From: Nostoc sp. GT001
GTDB taxonomy: Bacteria > Cyanobacteriota > Cyanobacteriia > Cyanobacteriales > Nostocaceae
Length of the DNA stretch: 64,000 nt
NCBI RefSeq assembly: GCF_030382115.1
Contig: NZ_JAUDRJ010000003.1
Coordinates: forward strand, 4,369,569 to 4,433,568
Direction of reading: 5' to 3'
The notes beneath the pieces are model-generated. The model saw nothing but the letters and a program-made list of their open reading frames with translations. It did no database searches and had not been told where the DNA came from. This document shows, one piece after another, positions 1-64,000 of the stretch. Positions within the stretch are counted from its first letter, which is position 1, and the number at the start of each line of letters is the position of its first letter. Position numbers and translations under genes: made by a program.

Positions 1-2
1 TT

Positions 3-284
3 TTTCCTGACAGTACAATCCAAAATCATGATGATTTCCGAAACTGGTATGAAGCTGTTGGTAAAACCTATTATGACCAAGACCATACAGTTGAAAAATT
101 TGACATCACAATTTCCGATGCCGCAAAAATTGATGTCATAGTTGTCTGGAAAGCAAGCAAGTATTCTGATAATACATCATCGGCTTTTCGTATTCCTCAA
201 ACTTGGATTTTAACAAAGTCTCTTACTACTGGTAAACCCGTTATTACCAAATACATTGTTCATTCTTTTACTGAAGTTAAGTAG
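3..284 (+). CDS. C-terminal part of a probable NTF2/SnoaL-like protein (5' end outside window)
   Basis: An open frame enters from the left edge and ends at TAG 282-284, giving about 93 residues. The text (NWYEAVGKTYYDQDHTVEKF, then strands such as DVIVVWKASK and TWILTKSLTTGKPVITKYIV) reads like the beta-rich second half of an NTF2-like alpha+beta barrel. That would fit the row of NTF2-like genes that follows, but it does not carry their DEQLAG or FHD motifs, so it would be a different branch. Function cannot be assigned. The start codon and any signal peptide lie outside the window. Confidence 0.5.
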   Translation, partial: FPDSTIQNHDDFRNWYEAVGKTYYDQDHTVEKFDITISDAAKIDVIVVWKASKYSDNTSSAFRIPQTWILTKSLTTGKPVITKYIVHSFTEVK

Positions 285-398
285 ACATAAACAATCAAAG
301 CCATAATCCACAAAAAATTGGTTTTGGTTGTAAATCCCAAAAATCAAAGCAACACAATCAATTGAACAACACTGTTTTTAAGAGGTTTGAAGGAAGTT

Positions 399-788
399 AT
401 GGCTAATATTAGAGAATTAATGACCACTTACTACAAATCTGGTACCGAACGCGACTGGAGTACTTGGTTATCTTTACTAGATGACAAAATTATAGTAGAT
501 GAGCAGTTAGCGGGTCATCTTGAAGGCATTGAGTCCATGAGAACTCTATCAAACAACTTGGTAAAGCATTATTCCAAGTTTGAAATCAAGCCAACATACA
601 TGATTGTTGAAGGTGACGAAGTTTGTACTGCTTGGGTAATTGATGCCATCACTGATACTGGCGTCCCAATTCACGCTGTGGGTGCGAATTTTTGTCGATT
701 TCAAGACAACAAAATAGTCTATATGCAGAACTTTCATGACACTATTCCTTTCGCCTCTGACACAGCCTACAAAAAACTACGTCATTAG
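399..788 (+). CDS. NTF2-like (SnoaL-fold) protein, DEQLAG paralogue 1
   Basis: A protein of 129 residues with the single-domain NTF2/SnoaL fold seen in polyketide cyclases, ketosteroid isomerases and many binding proteins. ATG 399 is preferred over the in-frame TTG 387 because it aligns with the ATG starts of the paralogues at 859 and 2917. Landmarks are the helical N-terminus (TTYYKSGTERDWSTWLSLLD), DEQLAGHLEGIESM, GANFCRF and the terminal FHDTIPF. The same landmarks occur in the paralogues at 859 and 2917, so this is a local family expansion. Catalytic residues of known family members cannot be matched by eye; substrate unknown. It may be cotranscribed with 859 (70 bp apart). Confidence 0.82.
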   Translation: MANIRELMTTYYKSGTERDWSTWLSLLDDKIIVDEQLAGHLEGIESMRTLSNNLVKHYSKFEIKPTYMIVEGDEVCTAWVIDAITDTGVPIHAVGANFCRFQDNKIVYMQNFHDTIPFASDTAYKKLRH

Positions 789-858
789 TTAGTTTCAGCT
801 TTTTTACTCACGTTAATAAGAAAGTCCTCTCGTATACAAAGAAGGAAGGAAAGTCAGA

Positions 859-1257
859 ATGAACACTAGAAAAGTAATTGAGAACTACTACGAATATCTT
901 AACAGTGGGTTTGCCCAAGGAGACCTAAGTAAATGGGTGGGGATATTCGCCGAAGACTTTGTGATGGACGAGCAGTTAGCAGGTCGCCAAGAAGGGGTTC
1001 AACCGATGGCAATCCTGGCAGACAAGATGCTAGAGGGCTACAAAAAATGGATTATGCATCTTCGGAAAGTGCTTGTTGAAGGAGACCAGGCTTTCGTCCT
1101 TTGGGAGGTTGAGGCAACTACTTCTAATGGTGTTGACATTAACACTAAAGGTGCTAACTACTACCGAGTTAAAAATGACAAAGTTATTTACTTGAGCAAC
1201 TACCACGATTCTGTTCCATTCAATACCGATGTTGCTTTTACCTCAATGCGTACTTAA
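859..1257 (+). CDS. NTF2-like (SnoaL-fold) protein, DEQLAG paralogue 2
   Basis: 132 residues, starting at ATG 859 behind a purine-rich GAAGGAAGGAAAG ribosome-binding stretch. It shares with its neighbours the N-terminal helix, the MDEQLAGRQEGVQ motif, a GANYYRV strand and a C-terminal YHDSVPF, so it is clearly paralogous to the genes at 399 and 2917. The fold family forms a cone-shaped pocket that binds or isomerises small hydrophobic molecules; nothing here names the ligand. No signal peptide, so probably cytosolic. It is followed by a 196-bp spacer with a hairpin before the SDR gene. Confidence 0.82.
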   Translation: MNTRKVIENYYEYLNSGFAQGDLSKWVGIFAEDFVMDEQLAGRQEGVQPMAILADKMLEGYKKWIMHLRKVLVEGDQAFVLWEVEATTSNGVDINTKGANYYRVKNDKVIYLSNYHDSVPFNTDVAFTSMRT

Positions 1258-1333
1258 TAACTGAATGATCATCCTGATGTGAAAAAACTACTGACAGTGG
1301 TTTGAGAGATGAGTGTAGATAATTAGTCTTTGA

Positions 1334-1353
1334 AGACGCGATAAATCGCGTCT
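1334..1353. repeat. Short palindrome in NTF2/SDR spacer
   Basis: AGACGCGAT and ATCGCGTCT form a 9-bp perfect stem around AA, within the phrase GATAAATCGCGTCTCTACAT. Sequences of this kind recur in Nostoc-type intergenic DNA (recalled, not searched). It may act as a weak terminator or mRNA stabiliser after the gene at 859, but has no U-run. Confidence 0.55.
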
Positions 1354-1453
1354 CTACATCAGGGTTTTGGACTTATCTAAACTGTATTGTCCTCAAATCC
1401 ACTTGTCAGTCCATTTCATAGTTACGTAAGTTTAGATCAATCCAGAGGGCTTT

Positions 1454-2236
1454 ATGCAAAAGCAAACTTTACAAACCTTAGAAATTGTTGAAGCTAAAAA
1501 GACCAGCAAACTGAGTGGCAAACTGGCTTTAGTCACCGGTGCAAGCCGTGGTATAGGAAAAGGAATTGCTGAAGCTCTTGCCGCAGCTGGTGCAAATGTT
1601 GTCGTGAACTATCGATCGCGGGAGAAAGAGGCAATAGAAACTTGCGCCGTGATTAGAGAATTTGGAGGTCGCACCTTAGCTATAGCTGCCGATGTCTCAC
1701 AAGCCTCTGAAGTCAACCGTATGCTAAAAAGCATTGAGCAAGAAATGGGGCCTGTGGAAATCCTAGTGAACAATGCAGGCGGCGGCTATCGTGTACCACT
1801 CGATACTATCCAGGAGCAAGACTTGGATAAGTTAATTGCAATGAATCTCAAGTCTACATTCCTAGTTACGCAGGCCATACTGCCTAGTATGCGTGCCGCT
1901 CGATGGGGACGAATTATTAATGTGTCCTCAATAGCAGCATTCACTGGTGGAGCTGTTGGCCCGCATTATGCTGCAACTAAAGCAGGTCAGTTGGGACTGA
2001 CTCATTCTTATGCTTCCCTTCTAGCGAAAGAAGGGATTACCGTTAATGCGATCGCGCCAGCGCTGATTGAAACTGATGCCGTAATTGAAAATATTAAAGT
2101 TAACCCTGAAGAGGTAATACCCGTGGGTCGTTTCGGTACTTTAGAAGAAGTTGGTCAGGTAGCGGTACTGCTTGCAAACAATGGTTTTATTACTGGCCAA
2201 ACTATCAACATTAACGGCGGTTTGTACATGAGTTAA
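1454..2236 (+). CDS. Short-chain dehydrogenase/reductase (FabG-like SDR)
   Basis: 260 residues, a classical SDR that reduces a keto group or oxidises an alcohol with NAD(P)H. The cofactor motif TGASRGIG is at residues 28-35, NNAG at 106-109, and the catalytic Ser159, Tyr172 and Lys176 (YAATK) are all present. The C-terminus has the usual ITGQTININGG segment. An N-terminal extension of about 20 residues before the first beta strand is longer than in FabG. Substrate is unknown. Its position between NTF2-like genes suggests a shared small-molecule pathway, with the NTF2 proteins binding or isomerising the SDR substrate; that is inference. FabG-type specificity cannot be separated from other SDRs by eye. 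Confidence 0.9.
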   Translation: MQKQTLQTLEIVEAKKTSKLSGKLALVTGASRGIGKGIAEALAAAGANVVVNYRSREKEAIETCAVIREFGGRTLAIAADVSQASEVNRMLKSIEQEMGPVEILVNNAGGGYRVPLDTIQEQDLDKLIAMNLKSTFLVTQAILPSMRAARWGRIINVSSIAAFTGGAVGPHYAATKAGQLGLTHSYASLLAKEGITVNAIAPALIETDAVIENIKVNPEEVIPVGRFGTLEEVGQVAVLLANNGFITGQTININGGLYMS

Positions 2237-2362
2237 GAGCATTGTTAATGCTCAGATGCTCTCTGAAATTTACATTTGCAGATATCCCTGTTGCAATGCA
2301 CAGCAGCAAGATTATATCTACCCATCCTAAAGCAGGTCGTTTTTCTCACAAAGGTAAAATTC

Positions 2363-2806
2363 ATGGTTCAAAGTCCAGCAGAAACGACTACATCCAGAAC
2401 GCAAGAAACTCTCCAGTTGGTTAAAACATGGTATGCAGAATTTGCCAAGGGCAATATGCAGGGTGTACTGGATATGGTAACAGATGATATTGAATGGGAA
2501 GTACCCGGACCCACACAAGTAGTACCCTGGTGTGGTAAGCGACAAGGGCGCGATCAAGTAGCTGAATATTTCGCTCTCATTGATGAGACAGTAAAGGTCA
2601 ATTTTTTTCAGCTACAGGAAATTGTTGCTCAAGACGACAAAGCAATGACTCTCAACCATGAAAGAGCCTCTAATAGGGCTACTAATAGAGTTTATGATGT
2701 GCCAATTGTCCATTTTATTGTTGTCCGTGATGGCAAGATTGCTAAATTCAATGGCTTCATGGAAACAAATTCTCTAGTTGCTGCTTTTCTCGATCGTAAT
2801 GTTTAA
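2363..2806 (+). CDS. SnoaL/ketosteroid-isomerase-like NTF2 protein
   Basis: 147 residues from ATG 2363, which has AAAGG 8-12 bases upstream. Upstream in-frame alternative starts lack this. The sequence has the KSI/SnoaL order: helix TLQLVKTWYAEFAKGNMQGV, a TDDIEWEVPGP strand, the GRDQVAEYF helix, then HFIVVRDGKIAKFNGFMET. It differs from the DEQLAG set and resembles stand-alone stress-linked SnoaL proteins of cyanobacteria. It follows the SDR by 126 bp and may share its transcript. Ligand and activity are unknown. Confidence 0.82.
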   Translation: MVQSPAETTTSRTQETLQLVKTWYAEFAKGNMQGVLDMVTDDIEWEVPGPTQVVPWCGKRQGRDQVAEYFALIDETVKVNFFQLQEIVAQDDKAMTLNHERASNRATNRVYDVPIVHFIVVRDGKIAKFNGFMETNSLVAAFLDRNV

Positions 2807-2916
2807 TCGGGAACTAAACAGGAAGTTTGCAAATTAAAAACCTTCCTAAATGCATCTGCCAAGATTTTTGCTGTTGTAAATCGTTATACCATTTTTAATT
2901 GTTGCAAGAGGTTTGT

Positions 2917-3297
2917 ATGAATACGAAAGAAGTAGTTGACAAATACTTTGATGCTGTAAACGCTGGTGATTGGGAAACTTGGCTAACACTATTCGACGAC
3001 AATGTTGTTATGGACGAACAACTTGCAGGTCGTATCGAAGGTGTCGAGTCCTTAAGAGGAGGAATTGATGGACTTAAAAAGGGCTACTCCAGTTTTCAAA
3101 ATCGTCCTTTACATATAGTTGTTCAAGGTAACGAAGCCAGCGTTGTATGGCACATTGAGGCAGCTAATGCTAGCGGTGTACCAATAGATGCTAGAGGCTC
3201 AAATTATTTTCAGATAAAGGACGGCAAGATTGCTTACATGGCAAACTTCCACGATACACTGCCATTTGGCCCTTTTGTTAATCAAAAGTTGAATTGA
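2917..3297 (+). CDS. NTF2-like (SnoaL-fold) protein, DEQLAG paralogue 3
   Basis: 126 residues starting at ATG 2917, chosen because AAGAGG (2906-2911) sits five bases upstream and because MNTKEVVDKYF aligns with the N-terminus of the gene at 859. Motifs MDEQLAGRIEGVE, GSNYFQI and NFHDTLPF place it in the same paralogous set. No signal peptide or membrane segment. Together with the genes at 399 and 859 it makes three related copies within 3 kb, separated by the SDR and a more distant SnoaL protein. Function unknown. Confidence 0.83.
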   Translation: MNTKEVVDKYFDAVNAGDWETWLTLFDDNVVMDEQLAGRIEGVESLRGGIDGLKKGYSSFQNRPLHIVVQGNEASVVWHIEAANASGVPIDARGSNYFQIKDGKIAYMANFHDTLPFGPFVNQKLN

Positions 3298-3306
3298 CCA
3301 GAAGAA

Positions 3307-3409
3307 CTGTATTCCTTAGACCTCTTGCTAAAATCCTTCTTTTCATCTTCTTCTTTGCGTGAGACAAAAAAATATTTATGCAAGAGGTTTCTTCAATAAA
3401 GGAATACAG
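3307..3409. repeat. Palindromic MITE-like element
   Basis: CTGTATTCCTT (3307-3317) is matched by AAGGAATACAG (3399-3409), and just inside it ACCTCTTGC (3320-3328) is matched by GCAAGAGGT (3380-3388). The whole 103-bp element can fold on itself. It sits directly after the stop of the gene at 2917 and carries no ORF. Confidence 0.65.
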
Positions 3410-3556
3410 AATAGATTTACTCATCCTTATACCAATTCCAAGTCAAGTCGCACATCAGGAACAGCATAGAACTCCTGGTGAGTAAAGAAAATATTCTATG
3501 CAGCTTCAAACAACGTTGGTATTAACACTAGTTCAAAGACTACGGAGAACCAAAAG

Positions 3557-4024
3557 ATGGCTTCGCTAACTTTTTCTCAAGTGGCATTTACTTGCAAAGA
3601 CCCGATCGCTACCGAAATCTTCTATGCTAAAAACTTTGGTTTTAAGCGGGCTAGGGTGGCAAAACTGCCAGATGGCGGTCAGATTGTCTTCATCAAGATG
3701 AGTGATTATCCATTCTACTTTGAGCTTTTTAAGGCTAAAGAGGAGCTTCCTATAGCCCCTCCGATTAATGATGGACCTGAGTACCCCTCAGTGCGTCACC
3801 TTGCTTTTAAAGTCGATAATGTGGATGCTAAACTAGCTGAAATGGGCGACGATGCTAAGATTACTTTAGGACCTTTTAACTTTGATGAATATATCCCTGG
3901 ATGGCGCACTGTTTGGGTAGCAGATCCAGACGGTAGAATTATTGAGATAAGTCAAGGATTTGTTGACCAAGATAATCCTCCTCCATTGGAGGCAGATTTG
4001 CGCCTGCCAGCTTTCACAATCTAA
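3557..4024 (+). CDS. VOC-superfamily (glyoxalase/dioxygenase-like) protein
   Basis: 155 residues forming one vicinal-oxygen-chelate domain. Visible landmarks are the opening strand SQVAFTCKDPIATEIFYAKN, the central HLAFKVDNVDAKL strand and the terminal WVADPDGRIIEISQGF, where the His and the Glu are usual metal ligands. This superfamily includes glyoxalase I, extradiol dioxygenases and resistance proteins; the sequence does not decide which. Start ATG 3557 has GGAG eight to twelve bases upstream. No signal peptide. It ends the small-molecule cluster before the cupin genes. Confidence 0.85.
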   Translation: MASLTFSQVAFTCKDPIATEIFYAKNFGFKRARVAKLPDGGQIVFIKMSDYPFYFELFKAKEELPIAPPINDGPEYPSVRHLAFKVDNVDAKLAEMGDDAKITLGPFNFDEYIPGWRTVWVADPDGRIIEISQGFVDQDNPPPLEADLRLPAFTI

Positions 4025-4181
4025 GAAAATTCCACAAGCTTCTCTTTAATGCTTGTTTTGACTCTATAAGGAACCTCAAACTTTGTCGGGCGTGCTTTTG
4101 ACGCTTTGACTTTGCTTCCCATAACAAAGAAGAAGGGAGCAGTGCGATTTTGTTAGGTGCTAAAAATTAGGGGTATAAATC

Positions 4182-4466
4182 ACCTATTTAATAGTGCGTA
4201 AGCGTCGGCATAGCCTATTGCAGACATTGCAGCTAAATAGCTCATTTCTATTGAGAATATAGCTATGTAACTGAGAATTAAAACTCGATCTAACAAAATT
4301 ACATTACTTCCTTTTTCCTATTGCAATCTGAATTAGCAAACTAAATTATCAGAGCTTGCTAACAAGCTGCAAACTTGTATGGAATGTAGAGGAGAAAGGA
4401 GCAGGAGGCAAACGAGAAAGAAATAACTTGATGTGATGTAGAACTTTATCGGGAGAACAACTGTTC
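4182..4466. repeat. Duplicated upstream region, copy 1
   Basis: About 285 bp directly before the first bicupin gene is repeated before the second one (5756-6025) with scattered substitutions and one 15-bp length difference near the 3' end. The conserved part includes TATTGAGAATATAGCTATG, AACTCGATCTAACAAAAT and the ribosome-binding GGGAGA before ATG. The promoter and leader were therefore duplicated with the gene. The earlier stretch 4025-4181 shows nothing recognisable. Confidence 0.85.
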
Positions 4467-5657
4467 ATGTTTAATCTGAAAAAATTCCTGATAGTTATCT
4501 TGATAGCGGCGTTTTCTTTTGTTTCATTCAATGTAAGCTTGAAAGCCGCCCAAGGAACTGAACAAAGCAATAGTTCTCATACAGAATATTCGCCTTTTAT
4601 CACTGTTGCATCAAACACACCTACTCCAACTTACTCCTTATTTGACAGTCAGTTTAAGTTTTTAGCAGAAGGAAAAGATACAGCAGACGGGTACTCAGCA
4701 TACCAGGTTACAATTGAAAAACACAATGGTGGGCTTCCAATAGCATTCCACTACCGCGACGTTACAGCGCTTCTGGTCTTAGACGGACAATTGGGACTAA
4801 AAGTGAATGGTGATGTCGTGAATGCGCCCCCTGGAACTTTTGCCTATATTCCTGCCAAGTCACGATATGCAATTACAAATAGTGGGACGGAACCTGCTAA
4901 ATTCCTGTTATATAGTTTTAATGAAGGGTCTTCTAAGTCACCAACACCTCTGGAAAAATTGATAAAAACAGCGGGTGTGCCAGTAGACAACTTCTCTGGA
5001 TGGTCTTCGCCAGTGGGTAATCGGCGTTTAATTGAAAAGATCGCTCTCAAAAACGGAATAGATTTTCGCGCACCCTTTTATGCTTTTAATTTCTACGGAT
5101 TTTTTAACCGTTTTAATTTTCGCGCACCTTTTTATGCTTTTAATAAAAACAAAGCGAATCACAATTACCTAGTGGTACTACCAGATGCACGCGATCGCCC
5201 AGTGTACGATTCGATAGGCGGCAGATATACATATTTAGCAACTGATGAAGAGACTAATGGGAAGTTTACATTCGCCAGTGTGGTAAATCCAGCAGGGAAT
5301 GCTATTGTACCGCACCGTCACAATAATGAAGATGAGTTGTACTCTATCTTAAGTGGTGGAGATTTTTCAATCCTGATGAATGACAAAATTACGACTGCAA
5401 CTCCTGGAACCTTTGCTTTGCTTGGCAGAGGGCATCAGCACGCATGGATAACCACTGGAACGACAGAAACACGGTTGATATGTTTGTTTACTCCTGCATT
5501 TTTTGGGAATTTCTTCAAGGATGTAGGTACTCCAGTAACTGACCTAAATGCACCGATTGCACCATCTGCTTCCCCAGAAAAAATCGCGTCAATCGCTATT
5601 AACAAATACCACATAGAATTTGTGAACCAGCCTAACTGGCCTCCTCAGGTCAACTGA
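4467..5657 (+). CDS. Exported bicupin protein, copy 1
   Basis: 396 residues. A signal peptide (lysines at 5-6, hydrophobic core, likely cut near KAAQG about residue 30) is followed by two cupin domains, about 45-160 and 235-370. The C-terminal cupin keeps the metal set: HRHNNEDE (HxHxxxxE) and a later GHQHAW. The N-terminal cupin has only FHYRD and looks metal-less. The arrangement resembles quercetinase-like dioxygenases, but the substrate is unknown. The linker carries an in-frame duplication: 28 bp at 5063-5090 recurs at 5117-5144, giving FRAPFYAFN twice. Paralogue at 6026; related single-cupin gene at 7473. Acts in the periplasm or outside the cell. Confidence 0.85.
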   Translation: MFNLKKFLIVILIAAFSFVSFNVSLKAAQGTEQSNSSHTEYSPFITVASNTPTPTYSLFDSQFKFLAEGKDTADGYSAYQVTIEKHNGGLPIAFHYRDVTALLVLDGQLGLKVNGDVVNAPPGTFAYIPAKSRYAITNSGTEPAKFLLYSFNEGSSKSPTPLEKLIKTAGVPVDNFSGWSSPVGNRRLIEKIALKNGIDFRAPFYAFNFYGFFNRFNFRAPFYAFNKNKANHNYLVVLPDARDRPVYDSIGGRYTYLATDEETNGKFTFASVVNPAGNAIVPHRHNNEDELYSILSGGDFSILMNDKITTATPGTFALLGRGHQHAWITTGTTETRLICLFTPAFFGNFFKDVGTPVTDLNAPIAPSASPEKIASIAINKYHIEFVNQPNWPPQVN

Positions 5658-5755
5658 AAATACTCCAGCTGGCAGGAGCGAGAAAATGAAAAAAGGGAGG
5701 CATGACTTTCCCAGACTAGTAAAAATGCTGTACCTGGACTAAATAACTAACTTTT

Positions 5756-6025
5756 ACCTATTTAATAGTGCGTAAGCGTCGGCATAGCCTGTTGCAGACA
5801 TTGCAGTGAAATAGCTCATTTCTATTGAGAATATAGCTATGTAACTGAGAATTAAAACTCGATCTAACAAAATCACATTGCTTCTTTTTTGCTATTGCAA
5901 CCTGAATTAGCAAACTAAATTATCAGAGCTTGCTAATGGACTGCAAACTTGCATGGAATGTAGAGGAGAAAAGAGCAGGAAAGAACTTGATGTGATGTAG
6001 AACTTTATCGGGAGAACAACTGTTT
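5756..6025. repeat. Duplicated upstream region, copy 2
   Basis: Near-copy of 4182-4466, lying in the same position relative to the second bicupin gene. A second shared segment (GACTTTCCCAGACTAGTAAA and the bases after it) lies just before it at about 5704 and again after the second bicupin at about 7234. The duplicated unit therefore spans promoter, gene and 3' flank, as expected for a tandem duplication. Confidence 0.85.
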
Positions 6026-7192
6026 ATGTTTAATCTGAAAAAATTTCTAATAGTTATCTTGATAGTGGCGTTTTCTTTTGTTTCATTTAACATAAGCTTG
6101 AAAGCCGCCCAAGGAACTGAACGAATCCGGAATTATTATAGCCCGGAACCTCAAAATTTCGTAACCGTTACACCGGACCAACCAACTCCAACTTACACTT
6201 TAGCGAACACTTCAACATTTAAGTTTCTAATACAAGGAGAAGATACAGGCGGACAGTATTCAGTAAATTTAGTTACACTTTCACGACAGGGTGACGGGTT
6301 GCCATTAGCAGTTCACCACAATGATAGTGATGTGCTTGTAGTGCTAGATGGAGAGTTAAGACTAGATTTAGATGGAAAGAGCGTGAGTGCGCCCTCCGGA
6401 ACCTTCGCTTACCTCCCTCCCAAATTACCACACGCAATTAGAAATAGTGGTACTCAACCAGCTAAATTCCTTTTATACAATTTTCCTGAAAAGCCCTCCC
6501 GGTCTTTGGCAACACCTTTGGAAAGGTTTATAAAAGCAGCTGGTATGCCAGTGGCTAACTTATATACTCCGTCTTTTCCATTTTACAATTGGGCATTTCC
6601 TAATTGGGCATTTCCTAATTGGGCAAGAAAAATGTATGTGATCGGTATGCAAAATGGAATAGAATTTATAGCACCTTTTAATAAACAATACAAACCAGAT
6701 CGCAAGTATATAATAGTGCCACCAGATGCACACGATCGTCCAGTATATGATGCGTTGGGTGGCCGATATACACTTTTAGCAACTGGTGAAGAGACTGGCG
6801 GGAATTTTGGATTTGTTAGTTTTGAAAATCCACCGGGAGCTGCAACTCCACCGCATAAACACCCCTTTGAAGATGAGGGTTACTTTCATGTGAGTGGAGG
6901 GGCTTTTACAGTCCAGATGAAGCAAGAAACTATGACTGTAACTCCTGGTTCTTGGGCTTTCCTTCCAAGAAAACACACACATGGATTTATAACCTCTGGA
7001 GAAACGCCAGCATATTTGGTTACTGTAATTACTCCTGCAAAATTTTTGGAATTCTTCAAGGATGTAGGCGTGGAAGTGAAAGATCGTTCTGCACCAATTG
7101 CTCCTCCCATAGACTTGCAAAAAATCATAACAATTGCTACGCAAAAATATGGATTAGAGTTTGTGCCTCCCATACCTATACCTAGTCCATGA
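6026..7192 (+). CDS. Exported bicupin protein, copy 2
   Basis: 388 residues, paralogue of the preceding gene with an almost identical signal peptide (MFNLKKFLIVILIVAFSF). N-terminal cupin about 45-160 has VHHNDSD and no full HxH...E set; C-terminal cupin about 230-365 has HKHPFEDE and KHTHGF, so only that site looks able to bind a metal. The linker contains a 15-bp unit (aattgggcatttcct) repeated 2.6 times at 6587-6625, read as NWAFPNWAFPNWA. Substrate is unknown. Both copies diverge at many positions, so the duplication is not recent. Confidence 0.85.
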   Translation: MFNLKKFLIVILIVAFSFVSFNISLKAAQGTERIRNYYSPEPQNFVTVTPDQPTPTYTLANTSTFKFLIQGEDTGGQYSVNLVTLSRQGDGLPLAVHHNDSDVLVVLDGELRLDLDGKSVSAPSGTFAYLPPKLPHAIRNSGTQPAKFLLYNFPEKPSRSLATPLERFIKAAGMPVANLYTPSFPFYNWAFPNWAFPNWARKMYVIGMQNGIEFIAPFNKQYKPDRKYIIVPPDAHDRPVYDALGGRYTLLATGEETGGNFGFVSFENPPGAATPPHKHPFEDEGYFHVSGGAFTVQMKQETMTVTPGSWAFLPRKHTHGFITSGETPAYLVTVITPAKFLEFFKDVGVEVKDRSAPIAPPIDLQKIITIATQKYGLEFVPPIPIPSP

Positions 7193-7472
7193 AATCCAGC
7201 GATCTCTGGAGCGAGAGAATAGAAAAAGAGAGGTATGACTTTCCCAGACTAGTAAAAATGCTGTACCTAGACTAAGTAACTTTCCTTAGACAGGTGAACG
7301 TATGGGAAAGACCTCTCGCCTTGATCATGCATTATTTTTCTTCTGTCAAACTGGGACAAGTAAAATCGCGCTCCACCTGCTCCCAACAAAGCTAAGATTT
7401 CATCCCTAGTCTGGCAAAAAAAGATAAAATTTGAAACCCTTTACTCATGAAATACATATCTGCGTGATGATT

Positions 7473-8210
7473 ATGAAAAAATTATCAACGTTTACCGTTG
7501 TTACAACGCTTTTTGTTGCTTGTTTGAGCCTAAAGCCTGCATCCGCAAGTACGTTGGGCATTACATCTTCTGAGACAGGTTTGGAGGATTTCATATTCGT
7601 TGCACCAGAAGACACACAACCAACTTACTCTTTGGCGGGAATTGAGTTTGAGTTTTTAACATCTGGAGTTGATAGTAAAGGAAAATACTCAGCATACCTG
7701 GCTACGTTCCCACAGGGTGGTACGCTTCCATTGGCAATCCACAGCAATGATAGTGAAGCGGTCACGGTTCTGGACGGGCAGTTAACACTAAATTTGGAAG
7801 GGCAAACTGTGAATGCGCCGTCCGGAAGTTTCTTTTACCTTCCTGCCAAGCGCCCCCGTGCAATCATAAATAATCAAACAACGCCAGCAAGAGCCTTAGT
7901 GTACAATTTTTTCGAGGAAAGACCTTCAAATTCTTTTGTAACACCTGTGGAAAACTTGATTAAGCAAGCAGGTGTGCAACTTGACAATTCTTCTGGTTCG
8001 TCTCCAGATGCCAATGACCTAGCAACAATCGTAGCGATCGCTCTTAACAATGGAATACAATTTATTCCCACTGAGGAACCTGGGGTTTCATCGGGTACAC
8101 CTATCGGCTCCATCTCTGTCCCTGAACCCTCTAGTGATTCTTCTCTGTTGGTAGTTGCGACTTATTTAACTACTGGATGGGTTTTGAAACGGAAACAGCA
8201 AAAGCGTTAG
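7473..8210 (+). CDS. Secreted single-cupin protein with PEP-CTERM-like tail
   Basis: About 245 residues from ATG 7473; ATG 7467 is equally possible and neither has a clear ribosome-binding site. A signal peptide ends near ASA. One cupin domain (about 40-160) matches the N-terminal, degenerate domain of the two bicupins (IHSNDSEAV, then APSGSFFYLPAKRPRA), so the metal-binding half has been lost. The C-terminus reads VPEP, a hydrophobic stretch (SSLLVVATYLTTGWVL) and KRKQQKR, the arrangement of PEP-CTERM sorting signals processed by exosortase in exopolysaccharide-producing bacteria. The hydrophobic stretch is weak, so the sorting call is moderate. Function of the cupin is unknown. Confidence 0.75.
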   Translation: MKKLSTFTVVTTLFVACLSLKPASASTLGITSSETGLEDFIFVAPEDTQPTYSLAGIEFEFLTSGVDSKGKYSAYLATFPQGGTLPLAIHSNDSEAVTVLDGQLTLNLEGQTVNAPSGSFFYLPAKRPRAIINNQTTPARALVYNFFEERPSNSFVTPVENLIKQAGVQLDNSSGSSPDANDLATIVAIALNNGIQFIPTEEPGVSSGTPIGSISVPEPSSDSSLLVVATYLTTGWVLKRKQQKR

Positions 8211-8283
8211 GTAACTTTGATGCCGATGCGATCGCCAGTACTTTGCCAAAGAGTTTCTTGACAAGAGGCAGAGCCTCTCGGAA

Positions 8284-8313
8284 CTCGTTCCCAGCCTCCA
8301 GGCTGGGAACGAG
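8284..8313. repeat. Perfect 14-bp-stem hairpin repeat
   Basis: CTCGTTCCCAGCCT (8284-8297) and AGGCTGGGAACGAG (8300-8313) are exact inverted copies separated by CC. No U-run follows, so it is more likely a dispersed palindrome than an intrinsic terminator. Sequences like this are common between cyanobacterial genes (recalled, not searched). Confidence 0.7.
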
Positions 8314-8492
8314 GATACAATAAGTCTCTGGGCTTTTCTTAGTGCCATTCGGTAATGCCAGCTAGAAAGCTTTACTTACACTGAAAACTTAAAAATTGGG
8401 CATTTTGGCTTTTGGAAAGATATACGAGTGATTGGAGATGAACTAACCCGACTTAAGCTTCGCTTACTAGAAGTCAAAAGTCGGGTTTTGTT

Positions 8493-8597
8493 ATATAGCA
8501 GTCGCCAAAGCCGTTAGGACAGTTTGCGGGAAACGCGTCTTCAACAGCGTACTTTGTGATTTTATTGCTGTCCTAAGCTCCCTGTCTGTTGCTATAT
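8493..8597. repeat. Palindromic MITE-like element
   Basis: Outer arms ATATAGCA (8493-8500) and TGCTATAT (8590-8597) enclose inner arms TTAGGACAG (8514-8522) and CTGTCCTAA (8568-8576). The 105-bp unit ends four bases before the porin stop codon. No ORF. Confidence 0.65.
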
Positions 8598-8601
8598 TTG
8601 G

Positions 8602-10446
8602 TTAAAAAATAAATTGCATTCGTAAGTAACCCACGTAGATAGTCGGATTATCAGAAAAATTATTTGGGTTCCAGATTGCATAAGCAGATGGGTTAATTGC
8701 GATATTGTTGGAGAGGGGCAAGAAATAGGTGGCTTCTAACTCATATTGGTTTCCACCATCGCCACCAGTAGAAACAAGGTATTCTCGACCTTCAGTAACA
8801 GAATAGGGAACTGTATAAGAAAGGACGCCTATTGCTCCTTCACTACCCAGGTCTGGGAAAGCAAGTCCTATTTGATAGGATTGAGCATTCACATTACCAT
8901 TAGACACACCTGGAGTTGCTGGTTCTAAATCGATCCTAGAGTAAGAATAGCGTCCAAAGACCCCAAATTTTTGATTTAACAACCAGTCTGCACTTACACT
9001 AAAGGCGTTAGAACTCCCTCCTCTGAGGGGACCACCACGCCCGTCATCAGCTAATCCTATAATAGGTCTTTCAAAAATTTGTCCTATTTGGTTAGTTCCT
9101 TGATTGCCCTTGACATAGGTAAACCTGATGTTGGCATTCCGGGTTGGAGAGTAAGTCAACATAGCCGTCAGCGAGTTAGTGCGGTTAGACCCAAACAACC
9201 CCCTAGTGGGGTCAGATGCAGCATTAGTAGGTAAAAACTCGTTACTCTCCGCTAAATATCCAGAAGATAATGTAAGTTGGTCACTTAATTTCCATGACAC
9301 GACTGCACCTGCACCCCGTACAGTAGTAATCAGTGTGGGACTATTTACAGCGTTGAAGCTTCCTGCTCCCCCTGCGTAAGGGTTGGTAAATCTATTAATG
9401 TCGAAAAGGGTTAGCCAATTGATGCGTGGACCAACTGTTACCTGAAATGATTCTGTAATCGGAAAGGAGTAGTATAAATCAAAGACTGTTAAGCTATCAA
9501 GTTGGGTACCAGCAAGAAAATCTCCTAAAGGCAATCCCAAAGTACTAATTCCACCAGAGCCGTACTCGGTAGTGACAGGGGTTCTAGAATTACCAGCAGC
9601 AAGTTGCAGTACTAGAGAGTCTTTACCAGTAAAAGATGTGTTAAGTCCCAGAACTGTTTGATAACTGAAAGTGATATTAGGTTTACTGTTAACAAGTTCT
9701 ACTTCAGGTATGCCACCCACACGACGCCCAGTTTCTCTTTTCACAGAACCATTGGTGGTGGCTCCAACAATATTAAACGAAACCAAACCATTCAGTTTAG
9801 TTGTTGTGGAGAATTCATTGGCCTCTAGTTCAGCAATATGAGTTTCTAAAGTATCAACTCGACCCCGTAGTGTAGTTAATTCAGCAGTAAACTCCTCTTG
9901 CAGTCTTCGCAGAGTTTCTAAATCTTCTGTTGTAACTTTGTCAGATGTACCAGCAGGAATAAATTCCTTAATCCGATCAAGCACTGCATTTAAACTTGCA
10001 GCAAATTCATAGCGTGTTAGCGCCTGATTACCTCTAAACGTGTTATCTGAATATCCAGCGATTCCGCCGTAACGTTCAATCAAAGACTGTAGGGCAGTGT
10101 ATGCCCAATCACTGGGTTGTACATCAGATAGTTCAGAGACATCAGTTATCTGAGTCATTAGAGCATGAATATTTCCTTGCTGTTTGGATTGAATTGAACG
10201 ATCCAGATTCAAATCATAATCACCAATTTGAGAATTTGCTGCTGATGTTGTTGTTAGTTCTGTGGTATCTAGTTTGCCTGGAATTAGAGTTGTAGCGTTT
10301 GATGATTTATTTACTTCTGGTGCTGCTAAAACAGAGGAAAAACCTGTTGCAATCCAACTAAAATTACCAGAAATCAAGGTGAAAAATATTATCTGCTTAA
10401 AAGGGAAACGTGATTTCACTGCTCTCTCCTTGATCGCACCACTCAT
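8602..10446 (-). CDS. SLH-domain outer-membrane porin (OprB-like)
   Basis: 614 residues. Signal peptide at about 1-42, then an SLH domain at about 105-165 (DVQPSDWAYTALQSLIERYG, RYEFAASLNAVLDRI) that anchors to peptidoglycan-linked polymer. Next comes a short coiled coil around 180-225 (LETLRRLQEEFTAELTTLRG) and an OprB-type beta barrel to the C-terminal aromatic (MQFIF). This is the standard cyanobacterial porin architecture; some members are proposed to be iron-uptake porins, but the substrate cannot be told here. ATG at 10446 is supported by the signal peptide. The gene converges on the cupin gene. Confidence 0.92.
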   Translation of the reverse strand: MSGAIKERAVKSRFPFKQIIFFTLISGNFSWIATGFSSVLAAPEVNKSSNATTLIPGKLDTTELTTTSAANSQIGDYDLNLDRSIQSKQQGNIHALMTQITDVSELSDVQPSDWAYTALQSLIERYGGIAGYSDNTFRGNQALTRYEFAASLNAVLDRIKEFIPAGTSDKVTTEDLETLRRLQEEFTAELTTLRGRVDTLETHIAELEANEFSTTTKLNGLVSFNIVGATTNGSVKRETGRRVGGIPEVELVNSKPNITFSYQTVLGLNTSFTGKDSLVLQLAAGNSRTPVTTEYGSGGISTLGLPLGDFLAGTQLDSLTVFDLYYSFPITESFQVTVGPRINWLTLFDINRFTNPYAGGAGSFNAVNSPTLITTVRGAGAVVSWKLSDQLTLSSGYLAESNEFLPTNAASDPTRGLFGSNRTNSLTAMLTYSPTRNANIRFTYVKGNQGTNQIGQIFERPIIGLADDGRGGPLRGGSSNAFSVSADWLLNQKFGVFGRYSYSRIDLEPATPGVSNGNVNAQSYQIGLAFPDLGSEGAIGVLSYTVPYSVTEGREYLVSTGGDGGNQYELEATYFLPLSNNIAINPSAYAIWNPNNFSDNPTIYVGYLRMQFIF

Positions 10447-10504
10447 ATAGCTAAAAACAGGTGTTTTACCTTAATTCACATACTTTAACTTTTGCCAACG
10501 TATA

Positions 10505-11203
10505 TTAGTAGACTGGCTCTCCAGCAGCCCAGTACTCATTAGTAACAAAGCGAAAAATATATTTAGGTTCAACAAAGTTTTCCATATCTGGCATAACTTT
10601 ATCTTGATACTCTGGCGACTTCATCATTTTTTCAATTGCCTGCGTGTCGTCAAACCAAATTTGCTCAACACCGTCAAAACTAGATTCACCAATTACATAA
10701 AAATAATCTTGTACATGGCATTGAACATAACGTCGTATACCAGGTAGATTCAGTACAAGGGAGCTATGAGTTTCCAGCCAATATTGGCGAAATTCAGCCA
10801 ATGACATACCAGGTTTACGCTTCAGTAGAATAAACATTTTGACTAAGCTAGATTCTTGTTTGAGTGCGTCTTTTTCCTTCAGGACATAATCTTCTGTATC
10901 CAAAACGAATATTTGCCAGAATGCAACAAAGTTAGGTTCATCGGGTCTAGCTCCTTGTATATACTCTTTAGACTGAATTGCCTCTAGCATTGCATTCTCA
11001 TTTTCAAACCAACTTTCACTTACTCCACCACTAAAAAGATCATTTCCTTGGTCTTCTAAAAAGGGAATTTTAAAAGAGATAAGGTAAGGCTTTAGGTGAG
11101 GCATTTTTATTGCTAGAGGTACATGATTTTCCTTCCAGTGACGTTGAAATTCTTCTTCGGTTATTCCTGGCTTAGGAGGAACAAAAATCATTCGATGAAT
11201 CAT
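10505..11203 (-). CDS. Double EthD-domain protein
   Basis: 232 residues made of two EthD/dimeric alpha-beta-barrel domains in one chain: MIFVPPKPGITEEEFQRHW near the start, and FILLKRKPGMSLAEFRQYW from about residue 122. EthD proteins normally dimerise, so the duplicated chain probably forms the barrel internally. The family includes accessory proteins of ether degradation and polyketide cyclase-like or monooxygenase enzymes; no substrate can be named. No signal peptide. ATG 11203 has an AAGGAAA ribosome-binding stretch. It sits 58 bp upstream of the porin gene on the same strand, with no visible functional link. Confidence 0.8.
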   Translation of the reverse strand: MIHRMIFVPPKPGITEEEFQRHWKENHVPLAIKMPHLKPYLISFKIPFLEDQGNDLFSGGVSESWFENENAMLEAIQSKEYIQGARPDEPNFVAFWQIFVLDTEDYVLKEKDALKQESSLVKMFILLKRKPGMSLAEFRQYWLETHSSLVLNLPGIRRYVQCHVQDYFYVIGESSFDGVEQIWFDDTQAIEKMMKSPEYQDKVMPDMENFVEPKYIFRFVTNEYWAAGEPVY

Positions 11204-11377
11204 AATATGGTTTCCTTATTAAGTAAATTGTTGCTATTTCAGAATAATTAATGATGTCAATAGATACTCATTTCAAGTCAAAAATGATGCATTTATGCGT
11301 CTGAATGCGGATTTTCGGCTTTTGGAATTTGTTTGATATTCTTTTAAGAGGATCAACAAAGATAAGAACACTTAGAC

Positions 11378-11482
11378 TTACAGCACTTCCGTTAGCTATG
11401 AGGTACATCCTAAAATCTGAAAGCTTTGATAGGAGAGGACAAGAAGAAAAACCGTATTGCATAATAGCCGGAAGCGCTGTAA
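11378..11482. repeat. Palindromic MITE-like element
   Basis: TTACAGCACTTCCG (11378-11391) and CGGAAGCGCTGTAA (11469-11482) are inverted copies with one mismatch, and the similarity continues imperfectly inward (GTTAGCTATG against CATAATAGCC). The unit is 105 bp, non-coding. Confidence 0.65.
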
Positions 11483-12099
11483 ATAAGGTTTGTACTTTTG
11501 TTATTAGAAATAGCAAACAAGCTTTATAATCCAATCTAAGTTAGCAAAAGCACCTTTTTAAACATAAGTGATTTTTCTAAAATGACACATAATTTTACTC
11601 TGAACGTTTTAAAGTTTAGAGAGCAAAAAGCACCACTACAAGGGTAAATATTTAGGGTCAAGTTTGGATTTTTTCGATATTAAAATTAGATTGATTACAC
11701 GCCGGAGTAAAAAAAACTATAAAATCTATTGAAGATATATTTGTTTGCAATAGGTCTCGTTGTTTTGGAATTAGCTTACCAATGACAAAATTTACTAGAG
11801 AAAATTAGATTAGCAGACTACTAGCAAAAGAATACAAACTATTTATGAAATATCCACCCTTGTTATAATGCTTGGTGCTTATTAAACTTATAGCGTTTCC
11901 CTCTTCTAAGAAACAAGGCAGGAGGCAGGAGGTCACTGAGCGTAGCCGAAGTGAGGCAGAAGGCAAGAGGATTAGACTTGTTTCTTCCATCCATAACGGA
12001 AGCGAGCGCGTCCGTAAACAGCTTTTGTCAAAGTGGAAAAACCCAATCGCTAAAAGCTTTTCGCAGCTTTACTTTTCACTTTTTGGCTATAGATTTTAA

Positions 12100-12273
12100 T
12101 TTATATTAGAAAATAAAGCCTCAAACCTTTGTGAAATAAAAGTTCCAGAGCCTGATTTAGATTATTGTTTTCTGAAAGTGACAGAAGCTGTTTACGAGCG
12201 ATCGCCCGTAATGGATGTAAAGAAACAGAAATATTTCTTAGAAAAGGGATATTCATCAATAGTCAGCCTTTAG
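12100..12273 (+). pseudogene. Possible coding remnant, unidentified
   Basis: An open frame of 57 codons without an ATG near its beginning, reading KVPEPDLDYCFLKVTEAVYE and then MDVKKQKYFLEKGYSSIVSL before TAG 12271. Residue composition looks protein-like, unlike the surrounding AT-rich DNA, which suggests the tail of a lost gene. I do not recognise the family. It could equally be a chance frame. Confidence 0.25.
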
Positions 12274-12339
12274 AGCTTTGTCTATGCTCAGAAAAGCTAC
12301 CAAAAAAAGTTAGGAAATTAGTCAGTTGGAGGTAACTGT

Positions 12340-12972
12340 GTGAATATTGGCATTATCGGTTCAGGAAATATCGGAGGCAGTCTAGGTAATATCTGGGCAA
12401 AGAAGGGTCACAAAGTTATGTTTAGCGGCTCGCGCGATCGGCAGAAACTGCAAGAGGTAGCCAAGTCTGCTGGTGAAAATGCCAGCATAGGTAGTGTGGC
12501 AGAAGCGGCACAGTTTGGCGAAGTAATTCTCCTTGCTGTACCCTGGCTCGCAGTCGAAGACGCTCTTGCTTGTACCGGGACAATTGAAGGGAAAATCCTG
12601 ATCGACAGCACGAACCCAATTGAGTCAAATTGTAGCGGTCTTTTGGTGGGATGGACAAATTCTGGCGGCGAAGAGGTAGCCAAGCATGTAAAAGGTGCTC
12701 GGGTTGTCAAGGCTTTCAACATTGTTGCAGCCAGCATATTTCAGAGCGAATCCCGGCTGTTTGGCTCGGAGCGAGCAGTCCTCTTCTACTGCGGTGACGA
12801 CAAAGTAGCTAAGATCGTAGTCGCTTCTTTGATTGAAGACGTTGGGTTTGAGCCGATGGATGTAGGACCACTGAGCAGTGCACGCTTCTTAGAACCAATG
12901 GAACAATTGTATGAGCAAATTGTGAAGTCAGGTATCACGAAGGAATTTGCGTTCACGTTAGCCCGTCGTTGA
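12340..12972 (+). CDS. NADPH-dependent F420 reductase-like dinucleotide-binding protein
   Basis: 210 residues. Starts at GTG 12340, with GGAGG (12328-12332) seven bases upstream, which decides the start. The Rossmann motif GSGNIGGSLG is at residues 7-16, with SGSRD after the second strand in the position that reads NADP phosphate. Later landmarks are the ILLAVPW strand, the VKAFN segment and GPLSSARFLEPM, all typical of the COG2085/NpdG-like family. In most bacteria these proteins are NADP-binding oxidoreductases of unknown substrate, not true F420 enzymes. It precedes an MDR oxidoreductase on the same strand by 170 bp. Confidence 0.85.
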   Translation: MNIGIIGSGNIGGSLGNIWAKKGHKVMFSGSRDRQKLQEVAKSAGENASIGSVAEAAQFGEVILLAVPWLAVEDALACTGTIEGKILIDSTNPIESNCSGLLVGWTNSGGEEVAKHVKGARVVKAFNIVAASIFQSESRLFGSERAVLFYCGDDKVAKIVVASLIEDVGFEPMDVGPLSSARFLEPMEQLYEQIVKSGITKEFAFTLARR

Positions 12973-13142
12973 AGAATTGATACTCCCCTCCTTGAAAGGG
13001 TATTTGTCAATCAAAAACTGCCATTGCTGTGCTAAATAGTGATTTTTTGTGATTGGACAACTCTTAACTTAAGGCTTCACCACTTACTAGCAAGACAGCC
13101 TAAAAATAGAAAATACTGACAGCATCTTGAAGGAGATAACTT

Positions 13143-14153
13143 ATGAAGGCATATGTAATTAAAGACACATTTGGCATAGATTCTCTCATCTTTACAGAGC
13201 GACCTGAGCCAATTCCTGGCCCTAATCAATTGCTCATCAAGTTGCGGGCAGTTTCACTGAACGCCCGTGACTTGATGGTTGTGAAAGGCGTATACACTCC
13301 TATTAAACCCTTACCTCTGATTCCTGTCTCTGATGGTGTTGGAGAAGTGATTGCAGTTGGAGAAGGTGTTACGCGTGTAAAGATCGGAGACCGGGTGGCT
13401 AGCATTTTCATGCAGAAGTGGCTTGCTGGTAAACTGACAGCAGAAAAGGCTCAGTCGGACTTGGGCGGATCGCAAGATGGGATGTTAGTAGAGTATGCGG
13501 TACTGCATGAGGATGGCGTTGTGCATGTACCGGAACATCTGTCAGATGAGGAAGCTGCTACACTACCTTGTGCAGGAGTTACAGCTTGGCACGCCCTGAT
13601 TACAGAGGGTGACGTGAAAGCAGGAGAAACTGTACTCTTGCAAGGCACGGGAGGCGTCTCTATGTTCGCCTTGCAGTTTGCCAAAATTGCAGGTGCACGT
13701 GTAATTGTGACATCAAGTAGCGACGAAAAGTTGGAGCGAGTACGTCAGTTGGGAGCTTCCGATGAGATTAACTACAAGCAGACACCGAACTGGGATGAAA
13801 AAGCCCGGGAACTTACCGGAGGCGTCGGTCTAGACCACATCATGGAAGTAGGCGGTGCTGGAACTTTTGCAAAGTCTCTGCGTGCAGTTCGTCTTGGTGG
13901 TCAGATTAGCTTGATCGGTGTTCTCACGGGTATGGCGGCAGATTTAAATATCGTCCCAATTGTTCAGCAGAACGTGCGGGTTCAGGGAATACACGTCGGT
14001 CATCGTGATATGTTCGAGGATATGAATCGGGCGATCGCACAGCATCAGTTACGACCGATAGTAGATCGAGTATTTTCCTTTGATGAGACACCTGAAGCAT
14101 TTGAGTATATGGAAAAAGGTGCACACTTCGGCAAAATTTGTATCCGCTTTTAA
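13143..14153 (+). CDS. Zinc-less MDR NAD(P)-dependent oxidoreductase, copy 1
   Basis: 336 residues of the medium-chain dehydrogenase/reductase family. The GroES-like N-terminal domain lacks the catalytic-zinc GHE motif (it reads VSDGVGEV), so it belongs with quinone-oxidoreductase or enoyl-reductase types, not zinc alcohol dehydrogenases. The Rossmann domain has LQGTGGVSMFALQFAK at about 158-173 and TSSSDEKL after it, suggesting NADPH. ATG 13143 has AAGGAG 8-13 bases upstream. A paralogue lies at 16297, the two flanking a histidine kinase gene. Substrate unknown; a role in reducing reactive carbonyls or quinones is only a family guess. Confidence 0.88.
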   Translation: MKAYVIKDTFGIDSLIFTERPEPIPGPNQLLIKLRAVSLNARDLMVVKGVYTPIKPLPLIPVSDGVGEVIAVGEGVTRVKIGDRVASIFMQKWLAGKLTAEKAQSDLGGSQDGMLVEYAVLHEDGVVHVPEHLSDEEAATLPCAGVTAWHALITEGDVKAGETVLLQGTGGVSMFALQFAKIAGARVIVTSSSDEKLERVRQLGASDEINYKQTPNWDEKARELTGGVGLDHIMEVGGAGTFAKSLRAVRLGGQISLIGVLTGMAADLNIVPIVQQNVRVQGIHVGHRDMFEDMNRAIAQHQLRPIVDRVFSFDETPEAFEYMEKGAHFGKICIRF

Positions 14154-14215
14154 TGTCTTGAAAGAGTGTCGTTGTAGCGGTGGGTGAGGGCGCAATGGCG
14201 GTTCCATTTATCTAC

Positions 14216-14307
14216 AGGACTTACGCACAGGTCACGGAAAATCAAACCACAGAGAACGCAGATAACACAGAGGAATAAGAGTTAGAGAGGTTTTTTGCGT
14301 AAGTCCT
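14216..14307. repeat. Palindromic MITE-like element
   Basis: AGGACTTACGCA (14216-14227) and TGCGTAAGTCCT (14296-14307) are exact 12-bp inverted copies enclosing a 68-bp A/G-rich core. The right end is 24 bp before the kinase start codon, so it may influence that gene's leader or promoter. Confidence 0.7.
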
Positions 14308-14331
14308 AATCTATTTTAGCAAGATTTAAGC

Positions 14332-15726
14332 ATGATAGACTTACAAAGTTTACGCCAGGTGTCCCTCTTTGCGCAGTTAAATGATCAGGATCTCCACTGG
14401 TTAGCAGAACACGGTAGCGACCTATGGCTAGAACCAGGTAAGAAATTCCCAAAAGAAGGAGAGCGTGCTGATTATTTTTACGTCCTTTTAGAAGGCAAGC
14501 TTCGGATCACGAAAAATTTCGGCGGTCACGAGATGTATTTGGCTACTTACGAACCTGGAACCCCCTTTGGTGAGGTTCCTTTGTTTACAAACAAGCCTTA
14601 CCTTGCTAGTGCTTGTGCTTTGCAGGAAAGCCATCTCTTCCGATTGAACAAAGACGCTTTTTGGGAAATGCTTACCAATCTTCCTTCGATTACCCGTAAT
14701 CTTCTGAACATCATGGGGGAACGAATGCAAGTCCTAGAGTCAACCTCACAACAACGTGAAAAACTTGTTGCACTTGGCACGTTGGCGGCTGGTCTTGCCC
14801 ATGAAATGAATAATCCTGCTGCTGCTAGTTGTCGAGCTGCCGAGCAATTACAAGAAACCCTTGAAAGGTTGTCATCATTCGCACTCAAGCTCAGTCAACA
14901 GCCGATAACTAAAGAGCAAATGGCGTATATTGTGAACTTACAGCACCACACGATCAAGCGTGCCACACCAGCGCCTTACATTGATTCACTAACACAGAGC
15001 GACCTAGAAAACGAGGTTGCAGACTGGCTAAAGACGCACAGCGTAGATGATGTATGGAAACTCACTCCAGCCCTAGTACAAGCTGGGCTAAACACTGAAT
15101 GGCTAGACACTTTTGTAGAACATGTAACTGCCGACTTGTTAAGCGATGCCCTGAAATGGCTTGAGGCAACACTAACAGGAGTTGAACTTTTAAACGAAAT
15201 CGAGCAAAGCACGACACGCATTTCTAAGCTAATCAAGGCGGTTAAGGATTACTCGTATATGGATCAGGCTCCACTACAGCAAGTGGATGTGCATGAGGGG
15301 CTGCAAAGTACGCTGGCAATTCTCGGTTACAAGCTTAAAAGAAGCGTGGTTGTAACCCGCGAGTACGATCTAAGCTTGCCCAGGATCTATGCTTATGGCA
15401 GTCAACTCAACCAAGTATGGACTAACCTAATTGATAATGCCATCAATGCGATCCAAGGAAATGGGCAGATTTGGATACGCACATCAAGAGAAAATGACAG
15501 CTTGCTAGTGGAGATTACCGACAATGGAGCCGGAATTCCGCCTGAGATTCATTCACGCATTTTCGAGCCATTTTTCACAACGAAGGGAGTGGGAGAAGGC
15601 ACAGGTTTGGGTCTGCATATCGCCTACCGCATTGTTGTTACACACCATCAAGGTGACATCAGCCTCATCTCCCAACCTGGATGTACTTGTTTTCAGGTTC
15701 GCTTACCTATAGAACAATCACACTAG
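14332..15726 (+). CDS. Cyclic-nucleotide-domain sensor histidine kinase
   Basis: 464 residues. An N-terminal cNMP/CRP-type sensor domain (about 5-130, VLLEGKLRIT, FGEVPLF) is followed directly by a HisKA segment with phospho-acceptor His157 in LAHEMNNPAAA, a helical insert, and a C-terminal HATPase with NLIDNAINAI, DNGAGIPP, FEPFFTTKG and GTGLGL. No membrane segment, so it is a soluble kinase. The same architecture occurs in the frameshifted gene at 29743, which adjoins a receiver-flavoprotein gene that is the likely partner type. No receiver gene lies beside this copy. Its stop codon lies inside the palindromic element at 15723. Confidence 0.9.
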   Translation: MIDLQSLRQVSLFAQLNDQDLHWLAEHGSDLWLEPGKKFPKEGERADYFYVLLEGKLRITKNFGGHEMYLATYEPGTPFGEVPLFTNKPYLASACALQESHLFRLNKDAFWEMLTNLPSITRNLLNIMGERMQVLESTSQQREKLVALGTLAAGLAHEMNNPAAASCRAAEQLQETLERLSSFALKLSQQPITKEQMAYIVNLQHHTIKRATPAPYIDSLTQSDLENEVADWLKTHSVDDVWKLTPALVQAGLNTEWLDTFVEHVTADLLSDALKWLEATLTGVELLNEIEQSTTRISKLIKAVKDYSYMDQAPLQQVDVHEGLQSTLAILGYKLKRSVVVTREYDLSLPRIYAYGSQLNQVWTNLIDNAINAIQGNGQIWIRTSRENDSLLVEITDNGAGIPPEIHSRIFEPFFTTKGVGEGTGLGLHIAYRIVVTHHQGDISLISQPGCTCFQVRLPIEQSH

Positions 15727-15842
15727 TAGTCTGCCAACCCAAAAATGTGCTTGTGAGGACTGGGAAAAGGGTAAGGGATTTAAACCCTTTCCCCCTTCCC
15801 CTTTACCCTTTACCCCGCCAAGTTCACTTGGCGGACTACTAG
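15723..15842. repeat. MITE-like element carrying the kinase stop codon
   Basis: CTAGTAGTCTGCCAA (15723-15737) and TTGGCGGACTACTAG (15828-15842) are 15-bp terminal inverted repeats with one mismatch around a polypurine/polypyrimidine core. The TAG of the upstream kinase (15724-15726) is part of the left arm. A one-ended relative begins at 19507. Confidence 0.8.
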
Positions 15843-16296
15843 AACCACTGGCGCGATCGCTTATCAAATATCCAAAGTTTTATACTTCTGGAATAGCACC
15901 ACAAAATACAACCTTGTCCCAAAAAATTGTCCCTTGTAACTATGTTTCATAACTTGTAGACTGAACGCATAGTCATGGCAAACGGATCTTAACTTAGAAA
16001 CGCCCAATCATTAAGGATTGTAGACCTCAAAATATTTATCCTCATCTACCAATGTTTGAAGGGAGCAGTCTGAGCATTGCGATGGTTTATGTGACAACTT
16101 CCAACAAAAAAGAAGAGTTTGCCAGCGAGGATGAGCGCTTCTTTTTAGCTAATAACAGCATAAAGGAAGTTCTTGGTGGAAGCTTATAGCAGTTAGCAGT
16201 CAGTATTCAGCCTTAAACAAGCTGTTTGTCAGGTTGCAATGTATTTTTTTGAACTACGAAGAAAATTTCTGATACACAAAAAGGAGCAAGTTGAAA
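15843..16296. other. Spacer before second MDR gene
   Basis: About 450 bp with no confident gene. A 45-codon frame at 16052-16189 begins with ATG but has no ribosome-binding site and no recognisable motif. AAGGAG at 16281-16286 belongs to the next gene. Confidence 0.5.
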
Positions 16297-17310
16297 ATGA
16301 AAGCATATGAAGTTCAAAATGTCGCTGGAGTGAATCAATTTAAGCGGACTGAACTACCACAACCAAGCCCCGGTTGTAGACAAGTCCTAATCAAAGTAAA
16401 GGCAGTTTCTATCAATGACCGAGATCGGATGATTGCCAAAGGTGTATATCCGTTCGCTTTAAGTTTGCCATTAATTCCTCTAAGCGATGGAGTGGGAGAA
16501 GTCGTAGCCTTGGGCGATGGTGTGACACGGGTAAAACTAGGCGATCGCGTCTGTGGAAACTTTGTCCAAAAATGGGTTTCTGGAGAACTAAGCGAGTGGA
16601 TGACCAAGTTTACCCTTGGTTCGATATTACCGGGCTTGTTGGCAGAATATGCTGTTTTAGATGAAGAATCACTAGTGCAAGTACCAGAACACCTCACCGA
16701 CGAAGAAGCTGCTACGCTACCCTCTGCTGCTCTCACCGCGTGGCACTCACTCTTGACAGAAGGGGGACTACAAGCTGGTGATACAGTTCTTTTACAAGGC
16801 ACATCTGCTGTTTCACTGTTTGCTTTGCAATTTGCCCATTTTGCGGGTGCAAGAGTCATTATCACCTCCAGTAGTGACGCCAAACTGTCACGTGTCAAGG
16901 AGTTGGGCGCATCAGATGTCATCAACTACAAACAAACCCCTGATTGGGAGGAGCAGGTATTGCAGTTAACTCAAGGACGTGGTGTTGATTACGTAGTTGA
17001 AATGAGTGGTGGTGCTTCCTTGGCTAAGTCAATGCAAGTGGTACGTTTAGGTGGAACGATTCTCATGGTAGGAGCACAAGCGGTTTCAGATGCCGGAATT
17101 AATGCATTACAATTCATTCTCGGCCGCATCCGATTACGTGGCATTTTGACTCCTGGACATCGTGAATCTTTTGAAGCTATGAACCGTGCTATTAGCATCG
17201 CTAAACTCCGTCCTATCGTCGATAGTGTCTTTGAGTTTGAGCAAGCCCAAGAAGCGTTTGATTACATGAATCAAGGCAAGTACTTTGGCAAGATTAGCAT
17301 TAGAGTGTAG
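16297..17310 (+). CDS. Zinc-less MDR NAD(P)-dependent oxidoreductase, copy 2
   Basis: 337 residues, paralogue of the gene at 13143: same GroES-like fold with LSDGVGEV in place of the zinc GHE motif, EEAATLPSAALTAWHSL, and a Rossmann segment LQGTSAVSLFALQFAH where the usual glycine-rich GxGGV is altered to GTSAV. ATG 16297 is chosen over TTG 16291 because AAGGAG (16281-16286) is ten bases upstream. The changed glycine motif may alter cofactor geometry but is tolerated in this subfamily. Substrate unknown. Confidence 0.87.
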   Translation: MKAYEVQNVAGVNQFKRTELPQPSPGCRQVLIKVKAVSINDRDRMIAKGVYPFALSLPLIPLSDGVGEVVALGDGVTRVKLGDRVCGNFVQKWVSGELSEWMTKFTLGSILPGLLAEYAVLDEESLVQVPEHLTDEEAATLPSAALTAWHSLLTEGGLQAGDTVLLQGTSAVSLFALQFAHFAGARVIITSSSDAKLSRVKELGASDVINYKQTPDWEEQVLQLTQGRGVDYVVEMSGGASLAKSMQVVRLGGTILMVGAQAVSDAGINALQFILGRIRLRGILTPGHRESFEAMNRAISIAKLRPIVDSVFEFEQAQEAFDYMNQGKYFGKISIRV

Positions 17311-17479
17311 GAAGTATAGCGGTTACTTCGGATTACTGCAAAAAACTGGGATGCTCCTGTGTTACTTAACTTTTTCATAAAAACCAAATTGGCATTATGA
17401 TAAGAACCTCTGCACTATTTTCTAATCATTTAATTGGTGGTTGATATATTCTTCTAGTCTAAAAAGCAGAAATAAACTC

Positions 17480-18289
17480 ATGAATGCTTTCAAAAATTGG
17501 AAAACCCTTAACTGGTCTGAATATGGTGCAGAGTTGGTGGGAACTGCTTTTAATCTCTTGATTGGATTCAGTATCATCACCTTCAATTTTGGCAAAGGCT
17601 TACCTATGGAGCATCTCATCCCGGCAGTGAGTCCTCGTTTATTAATTAATGGTGTGATCTTTGCTGGAAGTGGTGCATTATTTAGTATTTCACCTTTAGG
17701 TAAACTTAGTGGGGCGCACCTCAACCCATGTTTATCATTAGCGTTCTGGTTGCAAGGCAAAATGCATAAACATGACTTAATTGGATATATTTTTGGTCAA
17801 TTTATTGGCGCTATTCTGGGCACATCTTTAGCATTAGCTTTGTGGAAAAATTATCTGGTCAGCGTCAATTATTGTATCACTTCACCTGGAATAGGTTATC
17901 CATTGTGGTATGTATTTCTAGCTGAAGTTTTCATGACATTTCTGTTAGTTCTGTCTATCTTTATCTTCTTGAGTCATCATCATTTATTGCGCTGGACACC
18001 TTTAATGGTATGGCTTCTAGTGGCAACTATGGTGTGGCTGGGAGCGCCCATTTCTGGTACTAGTTTGAATACAGCACGCAGCATTGGCCCTGCTTTATTA
18101 GCATGGTCTTGGCAAAACCAATGGCTTTATTGTATTGCATCTCCATTAGGAGCATTAGTTGCCGTAAAAATTTTTGACCTAATAGCTATGGGTGAACGCG
18201 AAGTCCTGACAGGGAAACTTTTTCATGTTCCCAACTATCGTTGTATTTTTAAAAATGTTAAAGTACCACATCTACCAAAGCATGGGTAA
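17480..18289 (+). CDS. Aquaporin-family (MIP) channel with altered NPA boxes
   Basis: 269 residues, six predicted membrane spans and two re-entrant half-helices. The first box reads GAHLNPCLSLA (NPC at 82-84) and the second GTSLNTARSIGPA (NTA at 197-199, followed by the conserved Arg200), so neither is a canonical NPA. The SGAHLNP and GTSLN-R-GPA contexts make the family call firm. Atypical NPA boxes occur in divergent aquaporins and can change selectivity; transported solute is unknown. ATG 17480 is preferred over TTG 17441. Downstream of an oxidoreductase but 169 bp apart, so not clearly an operon. Confidence 0.85.
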   Translation: MNAFKNWKTLNWSEYGAELVGTAFNLLIGFSIITFNFGKGLPMEHLIPAVSPRLLINGVIFAGSGALFSISPLGKLSGAHLNPCLSLAFWLQGKMHKHDLIGYIFGQFIGAILGTSLALALWKNYLVSVNYCITSPGIGYPLWYVFLAEVFMTFLLVLSIFIFLSHHHLLRWTPLMVWLLVATMVWLGAPISGTSLNTARSIGPALLAWSWQNQWLYCIASPLGALVAVKIFDLIAMGEREVLTGKLFHVPNYRCIFKNVKVPHLPKHG

Positions 18290-18718
18290 ATTTAACCTAG
18301 AAACAACAAACTTGGTATCAAAGCTTGACTAGCAAAAAATCTGGCAGATATCCCTCTTCTATTACTTTCAACAGAGAATAATCTATAAGCTTGATTGGTT
18401 TCTACTTTCGTAACAAATAAGTCACAATTATACGATGCTGCAAAGTAGCTAGCGCGATCGCACAATTCCTCACTATATCTGAGGCTCACTAAAGGGAGGT
18501 ATTTTTTCTCCTTCGAGTGACAAAACAGGGATATAGAAGAATTTAGTAGTCAAAAGTCAAAATTTGTAAAGAATCTAGTCAGATTGATAGATTCATTCAG
18601 CAAATATTTTCCTGATTCTTGAACTATTGTGACTTTTGAATTCTGACAAATATTCTTTTAGTTGAAAGTCATTTATCAACCTTAGAAAACATCAAAATAC
18701 TCTAAAAGGAGAAAGTCA

Positions 18719-19493
18719 ATGAAGAAACTAGAAGGTAAGGTAGCTTTAGTAACAGGTAGTAGCGGAGGAATTGGTCAAGCTATTGCTGTACATCTCGCTG
18801 AACAAGGTGCAGATGTTGTAATAGACTACCGCTCTCATCCTGAAGGCGCTCAAGAAACTCTGTCGAAGGTAGAAGCAGCTGGTAGCAAAGGTTTAACTGT
18901 TAAAGCTGATTTAAGTGTAATTAGTGATATTCGTCAACTTATAGACCAGGGTATTCAATACTTTGGCAAGTTAGACATTCTTGTGAACAATGCTGGTATT
19001 GATGGTAGAAATGCTGATTTCTGGAACATCACTGAAGCCGACTATGATGCAGTCATCGATCTCAACCTCAAAGGTACATTTTTTGCCACTCAAGCGATAG
19101 TGCAGCACTTCATAGAAACCAAGCGAACTGGCAAAATCATTAATATTAGCTCCACTCATGAGGAAATAGCATTTCCCCACTTCACTAAGCTACTGTGCCA
19201 GTAAAGGTGGCGTAAAAATGATGATGCGTAACCTAGCCGTTGAGCTTGGGCCTTTGGGAATTACAATTAACAACGTGGCTCCTGGAGCAATTGAGACACC
19301 AATCAATAGTAAGCTGTTAAATGACCCCGAAAAATTAGCAGCACTGTTAAAAAACATTCCCTTGGGTCGCTTAGGTAAGCCAGAAGATATCGCACCTATA
19401 GTTAGCTTCTTAGCCTCAGCCGATGCTGATTACATCACAGGCGCAACCTTCTATGTAGATGGAGGATTGAGCCGGAACTATCATGAGCAATAG
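18719..19493 (+). pseudogene. Short-chain dehydrogenase broken by a one-base insertion
   Basis: ATG 18719 (AAAGGAG eight bases upstream) opens an SDR with TGSSGGIG and NNAGIDG, but the frame stops at 19204. The rest of the protein (MMMRNLAVELGPLGITINNV to the stop at 19493) continues in another frame. Removing one A from the AA at 19187-19188 restores FTSYCASKGGVK, which contains the catalytic Tyr and Lys. The product resembles glucose 1-dehydrogenase-type SDRs. Either the gene is recently inactivated or there is a sequence error; translation as shown would lack the catalytic YxxxK. Confidence 0.85.
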
Positions 19494-19506
19494 GTAAGCT
19501 AGAACA

Positions 19507-19645
19507 CTAGTAGTCTGCCAACCCAAAAATGTTAGGTGGAGGTTGGGTAAAGGTTAGTGGAGGTTGGGTAAAGGTTAAAGGGAAAAGGGTAAGGGATAAA
19601 AAACCTTTTCCCTTTCCCCTTTCCCCTTCCCCATGAATTACGAAT
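19507..19645. repeat. One-ended copy of the CTAGTAGTCTGCCAA element
   Basis: Left arm CTAGTAGTCTGCCAA (19507-19521) and the following CCCAAAAATG match the element at 15723. The core contains two tandem copies of TTAGTGGAGGTTGGGTAAAGG-like sequence and an AAAGGGAAAAGGG/CCCTTTCCCCTTT palindrome, but no right arm follows. It lies just after the broken SDR; the rest of the spacer to 19843 shows only short AATTACG repeats. Confidence 0.65.
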
Positions 19646-19843
19646 TACGAATTGCTATACTCACTCCATGAGGTTGTATTGCTCAAGCCTGGACGGTGGC
19701 GGAAGTTCTTAGCGACTAGATAGCAACACAACCTACCACATAGAATTTTGAGTTTTAAGTTTTGCAGTCAGAGAAAAAGTATTATTTAAGACATTCAAAA
19801 CAACCTTGTGCTAAAGATTTTTAATCCAAAATCCAAAATCCCT

Positions 19844-22504
19844 ATGACTCAAGAAGAAGCAAGATTAGCAGCAGACCGCGATCGCACCGCTTATTGGAAA
19901 CGATGGGGTTCTTACCTGAGTGAACGGCAGTGGGGAACAGTGCGCGAAGACTATAGCCCTAATGGTACCGCCTGGGAATTCTTTCCCCACGACCATGCCC
20001 GCTCCCGCGCCTATCGCTGGGGAGAAGATGGAATTGCGGGAATTTCCGATAATCATCAGCGACTATGTTTTGCGATCGCTCTCTGGAATGGTGAGGATGA
20101 AATTCTCAAAGAGAGGCTTTTCGGTCTTACAGGAAATCAGGGGAATCACGGGGAAGATGTTAAAGAATACTACTTCTACCTGGATAATACCCCGACTCAT
20201 TCCTATATGAAATATCTTTATAAATATCCCCAAGCAGCTTTCCCATACAGTCAGCTCGTAGAAGAAAATCGGTGCAGAGGTCGCCAAAACTCGGAGTTTG
20301 AATTAATCAACACAGGTATATTTGACCAAGACCGTTATTTTGATGTATTTGTTGAATACGCCAAGGCTTCACCCGACGACATTTTGATTCAAATCACTGT
20401 GATTAACCGAGGACCGGAAGCAAAAACGTTGCATTTATTACCAACGCTTTGGTTTCGCAACACCTGGTCTTGGACTGGTAATCAACAAGAAAAGCCGTGG
20501 TTAAAAATTAGCCAATCTAACTCTGACCTCAGCACCATCGAAGCTTATCACCCCTCTTTAGAAACTCGATGGCTGTACTGTAATGAAACTCCAGAACTAC
20601 TATTTACAGAAAATGAGACTAATAATCAAAGATTGTTTGGGGTCAACAATGCTTCGCCATACGTTAAAGATGGAATAAATAATTATGTAGTGAATGAGGA
20701 AAAAACAGGGGTCAATCCCAATCGGATCGGCACTAAATTTGCAGCTCGTTACCAATTAGAAATTGGTGCAGGCGAAACCAAGACAGTGCGATTACGATTA
20801 AGTGACGCGCAAAATTTAATTGCACCATTCGGTACGGAATTTGATACAGTTTGGCAACAGCGCCAGCGCGAGGCAGATGAATTTTATCAGCGAATTTGTC
20901 CGTTGCCAATGTTAGAAGACAGGCGGAATGTGCAGCGGCAAGCATTTGCTGGAATGTTATGGAGCAAACAATTTTACTACTATGTAGCCGACCAATGGCT
21001 AAAAGGCGATCCAGCTAGGCCGACGCCGCCAGCATCACGGCTCAATGGCAGAAACCATGAATGGTTTCATGTATTTAACGACGATGTACTTTCCATGCCC
21101 GACAAATGGGAATATCCTTGGTTTGCGGCTTGGGATTTAGCTTTTCATGTAATTCCGCTCTCGATGATTGATCCCGACTTTGCCAAGCTGCAACTGAGTC
21201 GCTTGACACGAGAGTGGTATATGCATCCTAACGGCCAGCTACCGACTTATGAATGGGCTTTTGGTGATGTCAATCCGCCCGTTCATGCCTGGGCAGCATG
21301 GCAGGTTTATCAGATTGAGCAAAAAATCTATGGTCGTGCAGATAAAAAATTTCTGGAGAGCGTCTTTCAAAAATTACTGCTGAACTTTACTTGGTGGGTT
21401 AACCGGAAAGATTTTGAGGGTAAGAATATCTTTCAGGGTGGCTTTCTAGGCATGGATAATATTGGTGTCTTTGATCGCAGTGTTCAACTACCAACTGGTG
21501 GATATCTGCAACAAGCAGATGGTACAAGTTGGATGGCGATGTATTCTCTGAATATGCTAACGATCGCCTTAGAATTAGCAAAAGAAAATTCTGCCTATGA
21601 AGATATCGCCAGCAAGTTTTTCGAGCATTTCTTGTACATTGCTGATGCGATGAACGGCGTTGGTGATGCCGAAATAGCGCTATGGGATGAAACTGATGGT
21701 TTTTACTACGATGCTCTACATTTACCAGATAGTCATCAATTCCCGATGAAAGTGCGATCGCTGGTGGGGCTAATTCCATTATGTGCCGTGAGCATTTTAG
21801 AATCAGAAACCTTAGATCAGCTCCCAGGCTTTAGAGAGCGGACGCAATGGTTTCTGAAAAATCGCCCCGATCTGACCCGAAATATTGCTTGTATGCAGAA
21901 AGAAGGTATCGGTGAGCGCCGACTGCTAGCGATCGCCTATCCAGATAAACTCCGTCGCATCCTAGAAAAAATGTTAGATGCAACAGAATTTTTCGGACCT
22001 TATGGTATTCGCTCTGTTTCTAAAGTTCATGCATCCGATCCTTACGTTTTAACAGTAGATGGCCGGGAGTATCGAGTTGATTATGAACCTGCTGAGTCTA
22101 GTACAGGGATGTTTGGCGGTAATTCCAACTGGCGTGGGCCAATTTGGTTTCCCATTAATTATCTACTCCTAGAATCACTACAAAAGTTCTATCGCTACTT
22201 TGGAGACGATTTCAAAGTTGAGTGTCCCACCGGTTCAGGTCAAATGATGACGCTCAAGGAAGTATCAATTGAATTAGCTCAAAGACTAATCCAAATTTTT
22301 CTCACAGATGCTTCTGGTAAACGACCTTTTTATGGTGGAACAGATAAATTTCAAACTGACCCAAATTGGCGTGACCTGATTCTGTTCAATGAATACTTTC
22401 ATGGAGATAATGGCGCTGGTATTGGTGCTAGTCATCAAACTGGTTGGACAGGTTTAATCGCCAAATTAATCCAGCAATGTGCAGAACAGGTTTTGTCAGA
22501 ATAA
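19844..22504 (+). CDS. GH63-family glycoside hydrolase
   Basis: 886 residues from ATG 19844, which matches the expected start [20 protein letters not shown] shortly after; the GTG 19808 alternative adds unrelated residues. The sequence shows N-terminal beta-sandwich text ([20 protein letters not shown]) and an (alpha/alpha)6 barrel with [27 protein letters not shown] and [19 protein letters not shown], all typical of GH63-like proteins that cleave alpha-glucosides, mannosylglycerate or glucosylglycerate. No signal peptide, so cytosolic. It precedes the debranching enzyme GlgX, suggesting a role in intracellular oligosaccharide or compatible-solute turnover. The exact substrate is not decidable from sequence reading. 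Confidence 0.88.
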
Positions 22505-22516
22505 AACTTCGTTGTA

Positions 22517-22710
22517 ATATCATGTCCGCATAATTAGTTATGCTAACCACAGTCATTGCACCCCACACGCCAGTCGCTCATGGGGGAAACCCCCAAGACC
22601 GCGCTGGCTCTCCTTAATCCCCTCCCCGCTTGCGGGGAGGGGAGACAAAGCGTAGCTTTGGCGGGGGTGGGGTTCTTCGGGTTTAATAAGCAATCAAGCG
22701 GACATGATAT
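22517..22710. mobile_element. 194-bp MITE with 13-bp perfect terminal inverted repeats
   Basis: ATATCATGTCCGC (22517-22529) and GCGGACATGATAT (22698-22710) are exact inverted copies. The core holds a GC-rich palindrome (CCCCTCCCCGC / GCGGGGAGGGG) and no ORF. If the terminal TA is target DNA, the unit has TA duplications as for Tc1/IS630-type transposition. A decayed relative is at 61222-61345. Confidence 0.82.
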
Positions 22711-23184
22711 GACTCAATAATGGAAAATCAAGCTTTTTCTACTTGTGTGTACACCGTAGCCTTGCCATATTTAATATTTGAAAATGCTAGTCTTTACCTA
22801 CTTATTTATTATCTAAAAAATACAAACATATCCCCAAAATTTAACCCTTGAAACTATACTATACACTCATTAATATTAACTCTTGTAAAGCAATTAATAG
22901 GCAATTAAATTTCCAGAATAGTTAGATTGGTGACTTATTTTTTCGCCAAGTTTACTCAACAATTGCTTAAACCTAATCAAGAAAAAGATGGAAGAGTAGA
23001 TAATACAAGCTACAAGCATGTTTGAAGGCAATATTGTAATGAAAATTTCATGAGTTATTTAACATAAAAATAGCCATTAATAAATTGCTAAACACATCAT
23101 TGCAAAACACAATAAAGAATTTTTTAGTGGCTAAAATAGTGCTAAATGACTCATCAGTAAAATACTGTCAGGACAGAAAGACAA
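22711..23184. other. AT-rich leader region of glgX
   Basis: About 470 bp without an ORF, strongly AT-rich. Likely holds the glgX promoter, but I see no operator or sigma box that I can defend. GGACAG/GAAAGAC just before ATG 23185 is a weak ribosome-binding stretch. Confidence 0.4.
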
Positions 23185-25350
23185 ATGACTTTAACTACAG
23201 ATAGATATCAGGTTGAACTAGCAATACCTGATTACCAGTTAGAATCGGGATGTTCACATCCTTTCGGTGCAGTACCAGACAAAGATGGAGTAAACTTTTC
23301 CCTCTTTTCAGAACATGCTACCTCTGTGGAACTCTTATTGTTTGATCGGGATGATGCTCCGCAGCCAACAAAAATTATTCAGTTAAACCCAAAGATTAAT
23401 AAAACCTTCCACTTTTGGCATATCTATGTTAGAGGGTTAAAAGCGGGCGCTCACTATGCTTATCGAGTTAATGGTAATCCTGATTTACACCGAGCAGGAC
23501 ACCGCTTTAATAAGAATAAGGTACTACTTGACCCTTATGCTAGAGGAAACACCAACACTCTTTGGCAGCGCAACGATGCTTTAGGGACAAAAGATAACGT
23601 GACTACATCTATGCGTAGTGTAGTTATTGATATATCTGATTATGACTGGGAAGGCGATCGCCCGCTCAATCGCTCAATGAGTGACACCATCATTTATGAG
23701 GTACATGTTGGCGGATTTACCAAATCATCATCTTCCGGCTGCAAACACCCCGGCACTTTTTCTGGGATCATAGAGAAAATCCCTTACCTCAAAGAGTTAG
23801 GAATTACAGCGGTTGAACTCCTGCCAATATTTGACTTTGACGAAAAGAACATTCTTCGAGAAGTCAACGGTAAGGAACTAAAAGACTACTGGGGATATAA
23901 CCCCCACAGTTACTTTGCTCCAGAAGCTTCATATTGTGCTTTTCCTGATGTTGGAAATCATATCAGAGAGTTTCGAGATTTGGTTAAGGCTTTACACAAA
24001 GAAGGAATTGAAGTCATTCTAGATGTAGTCTTTAACCACACCGACGAAGGCAACCATGAAGGCCCAACCATCAGTTTCAAAGGACTTTTTAATGATATCT
24101 TTTATCACCTAGTGCATGGGGATAAGCAGTACTACATGGACTACTCCGGGTGTGGCAATACTGTTAATTGCAACCATCCCATAGTAGAAAAGTTAATTGT
24201 AGATTGCCTGGAATTTTGGGTGAAAGAGATGCATGTTGATGGTTTCCGCTTTGATGAAGCCTCCATCCTATCTCGTAGCCAAGACGGAGTACCAATGATC
24301 CATCCGCCAGTGATTTGGCACATTGAAACATCAGAAACACTAGCTGACACCAAAATCATTGCCGAGGCTTGGGATGCTGGTGGGCTTTATCAAATTGGCG
24401 ATTTCCCTGGATATCGTTGGGCAGAATGGAACGGACGTTTTCGAGATGATATCCGGCGCTTTGTCAAAGGAGATCCTGGAATGGTTGGAGCAGTTGCTTG
24501 GCGACTAGCTGGAAGTGCTGACTTATATCAATCAAGCAGACATTTACCCATTAACAGCATCAACTTTATTACTTGTCATGATGGGTTCACCCTCAATGAT
24601 TTAGTTTCGTACAACCACAAGCACAATGAAGCCAATGGTGAAAACAATCGGGATGGTGTCAATGACAATTTGAGTTGGAATTGTGGGGTTGAAGGAGAAA
24701 CTGACAATCCAGAAATTGATGCATTACGTCGGCGACAGATTAAGAATTTTGCAGCCATTCTCATGCTCTCTCTAGGTGTACCCATGCTTGTGGCTGGTGA
24801 TGAAGTCAGACGTACCCAAAAAGGTAACAATAACGCTTACTGTCAAGATAACGAAATTAGTTGGTTAGATTGGAATCTTGCCGAGAAGAATGCTGATATT
24901 TTTAGGTTCTTCAAAGGGATGATTAATTTACGCAAATCCTACTGCCATTCTGCCTTACGTCGGAGTTATTTTTTCACTGGTGAAGTTAACGAACGTGGGT
25001 TGGCAGACATTTCTTGGCATGGTTGTAAGTTGTTTGAACCAGGTTGGCAAGACTCTCATGCTAGAGTTCTCGCATTGACTGTTGGCGGCTTTGAAGGAGA
25101 AGCAGATATTCATATCATGCTCAACATGTATTGGGAGGATCTCGACTTTGAAATTCCTTCTATGAAAGGAAGAAGATGGTGCAGAGTCGTAGATACTGCT
25201 CTTCCTTCGCCAATGGATATTGCAGAGCCAGGAGAAGAAACTATAGTTTCAAGTAACGTCTATCGTGTTAAAGAGCGTAGCGTTGTTGTTTTGATTTCTA
25301 AATGGTTTCCAGTTAATGAATTTCCAATTCGGAGTGAATTCAATGACTAA
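23185..25350 (+). CDS. glgX: Glycogen debranching enzyme (isoamylase-type, GH13)
   Basis: 721 residues. An N-terminal CBM48-like domain (about 20-150) precedes a GH13 barrel with all four conserved regions: I DVVFNHTDEG (280-289), II DGFRFDEAS with nucleophile Asp357, III AEAW with acid/base Glu394, and IV CHDG with Asp466. It hydrolyses alpha-1,6 branches of glycogen or limit dextrins in the cytosol. Region II reads FDEAS where many homologues have FDLA. The stop overlaps the next gene's start by eight bases, indicating translational coupling with the epimerase/STAS gene. Low-temperature-induced cyanobacterial debranching enzymes of this type have been described (recalled, not checked). Confidence 0.92.
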   Translation: MTLTTDRYQVELAIPDYQLESGCSHPFGAVPDKDGVNFSLFSEHATSVELLLFDRDDAPQPTKIIQLNPKINKTFHFWHIYVRGLKAGAHYAYRVNGNPDLHRAGHRFNKNKVLLDPYARGNTNTLWQRNDALGTKDNVTTSMRSVVIDISDYDWEGDRPLNRSMSDTIIYEVHVGGFTKSSSSGCKHPGTFSGIIEKIPYLKELGITAVELLPIFDFDEKNILREVNGKELKDYWGYNPHSYFAPEASYCAFPDVGNHIREFRDLVKALHKEGIEVILDVVFNHTDEGNHEGPTISFKGLFNDIFYHLVHGDKQYYMDYSGCGNTVNCNHPIVEKLIVDCLEFWVKEMHVDGFRFDEASILSRSQDGVPMIHPPVIWHIETSETLADTKIIAEAWDAGGLYQIGDFPGYRWAEWNGRFRDDIRRFVKGDPGMVGAVAWRLAGSADLYQSSRHLPINSINFITCHDGFTLNDLVSYNHKHNEANGENNRDGVNDNLSWNCGVEGETDNPEIDALRRRQIKNFAAILMLSLGVPMLVAGDEVRRTQKGNNNAYCQDNEISWLDWNLAEKNADIFRFFKGMINLRKSYCHSALRRSYFFTGEVNERGLADISWHGCKLFEPGWQDSHARVLALTVGGFEGEADIHIMLNMYWEDLDFEIPSMKGRRWCRVVDTALPSPMDIAEPGEETIVSSNVYRVKERSVVVLISKWFPVNEFPIRSEFND

Positions 25351-27514
25351 CATAGGCTTTTCGTTTTCGGATTTGATTGCTGGGTATGTTATCGGTTTTG
25401 ATTCAGGTAAAGGAGATTTTGGTACTTTTGAACTTAAAACCTCAGATGGCAGGAAATTTAAAGTAGCATTGACATCAATGACCTATGCTGAACTAGTACG
25501 CAATTTAGATGAGCCTTTCTTTGATTGCACTAGCCAAATAAGTTCAATGCTCGTTCCAAATTGCTATCTTTTCGCCTATGGCATTTTTTATCCTGAAGCA
25601 GGTGAACATAAATTTGAAGCTAAACACATAGTTTTTCTGGGTAGAACAGAAAATGAGTATCTTTTTGAAAGACCAGATTGGTGGGTCAAGCAGATACGAA
25701 GCCTTGGCGATTTTTACCTCAAAGCTCAGTTTGAAGATGGCGAAATTGATTATCGAAAATATCGCACAGGTATCGGTTTAGTTGGTTCCAAAGAAGATAG
25801 TAATCGTCAGGAGACTGACACCATTTCTCGCCTAGTTTACGGTTTTGCTACAGCCTACATGATGACTGGGGACGATCGCTATCTTGAAGCTGCGGAAAAA
25901 GGTACTGAATATCTGCGCCAACACATGCGTTTTCTAGATGAAGGCGAAGGAATTTGCTATTGGTACCATGCTGTTGATGTGAACCCAGGTGGTAGCGAAC
26001 AGAAAATATTCTCCTCAGAATTTGGGGATGATTATGACGCTATTCCAGCTTACGAGCAAATTTATGCCCTAGCTGGCCCCACCCAAACCTATCGGATAAC
26101 AGGCGATCCCCGCATCATCAAAGATATCGAGTTGACGATTAATCTGTTTGACAAGTATTTCTTGGACAAGACAGAGAAAGGAGGATTTTTCTCTCACATC
26201 GATCCGATTACTCTCAGCCCCCACGCTCAGACTCTAGGCCACAATCAGGCCAAGAAGAACTGGAACTCGGTAGGTGATCATGCTCCGGCTTATTTGATCA
26301 ATCTTTGGCTAGCGACTGGCAAAGAAGAATACGCAAATTTCTTGGAGTACACCTTCGACACCATTGAAAAGCGGTTCCCAGATTATGACCATAGCCCATT
26401 TGTCCAAGAACGTTTTTATGAGGACTGGACTCACGATACAACTTGGGGATGGCAGCAGAATCGAGCAGTTGTAGGTCATAACCTGAAAATTGCTTGGAAC
26501 TTAATGCGGATGAACCACCTGAAACCAAAAGAAAACTATGTGGCTCTGGCAGAAAAGATTGCAGAAATCATGCCAGCAGTCGGTAGCGACCAACAGCGTG
26601 GTGGGTGGTACGATGTCGTGGAACGCACCTTAAAACCAGGGCAAGAGGTACACCGCTTTGTCTGGCATAATCGGAAAGCTTGGTGGCAACAGGAACAAGC
26701 TATCTTAGCCTACCTGATCTTAAATGGCTCACTTGATAAACCTGAGTATCAACGCCAAGCCCGTGAAGCGGCAGCTTTCTATAATGCTTGGTTCCTCGAT
26801 TACGTAGCTGGGGGTATCTACTTCAATGTTCTGTCCAATGGGATTCCCTACTTGTTAGGAACGGAACGAGGCAAGGGGAGCCACTCAATGAGCGGTTATC
26901 ACTCGTTTGAGTTGGCCTACTTAGCTTGCGTTTATACAAATTTGCTGATTAATAAACAGCCAATGGATTTGTACTTCAAACCAAAGCCGGGTGGCTTTAA
27001 GGACAACATTCTGCGAGTTGCACCAGATATCTTACCACCAGGCAGTGTACGGATTGGCGATGTATGGATCAATGGGCAAAGGTATGCCGATTTTGATGCT
27101 GCAAACCTGACGGTAAAACTGCCGATTACTCAAGACGATCTCAAAGTTAGAGTCAGGCTTCTCCCGACTCAAGTATCTTTCGACGCAACGCTGTTAGAAG
27201 TGAGTAATGGTACTGCTAAAATCTCCTTAACTGGGTTATTGGATGCCAATGGTGTGGTACATTTTCAGGAAGCGATCGCCAAAGCTACAGAACAGCCAAT
27301 CAATCGTCTAGTCTTACTGCTACAAGAATTAGAATGTATTACTACTGCTGGTCTGAGGTCTCTGATTTTAACTAAGCAAAAACTGGGTTCTCATGTTGAA
27401 CTCTATATAGTTGGGGCACCAGAGAACGTGAAACAATTCCTGATGATGAGTGCATTTTGCGACAGCGTAACTGTTTTGGATCAGTATGAAACTGCTGAGA
27501 TGGCTAGTGTGTAG
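25343..27514 (+). CDS. AGE-family epimerase fused to a C-terminal STAS domain
   Basis: 723 residues from ATG 25343, which has GGAG (25331-25334) and overlaps the glgX stop (ATGACTAA). Three parts: an N-terminal domain of about 125 residues of unknown type (FSDLIAGYVIGFDSGKGDFG), an N-acylglucosamine-2-epimerase-like (alpha/alpha)6 barrel at about 130-540 (GVDVNPGGSEQ-like text, HDTTWGWQQNRAVVGHNLK, FVWHNRKAWWQQEQA), and a STAS domain at about 610-720 (VLLLQELECITTAGLRSLIL). STAS domains usually belong to anti-sigma-factor antagonists; the Thr-Thr of ITTAGLRS lies where those are phosphorylated. The fusion suggests a sugar enzyme switched by partner binding. Substrate unknown. Confidence 0.87.
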   Translation: MTNIGFSFSDLIAGYVIGFDSGKGDFGTFELKTSDGRKFKVALTSMTYAELVRNLDEPFFDCTSQISSMLVPNCYLFAYGIFYPEAGEHKFEAKHIVFLGRTENEYLFERPDWWVKQIRSLGDFYLKAQFEDGEIDYRKYRTGIGLVGSKEDSNRQETDTISRLVYGFATAYMMTGDDRYLEAAEKGTEYLRQHMRFLDEGEGICYWYHAVDVNPGGSEQKIFSSEFGDDYDAIPAYEQIYALAGPTQTYRITGDPRIIKDIELTINLFDKYFLDKTEKGGFFSHIDPITLSPHAQTLGHNQAKKNWNSVGDHAPAYLINLWLATGKEEYANFLEYTFDTIEKRFPDYDHSPFVQERFYEDWTHDTTWGWQQNRAVVGHNLKIAWNLMRMNHLKPKENYVALAEKIAEIMPAVGSDQQRGGWYDVVERTLKPGQEVHRFVWHNRKAWWQQEQAILAYLILNGSLDKPEYQRQAREAAAFYNAWFLDYVAGGIYFNVLSNGIPYLLGTERGKGSHSMSGYHSFELAYLACVYTNLLINKQPMDLYFKPKPGGFKDNILRVAPDILPPGSVRIGDVWINGQRYADFDAANLTVKLPITQDDLKVRVRLLPTQVSFDATLLEVSNGTAKISLTGLLDANGVVHFQEAIAKATEQPINRLVLLLQELECITTAGLRSLILTKQKLGSHVELYIVGAPENVKQFLMMSAFCDSVTVLDQYETAEMASV

Positions 27515-27941
27515 ATTGCGTTGAAAGACGTTTTAGTAGTCCTAAAAATTGGATAGCAAATACACAGTTTCAACAAAGAGAGTAGAGTTTATCCAAAGCT
27601 ATTAGGACTAGGCTCAATACAGTTCGGTTAAGGAAAGTTATTTGTTAAAATGAGTAAAGGGAGCAGGGGGAGCGGGGGGTCTGGGGAAGTTTTTCTCCCT
27701 GCACTCCTAGCCTCCCTTACTTATTCAAAGAGTATTGGGACTATGCTTTGTCTTTGACACAACTGCAACTAAATTCTGTATAAAAATACTAAATCTGTTT
27801 AGTAGAATTCATCTCAAAACCTTGTACAGAGTTGGCTTTGCATTTGAGAAAAAATCTATTGGAAGGGGTAAAACTTAGACTATCTTCCCTTGTGGCAAAG
27901 ATATTTTCCATCAAAAGCTACTCAGGACTCTTGGCTGTATT

Positions 27942-27957
27942 GTTGTTATATAACAAC
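27942..27957. promoter_or_regulatory. 16-bp perfect palindrome, candidate operator
   Basis: GTTGTTATATAACAAC is its own reverse complement and lies 122 bp upstream of the TTG start of the receiver-flavoprotein gene. Perfect 16-bp palindromes without loop are typical dimeric-regulator sites. No regulator is identified. Confidence 0.5.
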
Positions 27958-28010
27958 CGATTTTAAAGCCTGAACCCTAACAAAAGTGTCAGTCAATAGT
28001 TCTAAATATA
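27947..28010 (+). promoter_or_regulatory. Conserved upstream block, copy 1
   Basis: From TATATAAC to TAAATATA this block matches 54442-54504; over the 51-base ungapped part I count 39 identities, including CCTAACAAAA and TAAATATA. It overlaps the palindrome and ends about 70 bp before the gene start. Could be a promoter or untranslated leader element. Confidence 0.45.
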
Positions 28011-28078
28011 GTCATAAGACACTCAAGGCTTAGGATGAGGCAAATAATTACAAATATCATCCCCAGAAAGGAGCTATT

Positions 28079-29740
28079 TTGGTTAATCCTGTACTACTTA
28101 CTGTTGACGATGACCCCGGAGTTCTACGAGTCATAGAGCGAGATCTCCGACATGAGTATGGCGATCGCTTTCGGGTACTACGAGCCAACTCAGGTGCAAA
28201 TGCTTTAAGAGTATTGCAACAGGTAAAATTACGTAACGAAACAGTTGCGCTCTGTGTAGTAGACCAGCGGATGCCACAAATGTCGGGCGTGCAGTTCCTG
28301 GAACAGGCTATGCAAATTTTCCCGTCTGCAAAACGAGTTTTACTAACAGCTTATGCAGACACCGATGCTGCTATCTCTGCGATAAATACAGCAAAGATTG
28401 ATTACTATCTTCTCAAACCTTGGGAGCCGCCACAAGACCTTCTGTATCCAGCTCTGAGCGATTTATTAGACGATTGGATTTCGTCATACCGCCCACCCTT
28501 TGAAGGTATCCGCGTTATTGGCTCTCGTTGGTCGCCCAAGAGTCATCACATTAAGGACTTCTTGGCCCGCAACTATATGCCTTATCAGTGGTTGGACATT
28601 GAGGTAGAAGAAGAAGCGCGTGAGTGGGTTAGATATGCTCAATGTAATACCGCGCATTTGCCACTAGTAGTTTGCCCTGACGGTTCGTATCTCATACAGC
28701 CAACGCACGCCGAAATTGCTGAAAAAATCGGGTTGAAGATGCAGGCCCAAATGCCCTTTTACGATTTGGCGATCGTGGGGGCTGGACCAGCTGGTTTAGC
28801 AGCAGCAGTCTATGGAGCTTCTGAAGGTCTACGCACAGTATTGATTGAAAAAGAAGCTCCAGGGGGTCAAGCAGGGACGAGTTCCCGGATCGAGAACTAT
28901 TTAGGCTTTCCCCAAGGAATTCCTGGATCGGAATTAGCTCGCCGCGCCGTTACTCAAGCTAAACGATTCGGAGTAGAGATTCTCTCGCCTCAAGAGGTAA
29001 TTGACATTCGCTTGCAAGATTGTTATCGCATCATTAAGCTGAAAGATGGGACAGAATTAAGCTGTTACGCATTGCTGATTGCGACAGGTGTTTCATATCG
29101 TAAGCTTAATGTGCCTGGGATTGAGAATGTGACTGGGGCCGGTGTATACTACGGTGCGGCAATGACCGAAGCACTCTCCTGCCAAAATGAAGATGTTTAT
29201 GTAGTTGGCGGAGCTAACTCAGCCGGGCAGGCTGCGGTGTACATTTCTAAGTATGCTCGCCGTGTGACTATATTGGTACGCGGCAACTCACTGGCTACAA
29301 GTATGTCAAAGTACTTGATAGACCAAATCTTAGCAACAGACAATATCACGGTACGGTTTCACTCTCACATTGTCGAGGTTCATGGCCAGACTAACCTAGA
29401 AGCAATTACGATCGCTGACACTAAAACCCACGAAAAGGAAACTATTCCCACAAAGTTGCTGTTCATTTTAATTGGCGCCAACCCACACACTGATTGGCTG
29501 GCTGGAATTGTGGACAGAGACGAACAAGGGTTTATCTTAACTGGGCCAAGCTTGATACCCGATAAACGATGTTCAAAGGCATGGAAACTGGATCGCCAAC
29601 CCTTCCTGCTGGAATCGAGTGTACCAGGCATATTTGTAGCTGGAGATGTGCGTAATGGGTCTGTGAAGCGAGTTGCTTCTGGCGTCGGAGAGGGTGCGAT
29701 CGCTATTCAGTTCATCCATCAATATCTCAGTAAGGTGTAA
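28079..29740 (+). CDS. Response regulator fused to thioredoxin-reductase-like flavoprotein
   Basis: 553 residues starting at TTG 28079, supported by AAGGAG five bases upstream. Receiver domain 1-130 with Asp10-12, phospho-acceptor Asp62 (VVDQRMP) and Lys113. Then a glutaredoxin-like segment about 143-220 in which the CxxC position reads SPKS. Then a pyridine-nucleotide oxidoreductase at 228-553 with FAD motif GAGPAG (234-239), NADPH motif GGANSAGQAA (377-386) and terminal FVAGDVR. The usual redox CxxC is replaced by YYGAAMTEA (357-365), so it is not a normal disulfide reductase. It ends two bases before the kinase gene, forming a kinase/receiver pair. Output is probably a flavin redox activity controlled by phosphorylation. 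Confidence 0.9.
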   Translation: MVNPVLLTVDDDPGVLRVIERDLRHEYGDRFRVLRANSGANALRVLQQVKLRNETVALCVVDQRMPQMSGVQFLEQAMQIFPSAKRVLLTAYADTDAAISAINTAKIDYYLLKPWEPPQDLLYPALSDLLDDWISSYRPPFEGIRVIGSRWSPKSHHIKDFLARNYMPYQWLDIEVEEEAREWVRYAQCNTAHLPLVVCPDGSYLIQPTHAEIAEKIGLKMQAQMPFYDLAIVGAGPAGLAAAVYGASEGLRTVLIEKEAPGGQAGTSSRIENYLGFPQGIPGSELARRAVTQAKRFGVEILSPQEVIDIRLQDCYRIIKLKDGTELSCYALLIATGVSYRKLNVPGIENVTGAGVYYGAAMTEALSCQNEDVYVVGGANSAGQAAVYISKYARRVTILVRGNSLATSMSKYLIDQILATDNITVRFHSHIVEVHGQTNLEAITIADTKTHEKETIPTKLLFILIGANPHTDWLAGIVDRDEQGFILTGPSLIPDKRCSKAWKLDRQPFLLESSVPGIFVAGDVRNGSVKRVASGVGEGAIAIQFIHQYLSKV

Positions 29741-29742
29741 TT

Positions 29743-31202
29743 ATGTTAGATGCTTTGCGTCAAGTGTCACTTTTTGCACAATTGACAGATGAGCAATTGC
29801 AATGGTTATCTGAACACGGCTGCGAACTATGTCTGGTTTCGGGAGAATACATAGCCATTGAGGGAGAACCACTAGACTATTTCTATGTACTGATCGAAGG
29901 CGAAATTGAGTTTACTAAAAAGGTCGGCAATGCAGAAAAACACGTCATGAGTTTTGGTGCTGGAACATATACAGGTCATGAGTTGATTTTATTAGATGTT
30001 CCTCACTATCTTCTCAACGTGCGTGCCGTGAAACCGAGTTATATGTTGAAATGGCACACAGATACTTTCTGGGAAATGCTGACAACCTGTCCGTCGATTA
30101 CACGTGACCTTTTAATCATCACGGCACAACGGGTGCAAATGTTGGAATCTATGTCACAACACCACCAAAAGCTAATTGCACTGGGTACTTTAGCAGCTGG
30201 ACTAGCCCACGAGTTAAACAACCCAGCAACAGCCGTTGTTCGAGGTGGGAAGCACTTGCAGAAAATCTTTCAACAATTGCCATACCTTGGACTCCAACTC
30301 AATCACAGGCAGATGACAAAAGAACAACTGTTGTTTCTTGACAACTTGTTGCACTCAGTAATTGTACGTGCCAAAACACCCTGCGACTTAGAAAATTTAC
30401 TTGCGCAGAGCGATCGCGAACAAGAAGTGACAGCCTGGTTGGATTTACACAACGTGCCTGATGGCTGGAAAATTGTTTCTTCCTTAGTCCGGGGAGGACT
30501 GGATACTCAATCCCTGGATACTATTGTGGAGCATTTACCCCCAGGATCACTCGCTGAAGTTCTAGCTTGGCTCGAGCCACACTCACAGGAATTGAGTTGT
30601 TGGACGAAATTGACCAAAGTTCGGGGCGCATTTCCGAACTGGTCAAAGCTATTAAAGAGTACTCCTATATGGATCAGGCTCCGATGCAGGAGGTGGATAT
30701 ACACCAGGGAGTTGAAAGTACGCTGACTATTCTTGGTCATAAGCTCAAGGGTGGCATTAGTCTAACGCGCGATTATGACCGGAGCCTACCACTAATCTTG
30801 GTGTATGGTAGCGAACTCAACCAGGTATGGACGAACTTGATTGACAATGCGATTGATGCAATGAGTGGACAAGGACAAATCAGGATTCGCACAGCACGAG
30901 AAAATAAGTGTGTGCTAGTAGAAATTGCCAACAATGGTCCAGCCATTCCGCCAGAGATCCAAGAGCGGATATTCGAGCCTTTCTTTACCACCAAGGGGGT
31001 GGGTCAGGGAACAGGCTTAGGTCTAGTGATTAGTTACCGAATTGTTGAAAAGCATAAAGGCGAGATCCGCTTGTTCTCCGAACCAGGAAACACCCGTTTT
31101 CAGGTTATTCTGCCCATATCTTTGGTTGAAAAAACATCTGAATGCCATCAATGCCAATTTATACCATCTGATGATACAACTATGCAATTTATACACAGTT
31201 GA
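29743..31202 (+). pseudogene. cNMP-domain sensor histidine kinase, split by a one-base deletion
   Basis: The first frame (29743-30726) holds the cNMP sensor domain and HisKA with His156 (LAHELNNPAT). The HATPase (NLIDNAIDAM, FEPFFTTKG, GTGLGL) lies in another frame that ends at 31202. Comparison with the paralogue at 14332 (KWLEATLTGVELL) shows that one base, probably a G, is missing at 30576/30577, where WLE should continue into ATLTGIELL. As written, the kinase cannot carry its ATPase domain. It directly follows the receiver-flavoprotein gene and would be its partner. Real decay and sequencing error are both possible. Confidence 0.85.
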
Positions 31203-31218
31203 TTAAGGAGTGTGTGGG

Positions 31219-32394
31219 ATGAATAAATGGTTGAAATCTCCTGAATTACGTATTAGTGAAGATAAGGAAGAAGAACGGCACGCGACGTGGTTGGAACTCT
31301 TTTTTGATCTATTTTTCGTAGTTGCGATTTCGGAACTTGCTCACAATTTGAATCGGGATGTATCACTATCGGGCTTCCTTGGCTTTTTGATGCTCTTTGT
31401 GCCGATTTGGTGGTCTTGGATTGGAGCTACGTTCTACGCCAATCTATTTGATACTGATGATTTGGGACACCGACTCCTGACCGCTTTACAAATGCTTGCA
31501 GTGGCGGCACTAGCTGTGAACGTACACGACGGGTTGGGTAAAAGTTCAGTTGGTTTCGCTCTTTCGTACGCTATTGCTCGGGTGTTGCTTGTCCTTGAGT
31601 TCTTACGTGCTGGAAAGCATATAGTTACAGCACGACCACTAACAACCCGAATCGTGAGCGGTTCTGGACTAGGGGCATTGCTTTGGCTGGTGTCGGCATT
31701 TGTACCAATACCACTGCGATTTGGGTTTTGGATCTTAGCGCTGACAGTAGAATTTGGAATAGTATTGACAGCAGGAAAGGCTGTGCATGTGGAACTGGCT
31801 CCCCACGCTTCACACTTGCCTGAGCGTTTTGGCTTATTTACCTTAATTGTGCTAGGCGAGGCAGTCTTAGCGGTAGTTAATGGGGTCGCACAACAGCAGT
31901 GGAATTTCTCATCAGCATATACTGCCGTGTTTGGCTTGACTATTGCTTTTAGTTTGTGGTGGCTGTATTTTGACAACCTTGGTGGTTCAGCAATCCAGGC
32001 TGCTCGTGCTTGCCGCCACATAAGAGCTTATCAGACTTGGGTCTATATGCACTTACCTTTGGTGATTGGTATTGCCGCTACCGGAGTTGGGGTGGAGCAC
32101 GCTCTAGCAAGTGATACAGGTCTGGTACTGGCATCTGCTGAACGCTGGCTTATTTGCGCTAGCTTGGCGCTGTGCTTCTTTACCCTTGGAATCATCTATC
32201 TTACAGGTGTGAGCACTGACACCAGACTACGCTGCAAAGTCCGAGCGGGGTATCGCTTTGTGGCAGCAACTGTTATTCTGATTCTCGCTGTAGTTGGCGC
32301 GGGTTTGTCAGGTATGGAGTTGATTGGGCTTATAGCTGTGGTTGGTGCTGTTCAAATTATCCTCGAGCTGCGTCAGACTACTAGTTTTTTATAA
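31219..32394 (+). CDS. Low-temperature-requirement protein A (LtrA) family membrane protein
   Basis: 391 residues from ATG 31219 with AAGGAG eight bases upstream. The N-terminus ERHATWLELFFDLFFVVAIS is the family signature and is followed by about ten hydrophobic spans (FLMLFVPIWWSWIGATFYAN, FGLFTLIVLGEAVLAVVNG). LtrA was named from a cold-sensitive Listeria mutant; its biochemical role remains unclear. Starts 16 bases after the kinase stop, so it is probably cotranscribed with the receiver-flavoprotein and kinase, which suggests a stress link. Confidence 0.9.
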   Translation: MNKWLKSPELRISEDKEEERHATWLELFFDLFFVVAISELAHNLNRDVSLSGFLGFLMLFVPIWWSWIGATFYANLFDTDDLGHRLLTALQMLAVAALAVNVHDGLGKSSVGFALSYAIARVLLVLEFLRAGKHIVTARPLTTRIVSGSGLGALLWLVSAFVPIPLRFGFWILALTVEFGIVLTAGKAVHVELAPHASHLPERFGLFTLIVLGEAVLAVVNGVAQQQWNFSSAYTAVFGLTIAFSLWWLYFDNLGGSAIQAARACRHIRAYQTWVYMHLPLVIGIAATGVGVEHALASDTGLVLASAERWLICASLALCFFTLGIIYLTGVSTDTRLRCKVRAGYRFVAATVILILAVVGAGLSGMELIGLIAVVGAVQIILELRQTTSFL

Positions 32395-32701
32395 CAATAC
32401 TTCGGACAAAATTAGGCAGCAATAACTCGGCAACCCGTACATCTGATCCCACTGTCTCTGTCAGGCACAGCGATCGCAACAAGGTGGGAAGTTAGGCAGT
32501 TAGTTACACCAGGAGCAAAGCGCACTCTCAATGTTACCAGCGAGCGATGCCTACGGCGGCAGTGCTACGCAACGTTGCATCAAGGACAGTCGCCTGTTCC
32601 ATACCAATACCTTCACCACATATTTGGGTCTGAATCTTAAGGCTTCACGCAATGCTTTAAAGTAATGAGTTTCATAGTGGATGAAAAATGGGTATTTACT
32701 C
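32395..32701. other. Spacer between LtrA gene and insertion sequence
   Basis: 307 bp with no ORF. It includes GCGATGCCTACGGCGG at about 32544, a dispersed fragment also seen inside the TPR gene at about 37205. Confidence 0.5.
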
Positions 32702-34153
32702 CAATACCTTAGCCAAAATAAGAGGATGAGGAGAGAGGGCCGATGTAGTAGAGTTATTGTCTCTCACAACGACAACTCAAAAACTACAATCAGCCCATGT
32801 CCGATATCTTATCACTGCTACAATGCTTGCTACCGCAGATAAACGCTACGACGATGCGGCAATTGAACCAGATAATCCTGGCTATGTTAGCGATGAGCGG
32901 ACGAGTCACGATGTTGGGAATTTCCCGTTGGGCAGGCATTGGTGGTAGTTATCGGACGATGTTGCGGTTTTTTCATACAGTAATACCTTGGGCTACATTG
33001 TTTTGGCTATTTTTCCGCAAGCATTTGTTCCGTGCGAATGAGGTATATTTGCTTGCAGGAGATGAAGTTGTAGTCAGTAAATCGGGTAAAAAGACTTATG
33101 GATTAGATAGATTCTTTTCTAGCCTAGCCAATAAACCGATATCAGGATTATCTTTCTTTGTATTATCATTAGTGAGTGTTGAACAGAGGCACTCGTTTCC
33201 GATTCAGATAGAACAGGTAATAAAGAAAGATACTCAAACAAAAAGTACCTCGACAATCGAAAAACCAAACAAAAAAGAAAAGCGTGGGCGTGGACGACCA
33301 AAAGGAAGTAAAAACAAAAATAAAAAGGAAGTGATATTAACATCTGAATTAATACTAATTCAGAAAATGATTGGTTCACTATTCAAGTTATTAGCTAACT
33401 CTATTTCCCTCACCTACTTGGTAGTAGATGGTCATTTTGGTAACAACAATGCTTTGCAGATGGCACGTCTTGTCAACTTGCAGATAATTTCCAAATTGCG
33501 CCATGATTCAGCATTATACTTCCCTTATGAAAATCCTGACTCCAGTAAGCGCTCTCGTCGTAAATACGGTGATAAGCTAGACTATCGTAATATACCTGAC
33601 AAATACTTATGTAAAAGTGCTATTGAGGATGATATTCAAACTGATATTTATCAAGCCACTCTTATTCACAAAGAATTTGCCCAAGCTCTCAATGTAGTGA
33701 TTTTGGTCAAAACCAATCTTAAAACTAATGCTTGCAGCCATGTAATTATTTTTTCTAGCGACCTAACTCTGTCATTTGAAAAAATTATCGACTATTACAA
33801 ACTCCGTTTCCAAATCGAGTTTAATTTTAGGGATGCCAAGCAGTTTTGGGGATTGGAAGATTTTATGAACCTGAGCCAAACTGCCGTGACTAATGCTTCT
33901 AATTTAGCATTTTTTATGGTCAATTTATCCCACCATCTTCTCGCTGATTTCCAGCAACTCAATCCCGGTTCTGGCATTATTGACCTTAAGGCTTACCATC
34001 GTGGTTTTCGATATGTTCGTGAAATGTTAAAAATGCTTCCCGAAATCCCTGAGCCTATTTTATTAACCCAGATTTTTGCCAAGCTTACTTCTTTAGGACG
34101 TATTCATCCCGTTTCCACTGGCGTTGAACCCTCGTAAATTGGCAGAGGTATTG
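32702..34153 (+). mobile_element. IS4-family insertion sequence, copy A (1452 bp)
   Basis: The ends were found by comparing with the copy at 54572-56023. Terminal repeats CAATACCTTAGCCAAAATAA and, at the right end read inward, CAATACCTCTGCCAATTTAC match imperfectly over about 24 bp. TACTC flanks both sides (32697-32701 and 34154-34158), a likely 5-bp target duplication. One transposase gene fills the element. Confidence 0.92.
32797..34137 (+). CDS. IS4-family transposase (copy A)
   Basis: 446 residues, DDE transposase. Acidic residues are seen in LAGDEVVVSKSG, VVDGHFG and the C-terminal YKLRFQIEFNFRDAKQF, which fits the Y-(2)-R-(3)-E-(6)-K signature of the IS4 family exactly. A basic stretch rich in Lys and Gly (about 150-170, RGRGRPKGSKNKNKK) resembles an AT-hook and may bind DNA. 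The protein is identical to the copy at 54588, and full length, so the element is probably active or recently was. Confidence 0.93.
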   Translation: MSDILSLLQCLLPQINATTMRQLNQIILAMLAMSGRVTMLGISRWAGIGGSYRTMLRFFHTVIPWATLFWLFFRKHLFRANEVYLLAGDEVVVSKSGKKTYGLDRFFSSLANKPISGLSFFVLSLVSVEQRHSFPIQIEQVIKKDTQTKSTSTIEKPNKKEKRGRGRPKGSKNKNKKEVILTSELILIQKMIGSLFKLLANSISLTYLVVDGHFGNNNALQMARLVNLQIISKLRHDSALYFPYENPDSSKRSRRKYGDKLDYRNIPDKYLCKSAIEDDIQTDIYQATLIHKEFAQALNVVILVKTNLKTNACSHVIIFSSDLTLSFEKIIDYYKLRFQIEFNFRDAKQFWGLEDFMNLSQTAVTNASNLAFFMVNLSHHLLADFQQLNPGSGIIDLKAYHRGFRYVREMLKMLPEIPEPILLTQIFAKLTSLGRIHPVSTGVEPS

Positions 34154-34324
34154 TACTCATTACTCATTACTTATTACTCATTACTCCTTCTTAAGAGCGC
34201 CTTTAGGTCGGTGAGGATGTCAAAATTCAATAGCTTTAAAAGCTGTAGCGCTTATCCCGCATAGCTTAGAGCTTTTCTTAGTGCCATTCCAATCTGACTC
34301 CTGATTTCTGAATTCTTCTTCAAA

Positions 34325-34810
34325 TCAACAATTTTCTCCTGATGTTTCACACGCACCAATACTCACCCAGGTGCTAGAACCGTCTTGCCAATGTTCTTTC
34401 TTCCATATAGGGGCATTGTGTTTGAGCGTATCAATAGCATATTGGCAAGCTTCAAACGCCTCACTTCGATGAGGAGAACCCACAGCTACTAAAACGCTGA
34501 TTTCCCCAACTTGCAAACGTCCAACACGATGATAAATCGCGACTCGATTCACATCAGGCATAGATAAGCGAATATCAGCAGCAATTTGATAAAATATCCG
34601 CAACGCCATTGGTTCATAAGCTTGATACTCTAGAGCAATCACAGGTTTACCATCGGTTTGATTGCGAACCATACCACTCATCACAACCACAGCACCATTG
34701 GCTGAATCGTCAGATTTGGCGTAGATTTCTTCCAGAGATAATGGCGCAAAGGTAATGGCAAAACTATCTTCGGCTCTTGGTTTAACAGCAGAGGTAAGTG
34801 TGGTTGTCAT
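34325..34810 (-). CDS. moaE: Molybdopterin synthase catalytic subunit MoaE
   Basis: 161 residues. MoaE transfers sulfur from the MoaD thiocarboxylate to precursor Z, forming molybdopterin. Family motifs are GMVRNQTDGKPVIALEYQAY, the HRVGRLQVGE strand, SPHRSEAF, and the catalytic lysine region IDTLKHNAPIWKKEHW with Lys130, Lys137 and Lys138. The N-terminus is about ten residues longer than in E. coli. MoaD and other moa genes are not in the window. It lies 171 bp from the right end of IS copy A, in the opposite direction, and was not damaged by it. Confidence 0.94.
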   Translation of the reverse strand: MTTTLTSAVKPRAEDSFAITFAPLSLEEIYAKSDDSANGAVVVMSGMVRNQTDGKPVIALEYQAYEPMALRIFYQIAADIRLSMPDVNRVAIYHRVGRLQVGEISVLVAVGSPHRSEAFEACQYAIDTLKHNAPIWKKEHWQDGSSTWVSIGACETSGENC

Positions 34811-34876
34811 AACTGCGTTGATATTATATGGGTTTTTTCTATTGTCTCTGAAGAAAGCATTACTAGTCTATGTTGA

Positions 34877-35074
34877 GTGGCTAAGATGGATGGAGCAATT
34901 ACCATTCGCACATTGCAAGATATAAATCCGCTGTTGCCGATTATTGCTGTAAGTGGACTAGTAAAAAGTGAAGAAGTACCGATCGATAAAACGGCTGAGT
35001 ATACAGCCTTTTTACCTAAACCTTATACAACGCAAGAATTATTGAAAACCCTACATGCAGTTATTAGTCATTAA
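34877..35074 (+). pseudogene. C-terminal fragment of a response-regulator receiver domain
   Basis: 65 codons reading MDGAITIRTLQDINPLLPII, then AVSGL and FLPKPYTTQELLKTL, the second half of a CheY-type receiver with the conserved Lys. The first half with the phosphorylated Asp is missing; DNA upstream to the moaE start has no receiver-like text. It therefore looks like a truncated remnant. Its stop overlaps the stop of the KTSC gene by four bases on the other strand. Confidence 0.7.
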
Positions 35075-35487
35075 TCTGCATGATCTAGACGATCGCACTC
35101 ATATCTACCTTTAATCTCTTGATTGAAAAAGCTGCCAATTGAGTCCGAGGAATGTAAATCTTCCCAAGTATCCTCGTCTACGCCTAAGTACTGATAAACC
35201 GCTCCACTTTGAAACTCAACTTGCAAAATCTGTTCGTTGCGATCGTAGCCTACAGCCATAGCCATTGATGAGACAACTGGTAGCATGACGATTGGTTCTT
35301 CTTCAAAGGGTAATGCAGTCGTTTCGGCAATCGCTTCGTTGAGTTCTTGCAATCCTTCATAAGCTTGTATCGGTGCCGGAATTTCTAAAAACTCTAGTTC
35401 GTTGCCTCGATCGAGCAACAACTGCAAATATCCATCAGAATGAGCGATCGCTACTAAACTGCTCAAGTCTATCTTAGATAGCTTCAT
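35071..35487 (-). CDS. KTSC-domain protein
   Basis: 138 residues with a C-terminal KTSC domain (about 68-135): SSMAMAVGYDRNEQILQVEF, GAVYQYLGVDEDTWEDL and SIGSFFNQEIKGRYECDRL. KTSC domains occur in phage- and plasmid-linked proteins and lysyl-tRNA-synthetase-like contexts; their role is unresolved. The N-terminal half (LSSLVAIAHSDGYLQLLLDR) has no recognisable domain. Cytosolic. Convergent with the receiver fragment. Confidence 0.8.
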   Translation of the reverse strand: MKLSKIDLSSLVAIAHSDGYLQLLLDRGNELEFLEIPAPIQAYEGLQELNEAIAETTALPFEEEPIVMLPVVSSMAMAVGYDRNEQILQVEFQSGAVYQYLGVDEDTWEDLHSSDSIGSFFNQEIKGRYECDRLDHAD

Positions 35488-36002
35488 TTATTTTCTACTC
35501 TCCTATTGGCGTAGTCGGGAGTGGTAAAGTTTTATGCAATATCAAGCACTTCTATAGTACATTTATACTAAATAATCACTTAAGTGTCAAGTTTTTCTCC
35601 TAAGAGAGAATTTTAGGTATGTAGAGACGCTTTAGCAAAGCAGCACGCAGTGTTTTTCTCTGACATTCGGGGAAATACTTGTGATTAGGCTTGGGTGAAT
35701 GAGCGTATTTGAGTCACCTGCCGCAGAAATCTCTGCTTTGTGAGGGGAACTCAACAGGCGAACTCAAAAATTGCATAAATGTTCAACTTGCCTCAGTTAA
35801 GTAGTTGAGAATTTCAACCAATCCTTGTTGTGTCTAGACTCAACTGAGTCTCTATTGCTGTTTGTATCACTCAATTAGCTCACCCTTTTGGGTGAGTCAT
35901 AGATCAACCGATCAGATGACCTGACTGAAGGAAGTTGAGATTAATAATAAAGAGGACTCTATTACTAAGGAACACCGATTGCATTTTACCTAAGTATAAC
36001 TT
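35488..36002. other. Spacer with two hairpins
   Basis: 515 bp without a gene. Two perfect 7-bp stems are visible: AGACTCA/TGAGTCT at 35836-35851 (two-base centre) and CTCACCC/GGGTGAG at 35879-35896 around TTTT. They lie 107-167 bp before the secreted protein at 36003 and may be operators or leader structures; no U-run follows. GTAGAGACGCTTTAGCAAAG near 35620 is a dispersed fragment. Confidence 0.5.
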
Positions 36003-36395
36003 ATGAAACTTACTACCTTAATAAATTCTGCACTGATTTTTGCTTCTATCACTCTTGTACCTGGAATCGCTGGCGCTCAAACAGCTACTACTAACAACAG
36101 TGAAACAATAGCTGTTAACTCTAATAATTTATCCACTAACTCGACTTCTGCGAATTACCTCCAGCCTTTTAATCTAGTTACTTTTGCTTATCAAGGAGGT
36201 CTGCAACAACACGGTATTCCTAGCGGAGAAGCACTAGTACTTAAAACTCTGAATAAAAATATTCTTGCGAAAGATTTGGTTAAAGCTGCTGTGAATGCAG
36301 ATAAATTACCATCACAAGTTTTAAACGATCAAAATTATTTAAGTGCTGTTAATTTAGAACTCAACGTATTACCAGATTATGCTGCTGCTGATTAA
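36003..36395 (+). CDS. Small secreted protein of unknown function
   Basis: 130 residues with a clear signal peptide (MKLTTLINSALIFASITLVP, cleavage near AGAQT). The mature part has an Asn/Thr/Ser-rich stretch (about 27-55) and then a compact helical region (FAYQGGLQQHGIPSGEALVL, LVKAAVNADKLPSQVL). I do not recognise the family. Similar small exported proteins are common in Nostocales. No operon partner. Confidence 0.72.
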   Translation: MKLTTLINSALIFASITLVPGIAGAQTATTNNSETIAVNSNNLSTNSTSANYLQPFNLVTFAYQGGLQQHGIPSGEALVLKTLNKNILAKDLVKAAVNADKLPSQVLNDQNYLSAVNLELNVLPDYAAAD

Positions 36396-36636
36396 TTTGA
36401 TTTTTCTTGTATCTTTTGAGAAAGCTAAGTTTTTCAGTATGGTATATTTGTATGCTTGTTACTAAGGATAAATAAAAGCCTTTTATACATAGTGATTGCA
36501 GTGTATTAAAAGTATACAAGAAAGCTTGATATTGAAGAATAATTTCTAAATTTTGACATAAGTTATATTTATCCTGTGCTAAAGCCATAGAAAATTGTAT
36601 AATCGACAGCTTATCGAGCAAAAATTTCTATAGAGA

Positions 36637-37602
36637 ATGACAGAAGTAATAAGATCCGGGAGCCTAAATAATATTGAGTCCATTGAGTTTGAAGAGCAGT
36701 GCTTAGAAAAAGCCAGAGAAACAGGCGATCGCAATGCAGAAGTCATTTCTTTGGCAAGTTTGGGCAATGCTTACCAGTCACTAGGTGAGTACCACCTAGC
36801 AATTGAGTTTTATCAGCAGTGGTTAGATATAGCTAAAGAAATAGGCGATCGCTTAGAAGAAGCCAAATCTTTATCTGGGTTGGGTAACGCTTACCAATCA
36901 CTGGGAAAATACCAGCGAGCGATTGAATTTTATCACCAGTGGTTAAGTATTACCAGGAAAATAGGCGATCGCACTGGGGAAGGTATTTGCTTGGGAAGCT
37001 TGGGTAATACTTATGAATACCTGGGTAAGTACGAGCAAGCGATTGAATTCTATCACCAGTGGTTGAGTATTACCAAGAAAACAGGCGATTGGACTGGGGA
37101 ATGCATTTGCCTGGGAAGTTTGGGCAATACTTATGAATCATTGGGATCTTACCAACTAGCAATTGAGTTTTACCAACAATGGTTAGGGCTAGCAAAATTC
37201 ATTAGCGATGCCTACGGCGGGCAAAGCCAACGCAATGCTGAAAGCATGGCCTTGAGCGGATTGGGCAGTGCTTATAAGGCTTTAGGAAAGTACCAAAGGG
37301 CGTTGGATTTTTATCAGCAATCATTAGAGATTAGAAGGGATCTTAATGACCTAAATGGGGAAGCAAATGCCTGGTTTAATTTGGGTTTGGTATTAGAAAA
37401 AATCAATCGAGAATCAGAAGCGATGGCTGCCTTTTGCAATGCTCGTGAAATTTATCATGCAATGGGACTCGATGCCAGTCTGCAAGATTGTAACCATGCC
37501 ATTGAGTTTCTTTCTCAAAATATTGCCAGCACACCATCTACTTTCTGGTTAAGGAGATGGTTAAGTCATTTGTCGCAGTTGATCAAAACTGGTTCTAAAT
37601 AA
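36637..37602 (+). CDS. Tetratricopeptide-repeat protein
   Basis: 321 residues made almost wholly of six TPR units of 40 residues (SLGNAYQSLGEYHLAIEFYQ and relatives), of the kinesin-light-chain-like type that forms a superhelix for protein binding. Each unit junction carries GGCGATCGC or a near variant, so HIP1 octamers are built into the repeat. The fourth unit has a 21-base in-frame enlargement reading DAYGGQSQ where others read GDR. No catalytic or membrane domain; a C-terminal tail follows. Partner unknown. Confidence 0.9.
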   Translation: MTEVIRSGSLNNIESIEFEEQCLEKARETGDRNAEVISLASLGNAYQSLGEYHLAIEFYQQWLDIAKEIGDRLEEAKSLSGLGNAYQSLGKYQRAIEFYHQWLSITRKIGDRTGEGICLGSLGNTYEYLGKYEQAIEFYHQWLSITKKTGDWTGECICLGSLGNTYESLGSYQLAIEFYQQWLGLAKFISDAYGGQSQRNAESMALSGLGSAYKALGKYQRALDFYQQSLEIRRDLNDLNGEANAWFNLGLVLEKINRESEAMAAFCNAREIYHAMGLDASLQDCNHAIEFLSQNIASTPSTFWLRRWLSHLSQLIKTGSK

Positions 37603-37637
37603 AGAGTGGTGAGTTTCGAGTTAAAAGACCCTTTTAA

Positions 37638-38213
37638 TCAGGACTCACCAGGATACTTATTGAATACTACTACTGAGTTCTTGCGATCAAAAGAAAGCAC
37701 AGAAAACGGGTCTTTTCGATTCCCCATTTCCATCCCAGGAGTGCCTACAGGCATTTGAGGAACAGATAAACCAATAACATTTGGCTTTTCTTGCAGCAGA
37801 CGTTTGATGTCGTCTGCTGGGACGTGTCCTTCAATAACATATCCATCAACAATTGCTGTGTGGCAAGATGACAAGTTATCCGGCACGTTGTACTTTTGTT
37901 TGACTGTTTCGATGTCAGTTGTTGAAAAATCTGTGATTTTAAAACCCTGTGCCTTTAAGTGATCAATCCACCCGCCACAACAGTTACAATCGGGACTGTG
38001 ATATACAGTAGCATTTAGCACTGTTGATTTTGATGGTATCTGTTGCTGCTGGATGTGCATAGTGCTAAAAACAGCTTGAGCATGACTCATAGGAGCAGTG
38101 CTTCCCAAGATGCTCAAGATCCCTAATGTTAGAACCACTATTTGCACAGTGGCAGACATCAAGATGGGAAGTAACCATTTTTGCCAGCAATAAATCAATT
38201 GTTTGTGCGACAT
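37638..38213 (-). CDS. DUF411 metal-binding protein, membrane-anchored or exported
   Basis: 191 residues from ATG 38213, chosen because AGGAAG lies seven bases upstream; longer in-frame starts add unrelated residues. A hydrophobic segment (about 17-38) serves as signal or anchor. The DUF411 domain follows with SPDCNCCGGW (Cys76, Cys78, Cys79), then HTAIVDGYVIEGHVPADDI. DUF411 proteins are periplasmic, often near copper-resistance genes, and the cysteines probably bind Cu or other soft metals. No copper genes are adjacent here. Confidence 0.87.
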   Translation of the reverse strand: MSHKQLIYCWQKWLLPILMSATVQIVVLTLGILSILGSTAPMSHAQAVFSTMHIQQQQIPSKSTVLNATVYHSPDCNCCGGWIDHLKAQGFKITDFSTTDIETVKQKYNVPDNLSSCHTAIVDGYVIEGHVPADDIKRLLQEKPNVIGLSVPQMPVGTPGMEMGNRKDPFSVLSFDRKNSVVVFNKYPGES

Positions 38214-38504
38214 CTGATACTTCCTAAATACAACATTGCTTCCAAAACACTCTGCGCTTGCTTTTCGTCCCTGTGCGTTTAGAAAGACTACGATTTTACA
38301 TAAAAGAGATATGAGTAAAATTAAATATGTGTTACCCATAACCCTTGTAGAAACATAGCAGTGCTACGTCTCTACATTCATTTTTGCTCATATCTCTAAA
38401 ACTGTACTATATCCTATAAAGCAAAAGCGATTCCTTATTAGTCATCATATTTTCATGAAAACAAATGGAGCGATGTCTACGACGGGTGGTTCCTGAGCGC
38501 AGCT

Positions 38505-38563
38505 GTTGGCGTGGTAACAGAGCGTAGTCGAAGTGCAGCCTCTCCTAGAGAAGTATTACGAAT
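38505..38563. repeat. Dispersed repeat, copy 1
   Basis: GTTGGCGTGGTAACAGAGCG and the bases after it to GAAGTATTACGAATTA recur at 48506-48566 with one or two differences. Here it is non-coding, after the PNPOx stop. The remainder of the 38214-38566 spacer has no gene. Confidence 0.8.
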
Positions 38564-38566
38564 TAC

Positions 38567-39028
38567 TTAAAGACGTGATGGTGTCAAAAAACTAATTGTT
38601 TGTGGCTTGAAACTCGATACACTATCCCAATAATTAACCTGGTTAATATTCACCTTCAACAAAGCAATATCAGGTTCGTCTAGTCCTTTAGGAAACCAGG
38701 TTTGAAGTTCCGGCTTCCATAGCTCTCGCATCTTGTTGCGGTCTTTTACAAGTTGTGCTGTACCTGAGATAGAAACGTATCGCTGCTGTTCGGGTGATGA
38801 GAAACTAATATTGACCTGCTCATGGTGTTCAATTTCAGTTACCTTATGGGAACCAGCATAAGTAAAAAACCAGAGTATACTATCAGAGTTAATCTCACCA
38901 CTCTTTGACATAGGGTAACTATGCAAGCTGCCATCATCATCGACTGTAGTAAACATACCATAATCAATATCTTTGATTAGTTCATGCAGTTTTTGAATCT
39001 GTTGATCGCGGTCTGTAGAAGTTGCCAT
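38567..39028 (-). CDS. Pyridoxamine-5'-phosphate-oxidase-fold protein (general stress protein 26-like)
   Basis: 153 residues from ATG 39028. A split-barrel flavin-binding fold: LHELIKDIDYGMFTTVDDDG, LHSYPMSKSG, LWFFTYAGSHKVTEI and QRYVSISGTAQLV follow the order of the Gsp26/PNPOx-like family, whose members bind FMN, FAD or F420. The long insert and C-terminal WDSVSSFK match stress-protein types. Probable soluble flavoprotein; substrate unknown. Confidence 0.87.
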   Translation of the reverse strand: MATSTDRDQQIQKLHELIKDIDYGMFTTVDDDGSLHSYPMSKSGEINSDSILWFFTYAGSHKVTEIEHHEQVNISFSSPEQQRYVSISGTAQLVKDRNKMRELWKPELQTWFPKGLDEPDIALLKVNINQVNYWDSVSSFKPQTISFLTPSRL

Positions 39029-39462
39029 TGTTTGTGCTTTTTTCTCTATTTGTCTATTTGTTTGTTGTCTAGGCTGCAATTTTTAATTACAACCAGATTT
39101 AATTCTGAATAATGTTATTTTTTAGTATTGACCTTTTTAGTTTAAATTGCGTGAGCCTAAAGGCGTAATTCTAATAAAAGTAGGTTTTTTAGTTATATCT
39201 ATAGAGATATTTGTTGAGAATTGACTATTCTATGCATAGAGAATTTTTAGGTAGAGCCAGGTTAATTTTGTGCTTATTTCTTTAGACATAAATTTGATAA
39301 ATTTTGTACTAAATTCAAAGTGCCTCTGTAACTTTAGGATGATGAAATCATAATTTAGGCAGCAATTGCGATCGCTCTGGTATTGCTAAATTAACAAAGT
39401 AAATGTGGTAAGCAAGAGTATCTATTTTTACTTTACAGTACTCTTCTCATTCATAGCACGTT
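39029..39462. other. AT-rich spacer
   Basis: 434 bp, AT-rich, one GCGATCGC near 39368, no ORF or repeat that I can support. Confidence 0.4.
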
Positions 39463-40534
39463 ATGAATATTGGCAAATTTTGTATTTACAACAATCCAAG
39501 TTATTTGATTGAAGGAATCACAACCGGGGCGGCAGACTTAGATGAAGATGGCGTTGTCTCAATTGACGAGTTGCATGAGTATGCCAGCAGAAAAGTTAGA
39601 GAAATACAGCCGACGATGAAGCCAGAAATCTACACAAGTAGAGAAGGCTTTAAGATTCGACTTACAAAAGTTCCGCAAGGCGATCCTAAACAGAAGTATC
39701 GTAAAGAAGTGGCGCGATACAGTAGCCGTGGCGATGTTTCTTTTGTGGTCGCAAGACTTTGGACGCGCTCAGAAGACGCTTGGGAATATCCGAAATAGAA
39801 GCAACTGCAATTGAAGATGAGATGTTAGCAGTTGCTCGTCAGGAATTTAGACAAAAGTTACAGCAATATGAGCGGGACTTTACTGAAGCACTTCAATTGA
39901 TGTAGATACGTTTTTAGAAGAGGTAAAAGCAAATGAATTCCCGACTCAGTTTTTATCAAAGCGAGTAACTCAGGTAATTCCAGAAATTAAGCCAGTCAAA
40001 ACTGCTAAATTTCTCCCACAGTGGATAGTTCCATTAATATTTGTCGTTGCAGCAGGTTTTTTAGGATTGTTCGTCAAGCAACTGCGAGGAACCTCTCCAA
40101 TTTTTTCCAATCCATTACAAACTCAAAATCCTACCATCGAAGCAACACCCGCACCGCGATCGCTGGCTAATCTTTCTCCTGGTTGGGTAATTCAAACTAA
40201 CAATGACATCTCCTTGGGAAACAATCAATCACTCCCCCGTGGGACTTTTTTAGAAGTTATTGAGAAAAAATCAAATCCAAATCCTACTTCTGGCAGTTTT
40301 TTGGTGTCTATGCGAGTCTGTGCCAATAAAAGTACCCAAACTCCAGCTAATCCTAATAACCCAGTTGTAACTATCCCTGTTCCCCGAAATTCAAAACCTT
40401 GGCCAGCAACAGTATTGCTAAACTCCTCCCAAGTCAACCGTTTTGGCGTTGTTTTACAATCAGACGCACCAAATCCATGTATAACTGTGACGCAACCGCC
40501 AGTTACCGAACCATCTGACACTAGTCCAACTTAA
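39463..40534 (+). pseudogene. Decayed caspase-like (peptidase C14) protein
   Basis: Three frames in succession encode parts of a cyanobacterial metacaspase-type protein. 39463-39798 gives ITTGAADLDEDGVVSIDELH and GFKIRLTKVPQGDPK, which normally follow the catalytic p20 domain. A shift near 39750 leads to RKTLDALRRRLGISEIEATA and AVARQEFRQKLQQYERDFTE, ending at TAG 39903. A third frame from 39902 encodes FLPQWIVPLIFVVAAGFLGL (a membrane span) and a Pro/Thr-rich tail to 40534. The catalytic His/Cys part is absent upstream. The gene is 5'-truncated and twice frameshifted, so inactive. Confidence 0.8.
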
Positions 40535-40551
40535 TCAAATAATCGATATAA

Positions 40552-40893
40552 CTACAGGCTTGAGTACTGTATAATTTCAATAATTTTATTAATCACCTCT
40601 GTTAATTTTTCAGATTTTATTTGACCTGCTTGATATAAGATAATTTGTTTATCGGCAGTAAAAATGCGATTTGGTCGAATATTACTTGGCTGATTTAAAC
40701 TCCCAAAGTTAAAATCACTATTGTCCACTTCAATAGCATAGATATCGCCAACAAATTGGCTAGTAATTTGGCAAAGAATCAGGTCATTACCCTGAAGTGT
40801 AGCAATAACTAAAGCAGGTCTGCGTTTTGTCTGAGTTAAGTCTGAAAAGGGAAATGGAACAATAACAACATCTCCTTTTACAAATCCTGCCAT
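40552..40893 (-). CDS. MazF/PemK-family mRNA-interferase toxin
   Basis: 113 residues from ATG 40893, matching the usual MAGFVKGDVVIVPFPFSDL start. The strand order and motifs (RRPALVIA, ILCQITSQ, SNIRPNRIF) are those of PemK/MazF toxins, which cleave mRNA. The antitoxin gene overlaps its 5' end by 16 bases on the same strand, which is the usual co-expression arrangement. It ends 18 bp from the metacaspase remnant. Confidence 0.87.
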   Translation of the reverse strand: MAGFVKGDVVIVPFPFSDLTQTKRRPALVIATLQGNDLILCQITSQFVGDIYAIEVDNSDFNFGSLNQPSNIRPNRIFTADKQIILYQAGQIKSEKLTEVINKIIEIIQYSSL

Positions 40894-41072
40894 GCTGTAT
40901 CTTCCTCTGGTTTTAACCAATCTTTTTGCAGTGATGATTCACTCATAATGGTGATTTCTAAAATTTTATCTTTTTGGTACTTTGCTTGTAAGAATTGAAC
41001 AAAATCTAAAATTTCCTGTAACAGAGGTTCAGGTAATTTTTCTAGTTCTTGTGTAATCTGTTCTTTAAGCAT
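40878..41072 (-). CDS. DUF2281-like antitoxin partner
   Basis: 64 residues from ATG 41072. The opening KEQITQELEKLPEPLLQEIL, followed by DFVQFLQAKYQ, is the typical helix of DUF2281 antitoxins found upstream of toxin genes. The C-terminal acidic KPEEDTAWQDL would wrap on the toxin. A longer start at 41120 is possible. Probably autoregulates the pair. Confidence 0.78.
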   Translation of the reverse strand: MLKEQITQELEKLPEPLLQEILDFVQFLQAKYQKDKILEITIMSESSLQKDWLKPEEDTAWQDL

Positions 41073-41418
41073 AATTGTCTGATTATGTGTTTGGGCAATA
41101 TCTAAAATAATATTTATCATATCTATTTTTGAATGAAAATATAAAATCAAATAAATCCTTGCAACTGTAAAATTTTATGTAACACCAGTAGCGATCGCAG
41201 ATCGTCATGACAATAGTTATTTTGCGATCGCTACTCATGACTTGTTATTTACGTATTAAAGTATTAAATTTTACGCAGTAAAGTATTTTTACCATAAAAT
41301 GTTAAAATTATACCCTATGAATGAGCCTCTTCAACCCATAGCAGGAGTATCACTTTCCATTCAGCGTCTACTATAAAGAACTAGGAAATCAAATTGCAGG
41401 ATATCTGCCTTTTAAATT
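41073..41418. other. Spacer between divergent antitoxin and hypothetical gene
   Basis: 346 bp, AT-rich, two GCGATCG-containing stretches near 41190-41230, no ORF or defended promoter. Confidence 0.4.
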
Positions 41419-41634
41419 ATGGACTGGAAGTACAGGTGGAAAAATGGTTATCGACCAAGCCGAGACGAAGCAGCAAAAAATCCTCATTTGTTAGATGAGA
41501 ATCAGTTCGAGAACGAACAAGACCGAAAGCTTGCTGAAGAAACTGCAAGGAAGCATTTGGGCGTACCTGCACCAACTTTAGACGAAGATAAATCAATACT
41601 ACCTCATGCGGCTTCGCCTAATGAAAAGGTTTAA
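41419..41634 (+). CDS. Small hypothetical protein
   Basis: 71 residues, highly charged: WKYRWKNGYRPSRDEAAKNP, then DEQ/N-rich helix and HLGVPAPTLDEDKS. Starts at ATG 41419 without a clear ribosome-binding site. No membrane segment. Family not recognised. Confidence 0.5.
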   Translation: MDWKYRWKNGYRPSRDEAAKNPHLLDENQFENEQDRKLAEETARKHLGVPAPTLDEDKSILPHAASPNEKV

Positions 41635-41695
41635 TACTAACGATATAGGCATTTTTTGTCTATATCTGCTCCATACCATTATCAAGTTTAACAAA

Positions 41696-42247
41696 ATGCA
41701 GATTTCTCAACTTTTCAGTCGCTTAAACAATAAAAAATTTAGTAAGTTACTCACTCAGACAGTAGCTTTAGGCTTAGGCGCTATCGTTCTATTTTCAACT
41801 ACTAATGCTAATGCTGCCGAGCAAGTTGTTTTAAAGTATGGTACTTTTCAGGGGCAAATATCGGTTGAAGAATTAACTCAGTTTACAGAAACTGGCGAAA
41901 CTACTCCAACATTAAGAGCTTATTTACAGGCGGCGCAACAAGATCCCGCAGTAGCTCGTAAGGCACTGAAAGCACCAATAAAAGCTGATGCTGCCTTTTT
42001 AAATAGCTTACTAGCTAGTTGGGCTGGGCCAATTTTAGTTAACCAAATTGGTGAGGTAGTTCATCCTCCAGGAGGAGAACTAAATCAGGAGGCATTGCGA
42101 AGCGCTTTAAGTACATCTATTCAACAAAATGGTGAAGTTACACTAATTGGAGCTATTCAAAATTATCCAAATACTTCTGTTGAACTTGAAGGAGATCGTC
42201 TCATCTCTGTTTATGAACGCCTTAGCAGTCTTGCAAGACTCTTATAA
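41696..42247 (+). CDS. DUF1400 (alpha/beta-hydrolase-associated) secreted protein
   Basis: 183 residues from ATG 41696. A signal peptide ends near NANAAEQ. The mature part (VVLKYGTFQGQISVEELTQF, TPTLRAYLQAA, LLASWAGPILVNQIGEVVHP) matches DUF1400, a region found alone or before an alpha/beta-hydrolase domain in cyanobacteria. Here no hydrolase domain follows, so this is the stand-alone form. Function unknown. Confidence 0.83.
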   Translation: MQISQLFSRLNNKKFSKLLTQTVALGLGAIVLFSTTNANAAEQVVLKYGTFQGQISVEELTQFTETGETTPTLRAYLQAAQQDPAVARKALKAPIKADAAFLNSLLASWAGPILVNQIGEVVHPPGGELNQEALRSALSTSIQQNGEVTLIGAIQNYPNTSVELEGDRLISVYERLSSLARLL

Positions 42248-42431
42248 TGATTACTTACAGACAATAGATTTATCATGAGATGATTTGTTTAGTGTCTCAA
42301 GAGTGATAGATTTTAGTCACTATTAGAATTAAGTTAATACTGAAGAGTCTATCGTAGGGTTCATACTCTGTTACTTAGAAATTCCCTAACCTAAATGTAG
42401 AGTTTAGTCTAAGAATAGGAAAAGGATTTTT

Positions 42432-42983
42432 ATGACAACCGATATTTCTAGAGATACTAACAAAAATGTGAATGGGTCACTGATAACAGGTGTTCTTTTG
42501 AGTATTTTAGGGGTTATTGCGATCGCAGCCCCTAACTTCACCACCATATTCGCCGAAACTTGGATTGCAGCAATTTTGATTTTCGCCGGATTTACAAAAC
42601 TAGTTTATGCCACGCAAACCCGCGAACGAGGAGGTTTTCTTTGGAAACTTCTTTTGAGCGGGCTTTATATTGCCACCGGCATCATGCTGTTTGTTTACCC
42701 TTATACGGGTGTTTTGACACTGACTCTGTTACTTGGCACATTTTTGTTGACTGAAGGCACATTCGAGTTAATTCTGGCATTTAAGTTGCGTCCACAACAA
42801 AACTGGACGTGGATATTAACTAATGGCATTATTACCCTCGTGTTAGGTGCAATGATTTGGTTCCAGTGGCCCTTCAATGCGCCTTGGCTAATTGGGACAT
42901 TAGTTGGTGTCAGCATTATTTTTAGCGGCATTTCACGCGTGATGCTGGCGTTGAATGGGCGTTCTACCTTAAGTGTGCAATAG
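42432..42983 (+). CDS. HdeD-family membrane protein
   Basis: 183 residues with six hydrophobic segments in three pairs (LITGVLLSILGVIAIAAPNF, AAILIFAGFTKLVYA, LLLSGLYIATGIMLFVYPY and so on), the DUF308/HdeD pattern. HdeD is linked to acid resistance in E. coli; cyanobacterial roles are undefined. ATG 42432 is preceded by AGGAAAAGGA. Monocistronic by appearance. Confidence 0.88.
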   Translation: MTTDISRDTNKNVNGSLITGVLLSILGVIAIAAPNFTTIFAETWIAAILIFAGFTKLVYATQTRERGGFLWKLLLSGLYIATGIMLFVYPYTGVLTLTLLLGTFLLTEGTFELILAFKLRPQQNWTWILTNGIITLVLGAMIWFQWPFNAPWLIGTLVGVSIIFSGISRVMLALNGRSTLSVQ

Positions 42984-43140
42984 GGATTGGAGAATGGGGA
43001 CTAAAGAAAAGTTTTCTGAATGCTTAATCCCCAGCACCCAATACCCAAAAAAGTTTACAAGATATTGCAGCAGCGATCCGCCAACAAAATTGCTAAATTA
43101 ACTAAGGAAATCAAATCAGGCCAGCTAGCTGCAATCAACA

Positions 43141-45273
43141 ATGGTATCTATTGCTACTCCCTTCTCGGATATTCAAAACCATTGGGCACGCTCATTTATT
43201 ACAGCCTTAGCCCAACGCGGTATTGTCAGTGGGTTGCCTAATGGCACTTATCGCCCTGATAATTCACTTACCCGTGCTGAATTTGCCGCTATTATCGCCA
43301 AAGCATTTGGGACAGTTTCCAAGAAGCGGCAGTATGTTCCCTTTGTTGATGTACCCACAAATTATTGGGCAGCAGCAGCCATCAAAACAGCTTACGAAAA
43401 AGCATTTATTAGCGGGTTTCCTGATAAAACTTTCCGTTACGCTAACCGAATTACTAGAGTAGAAGTCTTAGTTTCCTTGGTAGCAGGCTTAGAAATTGCT
43501 ACCGAGATAAAACCTGAACTCCTCTCAAAACTCTCACAAATTTATCAGGATTCTGTTCAGATTCCTGAGTATGGTAGAAACCACGTAGCTATTGCCACCA
43601 GCGCTGGATTGGTGGTTAGTTTTCCAAATATTAAATTACTCAATTCTAATCTCGCAGCTACTCGTGCAGATGTGGCAGTGATTATTTATCAAGCTTTGGT
43701 GTATTTAGGTCAGGCAGAAAAAATTGCCTCTAGTTACCTAGTACAGCCGCCAATATTAACGCCGACACCGACACCAACTCCAACTCCAACACCAACGCCA
43801 ACTCCAACACCAACACCGACACCAACACCAACACCAATTCCAACTCCAATACCAATTCCAACTCCAACACCCACACCTATCGGTAGTGTTAGGGTAAATC
43901 ATAGCCGGGAATTCCGGGGGGCATGGATAGTATCTGTGTGGAATGGTGATTGGCCTTCCAAAGCAGGACTTTCTGTTGCTCAACAAAAAGCAGAACTTAC
44001 CGAAATTATTACTAAATTACAAGCGTTAAACTTCAATGCTCTGATTTTCCAGGTGCGACCGGAGGGAGACGCTTTATATGAATCTCAATTAGAGCCTTGG
44101 AGTGCTTGGATTACAGGAACTCAAGGGAAAGCACCAGAACCATTTTATGATCCTTTAGCGTTTGCGATCGCAGAATGTCATAAGCGCAATATTGAACTCC
44201 ATGCTTGGTTTAACCCTTACCGCGCTAGCACCTCCACCGACCCAGCAAAAACAGTCCGTCCCCACATCGCAGCTACCAATCCAGAAAGCGTTTATTTGTG
44301 GAAAACTCAACGCTGGATGGACCCAGGACTAAAAATAGTTCAGGATAGGGCGTATAACGTAATTCTCGATGTAGTGAAGCGCTACGATGTTGATGGCATT
44401 CACTTAGATGATTATTTCTATCCATATCCCATCGAGGGACAACCTTTCCCCGATGATAAAACCTACGCTGCATATAAAGCAGCTGGTGGTACACTCAGCC
44501 TTGGCGACTGGCGACGAGACAATGTTAACAAAATGGTACAGCGGCTTTGGCAAGGAATTAAAACAACCAAAACCGACGTTAAATTTGGTATTAGTCCCTT
44601 TGGAATTTATCGCCCCGGCCAACCCGCTGGTATTACTGGATTAGATGCTTACAATGTGCTGTATGCTGACTCAAAGAAATGGTTAGAAGAAGGCTGGATT
44701 GATTATATCGCTCCTCAACTTTACTGGCGCACAGACCAACCACAACAAAGTTATTCAGCGTTACTAAAGTGGTGGACACAAGTAAACACAAAACAAAGAC
44801 ACGTTTACGCTGGCAACAATCTGACAGAACCAAGCAACAAGAGTCGGGAGAGTGATGAGATTGAAAAGCAGGTGATAGTTACTCGTAGTCAAGCTGCACA
44901 GTTATCACTAGGGAATATCTTTTTTAATGTCGGTGTTTTGACAGAAAATAGTCAGGGCATTGCTGATAAATTCCAAAGTTTGCTGTATAACAAACCTGCG
45001 CTACCGCCAACTTTGCCTTGGCAGGATACAACACCACCATCTCCACCCATTGGATTACAAGTCAATAACCGCAAACTGAGTTGGCAGCCTGGAGATAATC
45101 AGCCAGTTCGTTCCTGGACACTTTATCGGCTGAGTGGCGATACTTGGACAATTGTGCGAATTTTGTCTGCTGGCACAACCTTCGCTACCGTCCAACAAGC
45201 GGGAACCTATGCCGTGTGTGCAGTGGATAGATTAGCCAATGAGAGTACGGGAACAGTTATTACAGTTAGTTGA
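43141..45273 (+). CDS. SLH-domain glycoside-hydrolase-like (GHL10) protein
   Basis: 710 residues. N-terminal SLH repeats at about 1-200 (DIQNHWARSFITALAQRGIV, NSLTRAEFAAIIAKA), then a Thr-Pro linker of about 45 residues encoded by ACN-CCN repeats (43757-43880). A GHL10/DUF187 domain follows at about 250-590 (FRGAWIVSVWNGDWPSK, FQVRPEGDALYES, LHAWFNPYRA, DGIHLDDYFYPYP), then an Ig/fibronectin-like C-terminus. It would sit at the peptidoglycan-outer membrane interface and cut a glycan. No signal peptide is visible from this ATG, which is odd for an SLH protein; the true start may be upstream or broken. Confidence 0.85.
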   Translation: MVSIATPFSDIQNHWARSFITALAQRGIVSGLPNGTYRPDNSLTRAEFAAIIAKAFGTVSKKRQYVPFVDVPTNYWAAAAIKTAYEKAFISGFPDKTFRYANRITRVEVLVSLVAGLEIATEIKPELLSKLSQIYQDSVQIPEYGRNHVAIATSAGLVVSFPNIKLLNSNLAATRADVAVIIYQALVYLGQAEKIASSYLVQPPILTPTPTPTPTPTPTPTPTPTPTPTPTPIPTPIPIPTPTPTPIGSVRVNHSREFRGAWIVSVWNGDWPSKAGLSVAQQKAELTEIITKLQALNFNALIFQVRPEGDALYESQLEPWSAWITGTQGKAPEPFYDPLAFAIAECHKRNIELHAWFNPYRASTSTDPAKTVRPHIAATNPESVYLWKTQRWMDPGLKIVQDRAYNVILDVVKRYDVDGIHLDDYFYPYPIEGQPFPDDKTYAAYKAAGGTLSLGDWRRDNVNKMVQRLWQGIKTTKTDVKFGISPFGIYRPGQPAGITGLDAYNVLYADSKKWLEEGWIDYIAPQLYWRTDQPQQSYSALLKWWTQVNTKQRHVYAGNNLTEPSNKSRESDEIEKQVIVTRSQAAQLSLGNIFFNVGVLTENSQGIADKFQSLLYNKPALPPTLPWQDTTPPSPPIGLQVNNRKLSWQPGDNQPVRSWTLYRLSGDTWTIVRILSAGTTFATVQQAGTYAVCAVDRLANESTGTVITVS

Positions 45274-45301
45274 ACATAAGGATCGTGGATTTAATAACCT
45301 G

Positions 45302-45373
45302 TGTAGGTTGGGTTGAGTCTGCGAAACCCAACGCCCCAGAGATGTTGGGTTTCGTGCCTCAACCCAACCTACA
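45302..45373. repeat. 72-bp palindromic repeat after the GHL10 gene
   Basis: TGTAGGTTGGGTTGAG (45302-45317) and CTCAACCCAACCTACA (45358-45373) are exact 16-bp inverted copies, with inner arms CGAAACCCAAC and GTTGGGTTTCG. The whole unit can form a long hairpin and could terminate or stabilise the upstream transcript. The spacer to 45603 is otherwise AT-rich and empty. Confidence 0.82.
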
Positions 45374-45603
45374 AAAGTCGATGTTATTTAATTCTTATTC
45401 CTAACGTAACTGCGGAATTAAAACCATCATTACCCGCTCAAACACTAATGCTAGAAATTTTTTGAATAATTAACTCTTATAAAAAAAATCTGTTTTTAAT
45501 CTTTTCATAACTTAAAATTAACCAAAATTTATCCGGTATTAGCTCTAGACTTTCTGAAGTAAGCATTGTACAAAAAAGCTAGTTAGTACAGGATGTAAAT
45601 TAT

Positions 45604-46041
45604 ATGAGTCGAAAAGCCAGCAAAGTGTTGAAACAGTCTGGGGTGATTCCTTACAGAGTGAACAATGGTAAAGTTGAAATCTTGCTAATTACAACCCGTG
45701 ACTTTCAACACTGGGTGATTCCGAAAGGAGATATCCCTAATGGCATGAGTCCGCCTGATTCCGCAGCTAAAGAGGCGTGGGAAGAAGCAGGGATAATTGG
45801 GCAAGTAGATGGAAATGAACTGGGAACTTACAAGTACCGCAAACAAGGCAAAATTTACTGTGTCAAGATGTATTTACTATCAGTCGATATGCTGAGTGAA
45901 GATTATCCAGAAGCAAGTAAAAGAAAACGGCAGTGGGTAGAAGTGAATAAAGCTATCAGGCGGGTTAAGTTTAATTCACTCAAACGAATCCTTAAAGGTT
46001 TTTTCCAGGTAAAATCCCAATTTTGTTCATTACGATGTTAA
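45604..46041 (+). CDS. Nudix hydrolase with altered Nudix box
   Basis: 145 residues. The fold resembles the small diphosphoinositol-polyphosphate or Ap4A hydrolase types: GVIPYRVNNGKVEILLIT, then VIPKGDIPNGMSPPDSAAKE and AWEEAGIIG. In the Nudix consensus the glutamate after G-x5 is Met here and the Arg of REUxEExG is Lys, though EAWEEAG keeps the metal-binding glutamates. Substrate unknown; the missing first glutamate could reduce activity. ATG 45604. Confidence 0.83.
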   Translation: MSRKASKVLKQSGVIPYRVNNGKVEILLITTRDFQHWVIPKGDIPNGMSPPDSAAKEAWEEAGIIGQVDGNELGTYKYRKQGKIYCVKMYLLSVDMLSEDYPEASKRKRQWVEVNKAIRRVKFNSLKRILKGFFQVKSQFCSLRC

Positions 46042-46342
46042 TTAGTGGACAGAATAAATCAAACTATATTATGCAATATAAAATCAATTAAAGGGTTGCA
46101 GTCAAACACTCCAAGCCTTACTAAAAAACTTTGTCTATTCACGCCCACTTACTTAAATCTATAGTAAAGCTATCCAATTTTTTATACCGACAATTCCATC
46201 AGCGTGCAATTTCTTAGATGTTTGGAAACTAACAATTGCATCTTTAACTGACCGAACAATTTTAGATTTTAGATTTTGGATTAAAATGAAAATCTAAAAT
46301 CGAGTGACTCAGAAAAACATCTAAATTCAATATTCAACCAAA
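46042..46342. other. Spacer between convergent Nudix and peptidase genes
   Basis: 301 bp, AT-rich. The phrase ATTTTAGATTTTGGATTAAAAT and its inverse AAAATCTAAAATC form a weak palindrome near 46260-46300. No gene. Confidence 0.4.
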
Positions 46343-47281
46343 TTAAATATTATCTGTTGCCTCAATCAAAGCACTACGAATTCCTGGTTCACTCATCGAG
46401 TGTCCGGCATCAGGAACCACTATAAATTCCGCTTCCGGCCAAGCCCGATGTAATTCCCAAGCTGATATCATTGGGCAGACTACATCATAGCGTCCCTGAA
46501 CAATTACAGCCGGAATATGGCGGATACGGTCTACATTTAACAGTAATTGATCTTCTGTTTCCAAAAATCCCTTATTCATAAAGTAATGGCATTCAATCCG
46601 AGCAAAAGCTGAAGCAAATTCACTCTCGCCAAACTTTTGCATAAGTTCTGGGTCTAAAAACAGTCTACTGGTACTACCTTCCCAAATTGACCAAGCACGC
46701 GCTGCTGTTAATTGAATTTCTAAATCTGGATTGGTCAAGCGTTTGTAGTATGCTGCGATCAGATCGTCACGTTCATCTATGGGAATCGGTTTGAGATATT
46801 CTTCCCAAGCATCAGGAAAAATATAGCTAGCACCCTCTTGGTAAAACCAGCACAATTCTTTTTGTCTCAGCATGAAGATCCCACGGAGAATTAATGCTGT
46901 GCATCGAGAGGGATGGGTTTGACTGTAGGCTAATGATAAAGTGCTACCCCAACTACCACCGAAGACAGCCCACTTTTCTATACCTAAATGTTGGCGCAGT
47001 TTTTCGATATCACTGACTAAATCCCAAGTGGTATTTTCTCGTAATTCAGCATGGGGCGTACTTTGACCACAACCGCGCTGGTCAAACATGACTAACCGCC
47101 ATTTTTCTGGGTGGAAATATTGCCGATAAAAAGCTGGACATCCACCACCAGGCCCCCCATGCAGCAAAACGATGGGTTGACCTTGCGGGTTTCCTGATTC
47201 TTCAAAATGGATAGTATGAAGGTCGGAAACCTGTAAACTACCTTCTAAGTAAGGCTCGATCGCTGGGTAAAGTTCTCGCAT
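46343..47281 (-). CDS. pip: Proline iminopeptidase
   Basis: 312 residues from ATG 47281 (MRELYPAIEPYLEG), which fits the family N-terminus; the longer frame upstream adds 32 unrelated residues. Alpha/beta hydrolase with HGGPGGG at 41-47, nucleophile Ser110 in GGSWGS, acid Asp in GRYDVVCP and His in AGHSMSEPG. Releases N-terminal proline from peptides in the cytosol. Downstream of moxR and separated from it by a strong hairpin, so probably transcribed on its own. Confidence 0.92.
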   Translation of the reverse strand: MRELYPAIEPYLEGSLQVSDLHTIHFEESGNPQGQPIVLLHGGPGGGCPAFYRQYFHPEKWRLVMFDQRGCGQSTPHAELRENTTWDLVSDIEKLRQHLGIEKWAVFGGSWGSTLSLAYSQTHPSRCTALILRGIFMLRQKELCWFYQEGASYIFPDAWEEYLKPIPIDERDDLIAAYYKRLTNPDLEIQLTAARAWSIWEGSTSRLFLDPELMQKFGESEFASAFARIECHYFMNKGFLETEDQLLLNVDRIRHIPAVIVQGRYDVVCPMISAWELHRAWPEAEFIVVPDAGHSMSEPGIRSALIEATDNI

Positions 47282-47407
47282 TTTGCATATTTTATCAGTA
47301 ATGTTGTGATGGCGATCGCTATGTCTTAGTGAAACAACTTCGCTTCTGTAAAATGTGGCTTTTAACCGCCCTTTCATCTAAAAATTGCCAAAAGCCCTCA
47401 CCCTAAA

Positions 47408-47433
47408 TCCCTCTCCCAAGTTTGGGAGAGGGA
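47408..47433. terminator. Strong hairpin between moxR and pip
   Basis: TCCCTCTCCCAA (47408-47419) and TTGGGAGAGGGA (47422-47433) pair perfectly, 12 bp, with a two-base centre. It lies between two minus-strand genes just after the moxR stop. No U-run follows on the minus strand, so it may be a dispersed palindrome working as attenuator or mRNA end. Confidence 0.5.
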
Positions 47434-47444
47434 CTTTGAAATTT

Positions 47445-48395
47445 TCACCTTGGAACTGGTACTTGATTAATTACCGACGCAATTACTGCGTCCATTTGTA
47501 AACCATCCAGCATCGCTTCTGGTTTCAATATGAGACGATGACGTAGCAACGGTGATGCAACTGCTTTTACATCATCTGGTGTTACAAAATCCCTTCCCGC
47601 TAACCATGCTATGGCTTGAGATGTCTGCAACCAAGCACCAGTAGCGCGAGGTGATGCACCCAAAGTCAAATCAGGATATTGACGCGATATTGTCACCAAT
47701 GCCAACAAATAATCAACGATCGCTTCTGATACTTTAACTTCTTTGACTGCTTGTCGTGCTTGCAAAATGTCGGCTACTGTTGCGATTGGTTTCAAACGGC
47801 TAATATCCAAACGTCGTGCGGCAAAACCCGCCTGACGATTGAGTAACATTTGCTTTTCAGCAGCTTTATCGGGGTAATCTACTACCAGCTTAAATAAAAA
47901 TCTGTCTAACTGTGCCTCTGGTAAAGGATAAGTACCCTCAAATTCCAGGGGATTTTGTGTCGCAATTACCCAAAATAAATCTGGTAAAGGCAAACTTTCA
48001 CCATCCAGTGTTACCTGCATCTCCTCCATCGCTTCTAGCAGCGCCGCTTGTGTTTTGGGCGGAGTACGGTTGATTTCGTCCGCTAGCAATACTTCAGTAA
48101 ATATTGGCCCTTTTTTCAAAGTGAAATTGCGGCTATTCAAGTCAAAAATATTAGTACCAGTAATATCTGAAGGTAAAACATCTGGTGTTAATTGAATCCG
48201 GCGAAAATCCCCTTGAATTAACTGCGCTAGCACCTTTACTAAAAGGGTTTTCCCAGTTCCCGGTACTCCTTCTAAAATTACGTGCCCACCCGCTAGCAGT
48301 GCTACTAAGAGTTGCTGTATTAAGCTAGATTGTCCGACAATTACTTGATTAAGACCTTGACCAAGCCGAATTAAGATAGGATGTGTTTCACTCAT
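47445..48395 (-). CDS. MoxR-family AAA+ ATPase
   Basis: 316 residues. Walker A GVPGTGKT at 43-50, Walker B LLADEINRT with Asp105/Glu106, sensor 1 WVIATQNPLEFEGTYPLPEA, and arginine-rich C-terminal helices (GASPRATGAWLQTSQAIAWL). MoxR proteins act as chaperones in assembling metal-dependent or membrane complexes, usually beside DUF58 and DUF4350 genes. Here it follows DUF4350 on the same strand (97 bp), matching that context, although no DUF58 gene is in the window. Confidence 0.93.
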   Translation of the reverse strand: MSETHPILIRLGQGLNQVIVGQSSLIQQLLVALLAGGHVILEGVPGTGKTLLVKVLAQLIQGDFRRIQLTPDVLPSDITGTNIFDLNSRNFTLKKGPIFTEVLLADEINRTPPKTQAALLEAMEEMQVTLDGESLPLPDLFWVIATQNPLEFEGTYPLPEAQLDRFLFKLVVDYPDKAAEKQMLLNRQAGFAARRLDISRLKPIATVADILQARQAVKEVKVSEAIVDYLLALVTISRQYPDLTLGASPRATGAWLQTSQAIAWLAGRDFVTPDDVKAVASPLLRHRLILKPEAMLDGLQMDAVIASVINQVPVPR

Positions 48396-48492
48396 ATTTT
48401 TTATTGATAAATAACCAACGCAGAGTACAATTTCGCAAAAATAATTACGAATTATGAATTACGAACTTGTACTGAGTTTCGACTGCGCTCAA

Positions 48493-49644
48493 CTACCGCG
48501 TAGCCGTTGGCGTGGTAACAGAGCGTAGTCGAAGTGCAGCCTCTCGTAGAGAAGTATTACGAATTAATCTAATGGTTCGCCATTTCCCCAACCAGCTTAA
48601 CAGGTCTCGTTCACTGATGGGTTTTTTGCGAGATTGTAGCTTTAAAACTGCATCTAGTTCTGCTGCACTTGCGCCTGTTTTTTCCATCCAGAAATCGATC
48701 AAGGCTTGACGTTCTAAAAGTACTTGCCCTAATCCCAAGGCTTTTTGGAGTTGTAGTTGTTCTTGTTTACCCACCATTTCAACAACAAAGTCGGTGGTAT
48801 CAGCTTTCTGCAACACCCCGGCTAAAGCTTGGATGTATGCTTCGCTATTATCTACAACTGGTGTATCTAAAGCTACTGGTTTACCAAAGCGGCGATTCTG
48901 CGCCCAAACTAGCACTAATAGCAGGATACCTACCTGTATCAAGATTGGAAGTAAAGGAGTTTTGGCAAAAAAGCTAGATAAATCTCCTTCGTTTTCTTTC
49001 TTTCTGACATCGGCATCTTTATAGCCGTGGATGTATTCATCGACAAAGACTGTGTTACTTTTTTCAGTAACCAAACTAGCTAAATACTTGAAATTACTTA
49101 AATAATCTTGGTAAGCGTTGGCGGCTAAATAAGGAGTGGTAGAAAAAATCACCTTTCCTTTTTTGTAATTTTCTTTCCAGACAACAGCACCAAAGCGATC
49201 GCCTAAATTAACTTGCTGGGAGTTAGCTTTTTTATATCGTCTACGTGTATCAATTTTAATATCACCTTCAGGAGATTTTTGCATAGTGCTAAACTCCGCT
49301 TCTGTAACCCGCGCCTTTGCACCCAAAATTACCAAAGTATTTCCTTTTTCTACCCATTCCCGCTCTTGACTATCCAGTGTGGTTTCTCTGGGATAGCCGC
49401 CTACTTGTAGGAAGGTAACTGGGCTGTTCTCTGGCTGAATATCACTAAAAGGCTTTTGCCAGCGCTTAATAGAAATTCCCTGTTGTTGCATAAAAGCATA
49501 CCAAGCACCATAGCCATCAGAGTTATCGTTATAAGTAGAGCCAGCGTTAATTTTAGTATTATTGGGAGCCGCGAACAAACTAAGTAAAACGATCGCAGCG
49601 AGTGCGATCGCTCCCATCCAAGCAAGGCGATTTGGACGTTTCAT
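48493..49644 (-). CDS. DUF4350 membrane protein with repeat-encoded C-terminus
   Basis: 383 residues. Membrane helices at about 8-27 and 230-252 flank an extracytoplasmic DUF4350 domain (GYGAWYAFMQQQGISIKRWQ, VILGAKARVTEAEF). The cytosolic tail has FGKPVALDTPVVDNSEAYIQ and helices. It precedes moxR, as in many bacteria. The last 21 residues (from NTSLREAALRLRSVTTPTAT) are encoded by a dispersed repeat whose other copy, at 38505, is non-coding, so the natural C-terminus has been replaced or extended. ATG 49644. Confidence 0.88.
   Translation of the reverse strand: MKRPNRLAWMGAIALAAIVLLSLFAAPNNTKINAGSTYNDNSDGYGAWYAFMQQQGISIKRWQKPFSDIQPENSPVTFLQVGGYPRETTLDSQEREWVEKGNTLVILGAKARVTEAEFSTMQKSPEGDIKIDTRRRYKKANSQQVNLGDRFGAVVWKENYKKGKVIFSTTPYLAANAYQDYLSNFKYLASLVTEKSNTVFVDEYIHGYKDADVRKKENEGDLSSFFAKTPLLPILIQVGILLLVLVWAQNRRFGKPVALDTPVVDNSEAYIQALAGVLQKADTTDFVVEMVGKQEQLQLQKALGLGQVLLERQALIDFWMEKTGASAAELDAVLKLQSRKKPISERDLLSWLGKWRTIRLIRNTSLREAALRLRSVTTPTATR
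48506..48566. repeat. Dispersed repeat, copy 2 (inside DUF4350 3' end)
   Basis: Matches 38505-38563, including GAGCGTAGTCGAAGTGCAGC. Read on the minus strand it supplies the last codons before the stop at 48493. Confidence 0.8.
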
Positions 49645-49719
49645 TTTCGACTTTCATAGCCTTTGAATATCAATGTTAATACTTACTTATTTTTCAGTTA
49701 AAGTCAAAATATACTTTCT

Positions 49720-49878
49720 TTAACTTCTTGCAGCGATCGCCTGTTTGATGAATGCTTCTAAATTTTGGGTAGCAGTGGGATTGTCAAACAGAACCTTGCT
49801 TGAGAGTTTTAGGGCTTCACGAACTGAGTATCGCCAATCAAGAGAACCTAAAGAATTGGTGTAATCATGTCTAGGCAT
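49720..49878 (-). CDS. Small conserved-looking protein (52 aa)
   Basis: A 52-codon minus-strand frame from ATG 49878: MPRHDYTNSLGSLDWRYSVR, then EALKLSSKVLFDNPTATQNL and a helix ending AARS. Codon use and composition are protein-like, and it contains an in-frame GCGATCGC. No ribosome-binding site is obvious. It lies 75 bp upstream of DUF4350 on the same strand and may be its leader gene. Family not recognised. Confidence 0.5.
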   Translation of the reverse strand: MPRHDYTNSLGSLDWRYSVREALKLSSKVLFDNPTATQNLEAFIKQAIAARS

Positions 49879-49983
49879 GAGTTACAACTGCGATTCTTAG
49901 AAATAGTGTAAATCCTGCATCTGGCTGCATTATCGCTTATGTTTTAAAGGAGAAGATTGTTCGTGCTATTTGAGCGGTGTTGT

Positions 49984-50661
49984 ATGGACGAGAATGAAAA
50001 ACGAATCCTTGACTCATGGCAGATGAATGCTAAATTATGGACACAAGCAATTCGTAATCAACAAATTGAAAGCCGTGCGATCGCCACAGATGCCGCTATA
50101 CTTAAAGTGATAACTCAACTTAATCCAAGAACATTCTTAGATATTGGATGCGGCGAGGGATGGTTGTCTCGACAGCTTTTTTCTTTAGGAATTGATGGCT
50201 GGGGTGTTGATTTTTGCACCGATCTTATTGAGACAGCAAAAGATAGTGGTGATTCTCGCTTTGTTGTCTGTTCGTACTCGGATCTTACATCACAAAGATT
50301 TAGCACCATTAACTATTTCTCTTGCTTGATCTGCAACTTTTCAATTCTAGGCGAATGCGCTCTTGATGAGATCGCTAAGGCGGGTCATAGCCTGTTAGAG
50401 GACAAGGGCAAAATAATCATTCAAACACTTCACCCGATAATTGCTTGTGGTGACTCTACATATTCCAATGGGTGGCGCGAAACTTCATGGCAACCAAATG
50501 CGGATCAACCCTTTTACCCTACTCCTTGGTATTTCAGAACCCTGGAATCATGGATCAACGAATTTCAGACTTTGAATTACCGATTGCTAAATTTATATGA
50601 GCCATCCGATCCCAAGACAAATAAACCGATTTCCATTATTTTTGTCTTTGAACGGGAGTAA
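49984..50661 (+). CDS. Class I SAM-dependent methyltransferase
   Basis: 225 residues from ATG 49984. The SAM motif FLDIGCGEGWLSRQL is at 51-65, motif II-like DFCTDLIETAK next, and ALDEIAKAGHSLLEDKGKII resembles the post-motif. The N-terminus DENEKRILDSWQMNAKLWTQ matches small-molecule methyltransferases. Alternative starts TTG 49957 or GTG 49963 have the better-placed AAGGAG (49947-49952). Acceptor unknown; no pathway neighbours. Confidence 0.87.
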   Translation: MDENEKRILDSWQMNAKLWTQAIRNQQIESRAIATDAAILKVITQLNPRTFLDIGCGEGWLSRQLFSLGIDGWGVDFCTDLIETAKDSGDSRFVVCSYSDLTSQRFSTINYFSCLICNFSILGECALDEIAKAGHSLLEDKGKIIIQTLHPIIACGDSTYSNGWRETSWQPNADQPFYPTPWYFRTLESWINEFQTLNYRLLNLYEPSDPKTNKPISIIFVFERE

Positions 50662-50771
50662 AGTATTAAACACATTCGCTCTCTTTAGCTATCTGCGCCT
50701 AAAAAAGCCACCTTTGCCGCAGAGATAAATTGCTAATGCTCAAGTGCCCTCATACCGAGGCTGAAGCAGAA

Positions 50772-50909
50772 CTAAAGCTCCCCTTCTAACTGTTGGGCTA
50801 CCAGTCTGGCAAATAACCCTGATTGGGCAATCAATTCTGAAAAATTACCTACCTGCACGATATGACCAGCGTCAATAACATAAGTAAAACGATGTGGAAA
50901 TACCAACAC
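50772..50909 (-). pseudogene. C-terminal remnant of an ABC transporter ATPase
   Basis: The minus strand reads VLVFPHRFTYVIDAGHIVQV, then GNFSELIAQSGLFARLVAQQ and LEGEL before a stop. This is the end of an exporter-type ABC subunit (H-loop and the Asp-Ala-Gly segment). The rest of the gene is absent upstream. The rest of 50662-51089 has no gene. Confidence 0.7.
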
Positions 50910-51089
50910 CGGGATTTGCTGTTAATGTAAATGATCCTACAAGCTCATTTGAAGGCATAAAAGAGAGGTTTGAAAATTCACAAGCTTAAGATACCCGTTT
51001 CATCTAGAGATTGTAACTGGTTGAGCAAATCTTGGTAACTGGATTGCTTGAAGTAGTTGGGAATGGAAGAAGAACCGTTTAAACTCAGT

Positions 51090-52883
51090 TCATCCCAAAT
51101 CAGTGTTGTAACTGATCCGTTGCGGTCTGCCAATCTGGATATTGTTTGCTTCAAAGGCTAGCCGCACCCTTAAACGGAACTCTCGCCCAACATTCCATTG
51201 TTCCATCGGTGCCGTTTTAATCCAGACGCGGACTAACATTCCTGTGTGGGAGAGGTCATCAATCCCCAGCACTTCAGGCAATTCTGGTAAGCGATCGCGC
51301 CATTCTGGTTCGTTATACAATTCCTGGGATACTTGCCTGAGAATTTCTAAAACATACTTCGGGTCGTTTTCATAGGCCACCACAATAGAAAAGTCTACCC
51401 GCGACCAAAGGCGGGTTAAGTTGTTGACATCAGTGATATTGCTATTAGGAATGGTAATTAACTGACCTTCGCCATTGCGTAGTTGAGTCACGCGCAGGTT
51501 GAGATTTTCCACCAGTCCGCTTTTATTCCCAATCTCAATCACATCTCCCACAGCAAATTGATCCTCCATCAAAATCAAGCAGCCATTGACCAAATCTTTC
51601 ATTAAACTTTGAGAACCAAGGGAAATTGCAATACCGATAACAGCACCCCCTGCCAAAATTGAACTAGTGGGTACATTAAAAATGTCTAGAGTCCGCAAGA
51701 TCCCGAAGGTAATGAAAACAAAAGCGATTAATCCTTTTAGTGCCCCGGAAACTGTTGCAGCTCGCAGGGCAATCCGTTGAGTTTCACTCAAAGGGAGAGA
51801 GGGATGGGTTGTCCAGACATCGGTGATGTAGTCAATTAAGCTTTTGCCAATACGAATGACAACACTGATGAAAAACCAAATAATCAGCAGCGCCAGGGGA
51901 CGCGCTAAAGCATCACTCCACCATCTCATCAGGTAGGGGACGCGAGACATGATGACCACAATCCCGATGTACCATACGAGAATAAACGCCCAAAACAGTA
52001 GCAAGGTGAGAAAAGAATAGATCCCCAGTTGGCGCTTGAGAGTGAACTGTCGCTGGATGATTTTTAGAAATTGCGATCGCTGATGGGCGATGGTGTGTGC
52101 CTCTGGTTCGCTGGTGTCGATTGCTTGAATATTGGCCGATGTTTCTGCCTGAGAGCGTTTGACCGCAGCCTCTTTTGCCTCAGCCATATGCTCTTGATAA
52201 CGAGCTTGCAATATCGTTTGTTTGCGAATTAGAGTTCGCCGCAGGAACCATAACACAACACTGCCCAACACCAAGCCGATGCTGATTTGTATTGCCTGCC
52301 CAACCCGTTGAGACAATACCTTAGGTGAGAAGAGTCGCTCGATGCGTTCCACTTCTGCTTGTAATATTTTTTGCCACTCCTGGGACAATTCCTCCAGTGT
52401 TTTCCCATAGTAGTCAGCATCTGGCTCTGTCACTGTCACCAGCCTTAAAGAACGGGTCGTTTGATCGTCATTGAGCTGGAGGATTAGGCGGTTATTCAGG
52501 GTGGCAACAGAAATTATGGGAGTTTCTTTGGCTTTGTCGGCTCTATCGAGCGCTCGCATCAGCCGTTGCGTAATTTCTTCAGCACGTACTTCCACAGGAA
52601 GACTTCCCTCCGGGGGTTGGTCGCGATTAAAAACAGTGGGAGAGACAACCTTAAATAAAAGGATTTTGTCTAGTGGTGAATTCACGTTGGCAATTTCATA
52701 TTCACCGAGACGGGTGACGCCTTTAGGGGGTTTGTGCGGATCGTTAGAAGCGGCGGTGGGTGATGAGGCCAGTTGACTGTGGGCGATCGCACCCCAGCCA
52801 AACACCATTGCGATCGTCACCACAATGATTAGCACAAACCGAATTGTTAGACGCTGCAAGCGATTAAACGAGAGTATAACCAT
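51090..52883 (-). CDS. Large MscS-family mechanosensitive channel
   Basis: 597 residues. Signal peptide or first helix at about 10-30, an N-terminal periplasmic domain to about 200, several membrane helices between 200 and 400, then the MscS core with LAGGAVIGIAISLGSQSLMK and DQFAVGDVIEIGNKSGLVEN (roughly 405-460) and a cytosolic beta/alpha cage to the end (DVNNLTRLWSRVDFSIVVAY). Opens under membrane tension to release solutes after osmotic downshock. ATG 52883. No operon partner. Confidence 0.92.
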   Translation of the reverse strand: MVILSFNRLQRLTIRFVLIIVVTIAMVFGWGAIAHSQLASSPTAASNDPHKPPKGVTRLGEYEIANVNSPLDKILLFKVVSPTVFNRDQPPEGSLPVEVRAEEITQRLMRALDRADKAKETPIISVATLNNRLILQLNDDQTTRSLRLVTVTEPDADYYGKTLEELSQEWQKILQAEVERIERLFSPKVLSQRVGQAIQISIGLVLGSVVLWFLRRTLIRKQTILQARYQEHMAEAKEAAVKRSQAETSANIQAIDTSEPEAHTIAHQRSQFLKIIQRQFTLKRQLGIYSFLTLLLFWAFILVWYIGIVVIMSRVPYLMRWWSDALARPLALLIIWFFISVVIRIGKSLIDYITDVWTTHPSLPLSETQRIALRAATVSGALKGLIAFVFITFGILRTLDIFNVPTSSILAGGAVIGIAISLGSQSLMKDLVNGCLILMEDQFAVGDVIEIGNKSGLVENLNLRVTQLRNGEGQLITIPNSNITDVNNLTRLWSRVDFSIVVAYENDPKYVLEILRQVSQELYNEPEWRDRLPELPEVLGIDDLSHTGMLVRVWIKTAPMEQWNVGREFRLRVRLAFEANNIQIGRPQRISYNTDLG

Positions 52884-53001
52884 AGAGAACTATTGCCCAA
52901 CTGAATATCAGAAGCTCATACTTCTTTGGCACTGCCTGATTGAGATTTTTGAATGTGGCAATAGTAGCATTTAAGTTGGGAGCTTTACGGGCAAGGGTTG
53001 C

Positions 53002-53118
53002 TTATTCGTAGACATAGCCCACCGCTATTATTTCTGATTCTTCTAAGTATCGACCCACTAGTTTGATACCTTGGGGTTATCCTTCTGGAGAAAAGCCACT
53101 GGGTATTGCCAAAGCAGG
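53002..53118 (-). pseudogene. C-terminal remnant of an amidase
   Basis: The minus strand reads PALAIPSGFSPEG, then stop (TAA), then PQGIKLVGRYLEESEIIAVG and YVYE. This is the end of an amidase-signature enzyme, where GLP is expected at the stop, so a single TTA-to-TAA change explains it. Nothing of the catalytic Ser/Lys region is present. Dead gene. Confidence 0.72.
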
Positions 53119-53551
53119 AAAACGGGCTGAAGAAACTATTCCGTTTGAAGTTAGCATCCCAAATTTAGCAACAACTCTAGACAATCTCAAGGATATCAGC
53201 GATCGCTTCAATCAAACGAAAAAAAGCATTCAGAAAGAAGTTCAATACGTCAAAAAGTTTCGGTTTATTACGGCTTTTTGCTTTATATATATTTTAAACA
53301 AATTCAACTAAAATGTGGTTTATCCTACTACTATTATTTAACTTCTTGAAGAAAGCAGAAGGTAAAAAGTAATTACAGGCATTTAAACAAACTGTAATTA
53401 AAGACCACTAAATAATTTGATTTAGTGCAGGTATTAAAGTAAATTTGGGCAAGGCAAAAAGGCATACATTAAAAATTTTTTCTTCCCTTCTGCCCTCTGT
53501 CTTATCCCTTGCCCGCAGGACAGATAATATTTCCAACAATCAGAGTAACTT
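53119..53551. other. Spacer upstream of triple-repeat gene
   Basis: About 430 bp. A plus-strand frame reaching 53311 (LATTLDNLKDISDRFNQTKK and following) reads as a short helix but has no homologue I recognise and shares its start with the amidase fragment. A polypyrimidine stretch lies at about 53475-53515. No firm feature. Confidence 0.4.
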
Positions 53552-54406
53552 ATGTTGATGTTGCATTTTACCAAGATAAGTAGATTGTCTCAATTAGTGA
53601 CTTTTGCTGCTTGTGGCATCCTCTTGAGTATAGCTTCCATTACTACGGAACATTCATCAGTTTTTGCACAACAAAAAATTAAACCCACTACTACTCCTTT
53701 GCTGATATCACAAACACGGCAACTCAGAGCGGAGTCAGGGCCGGATGATAAAGGTCGTTGGCGATTCTATAAGCCTAACGATGTCTCAGACGATGCAATG
53801 CAAGCCCAAGGTTGTACTAACGTTGGTGTTGGTGGTGCGAGTGGTGCAAATTGGCGCTGTCCTCGCGAGAGGATTAGGGTAGAAGCGGATGGTGATTCCC
53901 GTAGTCGTGATTCTCGCTACGATGATGATGATTCTCGGAATCGCGATTATCGTTACGGAGCCTCTACACGGCAACTCAGAGCAGAGTCAGGACCGGATGA
54001 TAAAGGTCGTTGGCGATTCTATAAGCCTAACGATGTCTCAGAGGATGCAATGCAAGCCCAAGGTTGTACTAACGTTGGTGTTGGTGGTGCGAGTGGTGCA
54101 AATTGGCGCTGTCCTCGCGAGAGGATTAGGGTAGAAGCGGATGGTGATTCTCGTAGTCGTGATTCTCGCTACGATGATGATGATTCTCGGAATCGCGATT
54201 ATCGTTACGGAGCCTCTACACGGCAACTCAGAGCAGAGTCAGGACCGGATGATAAAGGTCGTTGGCGATTCTACAAGCCTGAGAATGTCTCAGACGATGC
54301 AATGGAAGCCCAAGGTTGCACAAACGTTGGTCTTGGTGGTGCGAGTGGTGCAAATTGGCGCTGTCCCCGCGAGAGGATTAGGGTAGAAGCGGACAATAGA
54401 CGTTAA
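53552..54406 (+). CDS. Secreted protein with three 84-residue tandem repeats
   Basis: 284 residues. Signal peptide with hydrophobic core about 15-34 and cleavage near VFAQQ. Then three units starting at about residues 55, 139 and 223, each containing RAESGPDDKGRWRFYKP, AQGCTNVGVGGASGANWRCP and RERIRVEAD. Two units are joined by a charged Arg/Asp/Ser/Tyr linker. Each unit has two cysteines that may pair. Units are almost identical in DNA, so they duplicated recently or are homogenised. Domain not recognised. ATG 53558 is an alternative start. Next to IS copy B. Confidence 0.78.
   Translation: MLMLHFTKISRLSQLVTFAACGILLSIASITTEHSSVFAQQKIKPTTTPLLISQTRQLRAESGPDDKGRWRFYKPNDVSDDAMQAQGCTNVGVGGASGANWRCPRERIRVEADGDSRSRDSRYDDDDSRNRDYRYGASTRQLRAESGPDDKGRWRFYKPNDVSEDAMQAQGCTNVGVGGASGANWRCPRERIRVEADGDSRSRDSRYDDDDSRNRDYRYGASTRQLRAESGPDDKGRWRFYKPENVSDDAMEAQGCTNVGLGGASGANWRCPRERIRVEADNRR
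53714..54406 (+). repeat. 252-bp direct tandem repeat, 2.75 copies
   Basis: The repeat starts at 53714, 53966 and 54218, exactly 252 bp apart, with few substitutions between units. The third unit ends before the charged linker. In-frame (84 codons). Confidence 0.92.
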
Positions 54407-54441
54407 GATTAAGGGTTTAGAATATCTGACTGTCTGATTGG

Positions 54442-54504
54442 TATATAAAACAAATTTGAAAGCTTGAATCCTAACAAAATTCTTAGTCCATGAGCTTAAA
54501 TATA
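54442..54504 (+). promoter_or_regulatory. Conserved upstream block, copy 2
   Basis: Matches 27947-28010 (39 of 51 in the ungapped part). It is followed by AGGAG (54519-54523) and ATG 54530, which opens a frame of 14 codons that IS copy B interrupts. A leader or promoter whose gene was lost or is very short. Confidence 0.4.
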
Positions 54505-54571
54505 CCGATTAGACAGTCAGGAGAAACTCATGCCAGGTGGATATATTAAGCGAAATAAGCTACTAAGTAGG

Positions 54572-56023
54572 CAATACCTCTGCCAATTTACGAGGGTTCA
54601 ACGCCAGTGGAAACGGGATGAATACGTCCTAAAGAAGTAAGCTTGGCAAAAATCTGGGTTAATAAAATAGGCTCAGGGATTTCGGGAAGCATTTTTAACA
54701 TTTCACGAACATATCGAAAACCACGATGGTAAGCCTTAAGGTCAATAATGCCAGAACCGGGATTGAGTTGCTGGAAATCAGCGAGAAGATGGTGGGATAA
54801 ATTGACCATAAAAAATGCTAAATTAGAAGCATTAGTCACGGCAGTTTGGCTCAGGTTCATAAAATCTTCCAATCCCCAAAACTGCTTGGCATCCCTAAAA
54901 TTAAACTCGATTTGGAAACGGAGTTTGTAATAGTCGATAATTTTTTCAAATGACAGAGTTAGGTCGCTAGAAAAAATAATTACATGGCTGCAAGCATTAG
55001 TTTTAAGATTGGTTTTGACCAAAATCACTACATTGAGAGCTTGGGCAAATTCTTTGTGAATAAGAGTGGCTTGATAAATATCAGTTTGAATATCATCCTC
55101 AATAGCACTTTTACATAAGTATTTGTCAGGTATATTACGATAGTCTAGCTTATCACCGTATTTACGACGAGAGCGCTTACTGGAGTCAGGATTTTCATAA
55201 GGGAAGTATAATGCTGAATCATGGCGCAATTTGGAAATTATCTGCAAGTTGACAAGACGTGCCATCTGCAAAGCATTGTTGTTACCAAAATGACCATCTA
55301 CTACCAAGTAGGTGAGGGAAATAGAGTTAGCTAATAACTTGAATAGTGAACCAATCATTTTCTGAATTAGTATTAATTCAGATGTTAATATCACTTCCTT
55401 TTTATTTTTGTTTTTACTTCCTTTTGGTCGTCCACGCCCACGCTTTTCTTTTTTGTTTGGTTTTTCGATTGTCGAGGTACTTTTTGTTTGAGTATCTTTC
55501 TTTATTACCTGTTCTATCTGAATCGGAAACGAGTGCCTCTGTTCAACACTCACTAATGATAATACAAAGAAAGATAATCCTGATATCGGTTTATTGGCTA
55601 GGCTAGAAAAGAATCTATCTAATCCATAAGTCTTTTTACCCGATTTACTGACTACAACTTCATCTCCTGCAAGCAAATATACCTCATTCGCACGGAACAA
55701 ATGCTTGCGGAAAAATAGCCAAAACAATGTAGCCCAAGGTATTACTGTATGAAAAAACCGCAACATCGTCCGATAACTACCACCAATGCCTGCCCAACGG
55801 GAAATTCCCAACATCGTGACTCGTCCGCTCATCGCTAACATAGCCAGGATTATCTGGTTCAATTGCCGCATCGTCGTAGCGTTTATCTGCGGTAGCAAGC
55901 ATTGTAGCAGTGATAAGATATCGGACATGGGCTGATTGTAGTTTTTGAGTTGTCGTTGTGAGAGACAATAACTCTACTACATCGGCCCTCTCTCCTCATC
56001 CTCTTATTTTGGCTAAGGTATTG
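54572..56023 (-). mobile_element. IS4-family insertion sequence, copy B (1452 bp)
   Basis: Same length and ends as copy A at 32702, opposite orientation. Flanked by AAGTAGG on both sides (54565-54571 and 56024-56030), a 7-bp direct repeat. The differing duplication lengths of copies A (5 bp) and B (7 bp) are unusual. Sequence identity with copy A appears complete. Confidence 0.93.
54588..55928 (-). CDS. IS4-family transposase (copy B)
   Basis: 446 residues, identical to the transposase of copy A, with the same DDE residues, the YxxRxxxE(x6)K box and the Lys/Gly-rich stretch. Intact. The pair shows recent transposition within this genome and could support rearrangement between the copies. Confidence 0.93.
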   Translation of the reverse strand: MSDILSLLQCLLPQINATTMRQLNQIILAMLAMSGRVTMLGISRWAGIGGSYRTMLRFFHTVIPWATLFWLFFRKHLFRANEVYLLAGDEVVVSKSGKKTYGLDRFFSSLANKPISGLSFFVLSLVSVEQRHSFPIQIEQVIKKDTQTKSTSTIEKPNKKEKRGRGRPKGSKNKNKKEVILTSELILIQKMIGSLFKLLANSISLTYLVVDGHFGNNNALQMARLVNLQIISKLRHDSALYFPYENPDSSKRSRRKYGDKLDYRNIPDKYLCKSAIEDDIQTDIYQATLIHKEFAQALNVVILVKTNLKTNACSHVIIFSSDLTLSFEKIIDYYKLRFQIEFNFRDAKQFWGLEDFMNLSQTAVTNASNLAFFMVNLSHHLLADFQQLNPGSGIIDLKAYHRGFRYVREMLKMLPEIPEPILLTQIFAKLTSLGRIHPVSTGVEPS

Positions 56024-56061
56024 AAGTAGGTAGACATAATTAAATATAAAATAAACTCCTA

Positions 56062-56125
56062 GTTTGTAGTGAGCGATTTATCGCTTAGAGCAAGGATTAT
56101 CAAGACTAAAGTCCTTACTACAAAC
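56062..56125. repeat. Palindromic dispersed repeat
   Basis: GTTTGTAGTGAG (56062-56073) and CTTACTACAAAC (56114-56125) are inverted copies with one mismatch; 64 bp overall. Lies between IS copy B and the SH3b gene, after its stop. Confidence 0.65.
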
Positions 56126-56156
56126 AATAAATTTATTTATGCCTAGATACAGATAC

Positions 56157-56774
56157 TTAACTACAATAAGCCAGACTGCTTAATCCAGGAGTATTCACTA
56201 AGTCAGTATTAACCATCCAACCATTACCAGATAACTCTCCAGGGAAACTTCTGGAAAGGTCGATTTCTACCCAAATGTAATTTTCAGATTTATATGACTT
56301 AACTATATTACCTGTAACCAAGTTCACAAACACAACTGTATTTGGAGAAAGTGTTGTAATAAAAGGTTCTTTTGTACTTGGTTGGCGACGTATAGTTTCC
56401 TGTCGTACAAGTTGCCGACATACACTGCCAATAGTAGGTTTACTCGATACATTTTGAGCGTTGTTATTCGGCTGACAAAACCTCAGCGCAGCAGTTTGAA
56501 TAAACCCTGAAGTTGGAGCTTTAATTCTGACAAATCTATCTCCACTAACGGGGATATATGCTAAAGTAACTCTTGTTTTAGCCGACAATATTCTGATAGC
56601 ATGGGATGATGTTGAAGGTTCTTTGAAAATTGGAGTATTTACTTTAGTTGCACGACAACTTGACTGTGCAGAATTAAAGGGAGTCTGCGCGATTTGAGCA
56701 AATACAGGTACACTCAGAGCAAATGTAGCAATATTTACTAGAGTAAAAATATACAATAACTTCTGAAATTCCAC
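56157..56774 (-). CDS. SH3b-domain secreted protein
   Basis: 205 residues with a signal peptide (hydrophobic to about residue 26). The first SH3b domain (about 38-95: TPIFKEPSTSSHAIRILSAK, VRIKAPTSGFIQTAAL) is clear. A second similar module lies at 115-190 (RQPSTKEPFITTLSPNTVVF, IWVEIDLSRSFPGELSG). Each has cysteines near its ends. SH3b modules bind cell-wall or other glycans. Cell-surface role likely, target unknown. Confidence 0.82.
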   Translation of the reverse strand: MEFQKLLYIFTLVNIATFALSVPVFAQIAQTPFNSAQSSCRATKVNTPIFKEPSTSSHAIRILSAKTRVTLAYIPVSGDRFVRIKAPTSGFIQTAALRFCQPNNNAQNVSSKPTIGSVCRQLVRQETIRRQPSTKEPFITTLSPNTVVFVNLVTGNIVKSYKSENYIWVEIDLSRSFPGELSGNGWMVNTDLVNTPGLSSLAYCS

Positions 56775-56930
56775 GTTTTTTCCTCAATATCAGTTATGAG
56801 AGACTGTACATTAGATTCGGAACTTATAAACTCTGATGTTAAAAGAGCCTAACCAAATTATTTTTAACTATTAGAATATCATATAATGACTTATTAATAC
56901 TAATTACTAACTACGCGCCATCTGTTAATT

Positions 56931-57686
56931 ATGAATAAATCCAAGAATAGTGGAATAGTTGAACAGTTTGTTAATACAGTGATGGGGGTAAAACCTGGGA
57001 ATCAACAACAGTCTCTAAACACATCAATTGCTACTACACAAGAACTAGATATCAGAGCAGTTTTAGCTTATACACTAGGGACTATCCTACAAATATTAGT
57101 CATGAGTCTCGTGTTACTGGGAATGGAAAAATTAGTAATGTTCATTGATAACAATTCTTCTTTTCCCAGTTGGGTTAGCACTTTATTGACTGGATTATTT
57201 TTTGCTCTATTAAGTATCCGTTCTCGAATTTTTTCTCTTTTAGATAATACTCGTTCTCGTCAGACCTATGACCAGGTAATCAGACCAAGATGGTCGCCTC
57301 CACCTTTAGTATTTCCCATAGTTTGGATGATAATTGCCGTTTTGCGGGTAATTTCTTCTGTATTGGTTTGGCAGCAAATGAATCACCAGTTTTTAGTGCT
57401 GCCTTTAATTTTGTTTGTGGTACATCTGGCTTTAGGGGATACTTGGAATACGATTTTTACTGTCGAACGGAGATTAGGTGCTGCTGTACCTGTAGTTATT
57501 TTAGGCCCTTGGTTATCTGCTATAGTGGTGACGGCAATTTATTGGCAAACTAATCCTATAGCAGGAATGACTTTATCATTTTCTTGTGTGTGGTTAACTG
57601 TAGCTGCTGTTTTGGTATTTAGAATTTGGCAATTAAATGGATCTGAGCCATTGTATCCTTTAAAATTAGCACCTGTGGATCAATAA
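56931..57686 (+). CDS. TspO/MBR-family protein with N-terminal extension
   Basis: 251 residues. Membrane spans at about 45-65, 75-95, 125-145, 150-165, 180-200 and 205-225. The TspO-like core contains RPRWSPPPLVFPIVWMIIAV, then LALGDTWNTIF and GPWLSAIVVTAIYW, in keeping with tryptophan-rich sensory proteins that bind porphyrins and cholesterol-like ligands. The first about 100 residues are unlike the usual 160-residue family, so this is an extended form. It converges on the Rieske gene across a terminator. Confidence 0.83.
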   Translation: MNKSKNSGIVEQFVNTVMGVKPGNQQQSLNTSIATTQELDIRAVLAYTLGTILQILVMSLVLLGMEKLVMFIDNNSSFPSWVSTLLTGLFFALLSIRSRIFSLLDNTRSRQTYDQVIRPRWSPPPLVFPIVWMIIAVLRVISSVLVWQQMNHQFLVLPLILFVVHLALGDTWNTIFTVERRLGAAVPVVILGPWLSAIVVTAIYWQTNPIAGMTLSFSCVWLTVAAVLVFRIWQLNGSEPLYPLKLAPVDQ

Positions 57687-57762
57687 ATACCCAAAATTCA
57701 CCTTGATACGAAAGCAAGTAAAAATTTTACTTGACTTTTCAGTACCGCATTCAACATACATA

Positions 57763-57799
57763 AAAAACGGTAGAGGAATTAACAATCTACCGTTTTTTC
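57763..57799. terminator. Bidirectional intrinsic terminator
   Basis: AAAAAACGGTAGA (57763-57775) and TCTACCGTTTTTT (57787-57799) pair over 13 bp around an 11-base loop, with a T-run on each strand. It lies between the convergent TspO-like and Rieske genes and would serve both. Confidence 0.9.
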
Positions 57800-57877
57800 A
57801 ACTCTTTCAGGGGGTTGGTTTCTAAATCAATTTTATCGAAATCTTTTCTTAATCATAATGATAAGCATCGTCAAGTT

Positions 57878-58855
57878 TTAAATAGTGCCGAAAGTAACAC
57901 CCTGTTGTTTGAGCCACTTCCGGTATGCTATAGAATAGCGATCGCTCGGTAAATGTACTTCTGATTGCAAATCTAAAGGTAAGCGTCGGGGCTGCTGGGA
58001 CTCGACAATGGCGATATCTTGACTAGCAATTTGATTTTGAATATCTAGATACACTTCCACTTTTAGTTCGCGGACACTGTTTACCATTAACCAATATTGC
58101 ACCACGCACTCATCTTCATCGACTGGCGTAATTGTATAGAAAATATTTAAACGATGATCTCCAGGCCCAAGTTTAAAATATGCCACTAGCGGACGAAAAA
58201 TACGGTAATCGTAAGTGTTGAAAATCAGTGGTGCAGAAAGAGGATTACCGGAATTAAAATCTAGTTCCCACAAACCACATTTGAAACTAATCCCATCTGG
58301 AAGAGACTCTAATTCATAGTGCGTCAACTCAGGATGACTGGCGTGGGCAAATAATCCCGAATGCATAATTGGGAAGTGTGCCGGATCGATGAAATTTTCC
58401 AGCACCCGCAGAGGGCTAGAGTGATAGTAGTAAGGGCCACAGAAAATCTTCTGATAGACTGGATCGTACCACTCAGAAAACGGAGCTATGTCTTGTTTTG
58501 GTGTCCCTAAACAAACCCAAAGCAGATCGTAACGCTCTTGAATTTGGTAAGTTTTAACACAAGCTTGGGCGGGGGGCGATTGTTCGGGATTAGCGGGAAC
58601 TTGTACACATTTTCCCTCGCTATTAAAGGCTAAACCGTGGTAAGGACAAACAAGAGTCTCTTTATTAACATATCCTAGAGAAAGACGGGCACCACGATGA
58701 GGGCAAACGTCTTGCCAAGCTAAAACTTTGTCGCCATTATGCCAAAGCACTATATTTGAGCCTAATAAACGCTTGTGCAGAACTGTTCCAGGTTGGAGGT
58801 CTTGCGATCGCGCTATTACATGCCAATCATTCAGCAAAATCTGGTCTTGCACCAT
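57878..58855 (-). CDS. Rieske-type aromatic-ring-hydroxylating oxygenase
   Basis: 325 residues from ATG 58855 (MVQDQILLNDWHVIARSQDL), preferred to GTG 58867. The Rieske [2Fe-2S] ligands are Cys51, His53, Cys70 and His73 (CPHRGARLSLG, CPYHGLAF). The mononuclear iron site is seen in ENFIDPAHFPIMHSG. Family members oxidise aromatic or pigment substrates, including pheophorbide and choline-like molecules; substrate is not decidable. Requires an external reductase. Cytosolic. Confidence 0.92.
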   Translation of the reverse strand: MVQDQILLNDWHVIARSQDLQPGTVLHKRLLGSNIVLWHNGDKVLAWQDVCPHRGARLSLGYVNKETLVCPYHGLAFNSEGKCVQVPANPEQSPPAQACVKTYQIQERYDLLWVCLGTPKQDIAPFSEWYDPVYQKIFCGPYYYHSSPLRVLENFIDPAHFPIMHSGLFAHASHPELTHYELESLPDGISFKCGLWELDFNSGNPLSAPLIFNTYDYRIFRPLVAYFKLGPGDHRLNIFYTITPVDEDECVVQYWLMVNSVRELKVEVYLDIQNQIASQDIAIVESQQPRRLPLDLQSEVHLPSDRYSIAYRKWLKQQGVTFGTI

Positions 58856-59184
58856 GAGTATCGACACCCGTCAGGTCAAATACCTATATCTTAATCATCC
58901 TGCGAAAAAACTATCAAAGCACTTTTAGGATTTGTTAACAGATAAATGTGCGATCTCCACGTATGCAAAAACTCAAAGTGCCGGAAAATTCAGGTTAATG
59001 CATCTGGGTTATTTTGTTGAAACTGAGGTGAAGCTCCCTTAGATTGGTTAATTTAGCGATCGCATATATCTAAATTTAGTTTCTAGCTGCCTCTGTCATT
59101 ATACTTGCGATCAATTTTTGGCATTGTTTACATTAGGATTTACGCATAAACATTCTCTAGAAAAATTGGATGCAAAGTTTACTA
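58856..59184. other. Spacer between two minus-strand genes
   Basis: 329 bp, GATCG-containing near 59058, no ORF or motif that I can support. Confidence 0.4.
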
Positions 59185-59550
59185 TTAACGTTGCCAGTCA
59201 TACATTAATCGTCCATGACGATCGCGCACAAGTTCCCATTCTCCATGACGATATCGTTGTCCGTGATAACGTATAGAGCGATAGCGTCGTCTATAATAAT
59301 GTCGTCGATTCCGCTGGCGTTGATAATAATATCTTCCAGTTCGTTGCCGTCTATGATAACGTCGTCGAGTCCGTCGGTGAGCTAACAAAAACTCTTCACT
59401 TTGCTCTCCAACTAATTTTGTTTGTACGTCAATACTCTGCTCATTGAGAACATCATTGCGAGTATTCTCTTTGGCTTCAACCAAAGTAGATGGATAAATG
59501 AAGGCTAATAACAGGAACGCAATTGAGGATAGCTTTTTGAAACGGTTCAC
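59185..59550 (-). CDS. Arg/Tyr/His-rich secreted protein
   Basis: 121 residues. Signal peptide at about 1-26 (LSSIAFLLLAFIYPSTLVEA). The mature part becomes extremely basic and aromatic (RRTRRRYHRRQRTGRYYYQR and relatives, about 60-105), with short RxRRxYxRR repeats, then ends HGEWELVRDRHGRLMYDWQR. Highly positive charge suggests binding to polysaccharide or nucleic acid outside the membrane. Family not recognised. Low sequence complexity calls for caution. Confidence 0.68.
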   Translation of the reverse strand: MNRFKKLSSIAFLLLAFIYPSTLVEAKENTRNDVLNEQSIDVQTKLVGEQSEEFLLAHRRTRRRYHRRQRTGRYYYQRQRNRRHYYRRRYRSIRYHGQRYRHGEWELVRDRHGRLMYDWQR

Positions 59551-59600
59551 GTTTTTGCTTTTCCTAAACTATTGGTAATCATTTTATTTAATACTTAAGT

Positions 59601-59813
59601 TTAGTAATTATATAGTTCAAAATTCACAAACTTGATGAACGCAAATGTAATTGAAAGTACATATAGCAATTCCCAAATCCTCAAAATAGCACGCTCGGCA
59701 ATAAGTCTCTGGTATAGTTGCTTTGTATTTTCAAGCATTTGTATTTGTGGGAATTGCAAGATACAAATACGATCGCCGACACGTAGATCGCGCCAAGATT
59801 GATTTATTGTCAT
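59601..59813 (-). CDS. Small hypothetical protein, possibly truncated
   Basis: 70 residues from ATG 59813 reading MTINQSWRDLRVGDRICILQ and RLIAERAILRIWELLYVLSI. The front half (WRDLRVGDR, LYQRLI) resembles a small cyanobacterial hypothetical family. The tail after RIWEL turns hydrophobic and may reflect a frameshift. A longer start (59915) is possible. Confidence 0.4.
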   Translation of the reverse strand: MTINQSWRDLRVGDRICILQFPQIQMLENTKQLYQRLIAERAILRIWELLYVLSITFAFIKFVNFELYNY

Positions 59814-59945
59814 TTTTGAATTATTTAGCGTATGTTGGTTTTCAGCCAGCATAATCTGTGAGATGAGTTTCAAAAATCCTTTCAAACAAAACCACTGAAT
59901 AGTCAGTGATAGCATTATTGTTATAAATTTTGGGTTTTATAAACA

Positions 59946-60401
59946 ATGGCATACATTCCAAAGGATGCAGAGTGGTATATCGCTGAATTGGTGATCGAGT
60001 GTAACGTTGAGGGAAATCCACATAATGTTGTTCATGTAAATATTGTTCTTGTCCGTGCTTCTTCACCAGAAGAGGCTTTTGAGAAAGCCGAAGAACTTGG
60101 TTATCAGGAGAACAGCACATATCTCAATCCCAAAAGTCAAACCGTAACTTTTACTTATAGAGGCTTACGGCATCTCGATGTGATTCATGATGAATTAGAA
60201 CATGGTGCTGAACTGATGTTTGAAGAAAAAATTGGTATACCTGAAAGCGAGTTACAACAAATGCTGACTCCAAAATCTCAGCTAGCTATTTTTCGTCCGT
60301 TAAAACCAATAGATCCATCTAAGCCAGACTATAGCAGTAAAGAAATTATGGATGAAGTCGCAAAAATGATGGGTGACGATGGTATTATTGAAAGACTTTA
60401 A
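59946..60401 (+). CDS. DUF4288 protein
   Basis: 151 residues. WYIAELVIECNVEGNPHNVV, SPEEAFEKAEELG and a YRGLRHLDVIHDELEHGAEL segment match DUF4288, a small alpha+beta domain often in toxin- or immunity-like loci. C-terminal Ile/Met-rich helix DEVAKMMGDDGII. Stand-alone here. Function unknown. Confidence 0.8.
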   Translation: MAYIPKDAEWYIAELVIECNVEGNPHNVVHVNIVLVRASSPEEAFEKAEELGYQENSTYLNPKSQTVTFTYRGLRHLDVIHDELEHGAELMFEEKIGIPESELQQMLTPKSQLAIFRPLKPIDPSKPDYSSKEIMDEVAKMMGDDGIIERL

Positions 60402-60524
60402 ATGCTTCAGCCCAACAATTCAAGAGCAAGCAAGATATGCTGAATCAATTAAGGGACTTGCGTGAAAATAAAGTACCAAAAAACCGATTTTCGACACTTC
60501 GACTGCGCTCAGTGCATCGCTGCG

Positions 60525-60544
60525 CTCAACTCTCGACAGTTGAG
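60525..60544. repeat. Hairpin between convergent genes
   Basis: CTCAACT (60525-60531) and AGTTGAG (60538-60544) form a 7-bp stem with a CTCGAC loop. It lies between the DUF4288 and DUF6174 genes in a dispersed GACTGCGCTCAG-type sequence and may end transcription from either side. Confidence 0.45.
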
Positions 60545-60613
60545 GGTTGGGACACTATTAACCCGCAGATCCCTAAGCACTGTTGTAGCAAAGAATGCTC
60601 TCCCTAGCTATAG

Positions 60614-61111
60614 TTAATTAGTTTTTTGCAGATTGCTAATTGTCAAAAATATTTCATCATCAGCGATCTGGCTATTATAATCAATGTTAATTTGAGTTGG
60701 ATAACCAAGTATTGGATCGTATTGTACAGTCAAGTTTGCTGCTTTCCGAATCAGCGCATCCCTGATGATGTCAAAGAGTTTAGGAATTGTATTATATTGT
60801 TTAAACAATTCTGCATCAGCTGGCTGTTGAGTTGCTTTATAAGTAATAGAACTTGTGACTCGATTACGTACTTTAATAATTACTGGTTCTGTGGCTTTAG
60901 GTAAACAAAAGCAACTTCTAGTGAATTCATAGCGATAGTTAGAGATTTTTTGCCGTCTCCATAATCGGTAATTAATCTTAAATTGTTCTAAGGCTAAACT
61001 ATTAGGCGCGGGCGTTTTGGCTACCTGTATAGGAGAAGGTTGAGATATTACAGGTGCACTAAAACCTAAAGATGCCACTAAAACAGCACTAATTGCAATT
61101 GGTAAGCGCAT
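60614..61111 (-). CDS. DUF6174-like secreted protein
   Basis: 165 residues. Signal peptide at about 1-25. The domain (NYRLWRRQKISNYRYEFTRS, CFCLPKATEPVIIKVRNR, NLTVQYDPILGYPTQINIDY) matches DUF6174, whose members are exported and share the SCFC segment. Two cysteines (CFC) may bind a metal or form a disulfide. Function unknown. Confidence 0.8.
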   Translation of the reverse strand: MRLPIAISAVLVASLGFSAPVISQPSPIQVAKTPAPNSLALEQFKINYRLWRRQKISNYRYEFTRSCFCLPKATEPVIIKVRNRVTSSITYKATQQPADAELFKQYNTIPKLFDIIRDALIRKAANLTVQYDPILGYPTQINIDYNSQIADDEIFLTISNLQKTN

Positions 61112-61221
61112 ATAAATCCATTTTTAACTGCAACTGTTTACTTTAACGTAGCTTCAAGATGATTGCCAAAACATTGAAATTATTTGTGACACTCAAAGCT
61201 GGTATGGGGATTTTCAGATTT

Positions 61222-61345
61222 ATATCATGTCCGTATAATTAGTTATGATTTCCACAGTCATTGCACCCCACCCCCAGCCCCTCCCGAAGAGCGCGGAGGG
61301 GAGACAAAGCATAGCTTTGGCGGGGTGGGGTTCTTCAGATTTAAT
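61222..61345. mobile_element. Decayed copy of the 194-bp MITE
   Basis: Left arm ATATCATGTCCG and the core (ATAATTAGTTATG, CAGTCATTGCACCCCA, GGAGGGGAGACAAAGC, GGGGTTCTTC) match 22517-22710, but the right inverted arm is missing and similarity ends at TTAAT 61345. Probably an old, non-movable copy. Confidence 0.8.
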
Positions 61346-61451
61346 CTGATTCCATTAAGATAGATTCAAGTTCCCAGGAGCAATATCTCCTGAACATGGG
61401 TTTAGATTTTGGAAAAACCCTTTGTTCTTCACATCGGGTTATCAGCTGTAT

Positions 61452-62804
61452 ATGTTTTCTGAAGTTAAAAAATGTCTCATGTTAGCCGTACCTTTGGCAG
61501 CAGCACAACTGGCTCAATCTGCTACTGGTTTTGTGGATACGGTAATGATGGGTTGGTTGGGAAGTCAAACCATTGCATCTGGAGGTTTGGGAACTGTTAT
61601 CTTTACTTTTTCTCTGTTGATTTTTACTGGTATCGTTTCTGCTGTCAGTCCCTTAGCTGCCCAAGCATACGGAGCCGGAAATAAAGAAAAAGTTGGCACA
61701 ATTGTCCGGCTTGGACTAAGGATATCTCTGGTGCTAGGAATACCAATTACATTGCTACTTTACAATGGAGGCGCTTTACTACTTTTACTAGGACAGGATG
61801 CTAAGACAGTAGCACTAGCAGAGATTTATTTAAGAGCGATCGCACTGGGTTTTATTCCTGGTTTGGGCTTTGCAGTACTTAAAAGCTTTCTTTCTGCTCT
61901 GTTGCAACCGCAATTAGTCATGGTGACAGTGGTTTTGGGTACTCTGTTGAACATCACAGCTAACTATGTGCTGATGTTTGGCAAACTGGGATTCCCGGCG
62001 CTGGGTTTAGCTGGTATTGGTTGGGCAAGCACACTTTCACTTTGGAGTATGTTTGTGGCTTTGGCAGTTTATATATATAATCAGCCTCGCTTTGCAGTTT
62101 ACGGTATTTTTCGATCTTCGTCTCACAAAGCTTTTCCTCTAGAGCATCGCCGAATCGTTGGCGAGATTTTGCAGGTTGGATTGCCCATTGGGGGTCTGAT
62201 TACGGTCGAAGCCGGACTGTTCACTGTTGTCACTTTGTTGATTGGACAATTGGGAACAAATGCCCTCGCTGCCCATCAAATTGCTTTACAAACAATTTCG
62301 ATATCATTCCAGATGGCAGTAGGCATTTCTCTAGCGACAACAGTTCGTGTTGGACAGTTAGCCGGACAGAATGACCTAGTTGGCAGTCGTCTAGCTGGAT
62401 ATGTAGGCATTGCCATTGCAGCTTTAGCTATGGGTGTAGTAGGCATTGCATTTTGGCTAGTACCAAAGTCAATTATTTCTCTTTATATTGACATCAACAA
62501 TCAGAACAATGCAGATGTGGTTGCCCTTGCGGTGAAATTGCTAGCAGTCGCGGCCATTTTTCAAATAGTTGACGGTGTGCAAGTTACTGCCGCAGGAGCA
62601 TTACGCGGACTCAAAGACACTCAAATTCCGATGCTGATTGGCATTTTTGCTTATTGGTGTGTTGGTTTATTCACTGGTTATACTTTTGGGATCTCGTTGG
62701 GATCTGGAGCTATTGGTCTTTGGTGGGGATTGGCTATTGGTTTAGCGATCGCTGCAATCATCCTAACTTGGCGGTTTAGCACCAGGAAAACTAATAACTA
62801 TTGA
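61452..62804 (+). CDS. MATE-family multidrug/sodium antiporter
   Basis: 450 residues from ATG 61452, twelve predicted membrane helices. The N-terminal half has VPLAAAQLAQSATGFVDTVM and ASGGLGTVIFTFSLLIFTGI; the C-terminal repeat has VGLPIGGLITVEAGLFTVVT and VQVTAAGALRGLKDTQIPML, the NorM-like signatures. Exports cationic drugs or metabolites in exchange for Na+ or H+. Substrate unknown. Alternative TTG 61422 is possible. No neighbours suggest a specific role. Confidence 0.92.
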   Translation: MFSEVKKCLMLAVPLAAAQLAQSATGFVDTVMMGWLGSQTIASGGLGTVIFTFSLLIFTGIVSAVSPLAAQAYGAGNKEKVGTIVRLGLRISLVLGIPITLLLYNGGALLLLLGQDAKTVALAEIYLRAIALGFIPGLGFAVLKSFLSALLQPQLVMVTVVLGTLLNITANYVLMFGKLGFPALGLAGIGWASTLSLWSMFVALAVYIYNQPRFAVYGIFRSSSHKAFPLEHRRIVGEILQVGLPIGGLITVEAGLFTVVTLLIGQLGTNALAAHQIALQTISISFQMAVGISLATTVRVGQLAGQNDLVGSRLAGYVGIAIAALAMGVVGIAFWLVPKSIISLYIDINNQNNADVVALAVKLLAVAAIFQIVDGVQVTAAGALRGLKDTQIPMLIGIFAYWCVGLFTGYTFGISLGSGAIGLWWGLAIGLAIAAIILTWRFSTRKTNNY

Positions 62805-63037
62805 AGAAGAAGTCAGGAGTCAGAATCAATATGCGACGCTCGAAGCACTGCATAGCCTTAACTGAAAGTCAATTTTATTACGAATGTCCATTCGGATTGC
62901 TATAGCTTCAAGAGCTATATCTTTCGATCGGTAGTGGATAAGCTTAGTTAAAATTTCTGGCTATAGTAATGTAATATGATTATCTGGATGATGTCTGGTT
63001 GAAATCTATAACCTGAACAAAATCTAAATTACTCAAG

Positions 63038-63121
63038 CTGGGAGTTGGGAAACTCCGGTGAAATTCCGGGACTGTGCCGCAGCTGTGATGGGATGACCCA
63101 AGTCAGAATGCCAACTCTCAG
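63038..63121 (+). ncRNA. Cobalamin riboswitch
   Basis: GGGAAACTCCGGTGAAATTC, the B12-box region GCCGCAGCTGTGATGGGATG and AAGTCAGAATGCC are the conserved cobalamin-aptamer segments, closed by GAGTTGG (63042-63048) with CCAACTC. It lies 61-145 bases upstream of cobG, a cobalamin-biosynthesis gene, so binding of adenosylcobalamin should lower cobG expression. Confidence 0.93.
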
Positions 63122-63148
63122 GATGTCCTCAAGACACACTCACCGTCT

Positions 63149-63175
63149 ACTCCCTGCGTTGCACGGGGAAGGAGT
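63149..63175 (+). promoter_or_regulatory. Possible ribosome-site-sequestering hairpin
   Basis: ACTCC (63149-63153) is complementary to GGAGT (63171-63175), which overlaps the AAGGAG ribosome-binding site of cobG. A short stem with a bulge could hide it, as an expression platform of the riboswitch that controls translation. Inference from sequence only. Confidence 0.5.
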
Positions 63176-63182
63176 TCTAAGT

Positions 63183-64000
63183 TTGGTTTCTGGATTTGCC
63201 ACTTGTCCTGGCTTGTTTTATGCTACTCCCGCCGCAGATGGGATATTATCTCGCGTTAGAATACCTGGTGGAATTATTAGTAGTCAGCAGTGCCGTGCGA
63301 TCGCAGATATAGCAGAACAGCACGGTGGCGGCTATCTAGATGTGACTAATCGAGCCAACCTGCAAGTCCGTGAAATCCGCACGGGGATAAATGCTGAGGT
63401 TCTGAAGTACTTACAAAATATGGGATTGGGTTCTGACAATACTGTTGTAGACCAAATCCGCAATATTATGACCAGTCCAACTGCTGGTATCGATCCCCAA
63501 GAATTAATCGACACTCGTCCCTTTGTCCAAAGTTGGGATGATTATATTGCAGCACATCCGGCGCTTTCGGGACTATCGGCAAAATTTAGCGTTTGCTTTG
63601 ATGGTGGTGGAATAATTCAGGTGTGCGATCGCTTGAATGATATCGCCTTTGCAGCTGTCTTACTTAACGACAATGTTTACTTTCGCCTCTATCTGAGTGT
63701 CGGCGAGAAGGGTCAACCCCCCAGCGATACGGGAATTTTGTTACCACCAGAGGACTGTTTGCCCGTCTTAGCAGCTTTGGCGGATGTCTATCTAGCTTAT
63801 AGTCATACTACGAGTCAGCGGCGGCTACGTTTGAGAGAGTTATTGAATACTTTGGGTTGTGAAAATTATCTCCAAAAAGTTGAGCAGCGTTTACCTTTTT
63901 CTCTTTTATGCAGTAAGACAAGAAAAGACCTAACCCCCCAACCCCCTTCCCGACGCGGGAAGGGGGAGGAATTCTCCCCTCTCCTTGCAGGAGAGGGGTT
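63183..64000 (+). CDS. cobG: Precorrin-3B synthase CobG, 5' part (runs off window)
   Basis: About 272 residues visible, open to the window end. TTG 63183 is chosen because AAGGAG (63169-63174) lies eight bases upstream; in-frame ATG 63123 is possible but lies at the edge of the riboswitch. GFATCPGLFYATPAADGILS, SQQCRAIADIAEQHGGGYLD and VTNRANLQVREI are the nitrite/sulfite-reductase ferredoxin-like half-domain of CobG, which makes precorrin-3B with O2 in aerobic cobalamin synthesis; the Fe4S4/siroheme cysteines would follow beyond the window. Near the edge (from about 63921) the frame reads a dispersed repeat as protein (KDLTPQPPSRRGKGEEFSPL). Confidence 0.88.
   Translation, partial: MVSGFATCPGLFYATPAADGILSRVRIPGGIISSQQCRAIADIAEQHGGGYLDVTNRANLQVREIRTGINAEVLKYLQNMGLGSDNTVVDQIRNIMTSPTAGIDPQELIDTRPFVQSWDDYIAAHPALSGLSAKFSVCFDGGGIIQVCDRLNDIAFAAVLLNDNVYFRLYLSVGEKGQPPSDTGILLPPEDCLPVLAALADVYLAYSHTTSQRRLRLRELLNTLGCENYLQKVEQRLPFSLLCSKTRKDLTPQPPSRRGKGEEFSPLLAGEG
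63921..64000. repeat. Dispersed GC-rich palindromic repeat inside cobG
   Basis: CCCCCTTCCCG/CGGGAAGGGGG and CCCCTCTCCTTGCAGGAGAGGGG are palindromic units of the kind scattered through cyanobacterial genomes. It runs to the window edge in the open cobG frame, so its extent is unknown. Confidence 0.72.

Follow-up and report, generated by a model that had tools for sequence, protein, structure and literature searches.

The receiver-flavoprotein and the histidine kinase encoded directly behind it in the analysed window (the whole stretch of 64,000 nucleotides from Nostoc sp. GT001) are almost certainly partners, and sequence comparison across genomes strongly supports this association. At this level of comparison, the architecture, the intact phosphotransfer residues, the loss of the CxxC motifs and the co-inheritance of both partners are established. 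The flavin enzyme itself is probably the controlled output. This reading is the best one because a DNA-binding domain is absent and the CxxC sites are lost, and the motifs for FAD and NAD(P)H are kept. The chances are about evenly balanced that the two proteins form a dedicated two-component pair which acts independently of DNA and gates a flavoenzyme devoid of CxxC.

In such a pair a soluble kinase whose N-terminal domain is CAP-like would sense an intracellular signal and autophosphorylate on the His of an HE[LM]NNP motif. We infer that the phosphate would then be transferred from the kinase to Asp62 of the receiver. Phosphorylation would most likely alter the electron flow from NADPH to the flavin and on to another acceptor, presumably O2, a quinone, a sulfur species or a small redox protein, and might either raise or lower this flow. 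The chemistry gated by phosphorylation is most likely an NADPH/flavin reaction other than dithiol transfer.

Domains and active sites of the receiver-flavoprotein

The ORF at 28079..29740 on the forward strand is intact and codes for 553 aa, starting with TTG preceded by AAGGAG. It comprises a receiver domain (residues 1-125, 28079..28453), a glutaredoxin-like domain (residues 143-217, 28505..28729) and a TrxR-like FAD/NAD(P)H domain (residues 227-553, 28757..29737). Pfam and structural matches place a receiver and a TrxR-like domain on the same chain, which assigns the protein to the TrxB-family response regulators. An earlier note had proposed from the window alone a receiver with intact Asp62 (codon 28262-28264) fused to an FAD/NADPH oxidoreductase that has lost both redox disulfides and is not accompanied by a DNA-binding output, and each of these points was confirmed. 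The receiver matched PF00072 (Response_reg) over the cut-off at residues 7-118 (E 3.5e-14), and Pyr_redox_2 matched residues 228-539 (E 1.8e-35). No DNA-binding domain was found in the receiver-flavoprotein by Pfam. The key receiver residues D10, D11, D62, T90 and K113 as well as the motifs GxGPxGL, G(G/A)(A/G)NS(A/V)G and GD(V/A)R, which stand for FAD and NAD(P)H binding, were conserved in all 88 members of an alignment from which locus L080 is missing, since a long antisense ORF removed it from the ORF filter. Checked separately, L080 has an open receiver-flavoprotein with YYGAAMTEA and a kinase about 22 bases downstream.

In the glutaredoxin-like domain, S-P-K-S at residues 152-155 replaces the CxxC or CxxS active site of glutaredoxins and mycoredoxins, and only 2 of the 88 aligned receiver-flavoproteins carry a Cys at 152 or 155. 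This domain was assigned from secondary structure and from a resemblance to the mycoredoxin model TIGR02200 at residues 144-217 (E 2.9e-10), which at 40.4 bits scores below the cut-off of 89.5. YYGAAMTEA (residues 357-365, 29147-29173) stands at the CxxC place of thioredoxin reductases, where the TrxR of the same genome (L003) reads CAIC. Not a single Cys was found at this site in the 88 aligned proteins and the TIGR01292 score of 235.8 bits is below the cut-off of 343.45, so that identity with thioredoxin reductase was rejected. Having lost both CxxC relays, the receiver-flavoprotein lacks the known route of electron transfer to thioredoxin.

Related proteins without a receiver are recorded as "Cyclic nucleotide-binding domain-containing thioredoxin-disulfide reductase" in Rhodococcus (L094), Deinococcus (L098) and Paraburkholderia (L099). 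Their core of glutaredoxin-like and TrxR-like domains is 40-41% identical to the window protein and also lacks a Cys at the TrxR site, whereas a CAP-like domain takes the place of the receiver (Pfam: L094, L099). The kinase is absent from the three annotated neighbourhoods of these forms.

Co-inheritance of kinase and receiver-flavoprotein

The kinase neighbouring the receiver-flavoprotein had been linked to it by inference, and co-occurrence in other genomes was set beforehand as a check. This check was passed, since the same 35 out of 53 genomes of the genus sample hold both genes. The kinase was found in 35/35 genomes with and in 0/18 without the receiver-flavoprotein, a count that leaves out a receiver fragment in G423, a fragment in G167 and receiver-less cores. 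In the order sample the proportions were 40/41 vs 2/202, with partial kinase matches counted in some genomes (G372, as well as G159, one of the two exceptions) and with G366, which has a fragment (139-479) and no kinase, taken as a carrier, an inclusion that works against the association. The phylum sample gave 8/8 vs 1/186. Owing to the relatedness of the genomes and to overlap among the three samples, p-values overstate the independence of these counts, which cover a scored part of the candidates from a first-look search. Copy numbers were equal in 33 of the 35 genus genomes (47 copies of each) in a count excluding the broken kinase of this genome, which is included in the adjacency count.

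From 187 confirmed related loci 80 were kept. A family kinase is located within 3 kb of the receiver-flavoprotein at 63 of these 80 loci. In L012 the kinase is truncated by the contig end, and L058 and L067 end at most 48 bases from the receiver-flavoprotein. At 14 loci no family kinase was present in the fetched flank, but in two of these, L046 and L060, the opposite strand encodes a larger kinase of a different type less than 1 kb away. The second receiver-flavoprotein copy of this genome lies more than 2.8 Mb from any family kinase. Outside the Cyanobacteriota the adjacent pair was found in Deinococcus, Caballeronia, Streptomyces and a Chloroflexi MAG (one record each), and in the first three the kinase overlaps by 4 bases. 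Distances among kinases correlate with those among receiver-flavoproteins (r 0.79), which partly reflects shared ancestry. Related units are also borne on plasmids, and a unit unique to this genome was rejected. The recurrence across genomes and phyla indicates that the architecture and the pairing are more than chance, and together with the counts it strongly supports the formerly inferred link.

The flavoprotein might instead be the sensor. Its FAD/NAD(P)H redox state would then modulate the gain or loss of phosphate by the receiver, and the pair would read the NADPH status and signal to a third partner by contact. The lack of both a DNA-binding output and the CxxC motifs is in line with this, and the fusion of the core to a CAP-like domain in the receiver-less forms indicates that one chain can hold both the core and an input domain. 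However, a constant third partner was not found, and the most constant partner is the kinase itself, which makes this explanation rather unlikely. A UBP zinc finger is encoded behind the kinase in Streptomyces (L096) and ahead of the receiver-less forms of Rhodococcus (L094, L105). It lies within 3 kb of the unit or is fused into it in 5 out of 82 ORF-called sources, with a sixth 7 kb off, and PF02148 is absent from this genome. It was rejected as a core part.

Known relatives and a possible thiol mechanism

TrxB-family regulators are already known and not new. In the accessible parts of the sources, response regulators composed of REC and thioredoxin reductase are listed in a census with S. 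coelicolor SCO7298 and the kinase SCO7297 as an RR-HK pair (PMC9739842), a "Mycobacterium-like" REC-TrxR architecture is described (PMC5847659), and one TrxB regulator is reported among 17 thermophilic cyanobacteria (PMC9953108). These regulators likewise combine a receiver with a TrxR-like domain, and the Streptomyces one is paired with a kinase gene; the Streptomyces member compared by sequence in our study was that of S. fungicidicus (L096) in place of SCO7298. As far as accessible, the census accounts mention neither a loss of CxxC nor the domain make-up of the kinase. New are the loss of CxxC throughout the class, the pairing at a ratio close to one to one, the CAP domain without the phosphate-binding Arg and the helical insert in the phosphoacceptor hairpin. 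Among the matches listed, whose accessible parts comprised census entries and expression data, the biochemistry of a receiver-TrxR protein was not found, and the system is not mentioned in the accessible parts of a 2026 review of cyanobacterial redox signalling (PMC13421787) and of PMC9025218. Response regulators with enzyme outputs are known, and in the literature found, as far as accessible, the TrxR-like output has so far been either listed in tables or taken for a thioredoxin reductase. Should the entire class be devoid of CxxC, as are 88/88 of the aligned members, this annotation misleads, and there would be a phosphorylation-gated flavoenzyme in search of a substrate.

The predicted model of the receiver-flavoprotein is of modest confidence (pLDDT 78, pTM 0.45), and interdomain contacts were therefore not used as evidence. 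Structural matches mainly span residues 223-553 and barely cover the glutaredoxin-like domain; AhpF is among the best of them, over residues 141-553. AhpF has CxxC pairs, which the window protein lacks, and no receiver, and the NCBIfam AhpF score is 164.9 vs a cut-off of 502.9. Sulfolobus solfataricus TrxR-B3 (3f8p, 3f8r, 3f8d), which we take to be an atypical TrxR, differs in that its chain contains neither receiver nor glutaredoxin-like domain. TrxR-B3 is not treated in the accessible part of PMC7465337.

The resemblance to AhpF would suit an enzyme that still works with thiols, namely a diverged AhpF/TrxR-like reductase regulated by phosphorylation and using Cys368 (29180-29182) or a partner thioredoxin or peroxiredoxin. 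Cys368 is kept in 86 of 88 receiver-type members and in 3 of 6 relatives outside this set, but is Leu or Val in the other two members and Thr or Ala in the other three relatives, and it is a single Cys without a resolving partner. The accessible part of PMC9952706 reports that polysulfide induces trxB3/sco7298, the gene of a Streptomyces TrxB-family regulator, and handles it as a thioredoxin reductase; however, trxB3 was measured for expression, and the overexpressed genes were trxA, trxA3/C, trxA4 and trxB. Considering also the complete lack of Cys at the TrxR site, we regard a thiol mechanism as improbable.

The split kinase and its putative substitute

According to the earlier note, a kinase with a cNMP sensor domain follows two bases after the receiver-flavoprotein. 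The start codon of the CAP-like histidine kinase (29743..31202, forward strand) is indeed two bases past the stop codon, but the kinase is not a single open frame here. ORF 29743-30726 contains the CAP-like domain and the motif HELNNP, and the overlapping ORF 30567-31202 contains the ATPase domain (ORF call, Pfam). When its DNA was aligned with that of eight relatives in which the gene is intact (79.9-95.3% identical), a deletion of one base appeared near 30575. It separates phosphoacceptor His and ATPase into two ORFs, either by mutation or by read error. Taken as read, the adjacent kinase probably has no activity in this strain. Apart from the frameshift its frame is open, and the synonymous:nonsynonymous codon differences from L011 (28:17 and 17:9 on either side of the lesion) resemble the 34:20 and 18:10 counted between two relatives with an intact kinase, so that the frameshift is either recent or a read error. 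It is very unlikely that the split kinase, together with a decayed receiver-flavoprotein fragment in G167 (256-aa open frame, one stop), reflects a unit decaying in this strain into a pseudogene and an orphan, because the remaining kinase frame resembles intact relatives, the receiver-flavoprotein is intact and an intact kinase of the same family lies 12 kb upstream.

This second kinase (14332..15726, forward strand, 464 aa), about 12 kb upstream of the receiver-flavoprotein, had been noticed before near two MDR oxidoreductases, and it is intact, belongs to the same family and is located between MDR-type genes at 13143 and 16291. It consists of a CAP-like domain (residues 1-117), DHp helix 1 with His157, a helical insert (189-266), DHp helix 2 (267-309) and an ATPase domain (310-460), and phosphoacceptor His and the N, G1 and G2 boxes are in one open frame. 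A close match is absent from the 52 other genus genomes. We infer that it is a likely substitute for the broken adjacent kinase. The MDR oxidoreductases were rejected as part of the unit, since their cluster comprises 6 members from 5 sources and only at 2 loci is one of them found 5.5 kb or less from a receiver-flavoprotein.

The cNMP domain was recovered as PF00027 matches over the cut-off in ORF 29743 (E 7e-10) and in the kinase at 14332 (E 1.6e-18), but not as a cyclic nucleotide site. At the phosphate-binding position, as placed by the cassette Arg of PKA and CRP, none of the 83 family kinases with a residue there has an Arg, which occurs one column before in 3 kinases and one column after in 1. 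The label is therefore nominal, and cyclic nucleotide binding is not supported by the residues present. Phosphoacceptor His was present in 83/86 kinases of an alignment that leaves out the adjacent broken kinase and includes its relatives L011-L018. The predicted model shows a helical insert in the DHp hairpin, and a structure search with the kinase led to ordinary histidine kinases.

Only tentatively do we propose a widespread post-translational pair in which a kinase with a non-cyclic-nucleotide CAP domain and an insert-bearing hairpin directly switches a CxxC-less TrxR-like flavoenzyme on or off, and in which, here, an incoming member of that kinase family took over from the broken resident one. 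If the direct switch is true, it represents metabolic redox control without transcription and with near one-to-one inheritance of the partners. The pair is soluble, small and present in tractable bacteria, so that coupling of kinase to flavin can be measured by NADPH absorbance.

The genes around the pair, all on the forward strand, include a recurrent neighbour encoding an LtrA (low temperature requirement A) protein (31210..32394). Directly upstream is a gene for an AGE-family epimerase with a C-terminal STAS domain (25316..27514), which belongs to the same block as one for a glgX-type glycogen debranching enzyme (23185..25350); in some lineages this block accompanies the pair.

Conserved receiver and lost redox cysteines

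The closest named matches of the window belong to Nostoc and related Nostocales, and the genome itself comprises 7.9 Mb in 6 contigs. The ORF at 28079-29740 encodes a receiver-flavoprotein of 553 aa, composed of a receiver domain (residues 7-118, PF00072), a glutaredoxin-like stretch (residues 144-217), and a thioredoxin reductase (TrxR)-like FAD/NAD(P)H domain (residues 228-539, PF07992). Thioredoxin reductases were the closest solved sequences (7jyp, E 2.6e-48, over residues 223-545). A second copy, 68% identical, is encoded at C3:7288258 on a contig of the same genome.

The residue alignment comprised 88 receiver-type members. Seven came from plasmid records and 81 from genome loci: both copies of this genome, plus 79 of the 80 top-ranking loci among 187 confirmed. 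D10, D11, D62, T90, and K113 were kept in all 88, which agrees with the intact Asp62 described in the earlier note. The loss of redox cysteines reported there was also confirmed: none of the 88 carries Cys at the TrxR active site and in 2 one of the paired glutaredoxin positions is occupied by Cys, in contrast to the ordinary TrxR of this genome (L003) with CAIC at the active site. FAD, NAD(P)H, and GD motifs were present in every member. Cys368, a few residues past the lost CxxC, was kept in 86 and Cys329 in 79 of the 88 sequences. The original observation is real.

The architecture is an already catalogued type. 'TrxB' is an accepted output class of response regulators, represented in three publications (PMC5847659, PMC9953108, PMC9739842), the last of which tabulates SCO7298 (TrxB) and SCO7297 as a response regulator-histidine kinase pair. 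Two further reports, both taking SCO7298 as a presumed thioredoxin reductase, describe strong upregulation under acid shock (PMC2631018) and induction by polysulfide as trxB3 (PMC9952706). Judging from the class name and from Streptomyces fungicidicus L096 as stand-in sequence, SCO7298 probably belongs to the CxxC-less class. No biochemistry of the catalogued receiver plus TrxR-like type was found among the publications consulted, and the effect of a phosphorylated receiver on a CxxC-less TrxR-like flavoprotein is a directly testable question.

Association with the CAP-domain kinase family

The proposed unit of receiver-flavoprotein and histidine kinase was followed across genomes in three samples, which share genomes and in which part of the first-look candidates was scored. 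The kinase family, which has a CAP-like N-terminal domain, co-occurred with the receiver type as suggested. In the genus (n=53) both were found together in the same 35 genomes and neither in the same 18. In the order (n=243) the kinase was present in 40 of 41 receiver-type genomes (one of the 41 counted from a receiver-flavoprotein fragment) versus 2 of 202 others (Fisher p 3e-42, relatedness ignored), and it was absent from three genomes holding only the receiver-less core of glutaredoxin-like and TrxR-like parts. In the phylum (n=194) all 8 receiver-type genomes had the kinase versus a match in 1 of 186 others. With the broken kinase excluded, the genus sample contained 47 copies of each partner, in equal number in 33 of the 35 genomes; a kinase lay within 3 kb at 39 of the 47 receiver-flavoprotein loci, here including the broken kinase of this genome.

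Among the best 80 of the 187 confirmed genome loci, a non-random selection, 63 had a family kinase at most 3 kb away and 14 had none in the fetched flank; in the remainder one kinase was cut by the contig end and two loci ended at the gene. The kinase was encoded downstream on the same strand in 54 of 62 ORF-called pairs, 43 of these within 200 bases. Together these data make a strong case for the kinase link. In the two genomes in which both of two paralogous pairs were comparable, the receivers within one cell were 68% and the kinases 37-38% identical, which indicates that receiver and kinase types are kept together as pairs. The second copy at C3:7288258 counts against this, because no family kinase was found within 2.8 Mb, although the genome does encode one that matches this second type, at C3:3800369.

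Broken and intact kinases of the window

The kinase adjacent to the receiver-flavoprotein, described in the earlier note as a soluble kinase, does contain the CAP-like domain and HELNNP motif (first ORF, 29743-30726) and the ATPase domain (second ORF, 30567-31202). It is, however, split in this assembly: DNA alignment with eight intact relatives located one deleted base near 30575, the rest being aligned. Codon differences retained a synonymous excess on both sides of the lesion, as between two intact relatives, indicating either a recent lesion or a read error.

The second kinase of the earlier note, at 14332-15726, is intact and of the same family. Its own gene was the sole close match in the 53 genomes of the genus, the next being 58% identical. 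The closest kinase among the fetched loci (66%) is that of an uncultured Scytonema (L023), which directly follows a receiver-flavoprotein, so relatives of the 14332 kinase do partner such receivers elsewhere. The simplest reading is that it represents an incoming kinase which may stand in for the damaged one.

The kinase alignment (n=86, without the broken kinase) showed the phosphoacceptor His in 83 sequences, and the three others each adjoin another family kinase. As to the proposed cNMP sensor, the CAP-like domain was recovered, but Arg occurred in 0 of 83 kinases at the column which, from the position known from PKA and CRP, we take to be that of the cyclic-nucleotide phosphate-binding Arg. 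It was found one column earlier in 3 and one column later in 1. Glu of the same cassette was kept in 62 of 84. In the structure predicted by AlphaFold2 for the 14332 kinase (pLDDT 85, pTM 0.54), a long helix (118-188) with His157 is followed by four shorter helices within 194-262 and a second long helix (267-309). From this order the phosphoacceptor hairpin seems to hold a conserved helical insert (residues 189-266). The aligned stretch measured 73-82 residues (median 79, 83 kinases) and also occurred in the Deinococcus, Caballeronia, and Streptomyces kinases. One family kinase (L038:10807-12498) carries a C-terminal UBP-type zinc finger; a finger of this kind has a neighboring gene of its own in Streptomyces L096 and in two Rhodococcus records, L094 and L105.

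Genomic surroundings and distant relatives

In 17 ORF-called sources (the window and 16 loci) the receiver-flavoprotein is immediately preceded by glgX and an AGE-family epimerase gene. These include L081-L083 and L090, whose receiver proteins are only 66-67% identical, and the same arrangement was found in Gloeothece (L103) at 59%. In some lineages the unit is tied to polysaccharide metabolism; most lack this tie, which is therefore taken as context rather than mechanism. The epimerase gene of the window (25316-27514, GlcNAc 2-epimerase-like) overlaps the glgX end. Its product carries a STAS domain at the C-terminus, so that a metabolic enzyme and a signalling module share one chain. Upstream of glgX, 19808-22504 encodes a glycoside-hydrolase-like protein of 898 aa (MGH1-like GH, GH63); in L044, L049, and L050, related genes precede the receiver-flavoprotein by about 1 kb. 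LtrA comes after the unit both in this genome and in its close relatives, and is also found near it in L029, L032, L038, and Deinococcus L093. A DDE_5 family transposase gene (32797-34137) is situated just downstream of the block. A conserved 69-aa protein without Pfam match (L002:1227-1436) accompanies the second-type receiver-flavoprotein at 22 loci, where it usually lies immediately upstream.

The pair, its domains recognized by Pfam, also occurs outside the cyanobacteria. Deinococcus aetherius, Caballeronia sp. NK8, and S. fungicidicus each have it on a plasmid, where the kinase gene shows a 4-base overlap, and in a Chloroflexi MAG (L089) the genes are 3 bases apart. In Rhodococcus, Deinococcus, and Paraburkholderia a CAP-like domain replaces the receiver on the core, likewise without Cys at the TrxR site. 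CAP-like domain and core are thus brought together either by adjacent genes or within a single protein, which fits a functional link between them. Upstream of the CAP-domain core in Rhodococcus (L094:1-5546) are dnaK, grpE, a J-domain gene, clpB, trxA, and a UBP zinc finger gene.
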